DNA from: a virus
DNA: 21,040 bases
Direction: 5' to 3' (one strand)
IMG/VR virus record: IMGVR_UViG_3300048793_000151
Coordinates: 1 to 21,040 of that record
Below, piece after piece: positions 1 through 21,040 of this stretch. Under the pieces are notes generated by a model. The model was not told the origin of the DNA, ran no database searches, and saw only the letters and a list, made by a program, of their open reading frames with translations. The stretch's first letter is position 1. Every line of letters begins with the position of its first letter. Both the position numbers and the translations under genes were made by a program.

Positions 1-403
1 GGCTTTTATCCGCGTTCGAAGTGCCCGACTGAAGTCGGTACTCTAAACGCGTGAATCCAAATGCCAGCTTCGCTCTGTGCTCCGGCAACAGCTCCGCTTT
101 GCGCTCGCCGAGCGAGAGAACCTGAAATTGGTTGTGCGCTTCCGTCAGGTCCTCGCGATCGATGGAATCGAGATTCAAGAGCACCAGCAACGGCACGGGC
201 ATCGTCAATGTCCCAAACTCAGTAATCGCCGAGCGCATGATCAAATCCTGATACTGCGTCGGGTTCTGCGCCGCGGGATCGCTATCGAGGTTGAAAATGT
301 CTTTGCCGGTCAGGCGGTGTCCAAAGGTGACGCGGCGGTGCGTCACTTTCTTTGCGTCGGTGTAGCCGCCGATGAGTTCGATTGTGTGTGTTTGGTTTTC
401 CAT
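1..403 (-). CDS. Phage tail assembly chaperone-like protein (Mu gp41 position), 3' end off the window
   Basis: The frame reads from ATG at 403-401 to the left edge without a stop, about 134 codons. It begins MENQTHTIELIGGYTDAKKV and contains a leucine-rich middle (MPVPLLVLLNLDSIDREDL) followed by a charged helical part. This resembles the small tail assembly proteins encoded just after the tube gene in Mu-like and P2-like phages, which chaperone the tape-measure protein. Family assignment rests on position and general character, not on a diagnostic motif. The visible C-terminal end (RLEYRLQSG, from 48-23) is the in-frame translation of the GTTTAGAGTACC hairpin repeat found elsewhere in the window, so the original C terminus may have been extended or replaced. 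It lies 187 bp after the tube gene, with a hairpin element between them. Confidence 0.6.
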   Translation of the reverse strand, partial: MENQTHTIELIGGYTDAKKVTHRRVTFGHRLTGKDIFNLDSDPAAQNPTQYQDLIMRSAITEFGTLTMPVPLLVLLNLDSIDREDLTEAHNQFQVLSLGERKAELLPEHRAKLAFGFTRLEYRLQSGTSNADKS

Positions 404-405
404 CT

Positions 406-581
406 CATTCTCACCTGGCTTCAGCCAGGTGCTCTCATTCTCACCTCGCTTCAGCGAGGTGATCGGGGCGGCGCATCATGCGAGGAGCCGTTTTAACGGC
501 TTACAAAAGAGGGAAACCGTTGAAACGGTTACGGACTCTCAAGGGATTTCCCCTGCACCTTGCTGAAGCAAGGTGAGAATG
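406..581. repeat. Composite hairpin element, ATTCTCA-flanked, five hairpins
   Basis: This non-coding gap holds, in order, hairpins at 415-430 (CCTGGCTTCAGCCAGG), 444-459 (CCTCGCTTCAGCGAGG), 487-500 (GCCGTTTTAACGGC), 515-530 (AACCGTTGAAACGGTT) and 558-573 (CCTTGCTGAAGCAAGG). The outer hairpins carry the same flank (ATTCTCA / TGAGAAT) facing inward. The three outer stems differ at two positions, but both arms change together. The element lies between the tube and chaperone genes and could affect mRNA folding; no function is proven. Confidence 0.85.
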
Positions 582-590
582 AGAGGGGCG

Positions 591-1025
591 CTAAATCGCG
601 ACGGCGTCTTCCGGCAGCACCACGAACGTGAACATGCTCGCGTTCGTCGAGCCTCCCTGGAGCTGGTCTTGCTCAAAGCTTTTCGGTACGCACTTGAGCA
701 GCTCGTAGGTGTAGACCGGAACGATGCCGTCTTCATCAAACTGGATCACGCGCATGCCGCGCCGGTCGGTGACGATGCCGCGAATGAAGTCCTGGAGCCA
801 CTGCATCAGCTCAGTGCCCGTCTGGTTCAGCGCCTGCGCGTGTTTGAAGGTCACCGCGCCGACCTCAAAGTGCCCGCGCACGATGTGCGGGTTGGGGCGG
901 TTGCCTTCGAAAAATTTCACTTCCGTGTGATCGATCTTGAGGCCCGAAACTTCGGAAGCTCTGATGGCCGTTACGCCGTCGATCTCGACCGTGAAATATT
1001 GTGCGCTGGCGCCTTGTCCCGGCAT
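591..1025 (-). CDS. Phage tail tube protein, T4 gp19 family
   Basis: The 144-residue protein matches the length and character of the T4-like gp19 tail-tube family (PF06841), which also includes inner-tube proteins of extracellular contractile injection systems. Its N-terminal part (YFTVEIDGVTAIRASEVSGL) is a typical start of that fold. Next comes a helical segment around residues 60-85 (HAQALNQTGTELMQWLQDF) and a C-terminal strand pair (YELLKCVPKSFEQDQLQGG, then FVVLPEDAV). Tube hexamers stack inside the sheath and form the DNA channel. The start ATG at 1025 follows an AAGGAGAG ribosome site. The gene directly follows the sheath gene, the expected order. Mu itself uses an unrelated tube family (gpM), so the tail here is mosaic. 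Confidence 0.88.
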   Translation of the reverse strand: MPGQGASAQYFTVEIDGVTAIRASEVSGLKIDHTEVKFFEGNRPNPHIVRGHFEVGAVTFKHAQALNQTGTELMQWLQDFIRGIVTDRRGMRVIQFDEDGIVPVYTYELLKCVPKSFEQDQLQGGSTNASMFTFVVLPEDAVAI

Positions 1026-1059
1026 TTGATTGCTCTCCTTGCGTCTAGCAAACGTTGCG

Positions 1060-1117
1060 GTCAGTTGTCAGTCGTCCGTTGTCAGTTGCAACTGACTACT
1101 AACGACTGACTACTGAC
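1060..1117. repeat. Inverted pair of GTCAGTN/ACTGACN heptamer arrays
   Basis: Two 29-nt arms (1060-1088 and 1089-1117) face each other with no spacer. Each arm is about four 7-bp units (GTCAGTT, GTCAGTC, GTCCGTT; then ACTGACT, ACTAACG). The arms pair imperfectly into a hairpin. They fill the 96-bp gap between the sheath and tube genes. The same family recurs at 7003-7085 and in short form near 12122. Confidence 0.85.
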
Positions 1118-1121
1118 GGAT

Positions 1122-2657
1122 CTACTGAAGAACCGAAAGATCTTGGAATAAGGGAACATTATCGATGTTCAGAATGATCTGTTCCGCCGTCGGCGAAATC
1201 TTCACTCCCCACTGCACGTGCACGCGGCCCAGTTCCAGTTCCTGCGGCGGATTGTTGCTGCCGTCGGCGATCACAACGAAGGCGTCCGCTTCCTTCGCGC
1301 CATACAGCGCGCCCGCTTCCCAATAGCTGCGCAGAAACGCCGCGCCCGTCGCCACCAGGTCACGGAACAAACGCCCCTGTCCATCGACCACCGAGAACGG
1401 CGCCCACTGATAACCCAGCTTGCCCGCGTAATAGAACTCGTTGAGCAATCTGAGCTGGTGGACAAACTGCACCCGCGGATCGGCGGTCATCACGCGCGCG
1501 CCATAGATCTTCAGTCCCTGCTCCGGCAATGGCGCGATCACGTTCACGTCTTTGCTGTTCAGATACTCGCGCGTGTTGTCGTCCGTCTGCGATTGGCCGT
1601 TCGAATAACGCTCGACATCGAGCGCGGCCGGGATCGAGATATTAGCCGGTGCCTTGTGCGTCCCGATCGTGCGGTCCACCTGCGCGCACGCGCCCGCGGC
1701 AAACCCGGAAGGCGGATAGAACTTCGTGAGTCCGGAGCCCGCGTAATCCAGCATCTGCACCCACGGCCAATAGAGCGCGCCGTACCACGTTCCATAGAGA
1801 GCACGCGACGTCGCCATGTCGCTCTTTGCGGCTCCGGTCGGGGGATCTAGTAATGCCAGCCGGTGATAGCTGGTCGCATGCGCAATCAGGGCTGCGTGCG
1901 CCGTCTCCGACGAAATCCCAGGAATCGCCACCTGGCCCGTGCCGAGGGTTTCATCGTTGAAAGTCTGCAGGCCGGTTTTGGTAGTTCCCGAATCCGTGCC
2001 GACGTAGTCGCCCACGGCGAGATCGGCAAAGTCATCGTTGCCGGACGCCAGCGCCGTCTCAGCGATCACTTTCGGATTATTGTTCGGCGGCAAGGTCCCG
2101 CTGTTGAGACTGGTCAGGTTCACCAACACCGACTTCTGGTTCACCGTATCGAGCGTGCTCTGGGTGCTGAGCGTCAGGTTGTCCCAAACCTCTTTGTAGT
2201 TGCCGAGGAAGACGCTGCGGACGGTGAGCTTGAACGTATTGGCGTTCGTGCCCGTATCGATCGTCACCAGAATGTCCGCGCGCGTGCTCGGATACTTCGC
2301 GTCGACGCGCATCGTGTTCAGCCCCGGCGACGTGGACTGGTCTTTCAACGACAACGTCGAGAGCGCCTTCGACGATCCGATGACGCGGCACACCACGGCT
2401 TGCTTGCCCGGAAAGATGTTGAAGAAGGTGTAGAGAAAATCATCCAGGAAGGAGTTCGTGTCAAAGCCGCCAAACTGCCGCACGTAATCCTGCCAGGATG
2501 TGCATATGGTAGGCACGTTGACGGGACCCCAGGGTGAATAGCCAACGACGAAAGCGGTTGACGTAGGCTGGCGCTGGATCGGCCGGGCCACCTGGCCGGC
2601 GTTGATGATGGCGATCACGCCCGGCAGCGTGGATTCAATTACAAGCGACTGAGACAT
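1122..2657 (-). CDS. Phage tail sheath protein (Mu gpL-like)
   Basis: This 511-residue protein has the hallmarks of contractile tail sheath subunits (PF04984 with the C-terminal sheath domain). The N terminus includes GVIAIINAGQVARPIQRQ followed by FVVGYSPWGPVNVPT, the short strand region that reaches neighbouring subunits. The middle carries an insertion-type domain (about residues 120-240), then LALLDPPTG. The C-terminal domain includes DRTIGTHKAP, DVNVIAPLPEQGLKIYGARV and ends with GVKISPTAEQIILNIDNVP, typical of the family. Mu gpL is of similar size (about 495 residues). Sheath subunits contract around the tube to drive it into the host envelope. The start ATG at 2657 is preceded by GAGGAG about 11 nt upstream. 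The gene lies between the gp38-position gene and the tube gene, and appears intact. Confidence 0.95.
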   Translation of the reverse strand: MSQSLVIESTLPGVIAIINAGQVARPIQRQPTSTAFVVGYSPWGPVNVPTICTSWQDYVRQFGGFDTNSFLDDFLYTFFNIFPGKQAVVCRVIGSSKALSTLSLKDQSTSPGLNTMRVDAKYPSTRADILVTIDTGTNANTFKLTVRSVFLGNYKEVWDNLTLSTQSTLDTVNQKSVLVNLTSLNSGTLPPNNNPKVIAETALASGNDDFADLAVGDYVGTDSGTTKTGLQTFNDETLGTGQVAIPGISSETAHAALIAHATSYHRLALLDPPTGAAKSDMATSRALYGTWYGALYWPWVQMLDYAGSGLTKFYPPSGFAAGACAQVDRTIGTHKAPANISIPAALDVERYSNGQSQTDDNTREYLNSKDVNVIAPLPEQGLKIYGARVMTADPRVQFVHQLRLLNEFYYAGKLGYQWAPFSVVDGQGRLFRDLVATGAAFLRSYWEAGALYGAKEADAFVVIADGSNNPPQELELGRVHVQWGVKISPTAEQIILNIDNVPLFQDLSVLQ

Positions 2658-2685
2658 AGCGTGCGACTCCTCTTCGGTTTGGCTT

Positions 2686-2799
2686 AGAGGTCAGAGGTCA
2701 GAGATCAGAGGTCAGCAAGACCCTCCGGAACTCCGCTCTTATCTGACCTCTGGTTCCGCGCTCTTATCTGACTTCTGACCTCTGACCTCTGACCTCTGG
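2686..2799. repeat. Facing ACCTCTG-type heptamer arrays around a conserved core
   Basis: A left arm of AGAGGTC-phase units (from 2686) and right arms of ACCTCTG/ACTTCTG units (2743-2798) can pair. The region between contains GTCAGCAAGACC, similar to GTCAGTAAGACC at 3854-3865 and GTCAGTGAGACC at 10312-10323, so array plus core appears to be one module. The right part is translated as the C-terminal tail of the gene at 2739-2993. Confidence 0.8.
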
Positions 2800-2993
2800 T
2801 TTCTATCGCGCGCAACGATTTCTTCCATCGGCAGGTCGTTGATGTGGGCGTGACCGTGCTCGAGGATTCGTTTCTCTTCGCGCTCGGTCAGCTTGTCGAC
2901 GCGCTTCACCGAGCCTTTAGTTCCCGCGGCTGCCAGCACCGTGCCATCTTCCAGCACGATCGGATGCGAACATCGATTAATAATTTCCTTCAT
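2739..2993 (-). CDS. Small protein in the Mu gp38 position (DUF2635-like by place), repeat-derived tail
   Basis: This 84-residue ORF lies just upstream of the sheath gene, where Mu-like phages encode a small gp38/DUF2635 protein. The first about 60 residues look like a compact domain (MKEIINRCSHPIVLEDGTVL, then TKGSVKRVDKLTEREEKRI). ATG at 2993 follows GAGGA by about 7 nt. From about residue 65 the sequence (QRSEVRGQKS, then AEPEVR) is the translation of the ACCTCTG heptamer array, and the TAA stop at 2739 also falls inside the repeat block. The native C terminus has probably been overwritten or extended by the repeat. Its function is unknown; in Mu-like phages the position suggests a role in tail assembly. 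Confidence 0.6.
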   Translation of the reverse strand: MKEIINRCSHPIVLEDGTVLAAAGTKGSVKRVDKLTEREEKRILEHGHAHINDLPMEEIVARDRNQRSEVRGQKSDKSAEPEVR

Positions 2994-3004
2994 GGTTTTT
3001 CCTC

Positions 3005-3092
3005 GTTTAGAGTACCGAAGTTTAGAGTACCGACTTTAGTCGGGTGTTTTCCGAGTCATTAAGTGCCCGACTAAAGTCGGTACTCTAAACGC
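3005..3092. repeat. GTTTAGAGTACC hairpin pair, perfect 25-bp inverted arms
   Basis: Arms at 3020-3044 and 3066-3090 are exact reverse complements over 25 bp with a 21-nt spacer. Each arm is also a hairpin by itself (CCGACTTTAGTCGG). A partial extra copy of the flank (GTTTAGAGTACCGAAG) sits at 3005-3020. The element fills the gap between the gp37-like gene and the gene at 2739-2993. Confidence 0.92.
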
Positions 3093-3093
3093 G

Positions 3094-3726
3094 CTATTCG
3101 ATGATCACTCCTGGCAATCTCCCCGGCTCTTTCGCGTCGTTGTTGCTCACTACGCTGAAATCAAACTCAGTCACCGCGTGTGTCGCCACGCTTCGATCGG
3201 GTTCGGTCCACTTGAAATAAGTCTTCACGTTTTGCACGTACGCGGTTAGCTCCGGTTGCCTCACCAGCCATTCAGTTCCCTGAAGCATCAGCGGCTCGAA
3301 CGTGAGCATCACCGGTGGCGTGTCGGTCGTAGCCAATCTCAATCCCGCCAGCGCCCTCCGAACATCGCCGAGCATTTTGTAAACGCCGACGCTCCCTGCA
3401 ATTCCTCGGCGCCTGATTTGCTCGCTGCGCGCATCGCTCGAACAGCAAATAACTCCGAAGGTGCATTCATGTTGCCAGATGCGCGGCTCGTTGAACGCGG
3501 GCGAGAGCACCGGAATCTGTTTGTCCAAGCCCTGACCATAGGAAACGAGCATCAGCGGAAACTGCGGAGCGTACTGAGCAATGAACGCTTGCAGAGCGGC
3601 CGCGTCGATCTCCCCACCGTACGACGAGACCGCTTTCACATAGCCACCAGGAACGCCGTAGGACGTCTTCAGGGCCTGAATGATCCCGTCTTCGATCCCG
3701 CCAACAAAGAAATCAAACTCCGGCAT
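3094..3726 (-). CDS. Mu gp37-like protein (DUF1834)
   Basis: The 210-residue product begins EFDFFVGGIEDGIIQALK and continues with YAPQFPLMLVSYGQG, then a strand-helix-strand body with ECTFGVICCSSDARSEQIRR and YKMLGDVRRALAGL, matching the DUF1834/gp37 family of Mu-like phages. Such proteins act at the head-tail joint or as minor tail proteins; the exact role is not well established. It follows the DUF1320 gene in the Mu gp36-gp37 order. The start ATG at 3726 is preceded by GGTGAGTGG. The protein ends GRLPGVIIE at a TAG that directly abuts the repeat at 3005-3092. The length is near the family norm and no damage is seen. Confidence 0.85.
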   Translation of the reverse strand: MPEFDFFVGGIEDGIIQALKTSYGVPGGYVKAVSSYGGEIDAAALQAFIAQYAPQFPLMLVSYGQGLDKQIPVLSPAFNEPRIWQHECTFGVICCSSDARSEQIRRRGIAGSVGVYKMLGDVRRALAGLRLATTDTPPVMLTFEPLMLQGTEWLVRQPELTAYVQNVKTYFKWTEPDRSVATHAVTEFDFSVVSNNDAKEPGRLPGVIIE

Positions 3727-3824
3727 TTACCACTCACCGTTTGCTAATTCGCAGGTCAGGAAGGGTGGCTTGCCCCCGCTCTTAACCGCTCCGCCTGGCC
3801 GCGCCACATGCCTCTGGAAAAAGA

Positions 3825-3925
3825 ACAGAGGTCAGAGATCAGAAGTCAGAGGTCAGTAAGACCGGAGCGTTGGAGCGTTGTTGTTTTGTGTTTGCTGACA
3901 TCTGATCTCTGACTTCTGACCTCTA
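3825..3925. repeat. Facing ACCTCTG-type heptamer arrays touching the gp36-like stop codon
   Basis: Left arm units (CAGAGGT, CAGAAGT) run from 3825 to about 3855. The core is GTCAGTAAGACCGGAGCG. The right arm of TCTGATC/TCTGACT units runs 3900-3925. The TAG stop of the gp36-like gene is at 3923-3925, at the edge of the array. The rest of the 196-bp gap (3727-3824) shows no recognised feature. Confidence 0.82.
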
Positions 3926-4375
3926 GTAGTTTCTGAGCTTTTCGTGCGTGAACGGGTCCGGATGATGCTTGCTCGGGCCGCTCAGAACCGAGTCCGGACT
4001 GCCCGGATTAGTTGCCGTCTCTGCCAGAGCCGCCACGTCCAGCGCCGCCTCACCTTTTTGTAAACTTCGCAGCCAGGCAATTGCCGCGTCGTGCTGGTCT
4101 TTGCGAATCTTGTAGACGCCGTCCGCATCGGTCGCGCGGTCCTTATAAAGATCAAAGATCGCCAGGTCCAAACACCGCGACTTAATCTGCTGCGTCACCG
4201 GCAACGGCAACTGGTACCGCGTCCGCGCATAGGACTCAACCGTGCCCTCGGCATAAGCGACCGCTTCCGCGACCCGATCGTGATCGACGTCGCCCGAGCC
4301 CGCGTTGTCGGTAAGCTGGACCAGCTTGTCCGGCCCGATCCGCTTCGCGATGTCCGCTTGGGTGATGTAGCTCAT
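3923..4375 (-). CDS. Mu gp36-like head-completion protein (DUF1320)
   Basis: The 150-residue protein starts MSYITQADIAKRIGPDKLVQ and contains DRVAEAVAYAEGTVESYART, RYQLPLP and CLDLAIFDLYK, the signature pattern of DUF1320 (Mu gp36) proteins. These are thought to be head-completion or connector proteins that join the portal vertex to the tail. It is helical in the N-terminal 110 residues, with a proline/serine-rich end (NPGSPDSVLSGPSKHHPDP). The start at 4375 has no strong ribosome site (upstream GTCTTTGAA), which is unlike its neighbours. It lies between the signal-anchored gene and the gp37-like gene. Confidence 0.9.
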   Translation of the reverse strand: MSYITQADIAKRIGPDKLVQLTDNAGSGDVDHDRVAEAVAYAEGTVESYARTRYQLPLPVTQQIKSRCLDLAIFDLYKDRATDADGVYKIRKDQHDAAIAWLRSLQKGEAALDVAALAETATNPGSPDSVLSGPSKHHPDPFTHEKLRNY

Positions 4376-4387
4376 TTCAAAGACCGC

Positions 4388-4450
4388 GTTTGGAGTACCG
4401 CCTTTAGGCGGAATCCTGAAGAGCCGCCTAAAGGCGGTACTCCGAACTCA
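4388..4450. repeat. GGAGTACCGCC hairpin pair overlapping a stop codon
   Basis: Arms 4392-4411 and 4424-4443 are perfect 20-bp inverted repeats, each also a hairpin (CCGCCTTTAGGCGG). The flank resembles that of the element at 3020-3090 (GTTTRGAGTACC), but the stem is GCC instead of GAC. The right flank (CCGAACTCAGAACT, 4442-4455) runs over the TGA stop of the next gene. The same flank overlaps the stop of the gene at 6361. Confidence 0.88.
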
Positions 4451-4960
4451 GAACTGCACGACCACAGCGCGCACGGTCACCGCCGCCGGATTCGAGAGCG
4501 CCGTCGTCGCGTTCGTCAGATTGCAGCGCTTCACCGTCACCGTATTGGCCGCCGACACCCACGCCTGAATCGTCGCGTATTCAGTCGTCGCCCATGCCGC
4601 GGTCGGAATCCCCACATAGACCGGATCACCATCGGCCGCGCCCGTGACCGTGACAGTAAACGTCTCGCAAGTCCCAGCCGCCAGCGCAGTGAAATCAACC
4701 GACGCGGTGCCCGTCAGAAATTTCTTAACCGGCGCGCTGCCGTTGCCGACAGTCACACCCTGTCCGGAGATCGGCGTCAGCGCGATGCCGCCCGTATCGT
4801 TCAGCGCGATCGACGACGTTCCGCCGGCTTGCACCAGGCGCGTGATCGAGAACTGCAGCACCTTCGCTTCGCTTCGCAGATAAGGCCACGCGACAACGCC
4901 GAGCATCATCACGGCCACCAGCAGGATCGTCTGAAGAATTGTGTTTCGTGTTTTGTTCAT
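4448..4960 (-). CDS. Signal-anchored beta-rich protein inside the capsid operon
   Basis: This 170-residue protein opens with a positively charged N terminus and one hydrophobic helix (about residues 8-27, TILQTILLVAVMMLGVVAWP), read as an uncleaved anchor or signal peptide. The rest is rich in Ser/Thr/Val/Gly. Its C-terminal half (TVTVTGAADGDPVYVGIPTA, YATIQAWVSAANTVTVKRCN, VTVRAVVVQF) resembles beta-sandwich end domains of phage fibres and decoration proteins. ATG at 4960 follows GGAG by about 7 nt. It lies between capsid and gp36-like genes, where Mu has no membrane protein. Its TGA stop is inside the repeat right flank. Possible roles are a surface decoration with a fortuitous hydrophobic end, or a membrane-docking factor. 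I do not recognise the family with certainty. Confidence 0.65.
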   Translation of the reverse strand: MNKTRNTILQTILLVAVMMLGVVAWPYLRSEAKVLQFSITRLVQAGGTSSIALNDTGGIALTPISGQGVTVGNGSAPVKKFLTGTASVDFTALAAGTCETFTVTVTGAADGDPVYVGIPTAAWATTEYATIQAWVSAANTVTVKRCNLTNATTALSNPAAVTVRAVVVQF

Positions 4961-5028
4961 CGTCGTCTCCGTCTCTCGTTTACCCGGTCACGTCTATTGC
5001 TCCAGGCGCTCCCGGTACCGACCTCATT

Positions 5029-5064
5029 GCCCTTGGCTCTTTGCCCTTTGCCCTTTGCGCCTTT
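5029..5064. repeat. CCCTTTG heptamer array
   Basis: About five 7-bp units (CCCTTGG, CTCTTTG, CCCTTTG twice, CGCCTTT) lie in the 108-bp gap between the capsid and signal-anchored genes. The array ends just before the TAG stop of the capsid gene. Confidence 0.8.
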
Positions 5065-5068
5065 AGGC

Positions 5069-6136
5069 CTACGTTCCCGCCGTCGTATCCATCACCACGA
5101 TCGACTTCGGATACCACAGCACCGGTCCACCATAGACGCCGCCCGTCAGCTTAATGTTCGGATTCGCCGCCTGGCCCAGCAGCGCCACGTCGACGCTCGC
5201 CACTCCGTTGTTGGGTCCGCCGTTGACTTCGATGAACGAAAAGAAGCCGGCAGCCGGCAGTCCGCCACTGATGCGGTGAATCGTCGGCGTCGAAATGAAG
5301 TTCGCCACCACCTGGCCCATCTGCCGTTTGCCCACGATCACAACGATCCCATCCGGAATGAACGTGGTGAAGTTCAGGTTGTCGTCATAGAACCCTTCGT
5401 CATAGACAACCAGGTCCGGCAAGCCGCGATCGCCCAGGATCGTGTTGACCTGGTCCAGGTCGAAGGTCAGCGACACAAAGTTCTTCGAACGCAGCCCGTG
5501 AATGTCCTTGTCGTTGGTATTCTCCAACAACGTGTTCATCGTGGACTGGTTCATGTAAGCCTTAGAGCCCTTCGCGCTCGCGCCGGTGCCGCGGAACAAA
5601 AGCTTGATCGCGTTAAAATCCTTCAGCGGTATGGCGCTGTCGTTGTTGCTCCACTTCTTCGTGGTCGGGTAGGTCTGGACCGGGAACGTTTCCGCCACCG
5701 TGACGCCGTTTTCCGCGATCGCAAAGCCGCCGGTCAGCATCTTCCAGGTCAGCCATTCCGCCCGGATGAACGTCTTGTCCATGCGCGCTTTCATCGTCAG
5801 CGCCACCATGCGATCGAGATTGACCACGTTCGCCAGCGTGCCCAGCTCACGGGCCTGGAGGATCTCGGATTCCTTGATCAGGTCCGACTCTTTGAACGGG
5901 ATCGGCGCATACTCGCGCAGCGTCGAGCCGGGCCGCTTGTCGATCTTCGGATCGGAATCCATCGCGTGCGGCGCGGTCATCCCCCGTTCCTTGTCGCGCT
6001 CATCCCAACGCACCCGCTGCACGCCGACTTCCATCAGCGGAACAATCGACGCGCCAATGAACTGCTCGCGCTGGATGATGTATTCCTGCGTCAGAATGTC
6101 GAGCTGCAGGTTTGTCGGAAATTGAAATGTCAGCAT
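5069..6136 (-). CDS. Phage major capsid protein (gpE family)
   Basis: The 355-residue product fits the lambda gpE-type major capsid family (PF03864). It has an N-terminal start (FIGASIVPLMEVGVQRVRWD), a central charged helix (MVALTMKARMDKTFIRAEWL) and a C-terminal accessory/P-domain segment (MGQVVANFISTPTIHRISGG, NPNIKLTGGVYGGPVLWYPK). It forms the icosahedral shell with an HK97-like fold. ATG at 6136 is preceded by GAGGAG about 6 nt upstream. The upstream gene is a decoration-protein candidate, matching the lambda D-E order, while flanking genes are Mu-like. The coding frame looks intact and repeats lie only outside it. A long open frame on the other strand is an antisense shadow. Confidence 0.93.
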   Translation of the reverse strand: MLTFQFPTNLQLDILTQEYIIQREQFIGASIVPLMEVGVQRVRWDERDKERGMTAPHAMDSDPKIDKRPGSTLREYAPIPFKESDLIKESEILQARELGTLANVVNLDRMVALTMKARMDKTFIRAEWLTWKMLTGGFAIAENGVTVAETFPVQTYPTTKKWSNNDSAIPLKDFNAIKLLFRGTGASAKGSKAYMNQSTMNTLLENTNDKDIHGLRSKNFVSLTFDLDQVNTILGDRGLPDLVVYDEGFYDDNLNFTTFIPDGIVVIVGKRQMGQVVANFISTPTIHRISGGLPAAGFFSFIEVNGGPNNGVASVDVALLGQAANPNIKLTGGVYGGPVLWYPKSIVVMDTTAGT

Positions 6137-6139
6137 CTG

Positions 6140-6360
6140 CTCTCCTCGTTTAGAGTACCGACTTTAGTCGGCTCCTTCGTTTTCCTATCCGCTTCCTTAT
6201 AGGTTTGGAGTACCGCCTTTAGGCGGCTCCTTCGTTTTCCTATCGGATTCCTACCCCGTTTGCTACCTCTTCCCATGGGTTCCTATAGGGGTCCGCCTAA
6301 AGGCGGTACTCCGAATTGGGAGTTCCTATAGGAATTCCGCCTAAAGGCGGGACTCCGAAC
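6140..6360. repeat. Cluster of GTTTRGAGTACC hairpin elements
   Basis: The 224-bp gap between the capsid and decoration genes carries hairpins with two stem types. One is GACTTTAGTC near 6150-6170. The others are GCCTTTAGGC near 6212-6222, and its inverse near 6293-6305 and 6339-6350. Between them are repeated TCCTTCGTTTTCCTATC and TTCCTATAGG segments. The right flank (CCGAACTCAGAACT) overlaps the decoration gene stop at 6361. Confidence 0.85.
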
Positions 6361-6921
6361 TCAGAACTTAAAGACCACGCCCAAAAGCGTCGCGCCGGCC
6401 AGTTCTTCCATTGCCGACGCGTCCAGCCCGCGCAGCTTCGCGACATCGAGGATGCCCGTGATCGTCACCGCGATCGTTGTGTCGCCGGTGCCGTCCACCG
6501 CGTCGTCAGAAATACCCTGCGCCACCTGGCTGCCGTCGCTGGCCATGACCCCGTCGCTGGCCGCCAGGTTGATCGCGGCGTTGGCATCGAGCGTCACCGT
6601 GTTTGGTGTGTCGACAGTGTCGAGCGACAGCACGGTGCCGATGGTCGCACCCTCTTCGTTCACCAGGACGTCGTCCACGGCAAATACGCTCGCGTCCACC
6701 ACGTTGAACGTCGGCGAAGCCGCCGATACGCCGCCCGTGCCGGCGGCAGTGCGCGAACGGCGCCGCACTTTGCCTCCAGAGGTGATCGCGCCGATCACGT
6801 CGCCCTGGGCGATCGCAAATCCATTCGCAGCCGTGGCCGGAATTCTGACCGTCTCATCAGGCCGCGTGAATTCCAGTTGTACGCGATCCGGAAATGTTTG
6901 GACTACTGTGGTTGGTGGCAT
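6361..6921 (-). CDS. Head decoration-type protein candidate upstream of the capsid gene
   Basis: This 186-residue, small-residue-rich, beta-type protein begins PPTTVVQTFPDRVQLEFTRP and contains AQGDVIGAITSGGKVRRRSR, typical of a lambda gpD-like decoration domain region. Later parts (NVVDASVFAVDDVLVNEEGA, LAASDGVMASDGSQVAQGI) resemble head-fibre or stabiliser proteins. It is the gene immediately upstream of the gpE-type capsid gene, the place for a capsid stabilising protein in lambda-like and many Mu-like phages. ATG at 6921 follows AAGGAAAG. The final residue F and the TGA stop come from TTCTGA at the edge of a hairpin repeat, exactly as in the gene at 4448. The assignment is from context and composition. 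Confidence 0.68.
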   Translation of the reverse strand: MPPTTVVQTFPDRVQLEFTRPDETVRIPATAANGFAIAQGDVIGAITSGGKVRRRSRTAAGTGGVSAASPTFNVVDASVFAVDDVLVNEEGATIGTVLSLDTVDTPNTVTLDANAAINLAASDGVMASDGSQVAQGISDDAVDGTGDTTIAVTITGILDVAKLRGLDASAMEELAGATLLGVVFKF

Positions 6922-6944
6922 CGTTTTCGCTTTCCTTTATCCGC

Positions 6945-7085
6945 AGATTACGCAGATTTCACAGATTCAACTTAGAACAATTTGCAGGTCAGGAACTCCT
7001 TTGTCAGTTGTCAGTCGTTAGTTGTCAGTGGCACGGTCTGGCGAAGTGGTCCTTTGCAACTGACTACTGACCACTGACGACTGAC
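6945..7085. repeat. Period-9 CGCAGATTA-type repeat plus inverted ACTGACN heptamer arms
   Basis: At 6949-6969 three near-9-bp units (GCAGATTAC-like) occur. At 7003-7030 and 7057-7085 two heptamer arrays (GTCAGTT-type and ACTGACN-type) face each other across a 26-nt core. The right arm encodes the last residues and the stop of the protease/scaffold gene (stop at 7064). Confidence 0.82.
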
Positions 7086-7720
7086 GCGCCTTGCGTATAT
7101 GACTTCTGACCTCTGACCTCTGGCTTTATTCCGATCGCGCCCATCATTTCCTTCATCCGCCCCGGATCGACAATCTCGCTGCCATCGCCGGTCGGCTGCA
7201 GCTTCCCGAATCCTTCGCCAAACTGCACATACGCCGGCAGCGTGCCGAGAAACGTCTTGAACCAATCAAGCGCCGCAAACTCCGTTTTCGTCTCGGTGCG
7301 CTTGCCGTTCTCTTCGCTGAAGGAGATCACGGTCACCTTCTGGTCGCCCTTCTGATCGCTGGCCGCGAGCGACTCCATAAACTCGACCACGCCCATTGCT
7401 TTGAAAGCCGGCAGAAACTTCCCTTCGCGCCCCAGGCTTTCGCAGAACTGCACAATCTCGCCGCGCTTCGAAGATCCCACTTGCGCGTCGATCTTTTCTT
7501 TGAGCGACTTGTTTTCAGCCTCGAGGGCGGTCACCTTTTCCGTGAACTTCGTTTCGATCGCGGCCACTGAGTCCGTGACAAGCTTGCGCGCGTCGGCTTC
7601 GCTGAAGCTCGCGGAGTTTAGAGTACCGGCTTCAGCCGGGCTTTTATCCTTTCCTCCCAGCTTCCTAAAAAACTCAGCGATCGATTCGCTTACGGTTTTC
7701 TTAACCTGGTCTTCGTTCAT
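7064..7720 (-). CDS. Nested scaffold (Mu gpZ-like) internal start in the protease gene
   Basis: Inside the protease gene, ATG at 7720-7718 (residue M165 of the long form; MNEDQVKKTVSESIAEF) is preceded by AGAGGGAGACGAC, a strong ribosome site about 5 nt upstream. Starting here gives a 218-residue, mostly helical protein with no protease domain. Mu makes its scaffold gpZ from an internal start in gene I, and lambda makes Nu3 inside gene C, so this arrangement is expected in the family. Separate expression is inferred from the ribosome site and precedent only. Confidence 0.6.
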   Translation of the reverse strand: MNEDQVKKTVSESIAEFFRKLGGKDKSPAEAGTLNSASFSEADARKLVTDSVAAIETKFTEKVTALEAENKSLKEKIDAQVGSSKRGEIVQFCESLGREGKFLPAFKAMGVVEFMESLAASDQKGDQKVTVISFSEENGKRTETKTEFAALDWFKTFLGTLPAYVQFGEGFGKLQPTGDGSEIVDPGRMKEMMGAIGIKPEVRGQKSYTQGASVVSGQ

Positions 7721-8212
7721 GTCGTCTCCCTCTGTGGAATGCCCGCCCGCTATCGCAGGCGGTTCTGACAATTCGATAGTGGTTGATTGCCCTTCGGCGA
7801 AGTGAATGTTTTTGAGACCTTTAATTGCGGGCGGTTGCGCGCCGAGAAACCCAACGTGCCTGAGCGCCGGCGCGCGATTGGATGGCGCCTTGGTGGGATC
7901 GAGATAGAACGCCGCCGACCGCTTCTTAAACTTGCCGTCGCGCACCAGCTTCTCGAACGCTGAATCGGTGTCAGAGAATTGCGCCTCGAGGAGATCGCCT
8001 TTGCGCCGCAGCTTGTTCACATAGCCAAAGGCGGGCGCATCCATCTCGGGGTGCCCAATAACCGCCGGCGGCTCATGCTCTTCGGCGTCAAAGTTCGCAA
8101 CCACCGAATCCAGGAACGCGGAATCGATGCGCCTCTCGACGCCCTCGTTATCGCGGTGCGTACCCGCGCGCATGATTTGCACCCACTGCCCACCGAATCC
8201 TGGCTTACTCAT
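7064..8212 (-). CDS. Mu gpI-like prohead protease/scaffold
   Basis: The 382-residue protein has the Mu-like prophage I pattern: VIGHPEMDAPAFGYVNKLRR (residues 51-70), KFKKRSAAFY (94-103, S99 is a plausible catalytic serine) and ALRHVGFLGAQPPAIKGL (116-133). From about 165 onward it is a charged, coiled-coil scaffold (KVTALEAENKSLKEKID). The protease matures the prohead and the C-terminal part guides shell assembly. Three parts look repeat-derived. Residues 151-157 (PPAIAGG) come from a palindrome. Residues 191-200 (SPAEAGTLNS) come from an in-frame GTTTAGAGTACC hairpin. The last about 20 residues (KPEVRGQKS..., ending SVVSGQ) come from two heptamer arrays. The start codon and ribosome site lie in a GATGAGG-type repeat. 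The frame is open throughout. Confidence 0.9.
   Translation of the reverse strand: MSKPGFGGQWVQIMRAGTHRDNEGVERRIDSAFLDSVVANFDAEEHEPPAVIGHPEMDAPAFGYVNKLRRKGDLLEAQFSDTDSAFEKLVRDGKFKKRSAAFYLDPTKAPSNRAPALRHVGFLGAQPPAIKGLKNIHFAEGQSTTIELSEPPAIAGGHSTEGDDMNEDQVKKTVSESIAEFFRKLGGKDKSPAEAGTLNSASFSEADARKLVTDSVAAIETKFTEKVTALEAENKSLKEKIDAQVGSSKRGEIVQFCESLGREGKFLPAFKAMGVVEFMESLAASDQKGDQKVTVISFSEENGKRTETKTEFAALDWFKTFLGTLPAYVQFGEGFGKLQPTGDGSEIVDPGRMKEMMGAIGIKPEVRGQKSYTQGASVVSGQ
7616..7640. repeat. Hairpin element inserted in frame inside the protease/scaffold gene
   Basis: GTTTAGAGTA followed by the stem CCGGCTTCAGCCGG has the same flank as the intergenic elements at 3020 and the left edge, but a third stem sequence. 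On the minus strand it is read as SPAEAGTLNS without shifting the frame. Confidence 0.88.
7743..7762. repeat. Palindrome in the protease coding sequence (PPAIAGG)
   Basis: The 8-bp arms CCGCCCGC and GCAGGCGG (one mismatch) surround TATC. It encodes PPAIAGG in the linker just before the nested scaffold start. No second copy is seen in this window, so its repeat status is suspected only. Confidence 0.5.
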
Positions 8213-8237
8213 CCTTCATCCCTCATCCTTCAGCCTT
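8208..8237. repeat. TCATCCY heptamer array covering the protease start codon
   Basis: Units CATCCTT, CATCCCT, CATCCTT and CAGCCTT run from the start codon outward. On the minus strand they read GAAGGATGAGGGATGAAGG then ATG, so both the purine-rich ribosome site and the ATG at 8212 sit in the array. Confidence 0.7.
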
Positions 8238-8469
8238 AAAAACAAAAGCGCCCGCCGATGCCTCTCGCATCAACGGGCTGCTCGTGAGCCTCTCCTCGTT
8301 TTTCAATCGCCAATTGGCAATTGAAAATCGGCAATGTCGCTGGCCCGCTCGTGGGGCGCTGCTTTCAACGAGTGCTACTCTATTACAACAAACCGACTAG
8401 CGCAACAGAATTCTTTTTATCATTGGATCAATGACTCATTGGATGATCAATGAATCAATTGACCGGCCC
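8238..8469. other. Gene-free spacer between the zinc-ribbon and protease genes
   Basis: No ORF is supported here. It contains a CGCCAATTGGCAATTG palindromic stretch near 8311-8326, and an ATCAATGA/TCATTGGAT-rich segment at 8423-8459 that looks like another degenerate, partly inverted repeat. No promoter is clear enough to call. Confidence 0.5.
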
Positions 8470-8679
8470 TTACCGGGGCGCTTCGTACGCAAAGGGCAAG
8501 GCTAAGTCGTTTTGCCATTTTCCTTTGCCCTCTACCCTTTGCTCTTTGCTTTCAGCCATCGGCAACTCCAGATCGATCCACCGCAGACACTTCTTACATT
8601 TCATCTTCAATCGTCCGCGAGTGTCGTCCCCGACCTCGGCGTTAAGCCTATGACAAAACTTGCAACGAATCTCAATCAT
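8470..8679 (-). CDS. Com-like zinc-ribbon protein of Mu-like phages
   Basis: This 69-residue protein begins MIEIRCKFCHRLNAEV and then KMKCKKCLRWIDLEL. The two CxxC pairs (C6/C9 and C28/C31) form a small zinc ribbon like Mu Com, the RNA-binding activator of mom translation. Many Mu-like phages carry Com-like ribbons in the head region. No mom-like gene is visible nearby, so the target is unknown. ATG at 8679 follows AGGAAGAG by 4-6 nt. The functional domain should end near residue 40. The rest (AESKEQRVEGKGK and onward) is translated CCCTTTG-type repeat (8488-8556), a clear sign of a repeat-derived tail. Confidence 0.78.
   Translation of the reverse strand: MIEIRCKFCHRLNAEVGDDTRGRLKMKCKKCLRWIDLELPMAESKEQRVEGKGKWQNDLALPFAYEAPR
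8488..8556. repeat. Facing CCCTTTG-type heptamer arms inside the zinc-ribbon gene
   Basis: The left arm (GCAAAGG, GCAAGGC) and right arm (CCTTTGC, CCTCTAC, CCTTTGC, TCTTTGC) are separated by about 14 nt. The block encodes the C-terminal half of the Com-like protein. Confidence 0.78.
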
Positions 8680-8744
8680 TGAACTCTTCCTGAGATCTCC
8701 CTGAGATCTCCAATTTCAAATCTCAAATTTCCAAACACCTCTTT

Positions 8745-8877
8745 GCTACCCCTTCGCCCTTAGCCCTTTGCACTCTGACTTCCGACCTCTGACCTCTGAC
8801 TTCCGACCTCTGACTTCCGACCTCTGACCTCTGACCTCTGACCTCTGTTCTTCCTTGCCCTTTGCCCTTTGCCCCTC
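8745..8877. repeat. Long heptamer array: CCCTTTG, then 11 ACCTCTG/ACTTCCG units, then CCCTTTG
   Basis: Eleven consecutive 7-bp units occupy 8771-8847 (ACTTCCG and ACCTCTG alternating irregularly). They are bracketed by CCCTTTG-type units at 8748-8770 and 8855-8873. Two unrelated heptamer families are thus joined in one array without losing the 7-bp phase by much. It fills the gap between the portal and zinc-ribbon genes and ends beside the portal stop codon. Confidence 0.9.
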
Positions 8878-10264
8878 AATATGCCCCCGCTTCCCCTTCC
8901 ACACCTCCCGGCGGCGCAAAGTTCTGATCATTTGCCGTCGGCGGCGGCAGAATCGCTTCGTCTCCCGCCGGCGCCGGCACCTGAAACGTGTTATACACAT
9001 GCGCCTTCCCCAACGGTAGACGCATCTGCCACAACCGATAGTAAACGTCCGAGTACAACTTCAGGTCCGCCCCCAACTCATACTTAATCCCCCACACCGG
9101 AGGCCTTGCGATCGGGCCGAAGTTAAACAGCACCAGCGGCCACACCAACTGCGTGTTAACCGCGAGCATCAACGACTTTGCGTCCACTTCCGTCTTCTTC
9201 GCCGCCACGCGTTCATGCACTTCACCCAGCGCCCGCGACCCGCCCCCGTCGCTCCCGCGCGAAGTCAGCGTCTGCCCCAGAATTACTCGCGCAATCCCGC
9301 TGTTGCAGATATCGTCGACAAACTCCCGATGCAGCCCCGTCATGTTCTGCCGCACATGCTCGAGCACTTCCACTTCAAACTTCTTCGGCACCGCCACCGC
9401 CATCTCTTCGCTAATCGCCTGCGAAGCCTGCAACGCCAGGTCTTTCTCCGCCTGCGCCGCGCCGTCGCTATACCGAGTCATCGTCGTCCCCGGACCCTTC
9501 TCCAGCAGCCGCAACCAATTCCGCAGCCCCGCGCGCTTGAACCACGACAACCAAAACACCTTGCGCACCACCGGCATCCCCCAACGGTTCCCCTGCCGCG
9601 ACCGAAACGTGTGCACGAAAAACTTCCGATGCCCATCCTCCAGCGGCTGTTCCACGTCCAGCCCTTCAACGACAATCCCGGGACGGATGCGTAGTGGACC
9701 AACCTGTGGAAACGCGTAAGTCGAATACTGCCCCCACGGTCCTGCGCCAAACGCGAACAGGTGCTGCGGCTTAAACTTCACATCCTGAATAAACACGCGG
9801 TCGCTCCCGTTCAAATAAACGATCTCCCCAATCGCGACCCCCTTCGCGACCGCATCCAGGGCTTCCCACAACACATTCTCAAACGGCAGCCGTCCACTCA
9901 CTAAGCTGCCGCCCATATAACTCTCAAGCGTCTCTTCAATAAACCCCGCCACTTGCTTATCCTGCCGCGAGTCACTCGCCGGCATCACCATGCGGGGCTT
10001 CGCCAGCACGTTCTCCTTGCGCACATCGAGGTCCCCGCCCACCTTGTCATCCTTCTCCTCAATGTCTTCATAAACGGCCATCGCGATATAGGGATTGAAC
10101 CGCAACTGCTGCCACACCCAGGATGGATCATCCGGCAGCGCCAACGCCGGCAGGTTATAGGCAAACGCCATATACATCCCGACTTGATCGCTCGGCAACA
10201 TCTCCCCAAGCACCGGCCCTGGGAGCGCAGGCATCCTGCCTGCATCCTTCTTTTCGTGCGTCAT
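8876..10264 (-). CDS. Phage portal protein (DUF935, Mu gp29-like)
   Basis: The 462-residue protein is a DUF935 portal: PRMVMPASDSRQDKQVAGFI (90-109), WEALDAVAKGVAIGEIVYL (133-151), VFWLSWFKRAGLRNWLRLLE (236-255), then ARVILGQTLTSRG and GGSRALGEVHERVAAKK (325-357) near the C terminus. It forms the dodecameric ring at the head vertex through which DNA enters and leaves. Mu gp29 is somewhat longer (about 510 residues). The N terminus DAGRMPALPGP comes from a palindromic element (10219-10244), so the extreme N terminus may be repeat-derived. No terminase gene precedes it: upstream is 660 bp of repeats, then a host-type gene. Confidence 0.93.
   Translation of the reverse strand: MTHEKKDAGRMPALPGPVLGEMLPSDQVGMYMAFAYNLPALALPDDPSWVWQQLRFNPYIAMAVYEDIEEKDDKVGGDLDVRKENVLAKPRMVMPASDSRQDKQVAGFIEETLESYMGGSLVSGRLPFENVLWEALDAVAKGVAIGEIVYLNGSDRVFIQDVKFKPQHLFAFGAGPWGQYSTYAFPQVGPLRIRPGIVVEGLDVEQPLEDGHRKFFVHTFRSRQGNRWGMPVVRKVFWLSWFKRAGLRNWLRLLEKGPGTTMTRYSDGAAQAEKDLALQASQAISEEMAVAVPKKFEVEVLEHVRQNMTGLHREFVDDICNSGIARVILGQTLTSRGSDGGGSRALGEVHERVAAKKTEVDAKSLMLAVNTQLVWPLVLFNFGPIARPPVWGIKYELGADLKLYSDVYYRLWQMRLPLGKAHVYNTFQVPAPAGDEAILPPPTANDQNFAPPGGVEGEAGAY
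10219..10244. repeat. GGGAGCGCAGGCATCC palindromic element in the portal N terminus
   Basis: CTGGGAGCGCAGGCATCC is identical over 18 nt to 18238-18255 inside the FG-GAP protein gene. The core GCAGGCATCCTGCCTGC is palindromic. Here it is translated on the minus strand as AGRMPALP; at 18238 it is read on the plus strand as GAQASLPA. Confidence 0.85.
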
Positions 10265-10548
10265 ATCTTTTCAGAAGTCAGCGGGTAGCGGTCAGAGGTC
10301 AGAGGTCAGACAGTCAGTGAGACCGCGCGCGTCCCGCCCGCTCTTTTCTGGTTGCCCCTGGCTCTTTGCCCTTAGCGCTTGGCCCTTTGCTCTTTGCGCT
10401 TTGCCGCTCTCTACTCCGCACTCTATCTCACAATACTTTTAGCCTCAACCGAAATCTTTTCAGGACTAAGAGAGATCAAGTCTCAGATCTCAAGTCTCAG
10501 ATAATCTCGGTGCTCAAATCTCAGATCTCAGATTATCTCGAATCTCAG
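10265..10548. repeat. Heptamer repeats of three families upstream of the portal gene
   Basis: CAGAGGT-type units (10268-10312) lead to the GTCAGTGAGACC core. CCCTTTG-type units (TCTTTGC, CCTTAGC, GCTTGGC) run at about 10356-10410. ATCTCAG-type units (AGTCTCAG, ATCTCAG, ATTATCTCG) run at about 10474-10548. No terminase or other phage gene is present here. Confidence 0.85.
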
Positions 10549-10807
10549 TAATGGGTCAGTTTGCTTTTAAGTCTTATTCACACCGCGGCTTTAGCCCGGT
10601 GTCACAGCGAACCCCGACGGCCCAAACCGTTTTAACGGTTTTTCGAGGCTAAACCGTTAAAACGGTTAGGGAAAATCAGGTGGCCTACTCTATCACCGGG
10701 CTAAAGCCGCGGTGTGAATGAGAGCACACAAGCGGTCGCCGCTAACGTCCTGGGGGACGAGTTACAGATTCGAGATGACTCGGGAAATCTTTCAAACTGA
10801 CCCACTA
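10549..10807 (+). mobile_element. MITE-like element, copy A
   Basis: This 259-bp element is bounded by TAATGGGTCAGTTTG and the inverse of TAGTGGGTCAGTTTG (15-bp TIRs with one difference). Inside are 25-bp perfect inverted arms at 10577-10601 and 10694-10718, each holding a CGGCTTTAGCCCG hairpin. Inner AAACCGTTTTAACGGTTT and AAACCGTTAAAACGGTT hairpins lie between them. It has no ORF. The second copy lies inverted at 13564-13838. Terminal TA at both ends could be a TA target duplication of the IS630/mariner kind (inference). Confidence 0.87.
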
Positions 10808-10866
10808 CGCCAATCTCAAATCTCAGATCCCCCCGTCTCGCCCTCCCGCCTCCCCAACACACACGA

Positions 10867-10900
10867 AAGCCCGGACGCGTCTCCACTCGCGTCCGGGCTT
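10867..10900 (-). terminator. Probable terminator of the 10927 gene
   Basis: A perfect 13-bp stem (AAGCCCGGACGCG and its complement) with an 8-nt loop lies 26 bp past the stop codon on the minus strand and is followed by CTTTCGTGTG. The U tract is weak. A homologous hairpin follows the paralogue at 18820. Confidence 0.7.
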
Positions 10901-10926
10901 CCATGCGACTCGCTTCTTTTCGTTTA

Positions 10927-11208
10927 TCAGAACCGGCGGAATCTAAGGTCACGGTCCCGATCCCGGTAATTGTCCCGGCCGAACCGATGGTTCCATTGCC
11001 ACCGCTCCTGGGCCAACCGCTCACGCTCGATGCGTTCGCGTTCCAACCGGCGCCAGTACTCGTTGCGCCTGTCCCCGTCATAATTCCCAAAACGGGTAGT
11101 CTCGATCACGGTCACCCGGCGCCCCCGATCGAACCCCTGCGCGCTCGCCGAAGCCGCACCCACACCAACTATTGCCACCAACATCAAACCTACAAATAGT
11201 TTTTTCAT
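10927..11208 (-). CDS. Small secreted Arg/Asp-rich protein, paralogue of 18820-19104
   Basis: I place the start at ATG 11208 (MKKLFVGLMLVAIVGVGA...), because AGGAGG lies 7 nt upstream; a longer open frame exists but lacks support. The 93-residue product has a clear signal peptide ending near ASASAQ (about residue 22), so it is exported. The mature part is charged: QGFDRGRRVTVIETTRFG, RRLERERIERERLAQERW, then RFGRDNYRDRDRDLRFRRF at the end. No catalytic motif or known family is evident. A paralogue about 8 kb away shares the signal peptide, the RLERERLA helix, the FRRF end and the downstream hairpin, so the whole unit was duplicated. Its function is unknown. Confidence 0.8.
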   Translation of the reverse strand: MKKLFVGLMLVAIVGVGAASASAQGFDRGRRVTVIETTRFGNYDGDRRNEYWRRLERERIERERLAQERWQWNHRFGRDNYRDRDRDLRFRRF

Positions 11209-12152
11209 CTTCCTGCCTCCTGGAAGCTCGTTGCGGCTTCCGTGGGTGTTAATAGCAACCGCCATGCCGCGCGCGCACGTCCGCCCGCAAATGGCACAAA
11301 AGACAGCCCTTTAAACAAGAAAACAGTCCACCGCTGACAACGTGACTCCCCGTTGCCCGTATAGCCCTACACCAATTCGGGTATAAAACGACTGGCGATA
11401 GCAGGCAGATAGCCCGGATTATTCACGTGAAGCAGCTCGCAATAGAATCCGTGAAGCCGACGGCACTAAAATAGCCCAGCACTCAAGGGCTGGGTCTGGA
11501 GTTTTGGACGTTTCGGCTCGTAAATCCTGCCAACTTCAGTTGGTAGATGGTTGACGCCAACCTACAACTCAAGGGCGCTCGACATCAATCCCACCAACTT
11601 TTGAGTTGGTGGATGGTTCATGCCAACCTATTGAGCATTTGGGATGAGGAACGGCCCTCGCGGAGCGTGAATAGCAATCAGGCCCGCAGGGCCGGCATTC
11701 AATAGCCACGTCCGTCAGGCCGTGGGTTAAGTTCGCCAGTAATATCCATGAGGCCCGACGGGCAGGCACCGAAACGAACGTCAGACTCCTGGTGGCAGAA
11801 CAGACTGGACCTACTATCACCGAAGGTTGTAGTGCCGCGCCTGCGGCGCTCATTGGCGGGTTTCGTACGGATTACCACGCCCTTACGAGACCGTGTGAAA
11901 ACTCGCAGTTTTCACACGGTCTCTTACGGACGTGGCTATTGAATGACGGCCCTTCAGGCCTCACCAGGTCGTTGTCATCTGACGGTCTCCCTGAAACGGC
12001 GCCGCCAAGACAGATCGCTTCATAAGTTACAGCCGCTTCACGGACTGCAACTTGCCACTCGAGGTGCCCCGTTCAATAACTCGGGCTAACTCCGCTCCAA
12101 AACCAAGGCCATAACGCCTGCCCACTGACCACTGACCACTTCCCGCTTCCGC
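11209..12152. other. Gene-free, palindrome-rich region
   Basis: No ORF here looks like a real gene. The stretch holds a CCCAGC...GCTGGG hairpin at 11475-11494 whose flank (AAAATAGCCCAGC) recurs at 20978-20990. It also has two direct copies of a CCAACTT...AACCTA unit at about 11529-11566 and 11592-11631, each with its own hairpin, then the inverted element at 11680-11961, and ACTGACC heptamers at 12122-12136. Confidence 0.7.
11680..11961. repeat. Inverted-repeat element with 39-bp arms and a perfect internal hairpin
   Basis: Arms 11680-11718 and 11923-11961 are reverse complements with about five differences, including ATTCAATAGCCACGTCCGT. Inside lies a perfect 17-bp stem at 11887-11923 (GAGACCGTGTGAAAACT, loop CGC). 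Other GGCCC-type small hairpins occur at both ends. No ORF of quality lies within, so it may be a non-autonomous mobile element or a structured RNA locus. Confidence 0.75.
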
Positions 12153-12404
12153 TCAGTATTCCTTCTTAAACCTGGCATACATCGCCCAGGAGAACAGCCC
12201 TGGCACGAGGAAGATCAGCACCAGCAGAAAGTTAATGCCTTCGATCTGCTCTTCATAGACGGTTTTGACGACATGATGAACGGTGGGTTTTTCTCGCAAG
12301 AGGCGAATGAGGTAACGCGCTTCCATCAACCCAATGATGGCAAACCAGGCAATGGTGACAACCAGAAAAACAGCCGCCATTCTTTTTCTTAGAGCTGCAT
12401 CCAT
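12153..12404 (-). CDS. Small two-helix membrane protein
   Basis: Using ATG at 12404 (MDAALRKRMAAVFLVVTIAW), the product is 83 residues; a GAGG site lies about 8 nt upstream. It has two hydrophobic helices, at about residues 10-28 (AAVFLVVTIAWFAIIGLME) and 56-74 (FLLVLIFLVPGLFSWAMYA), joined by a charged loop (RLLREKPTVHHVVKTVYEEQ), and a basic C terminus (RFKKEY). This suggests an inner-membrane hairpin protein. I recognise no family. The gene stands alone between repeat blocks. Confidence 0.6.
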   Translation of the reverse strand: MDAALRKRMAAVFLVVTIAWFAIIGLMEARYLIRLLREKPTVHHVVKTVYEEQIEGINFLLVLIFLVPGLFSWAMYARFKKEY

Positions 12405-12691
12405 ACTGGAACCTCGCGCGCGCACTGCCGACCCTCTCGCTTATACCAGCCCCAACGTCCCAAGAGCAAGGAAACAGGTCAGCGCTGGCACCCTGAAGGG
12501 GGTGCCAGAGAGTAGCCGGTGGTCGGAGCGCTTCGCGAAGACCACCGGATCCGTGAAAATAGATTCGCACCCCGAAGGGGTGCCAGAAGGATATCTCCAA
12601 TGGGAGAAGGACATTTCAGACGCCTGCGGACACTTGGGTTTCGCCTAAAGAGACGTTGACTTCCCCAGAGCACTGGTAGCAGGATAGTAGT
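12405..12691. other. Intergenic region with one CACCC-type repeat element
   Basis: This 287-bp gap is mostly taken up by the element at 12488-12586. A plausible promoter for the downstream antitoxin gene would lie in 12600-12690, but no strong consensus boxes are seen. Confidence 0.5.
12488..12586 (+). repeat. CACCC / TAGCCGGTGGTC element, copy 1
   Basis: A hairpin (GGCACCCTGAAGGGGGTGCC) is followed by AGAGAGTAGCCGGTGGTCGG, CTTCGCGAAG, ACCACCGGATC and a second hairpin (GCACCCCGAAGGGGTGCC). Copies lie at 19903-20002 (same strand) and 20741-20837 (inverted). Loops and spacers differ while GTGGTC/GACCAC pairing is retained in copies 1 and 3 and changed in copy 2 (GCGGTC opposite GACCAC). Confidence 0.85.
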
Positions 12692-12928
12692 ATGAAAGTA
12701 AAGACATCTGTCACACTCTCTGCTGAACTAATCAAAGATGTTGACCACTTTACACGCGCGTCTGGCAACCGTTCAGAATTTATTGAAGCCGCGTTGAAAG
12801 ACTTCATCGCGCGTCAGATACGAGCCGAACAGAACCGCCGCGATCTGGAAATCATTAACCGAAGGCACGCTCACCTCAACCGCGAGGCGGAAGATGTCCT
12901 GGCTTTCCAGTCTGAATCAACTTGTTAG
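12692..12928 (+). CDS. Ribbon-helix-helix antitoxin (CopG/MazE-like)
   Basis: The 78-residue protein has a classical ribbon-helix-helix N terminus: MKVKTSVTLSAELIKDVD gives the beta strand and first helix, and SGNRSEFIEAALKDFIARQ gives the turn and second helix. This is a DNA-binding antitoxin that would repress its own operon. The C-terminal part (EQNRRDLEIINRRHAHLNRE, AEDVLAFQ) is a helical toxin-binding tail typical of antitoxins paired with MazF/PemK toxins. Its end overlaps, in another frame, a short remnant of such a toxin (12894-13031). The last few residues (SESTC) may therefore be the result of a deletion joint. It may still act as an orphan repressor. Confidence 0.82.
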   Translation: MKVKTSVTLSAELIKDVDHFTRASGNRSEFIEAALKDFIARQIRAEQNRRDLEIINRRHAHLNREAEDVLAFQSESTC

Positions 12929-13031
12929 CCTTCAGAAATCAATCTTAACGAACTTTGTGGGAACAGTTTCGGCGGCAAAGATGGAGGCGCTTAATCAAGC
13001 TTTAATTGTGGCCCTTGACCTAGCTCGTTGA
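12894..13031 (+). pseudogene. C-terminal remnant of a MazF/PemK-like toxin
   Basis: Reading +2 relative to the antitoxin end, ATG at 12894 opens a 45-residue frame: SLNQLVSLQKSILTNFVGTV then SAAKMEALNQALIVALDLAR and TGA at 13029-13031. This matches the end of MazF/PemK toxins, where a Q-(I/L)-x-x-x-x-K-S strand is followed by G-x-(V/L)-S-x-x-K-M and a final helix. The N-terminal two thirds with the catalytic arginine and threonine/serine region are missing. The remnant is fused tightly to the antitoxin gene, suggesting an internal deletion. Family identity comes from pattern recall, not from a search. Confidence 0.62.
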
Positions 13032-13083
13032 AGGTTTTCCGCCGACGGTTTATGCGGCAAGTGGTTTTTTACGGGAGTCTCCA

Positions 13084-13392
13084 GTGTCTCGAATTCTGCT
13101 CGGTACGATCTGCGGTCTGATCTATGGCGCGCTCTCCGCCGCCTCAATGATCCCTCTGTCCTTCTCAGACAAGACAGCCGCGTTGACGGGAGCGTTCATT
13201 AACCGCTTCGCGATTGGTTTCGTGATTGGAGCGGCGCGTCTTCCCGTGCCGTCCTGGGCCCAGGGTCTGATCTTCGGCATCTTGCTGAGCCTGCCAGATG
13301 CCATCATCACCAAAACCTATGCACCAATTCTGATCCTTGGCGCCATCGGTGGAGTCATCATCGGGCTCATTGTCGGCAAGTGGGGCGTGTAA
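13084..13392 (+). CDS. Small multi-pass membrane protein, GTG start
   Basis: The 102-residue product starts with GTG at 13084, with GGGAG about 7 nt upstream. It is almost wholly hydrophobic, with about four segments: LGTICGLIYGALSAASMIPL (5-25), INRFAIGFVIGAARL (39-53), WAQGLIFGILLSLPDAII (58-75) and LILGAIGGVIIGLIVGKW (82-100). Glycine spacing resembles small glycine-rich inner-membrane proteins. No transport or enzymatic motif is visible and the function is unknown. It follows the degraded toxin by about 50 bp but shows no clear link to it. Confidence 0.72.
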   Translation: MSRILLGTICGLIYGALSAASMIPLSFSDKTAALTGAFINRFAIGFVIGAARLPVPSWAQGLIFGILLSLPDAIITKTYAPILILGAIGGVIIGLIVGKWGV

Positions 13393-13437
13393 ACTCGAGG
13401 ACACTGTTTGTACGGGTGCAATTAAGAATGGGACGAC

Positions 13438-13563
13438 TCTTATTCTCACCCGGTTTCAACCGGGTGGACACGGAGGCATCTGGGATTCGCCGAACCGTTT
13501 CAACGGTTTCTCGCGTTCTTATCACGCGGCCCGGCTCGCAGTGGCGCTATGGGAAACCGTTAG
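13438..13563 (+). repeat. Truncated ATTCTCA hairpin element, cut by MITE copy B
   Basis: ATTCTCACCCGGTTTCAACC begins a fourth stem variant of the element at 406-581 (arms CCCGGT/ACCGGG). An inner hairpin AACCGTTTCAACGGTT follows at about 13495-13510. The second inner hairpin stops after AAACCGTTAG exactly where copy B begins. The missing right half is not found beyond copy B. Confidence 0.75.
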
Positions 13564-13838
13564 TAGTGGGTCAGTTTGAAAGATTTTCCGCGTTATCCTG
13601 AATCTGTAACTCGTCCGCCAACGTTAGCGGCGATCGCTTGTGTTCTCTCATTCACACCGCGGCTTTAGCCCGGTGGCAGAGTACGCCGCCTGATGCCCCG
13701 AACCGTTTTAACGGTTTCGAATGGGTCGAATGCTTGAGACTCGAAAAACCGTTAAAACGGTTTCGGCCGTCGGGGCTCGCTTTGACACCGGGCTAAAGCC
13801 GCGGTGTGAAATAAGACTAAGAGCAAACTGACCCATTA
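13564..13838 (-). mobile_element. MITE-like element, copy B (inverted)
   Basis: This 275-bp element aligns end to end with the reverse complement of copy A, with scattered substitutions and about 16 extra bases in the central loop. TIRs are TAGTGGGTCAGTTTG (13564) and the inverse of TAATGGGTCAGTTTG (ending 13838). The 25-bp inner arms (13651-13675 and 13786-13810) match those of copy A exactly. There is no ORF. Copies A and B bracket about 2.8 kb of small genes in a composite-transposon-like layout. Confidence 0.88.
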
Positions 13839-13971
13839 CCAGACCTAAAGAGCCAAACAGAAACGCAGCGATCTGGAGATGCAGTGGGTGGATTCGTCAT
13901 TTGACTTGACGTGAGCGGTTGCTGAAGCAATAAGTCTTTTTTTGCCTACTCTCGATCAAACGAACTGAGTA

Positions 13972-14322
13972 GTGAAACTAACGAATATAGTCTTGGTTGG
14001 GCCCGTCGTGGTGCTCATTTGCCTGGAAGTATTTGCAGGCATGGACTTAGGCCAAAAGAATTCAAGTCTACCCCAGAATGCCAACCATCGCAGGAATGTC
14101 AACAGCAGCAATCACAATCGCCGGAAGCCGATTCCTCCGCCGGAGACGAATGTGGGTGCCCGGCATCGTTGCGAAAAGGGTTGCGAGGCAAGATACGAAT
14201 CGGACTTACTTCTATGCGAACAAAAACTCGAAAAGGAAGAGCGAACGCGTTGTCAAAACGATGCCAAAGCAGTTCGAAACAACTGTAAGTCGGACTGCCG
14301 CACAACCTATCCTGGGCGGTGA
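13972..14322 (+). CDS. Secreted cysteine-rich helical-hairpin protein, GTG start
   Basis: The 116-residue product starts with GTG at 13972; the ribosome site is weak. The N terminus (MKLTNIVLVGPVVVLICLEV) is a signal peptide or lipoprotein-like anchor, then a low-complexity Asn/Arg/Pro linker (residues 27-62). The C-terminal 50 residues carry six cysteines as CEKGC, then single Cys before and after EQKLEKEERTR, then CKSDC. This C-x3-C ... C ... C ... C-x3-C layout suggests a disulfide-linked helical hairpin stabilised outside the cytoplasm. I know small bacterial secreted proteins of this look but no named function. Confidence 0.65.
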   Translation: MKLTNIVLVGPVVVLICLEVFAGMDLGQKNSSLPQNANHRRNVNSSNHNRRKPIPPPETNVGARHRCEKGCEARYESDLLLCEQKLEKEERTRCQNDAKAVRNNCKSDCRTTYPGR

Positions 14323-15108
14323 GTAAGAGCGGTTTAAGTCGTCTCTTCCGTGTCGAAGTTGATTCCAGCGTTTTCGGAATACTTCAATTCCCATCTTGCG
14401 TCAGTTCGCACCACTTACGACCAAGATGCGGCGAAAAGCCCTCGACTGTAGTCGAGGGATACTTAGATCCAGCCTACCCACAACGCCGTCAGGACGACCC
14501 AACAATGCCGTCGACGGCAGTCGGCGGATGATTAAGATCCCACCTGTTCCCTTGCACCAACACCGGCTACCTGGTTCACAGTGTTGGGTCGCGTATTGCT
14601 GGCGAGAGTCAAGCGCTACCTTGAACGACGACGGCGCTGATAGTCGTAAGTAAGAGGTTGGACTTTAACAAATCCGCCGACTGCCGTCGGCGGCATTTCA
14701 GGTGGTTGGGTGGGTGATGGTTGTAGGTTGGCTAATAACCATCCCCAAACTGCCGTCTGGGGCTTTGGAACCACTTATTCCCGTCGTAAGTTAGCTCTTA
14801 TAGGGCGTTGCCCTGGGCTGGATCTTGCGAACGCCTTCGGCGTTACTCCAATTCAGGATTGTTCACACGCTCACAACTCCCGTCGGTGGCATTTAATTTA
14901 AATTGCACCTCGCTCTCCTTGTCTGTCCGTGCCAATCTGTGGCCCAAAACCCTTCCCTTATGCCTTCCCGTATGATTGACCCGCCATCGCCTCAGGCATA
15001 TCATGTGCCAGCCTTCCTGCTCTGGTTGTAATTGGTTACAGTGTGACCAGACGATTAATGATTTGGGTTGACGGCAACCAACTCATGAAAATCGAGGAGT
15101 CCGAAATC
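14323..15108. other. Gene-free region with variable-stem hairpins; upstream region of the FG-GAP gene
   Basis: No convincing ORF is seen. Hairpins include 14439-14458 (CCCTCGACTGTAGTCGAGGG) and the element at 14655-14787. There is also a block at about 14806-14856 (GGGCGTTGCCCTGG, AACGCCTTCGGCGTTACTCC) that recurs inverted near 19791-19851. The last 200 bp before the FG-GAP gene are AT-richer and should hold its promoter. A ribosome site (GAGGAG, 15093-15098) precedes ATG 15109. Confidence 0.7.
14655..14787 (+). repeat. ACTGCCGT hairpin element, copy 1
   Basis: The segment GGTTGGACTTTAAC, a hairpin CCGCCGACTGCCGTCGGCGG (14674-14693), a GGTGGTTGGG-like spacer, a TAACCATCC flank and a second hairpin (14743-14762) match 19512-19645. 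The first stem is identical in both copies while the second stem differs in both arms. Confidence 0.8.
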
Positions 15109-18100
15109 ATGAAGCAATTATTCCACCGCATCCCTGTCTCTCGGCGTCCGGCGAGGTTGATAGCGCTGGTGTTGACGACGGCGCTCCTGGCTGCCGCTAT
15201 TAGCGGCCCGATCGCGGGCGCCGCCGGGCCCAGCTTTGCCGCCAAACAGGACTTCGCCACGGGCGCCAACCCGTTTTCCGTCGCGATGGGCGATCTGAAC
15301 GGAGATGGCAAGCTCGATCTGGTCATCGTGAACAATGGCGCCAACACCGTGTCGGTGCTGCTCAACACCACCACACCGGGCGCCTACCCGCCCAGCTTTG
15401 CCGCCAAACAGGACTTCGCCACGGGGGCCAGCCCGTTTTCCGTCACGGTGGGCGATCTGAACGGGGATGGCAAGCTCGATCTGGTCATCGCGAACTCTGG
15501 CGCCAACAATGTGTCGGTGCTGCTCAACACCACCGCTCCGGGCGCCGCCACGCCCAGCTTTGCCGCCAAACAGGACTTCGCCACGAGCTCCTTTCCGGAA
15601 TCCGTCGCGGTGGGCGATCTGAACGGAGATGGCAAGCTCGATCTGGTCATCGCGAACTCGAATTCCAACTTCGTGACGGTGCTGCTCAACACCACCACAC
15701 CCGGGGCCTTCCCGCCCACCTTTGCCGCCCATCAAGAGTTCGCCACGGGCGCCAACCCGACATCCGTCGCGCTGGGCGATCTGAACGGTGATGGCAAGCT
15801 CGATCTGGTCATCGCGAACCAGGCTGCCAGCACCGTGTCGGTGCTGCTCAACACCACCGCTCCGGGCGCCGCCACGCCCAGCTTTGCCGCCAAACAGGAC
15901 TTCCCCACGGGCGCCAACCCGTATTCCGTCGCGGTGGGCGATCTGAACGGTGATGGCAAGCTCGATCTGGTGATCGCGAACTTTGGCGCCGCCAACACCG
16001 TGTCGGTGCTGCTCAACACCACCGTTCCGGGCGCCGCCACGCCCACCTTTGCCGCCCATCAGGACTTCGCCACGGGCGGCCTCCCGTTTTCCGTCGCGGT
16101 GGGCGATCTGAACGGAGATGGCAAGCTCGATCTGGTCGTCGCGAACTATAATGACAACACCGTGTCGGTGCTGCTCAACACCACCGCTCCGGGCGCCGCC
16201 ACGCCCAGCTTTGCCGCCAAACAGGACTTCGCCCCGGGCTCCGGCCCGCAGTCCGTCGCGATGGGCGATCTGAACGGAGATGGCAAGCTCGATCTGGCCG
16301 TCGCGAACAATGGTGGCGCCAACACCGTGTCGGTGCTGCTCAACACCACCGCCCAGGGGTCACCCACGGCGAACTTTACCGCCAAACAGGACTTCGCCAC
16401 GGGCACCACCGCAAGATCCGTCACAATGGGCGATCTGAACGGGGATGGGAAGCTCGATCTGGTCATCGCGAACCAGAGCGACAACACCGTGTCGGTGCTG
16501 CTCAACACCACCGCACCGGGCGCCTTCCCGCCCACCTTTGCCGCCAAACAGGACTTCGCCACGGGCGCCAACCCGCATTCCGTAGGGGTGGGCGATCTGA
16601 ACGGTGATGGCAAGCGCGATCTGGTCATCGCGAACACTGGTGACAACACCCTGTCAGTGCTGCTCAACACCACCGCTCCAGGCGCCGCCACGCCCACCTT
16701 TGCCGCCCATCAGGACTTCGCCACGGGCGGCGCCACCCCGTATTCCGGCACGGTGGGCGATCTGTACGGTGATGGCAAGCTCGATCTGGTCACCGCGAAC
16801 TATAATTCCAACACTGTGTCGGTGCTGCTCAACACCACCGCTCCGGGCGCCGCCACGCCCACCTTTGCCGCCCATCAGGACTTCGCCACGGGCGTCAACC
16901 CGATTTCCGTCACGGTGGGCGATCTGAACGGGGATGGCAAGGTCGATCTGGCCGTCGCGAACAGTAGCGACAACACCGTGTCGGTGCTGCTCAACACCAC
17001 CACACCGGGCGCCGCCACGCCCACCTTTGCCGCCAAACAGGACTTCGCCATTGGCTCCGCCCCGTTTTCCGTCGCGGTGGGCGATTTGAACGGGGATGGC
17101 AAGCTCGATCTGGTCATCGCGAACTATTTGGACAACACCGTGTCGGTGCTGCTCAACACCACGGCTCCGGGCGCCGCCACGCCCACCTTTGCCGCCCATC
17201 AGGACTTCGCCACGGGCGCCAGCCCGTATTCCGTCACGGTGGGCGATCTGAACGGGGATGGCAAGCTCGATCTGGTCACCGCGAACTCTCATGCCAACAC
17301 CGTGTCGGTGCTGCTCAACACCACCGCACCGGGCGCCGCTACGCCCACCTTTGCCCTCAGACAGGACTTCGCCACGGGCGCCACCCCGGTATCCGTCACG
17401 GTGGGCGATCTGAACGGGGATGGCAAGCTCGATCTGGCCGTCGCGAACTTTGGCTTTGGCGCCAACTCCGTGTCGGTGCTGCTCAACGCCACTGTTTCGC
17501 CCACGGCAGCGAATGGTTCTGTGAGCGGAACGATTACCGACAGCAACGGCGCGTCGCTCGCGGGCGTGACGGTCAATCTCAGCGGCGCCGAGTCGCGTGA
17601 GGCGATCACTGACAATAGCGGCAACTACAGTCTCGACAACCTCGAGACGAACGGCTTCTACACCGTGACGCCGGCGCGCGCGAATTATAGTTTCAGCCCG
17701 GCGGACCGCAGTTTTAGTTTGCTGGGTGTGAACGCCGAAGCGTCGTTCACTGCCGCGACCAACGACGATCACGTAAACGCGATCGACACGACGGAATACT
17801 TCGTGCGACAGCAGTATCTGGACTTCCTGGGCCGCGAGCCGGATGAAAGCGGCTTTGCCTACTGGAGCGATCAAATCAATCGCTGCCATGGCGACGCGGC
17901 TTGCCTCAGCACGCAACCGATCGAGGTGTCGGCGGCGTTCTTTGCCAGCGCCGAGTTTCAACAGAGTGGGTCGTTTATCTACCGGATGTATAAAGCCGGC
18001 CTGGGCCGCCAACTCTTTTACGCTGAATTCACCAGCGATCATGCACAGGTCCTCGGTGGCGCCGATCTCGAAGCGAACCAGGCCGCTTTTACCAATAGTT

Positions 18101-18549
18101 TTGTTCAACGCGCGGAGTTCGTCTCGAAGTACGCCGTGAACACAACCGCCGAAACCTTCGTTGACGCGCTGCTGCAAAACATCGTCGGCACTGGCGCCGA
18201 TCTCTCGAAGGAACGCGACACCCTGATTGCGCTCTACCTGGGAGCGCAGGCATCCCTGCCTGCCAGTTCGGGTCTTGGTCTGATTCAAGCCCGCAGCGCC
18301 GTGCTGCAGGCCGTAGCGAAAAATGCCGATTACCAATCCGCCACGCTCAACCCGTCGTTTGTGCTGATGGAATACTTTGGCTATCTGCGGCGCGACGCGG
18401 ACGCGGGCGGATATCAATTCTGGCTGAATGCGCTGAACAGCGCGCCCGGCAACTATCGCCGTCTGGTCTGTTCGTTCGTTACGTCGGCTGAGTATCAGCG
18501 GCGCTTTAGCTCCGTGGTTACGCACAGCAATAGCGAATGCGGGCCCTAG
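15109..18549 (+). CDS. Secreted FG-GAP/VCBS repeat protein with Cna-B-like and DUF4214 domains
   Basis: I choose ATG 15109 (MKQLFHRIPVSRR...) over an upstream GTG because GAGGAG precedes it and a signal peptide (RLIALVLTTALLAAAI) follows. The 1146-residue product has 14 units of about 54 residues (about 42-795), each with GDLNGDGKLDLV and VSVLLNTT. The DxNxDGxxD loop is a calcium-binding FG-GAP blade motif, and 14 units would suit two seven-bladed propellers. Unit 10 has Y for the loop N (GDLYGDGK). Next comes a carboxypeptidase-regulatory/Cna-B-like domain (SVSGTITDSNGASLAGVTVN, about 800-880). A DUF4214 region follows (YLDFLGREPDESGFAYW, about 893-1146). Likely role: exported surface or matrix adhesion protein. 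A repeat element is read in frame as GAQASLPA near residue 1047. Confidence 0.93.
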   Translation: MKQLFHRIPVSRRPARLIALVLTTALLAAAISGPIAGAAGPSFAAKQDFATGANPFSVAMGDLNGDGKLDLVIVNNGANTVSVLLNTTTPGAYPPSFAAKQDFATGASPFSVTVGDLNGDGKLDLVIANSGANNVSVLLNTTAPGAATPSFAAKQDFATSSFPESVAVGDLNGDGKLDLVIANSNSNFVTVLLNTTTPGAFPPTFAAHQEFATGANPTSVALGDLNGDGKLDLVIANQAASTVSVLLNTTAPGAATPSFAAKQDFPTGANPYSVAVGDLNGDGKLDLVIANFGAANTVSVLLNTTVPGAATPTFAAHQDFATGGLPFSVAVGDLNGDGKLDLVVANYNDNTVSVLLNTTAPGAATPSFAAKQDFAPGSGPQSVAMGDLNGDGKLDLAVANNGGANTVSVLLNTTAQGSPTANFTAKQDFATGTTARSVTMGDLNGDGKLDLVIANQSDNTVSVLLNTTAPGAFPPTFAAKQDFATGANPHSVGVGDLNGDGKRDLVIANTGDNTLSVLLNTTAPGAATPTFAAHQDFATGGATPYSGTVGDLYGDGKLDLVTANYNSNTVSVLLNTTAPGAATPTFAAHQDFATGVNPISVTVGDLNGDGKVDLAVANSSDNTVSVLLNTTTPGAATPTFAAKQDFAIGSAPFSVAVGDLNGDGKLDLVIANYLDNTVSVLLNTTAPGAATPTFAAHQDFATGASPYSVTVGDLNGDGKLDLVTANSHANTVSVLLNTTAPGAATPTFALRQDFATGATPVSVTVGDLNGDGKLDLAVANFGFGANSVSVLLNATVSPTAANGSVSGTITDSNGASLAGVTVNLSGAESREAITDNSGNYSLDNLETNGFYTVTPARANYSFSPADRSFSLLGVNAEASFTAATNDDHVNAIDTTEYFVRQQYLDFLGREPDESGFAYWSDQINRCHGDAACLSTQPIEVSAAFFASAEFQQSGSFIYRMYKAGLGRQLFYAEFTSDHAQVLGGADLEANQAAFTNSFVQRAEFVSKYAVNTTAETFVDALLQNIVGTGADLSKERDTLIALYLGAQASLPASSGLGLIQARSAVLQAVAKNADYQSATLNPSFVLMEYFGYLRRDADAGGYQFWLNALNSAPGNYRRLVCSFVTSAEYQRRFSSVVTHSNSECGP
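18238..18264 (+). repeat. GGGAGCGCAGGCATCC element inside the DUF4214 coding region
   Basis: CTGGGAGCGCAGGCATCC is identical to 10219-10236. It is read as LGAQASLPAS between two DUF4214 helices without shifting the frame. Confidence 0.85.
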
Positions 18550-18746
18550 CGGCAAAGCGCCAAGGGCTAAGAGCAAAGGGCCAAGAGGGAAGGGCTAAGA
18601 GCCAAGAGCAAACACGTCGCTTAGCCCTTCGCACGTAGCCCCTTTTGCGCTTTGCCCTTACCACTTTGCACTTTTGCCCTTTGCGCTTTGCCCTTTGCCC
18701 TTTGCCCTTTTGCCCTTTGCCCTTTGCCCTTTGCCCTTTGCCCCTA
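18550..18746. repeat. Long inverted CCCTTTG-type heptamer arrays after the FG-GAP gene
   Basis: From the stop codon, units GGCAAAG, CGCCAAG, GGCTAAG, AGCAAAG and similar run to about 18612. The opposite-strand form (CCCTTTG, GCGCTTT, CCCTTTT) then runs from about 18619 to 18746. The two arms could form a long imperfect hairpin able to act as a transcription end for both flanking genes, which converge here. Confidence 0.85.
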
Positions 18747-18757
18747 CACACACTCAA

Positions 18758-18791
18758 AAGCCCGGATGCGTCTCTCCTCGCATCCAGGCTT
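18758..18791 (-). terminator. Probable terminator of the 18820 gene
   Basis: This 13-bp stem with 8-nt loop is homologous to 10867-10900. Its only imperfection is a G-U wobble in minus-strand RNA (C-A mismatch in plus-strand RNA), which favours the minus strand as the transcribed one. It is followed by CTTTTGAG. Confidence 0.68.
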
Positions 18792-18819
18792 CCAAGCATC
18801 TCGATTGTCTTTCGGTTTC

Positions 18820-19104
18820 TCAGAACCGGCGGAACTTCTGATCGCCGCCCCGGTCTCGGTTAGAGTCCCGACCGAACCGTTGGTCCTGCTCATGGGCCAG
18901 CCGCTCACGCTCAAGGCGTTCTTGTTCCATCCGGCGCCAATCGTCTCCGCGCGCGTTGCGGTCCGAGCCGTCGTGATGCCCGTCAAAGCTAGTCGTCGCA
19001 ATCACGGTCACCGTGCGATTCCTATCGAAACCCTGAGCGCTCGCCGAAGCCGCTCCCACACCAAGTATTGCCACCAACATCAAACTGGATAATAGTTTTT
19101 TCAT
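18820..19104 (-). CDS. Small secreted Arg/Asp-rich protein, paralogue of 10927-11208
   Basis: ATG at 19104 (MKKLLSSLMLVAILGVGA...) is preceded by GGAAGGTGGG and begins a signal peptide ending at ASASAQ; longer upstream in-frame starts run through unrelated DNA. The 94-residue product continues QGFDRNRTVTVIATTSFDG, a charged helix (RRMEQERLERERLAHEQ) and RFGRDSNRDRGGDQKFRRF. It shares the signal peptide, helix and FRRF end with the gene at 10927, and both have a homologous hairpin about 25 bp past the stop. The middle segment has diverged and carries a short HHDGSDRNARGDD insertion. It is exported; its function is unknown. Confidence 0.8.
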   Translation of the reverse strand: MKKLLSSLMLVAILGVGAASASAQGFDRNRTVTVIATTSFDGHHDGSDRNARGDDWRRMEQERLERERLAHEQDQRFGRDSNRDRGGDQKFRRF

Positions 19105-19444
19105 CTTTCCCACCTTCCTTTGGCCTTCCCGGCCTCCGCTGATGTTGATGAGCAACATTCGTGCCACTGAGCACTCAACCCGGCCGGACATCGTCAAACA
19201 CCTGAAACAGACGAGTCTCCACGGGGAATCTCCAGACCACCCACGCCCCACCTGCACCGCGTATACGAATTCCGTATCAGAACCACCCGCCACGAACCGT
19301 TTGCGCCATCCTGCCTCCTCGAGTTCTATCCAAACCACTAACGGGTGCATTAAAAGTGAGACTTGGTGGAAATGAGATGCCACCGACGGAAGTCGGTGGT
19401 GTTTCAAAGCTCAACCTACCAGGAGCAGGCCCTCATGGTTTCCT

Positions 19445-19485
19445 CTTTCTCTCAATTCGGCCCAATGGGCCGAATTGAGAGAAAG
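19445..19485. repeat. Perfect 41-nt palindrome
   Basis: Arms of 20 bp (CTTTCTCTCAATTCGGCCCA and its exact complement) are separated by one base at 19465. It could extrude as a cruciform. It is not followed by a T tract on either strand, so a simple terminator is unlikely. Confidence 0.85.
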
Positions 19486-19511
19486 CAGAATGATAAATGC
19501 CGTTGTTGGTA

Positions 19512-19645
19512 GGCTGGACTTTAACCCACCGCCGACTGCCGTCGGCGGCATTTCCGGTGGTTGGGCGCGCACGCTTGTCGGGCTATTAACCATCCTCAGA
19601 CTGCCGTCTGATGTGTTGGAATCAATTATTCCGTCGGCGGCATTC
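19512..19645 (+). repeat. ACTGCCGT hairpin element, copy 2
   Basis: Matches 14655-14787. The first hairpin is identical (19529-19548). The second has stem TCAGAC/GTCTGA (19596-19611) in place of the CCCCA/TGGGG-type stem of copy 1, so both arms changed. Confidence 0.8.
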
Positions 19646-19666
19646 AACTCTCAAAGTAAACGGTGC

Positions 19667-19801
19667 TCAGACCTCTATTTTCTCAAGTCTCGTTGCTTCG
19701 CTCATCAGCCGGGCGGACTCGGCACGTTTTGACCGCGCTAATTCCAGCGTTGTCTCTGCCTGTTCGAGCTCGCCTGTTCCGCCCAGGATAATTGAATTGG
19801 A
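19667..19801 (-). pseudogene. Possible C-terminal gene remnant (coiled-coil-like)
   Basis: The last about 40 residues of an open frame (GELEQAETTLELARSKRAES, ARLMSEATRLEKIEV, TGA at 19667-19669) have the charge pattern of a real helix or coiled coil. Everything upstream of about 19800 in that frame is repeat sequence. This fits the tail of a gene cut by repeat insertion, but a chance open frame is possible. Confidence 0.3.
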
Positions 19802-19902
19802 GTAACGCCGAAGGCGTTCGCGAGATCCAGCCCAGGGCAACGCCCTGGGACTAGAGCCCTGTCTCCAAAGTTCGCTGAATAAGTTCGTGATCCCGTCTGA
19901 AA

Positions 19903-20002
19903 GGCACCCTGGAGGGGTGCTAGAGAGTAGCCGGCGGTCGGAGCGCCTGGCGCAGACCACCGGTCAGCCGTAAGAATGGGACCGCACCCCGGAGGGGTGC
20001 CA
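19903..20002 (+). repeat. CACCC / TAGCCGGTGGTC element, copy 2
   Basis: GGCACCCTGGAGGGGTGC, AGAGAGTAGCCGGCGGTCGG, AGACCACCGGT and a second hairpin GCACCCCGGAGGGGTGCC align with 12488-12586. Loop bases differ from copy 1 (TGGA and CGGA against TGAA and CGAA). Confidence 0.83.
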
Positions 20003-20078
20003 GAAGTCGGCCTAACCAACGCCATATTTCTCCACGAATCCCGTTCCAGCCTTCGGCAGTGTCCTAAAGTTGTGTCCC

Positions 20079-20456
20079 TTAGACTCTCACCCCGCGCTCG
20101 AACAAGGACGCCCGCGCATCTTTGCTTACCTCGGCGTCATCAGCATCAACAAAAGACTTCAAGAGTTCAATATCTTCGTCGCGACCGCGACCCACAACGC
20201 ATAGAACTTGAAGTGCTCGACGAATGAACGCCGGGTCTTGTTCTCTTAAAAGTTCAAGAGCTGCATTTCTGAGGTCTACAGGAAATGACGAGTCTGCCAA
20301 GGTTTGCTCGGCGATGGACTTGGGCAGGAGATCGAGGCATCTGAACTCTGTTAGTGGAGTAATGTGTGGATATGAACGTCGCCAGGTCGGATGAAAGTAA
20401 AAGCGGGGAAGTCGGCGAGTGCCTAGGCGACCCCCAAGGGCTTCCCCGCCCAGCAA
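20079..20456 (-). CDS. HEAT-like helical-repeat ORF, start uncertain
   Basis: The 125-codon frame opens with TTG at 20456 and has a good helical C-terminal part: VDLRNAALELLREQDPAFIR, RALQVLCVVGRGRDEDIELL, then KSFVDADDAEVSKDARASLF, which looks like two to three HEAT-type repeats. Such proteins usually act as protein-binding scaffolds. The first about 35 residues overlap an inverted repeat (20403-20449) and are Gly/Arg-rich, so the true start may lie further in, or the gene may be a frameshifted 3' fragment. An alternative frame from ATG 20517 (MEVRRTYLSPEVKRL) could be its original N terminus. Confidence 0.45.
   Translation of the reverse strand: MLGGEALGGRLGTRRLPRFYFHPTWRRSYPHITPLTEFRCLDLLPKSIAEQTLADSSFPVDLRNAALELLREQDPAFIRRALQVLCVVGRGRDEDIELLKSFVDADDAEVSKDARASLFERGVRV
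20403..20449. repeat. Inverted repeat at the HEAT-like gene start
   Basis: GCGGGGAAG (20403-20411) and CTTCCCCGC (20441-20449) form a 9-bp stem around a 29-nt loop holding the palindrome GCCTAGGC. It may be an inserted element that shifted the frame of the HEAT-like gene. Confidence 0.6.
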
Positions 20457-21040
20457 GTGAACGTCCTGTTCTCAGCCTCTTAACTTCTGGGGAGAGATAG
20501 GTGCGCCGCACTTCCATTAGACCAAGCGTAAACCATCTATCACATTCTGGGGTTACAAAAGCCTTCTTTTTTGGGGCAGTTTTTGTGGTCTTTTTCGTGG
20601 GCTAAAATAAATATAGACAGGGCCACTAAATTATGACCAAAACATTACCCCACTACCCAGCCTTCCGAACAATTCCTTGATGGCATTAAAATCAAGAATA
20701 TGTCGGAAGATGTCCTTTCCCGGTTGGCGATATTCTTATGGCACCCCTTCAGGGTGCGGATCTATTTCCATCGGATCCGGTGGTCTTCGCTAATCGCTCC
20801 GACCACCGGCTACTCTCTTGCACCCCTCCGGGGTGCCCTTTGGAGGCCGCGGCGGGCCTGGGATCCTGAACGACCCGCCCTTATTCGACGAACTTTGGAG
20901 ACACCACACTAGCCTGAGTTATTCATGAAGGTCTGCGGCAAGACCTGGGAACACGCAGTCCGCGAAGCGGACGGTTGAAAATAGCCCAGCGATTCATCGC
21001 TGGGGGCGGGCCGTTTGTTCCCGAACGCAGTCCGTGAAGC
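20457..21040. other. Right-end region without a supported gene
   Basis: An AT-richer segment (20560-20640, T tracts and TAAAATAAATATAGA) could carry a promoter for either strand. CACCC element copy 3 follows. Then comes a unit homologous to 11440-11494, with AAAATAGCCCAGC and the hairpin CCCAGCGATTCATCGCTGGG at 20985-21004. No ORF here looks coding. Confidence 0.6.
20741..20837 (-). repeat. CACCC / TAGCCGGTGGTC element, copy 3 (inverted)
   Basis: GCACCCCTTCAGGGTGC, ATCCGGTGGTCTTCG, CGACCACCGGCTACTCTCT and GCACCCCTCCGGGGTGC are the inverse of copy 1, with different stem and loop bases. Confidence 0.83.

Follow-up and report, generated by a model that had tools for sequence, protein, structure and literature searches.

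Our analysis indicated that the hairpin array lying between two tail genes of a Mu-like prophage is very probably a non-autonomous, REPIN/MITE-like mobile element, consisting of the terminal hairpins of an IS200-like HUH/Y1 transposase gene (tnpA) and lacking the transposase itself. Judged from its sequence, the element appears to be moved by a small transposase from soil Acidobacteria that acts on single-strand DNA. The array is located in a 21,040-nucleotide stretch of the IMG/VR record IMGVR_UViG_3300048793_000151 (the window), which contains part of the prophage, whose minus-strand genes encode portal, capsid E, gp37, sheath, and T4-gp19-like tube proteins, and, besides these genes, repeat-rich DNA. 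We infer an Acidobacteriota-type host for the window. Encoded at 15043-18549 (+) is a 1168-aa protein with FG-GAP repeats, a carboxypeptidase-regulatory-like domain, and DUF4214 that is probably displayed on the host surface, which points to host DNA on this side of the record. The array and its neighboring genes are as follows.

2-403 (-): phage tail gene extending past the window edge, probably a tail assembly chaperone by its position
403-584: array insertion of five hairpins, an extra outer hairpin plus an OUT-IN-IN'-OUT' element
403-432 (+): extra outer hairpin, with foot TCTCATTCT (403-411), stem CACCTGGC (412-419) / GCCAGGTG (424-431), and loop TTCA (420-423)
433-584 (unstranded): complete dyad-symmetric four-hairpin element OUT-IN-IN'-OUT', TCTCATTC ... 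GAATGAGA
442-461 (+): OUT hairpin, CACCTCGC - TTCA - GCGAGGTG
486-501 (+): IN hairpin, AGCCGT - TTTA - ACGGCT
515-530 (-): IN' hairpin, AACCGT - TGAA - ACGGTT, with the loop TTCA on the minus strand
556-575 (-): OUT' hairpin, CACCTTGC - TGAA - GCAAGGTG, followed by the foot AGAATGAGA, with the loop TTCA on the minus strand
591-1025 (-): T4-gp19-like tail tube gene of the Mu-like prophage operon (Pfam Phage_T4_gp19, E = 3.7e-16)

Read on the plus strand, the loops are TTYA in the left hairpins of the array and TGAA in the right ones (general form TRAA); the 433-584 element mirrors itself and so reads alike on the minus strand. Exact matches to the pattern ATTCTCACC-N4-TTYA-N4-GGTG were found in the window at 407-431 (+), 437-461 (+), 556-580 (-), and 13442-13466 (+), and the reversed control pattern gave none. 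The three sister hairpins at 406-581 and the fourth copy reported in the original prediction are thus real, with the fourth located at 13442 rather than 13438. The stems are paired as described, over 8 bp rather than 6 (CACCTGGC/GCCAGGTG, CACCTCGC/GCGAGGTG, CACCTTGC/GCAAGGTG, and, at 13442, CACCCGGT/ACCGGGTG); the in-step change assigned to positions 3-4 is indeed compensated, but the three stems within 406-581 differ at pair 6 of 8 only (G-C, C-G, and T-A). The 13442 copy differs from the first window stem at pairs 5 and 8. The unit 406-581 was drawn too narrowly, as the array also includes the two inner hairpins and conserved outer feet at 403-410, 433-440, and 577-584. Folding of 403-586 gave z = -8.5 as DNA and z = -10.2 as minus-strand RNA, and an Rfam search returned no family matching 406-581. 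The inner stem AGCCGT of the IN hairpin is also present at another locus (L126).

The end of the array abuts the ATG of the chaperone gene (403-401, minus strand), and the tube-chaperone gap of 187 nt is almost entirely array. Four homologous operons (L194-L197), whose tube and chaperone genes share 34-47% and 43-58% identity, respectively, with those of the window, have no such array between the two genes, which are adjacent in L194, separated by about 10 nt or less in L196 and L197, and separated by about 90 nt without these hairpins in L195. Because the array is missing between these two tail genes in the relatives, it is an insertion in the Mu-like prophage operon and, on this comparison of sequences, is younger than the operon. 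The same operons bear on an RNA-level explanation, in which the transcript needs the hairpins at each locus as a terminator, mRNA stabilizer, processing site, or small RNA. The array does sit between two co-directional phage genes, the fold predicted for RNA from the operon strand is strong, and an influence of REPs on mRNA stability has been documented (PMC6006769); however, homologous phage operons do without it, and similar arrays flank transposase genes, as described below.

Further arrays of the same style were found elsewhere in the window.

10581-10714 (unstranded): sister array of four hairpins whose outer stems are bulged, CACCGCGGC-TTTA-GCCCGGTG
13442-13562 (+): second, half copy, with OUT CACCCGGT-TTCA-ACCGGGTG (13447-13466) and IN AACCGT-TTCA-ACGGTT (13493-13508)
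13655-13806 (unstranded): second copy of the sister array

In the half copy, IN' is interrupted where an unrelated miniature element with the ends GTAGTGGGTCAGTTTG / CAAACTGACCCATTAC has inserted. The sister array at 10581-10714 is nested in a miniature element at 10548-10808 with the ends GTAATGGGTCAGTTTG / CAAACTGACCCACTAC, and its second copy is nested in one at 13563-13839, the element that broke the half copy; these two miniature elements, each with a nested four-hairpin array, lie in opposite orientations with the ends GTARTGGGTCAGTTTG, and a similar one with these ends occurs in the metagenome-assembled genome (MAG) RYN_26 (L016). Short palindromes of the same style, such as CACCCTGAAGGGGGTG, CACCCCGAAGGGGTG, and CGCCGACTGCCGTCGGCGG, are also present outside the arrays at 12460-12600 and 14440-14760.

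A pattern scan covering one genome per prokaryote species matched at least 119 stretches. Among the matches listed, copies with perfect stems were overwhelmingly from MAGs of Acidobacteria group 4/Pyrinomonadaceae (RYN_26, AA26, AA24, AA21, Centralia_MAG_6, ES-bin-189, and others), most of which share the four-hairpin anatomy. Most non-Acidobacterial genome matches were set aside as chance, their arms being mostly unpaired (0-2 pairs), as were 14 matching IMG/VR contigs with 0-3 of 4 inner pairs and no perfect stem; the hairpin element is not a feature of phages in general. RYN_26 (G001) has 129 ends, many in +/- pairs, G003 has 53, and other genomes have far fewer, as counted in MAG assemblies that are fragmentary and possibly mixed. 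In G005 (C9:38326/38452) and G007 (C327, C356, C624, and C906), several copies have two ends with different, individually folded stems, for example, CTGC with a T.T mismatch at one end and TATC at the other.

The link to a transposase came from two of these MAGs, ES-bin-189 (L145/L164) and RYN_26 (L146/L165), in which a Y1_Tnp gene lies inside an OUT-IN-tnpA-IN'-OUT' array, the outer stems around tnpA being imperfect in L146. The encoded TnpA is a 150-aa HUH/Y1 protein (Pfam Y1_Tnp, 7.6e-22) that passes the NCBIfam IS200/IS605 model transpos_IS200 (NF033573; 62.2 bits, cut-off 55) and fails the REP transposase model (NF047646; 24.3 bits, cut-off 80), and phmmer found no relative in the PDB at 1e-3. 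In an alignment of 31 TnpA sequences, H56, H58, and Y116 are invariant, and the Y---Q--HH motif of subclass 1.2 is conserved (Y116, H123, and H124 in 31/31; Q120 in 30/31), a resemblance to that subclass at the level of the motif. Relatives with 65-90% identity have the outer stems CACCGGGC (L171), CCCCAACC (L167 and L170), CCCCGACC (L168), CACCGCGA (L198 and L199), and bulged CACCGCGGC (L169), the last being the outer stem of the array at 10581-10714, and their inner stems are AACCGT, AACCAT, and AAACTGT. Distant relatives (36-44%) mostly have the foot AATTG, with the stems CCACTAGC, CCTCCAGC, CCTCCGTC, CCACGGCC, and CCGTCTGC and TTYA/TRAA loops, and the relatives in Bacteroidetes (G163 and G165) have the same flanking TTYA/TRAA hairpins. 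Overall, an 8-bp TTYA/TRAA hairpin was present on at least one flank in 37 of the 46 TnpA relatives (both flanks in 26, one in 11), against 3 such hairpins in 140 kb of unrelated DNA; of the nine without one, some are truncated at contig ends and some may use other loops. The feet of the TnpA-linked hairpins are CATT[CA][TA], [AG]ATTG, or AATAG, and the GT[AG]G tag is absent. Along the tree of the 46 proteins the outer stems change in a lineage-linked manner with their pairing kept.

Only one close copy of tnpA per genome was found in G005 and G001, against the 129 ends in the latter. Among the flanks read in 162 genomes of the class, no tnpA carried the window outer stem CACCTNGC; the window element is tied to tnpA through sister stems that share its foot, loop, and inner hairpin. 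Tandem clusters of outer hairpins, resembling BIME arrays, were seen next to the transposase gene at L185, L167, and L182. Dyad symmetry and high copy number might also be expected of independent palindromes that a host DNA-binding protein recognizes and that lie near transposases by coincidence, and gyrase, IHF, and Pol I are known to bind classic REPs (PMC6006769). We consider such sites a highly improbable explanation, as a double-strand binder would keep the sequence, whereas pairing and loop are kept here with the sequence free, and the hairpins recur beside tnpA in most of its relatives. The inverted four-hairpin anatomy and the tnpA link led us to put aside readings as integron attC, CRISPR, or coding sequence.

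Covariation of the stems was assessed in an unbiased set from 119 genomes, in which the 5' foot and loop were fixed and both arms were free. At least 7 of 8 Watson-Crick pairs were formed in 33 of the 83 distinct arm pairs, which together hold 393 such pairs against 277 ± 11 after partner shuffling (none of 5000 shuffles was as high), and 10 stems were perfect against 1.1 when the arms were shuffled. The hairpin stems are therefore not due to chance. In a gap-free alignment of 26 distinct outer hairpins, 97.6% of cells are paired, a percentage biased by the choice of most stems for pairing, and the informative part of this set is the variety of pair types: 7 of the 8 pairs show changes on both sides, with a covariation score of 0.723 against 0.179 ± 0.029 in shuffles that keep sequence kinship and at most 0.133 when slid. 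In line with the original prediction, changes in these stems are compensated, and what is conserved is the fold with its loop rather than the stem letters. The inner stems likewise vary in matched pairs, with the TTYA/TRAA loop kept. T.T was the commonest mismatch in the unbiased set (9 stem types, with no A.A), and the conserved T.T stems are CACCCTGC/GCTGGGTG and CCGTCTGC/GCTGACGG; as a special feature it was rejected after a wider distinct-stem count gave 2 stems with 9 occurrences, mostly from one family.

A different pattern was observed within a single genome. In 100 of the 129 RYN_26 ends, the consensus stem CACCCGGT/ACCGGGTG was exact in 53, and a further 36 diverged from it by at most four differences, giving 89 near-consensus ends. 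In the diverged ends, 58 pairs were changed on one side and 3 were compensated, the latter against an estimated 0.4 or so expected from independent changes. Resident copies in this genome clearly decay uncompensated, although there may be a small excess of compensated changes. This excess, together with the three window stems that are all perfect and differ at a single pair, would suit template switching in a quasi-palindrome, by which one arm is copied from the other and compensation reflects mutation bias rather than selection. As an account of the whole pattern, such copying is quite unlikely, since the one-sided changes were left uncorrected in the very same copies and distinct stems are tied to TnpA lineages; contrary to what had been suggested, it does not dominate at resident copies, but it may be the route by which source copies gain a matched change. 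The one-sided decay also weighs on the RNA-level explanation, which we regard as unlikely: selection for an RNA at each locus would prevent it, and the sole Rfam matches in the window, to Acido-Lenti-1, are themselves to a transposase-linked family. The original prediction took covariation to mean that the fold, not the sequence, is kept, and mostly uncompensated genome copies to mean the opposite. The fold is kept between subfamilies and TnpA lineages and not at each locus, and mostly uncompensated copies were found within RYN_26 and not between lineages. Compensation between lineages combined with one-sided decay within a genome therefore indicates that the fold is kept in the transposing source copies, and a mobile element accounts for both patterns because further copying is limited to those copies whose fold is intact.

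For this mobile element, we propose the following scenario. The outer hairpin (foot CATTC[TA], 8-bp stem, and TTYA loop) and the inner hairpin would constitute the ends of the tnpA gene, and TnpA, acting in trans, would recognize the TTYA-strand hairpin in single-stranded DNA by its fold, loop, and 5' foot. Nicking beside the hairpin and joining of the ends could then copy or move the short element. Stem letters would matter only while the arms pair, allowing compensated drift in transposing lineages, and the drifting stems would become lineage marks that travel with TnpA. Once inserted, a copy would escape selection and decay one arm at a time; one such copy may have inserted between the genes for the tail tube and the tail chaperone in the prophage. 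In vitro, the transposases of REP systems act on single-stranded hairpins, on one strand only, and in the Marinomonas system the T, T, and A of a TTNA loop are strongly selected for cleavage, replacement of the stem by its complement has a moderate effect, and stem mismatch is harmful (PMC8266576). The natural pattern found here, a fixed TTYA with a free but paired stem, matches that system, and we infer a similar mechanism by analogy. The natural series of stem variants could be used to probe what such transposases recognize.

The two Rfam matches at the gathering score in the window both belong to one family with the same outer-plus-inner anatomy.

11680-11725 (-): Rfam Acido-Lenti-1 (RF01687) match, outer and inner hairpin, a further family with the same architecture
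20957-21004 (-): Rfam Acido-Lenti-1 match with the same outer and inner hairpin anatomy

Acido-Lenti-1, which Rfam lists as an sRNA, was first published as a candidate RNA (PMC2864571), and a literature search for its reinterpretation found none. The RF01687 model comprises an outer 8-bp hairpin, a conserved GGCTAatt tail (opposite strand AATTAGCC, corresponding to the foot), and an inner hairpin, and its other strand reads as the foot AATAG followed by CCCAGCGA-TTTA-TCGCTGGG. Seven genomes of the Pyrinomonadaceae family have 0-69 matches each, in many cases arranged as divergent pairs with 100-170 bp between them, and matches lie on both sides of Y1 transposase genes in G003:C829, G095:C158, and G118:C49 (L206) and on one side in G001:C29, G008:C46, G118:C19, and G118:C60. 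In its outer 8-bp and inner hairpins, divergent pairs, and flanking of Y1 transposases, Acido-Lenti-1 resembles the window element, whereas it has its own foot, stem, and inner hairpin. These sequence features suggest that the model describes a single terminus of an element of this type, so that the RNA interpretation would give way to, or be joined by, that of a transposon end. Covarying stems are standard evidence for functional RNA, and the strong covariation here most likely reflects the action of a single-strand DNA transposase on folded DNA. Between-lineage compensation, one-sided decay within a genome, and Y1 linkage are together proposed as a test for distinguishing DNA hairpins from RNA, and Acido-Lenti-1 and similar candidate RNAs merit re-examination. 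On a broader reading, whose chances we judge to be evenly balanced, a large, as yet undescribed REPtron-like class would be widespread in Pyrinomonadaceae and Bacteroidetes, with a subclass 1.2 Y1 transposase that reads the foot, TTYA, and any stem that pairs, the stem serving as a drifting mark and its covariation being mistaken for RNA, as in Acido-Lenti-1.

Several known mobile systems share parts of this organization. IS200/IS605 elements and their miniature derivatives (PATEs; PMC3119063, in the part consulted) similarly combine an HUH/Y1 transposase, subterminal hairpins, and non-autonomous short copies, whereas the present elements have mirror-image ends (TTYA left and TRAA right) and a transposase gene that is not multicopy. 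TnpA-Y1 subclass 1.2, mostly found in Cyanobacteria and Bacteroidetes, is described as "generally without typical terminal IS200 secondary structure features" and with REP "no" (Quentin 2018, PMC6006769). Our TnpA resembles this subclass in its Y---Q--HH signature, length of about 150 aa, proximity to IS200 transposases, and low copy number, and differs in the double hairpins flanking the gene and in its occurrence in Acidobacteriota and two Bacteroidetes genomes, thereby adding terminal structures to a subclass thought to be generally without them. In the consulted part of Di Nocera 2013 (PMC3733652), TIRtrons/TIRYTs, which include a sharply defined Acidobacteria group, are RAYT-like genes without GTAG repeats, flanked by inverted repeats that may build repeat families, some double palindromic. 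The genera named there are Terriglobus, Koribacter, Acidobacterium, and Granulicella, and that portion of the text is silent on stem covariation and a TTYA loop rule; compared by description rather than by sequence, these TIR-flanked relatives may be an earlier glimpse of part of the present element. The REP/RAYT systems, including REPtrons, REPINs, and BIMEs (Nunvar 2010, PMC2817692; Bertels & Rainey 2011, PMC3116915), are similar in the Y1 gene between inverted palindromes (in the relatives, not in the window), one transposase with many short copies, dispersed inverted doublets, transposase-specific stems, and complementary stem mutations. The last three are known for RAYT/REP (PMC2817692, PMC3733652, and PMC6006769), so the behavior for which no named repeat family had been recognized does have a precedent in RAYT-associated REPs (Nunvar et al., PMC2817692). 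As judged by sequence, the element described here differs from REP/RAYT in having no GT[AG]G foot, a double hairpin at each end, and a transposase with the subclass 1.2 motif that fails the REP transposase model.
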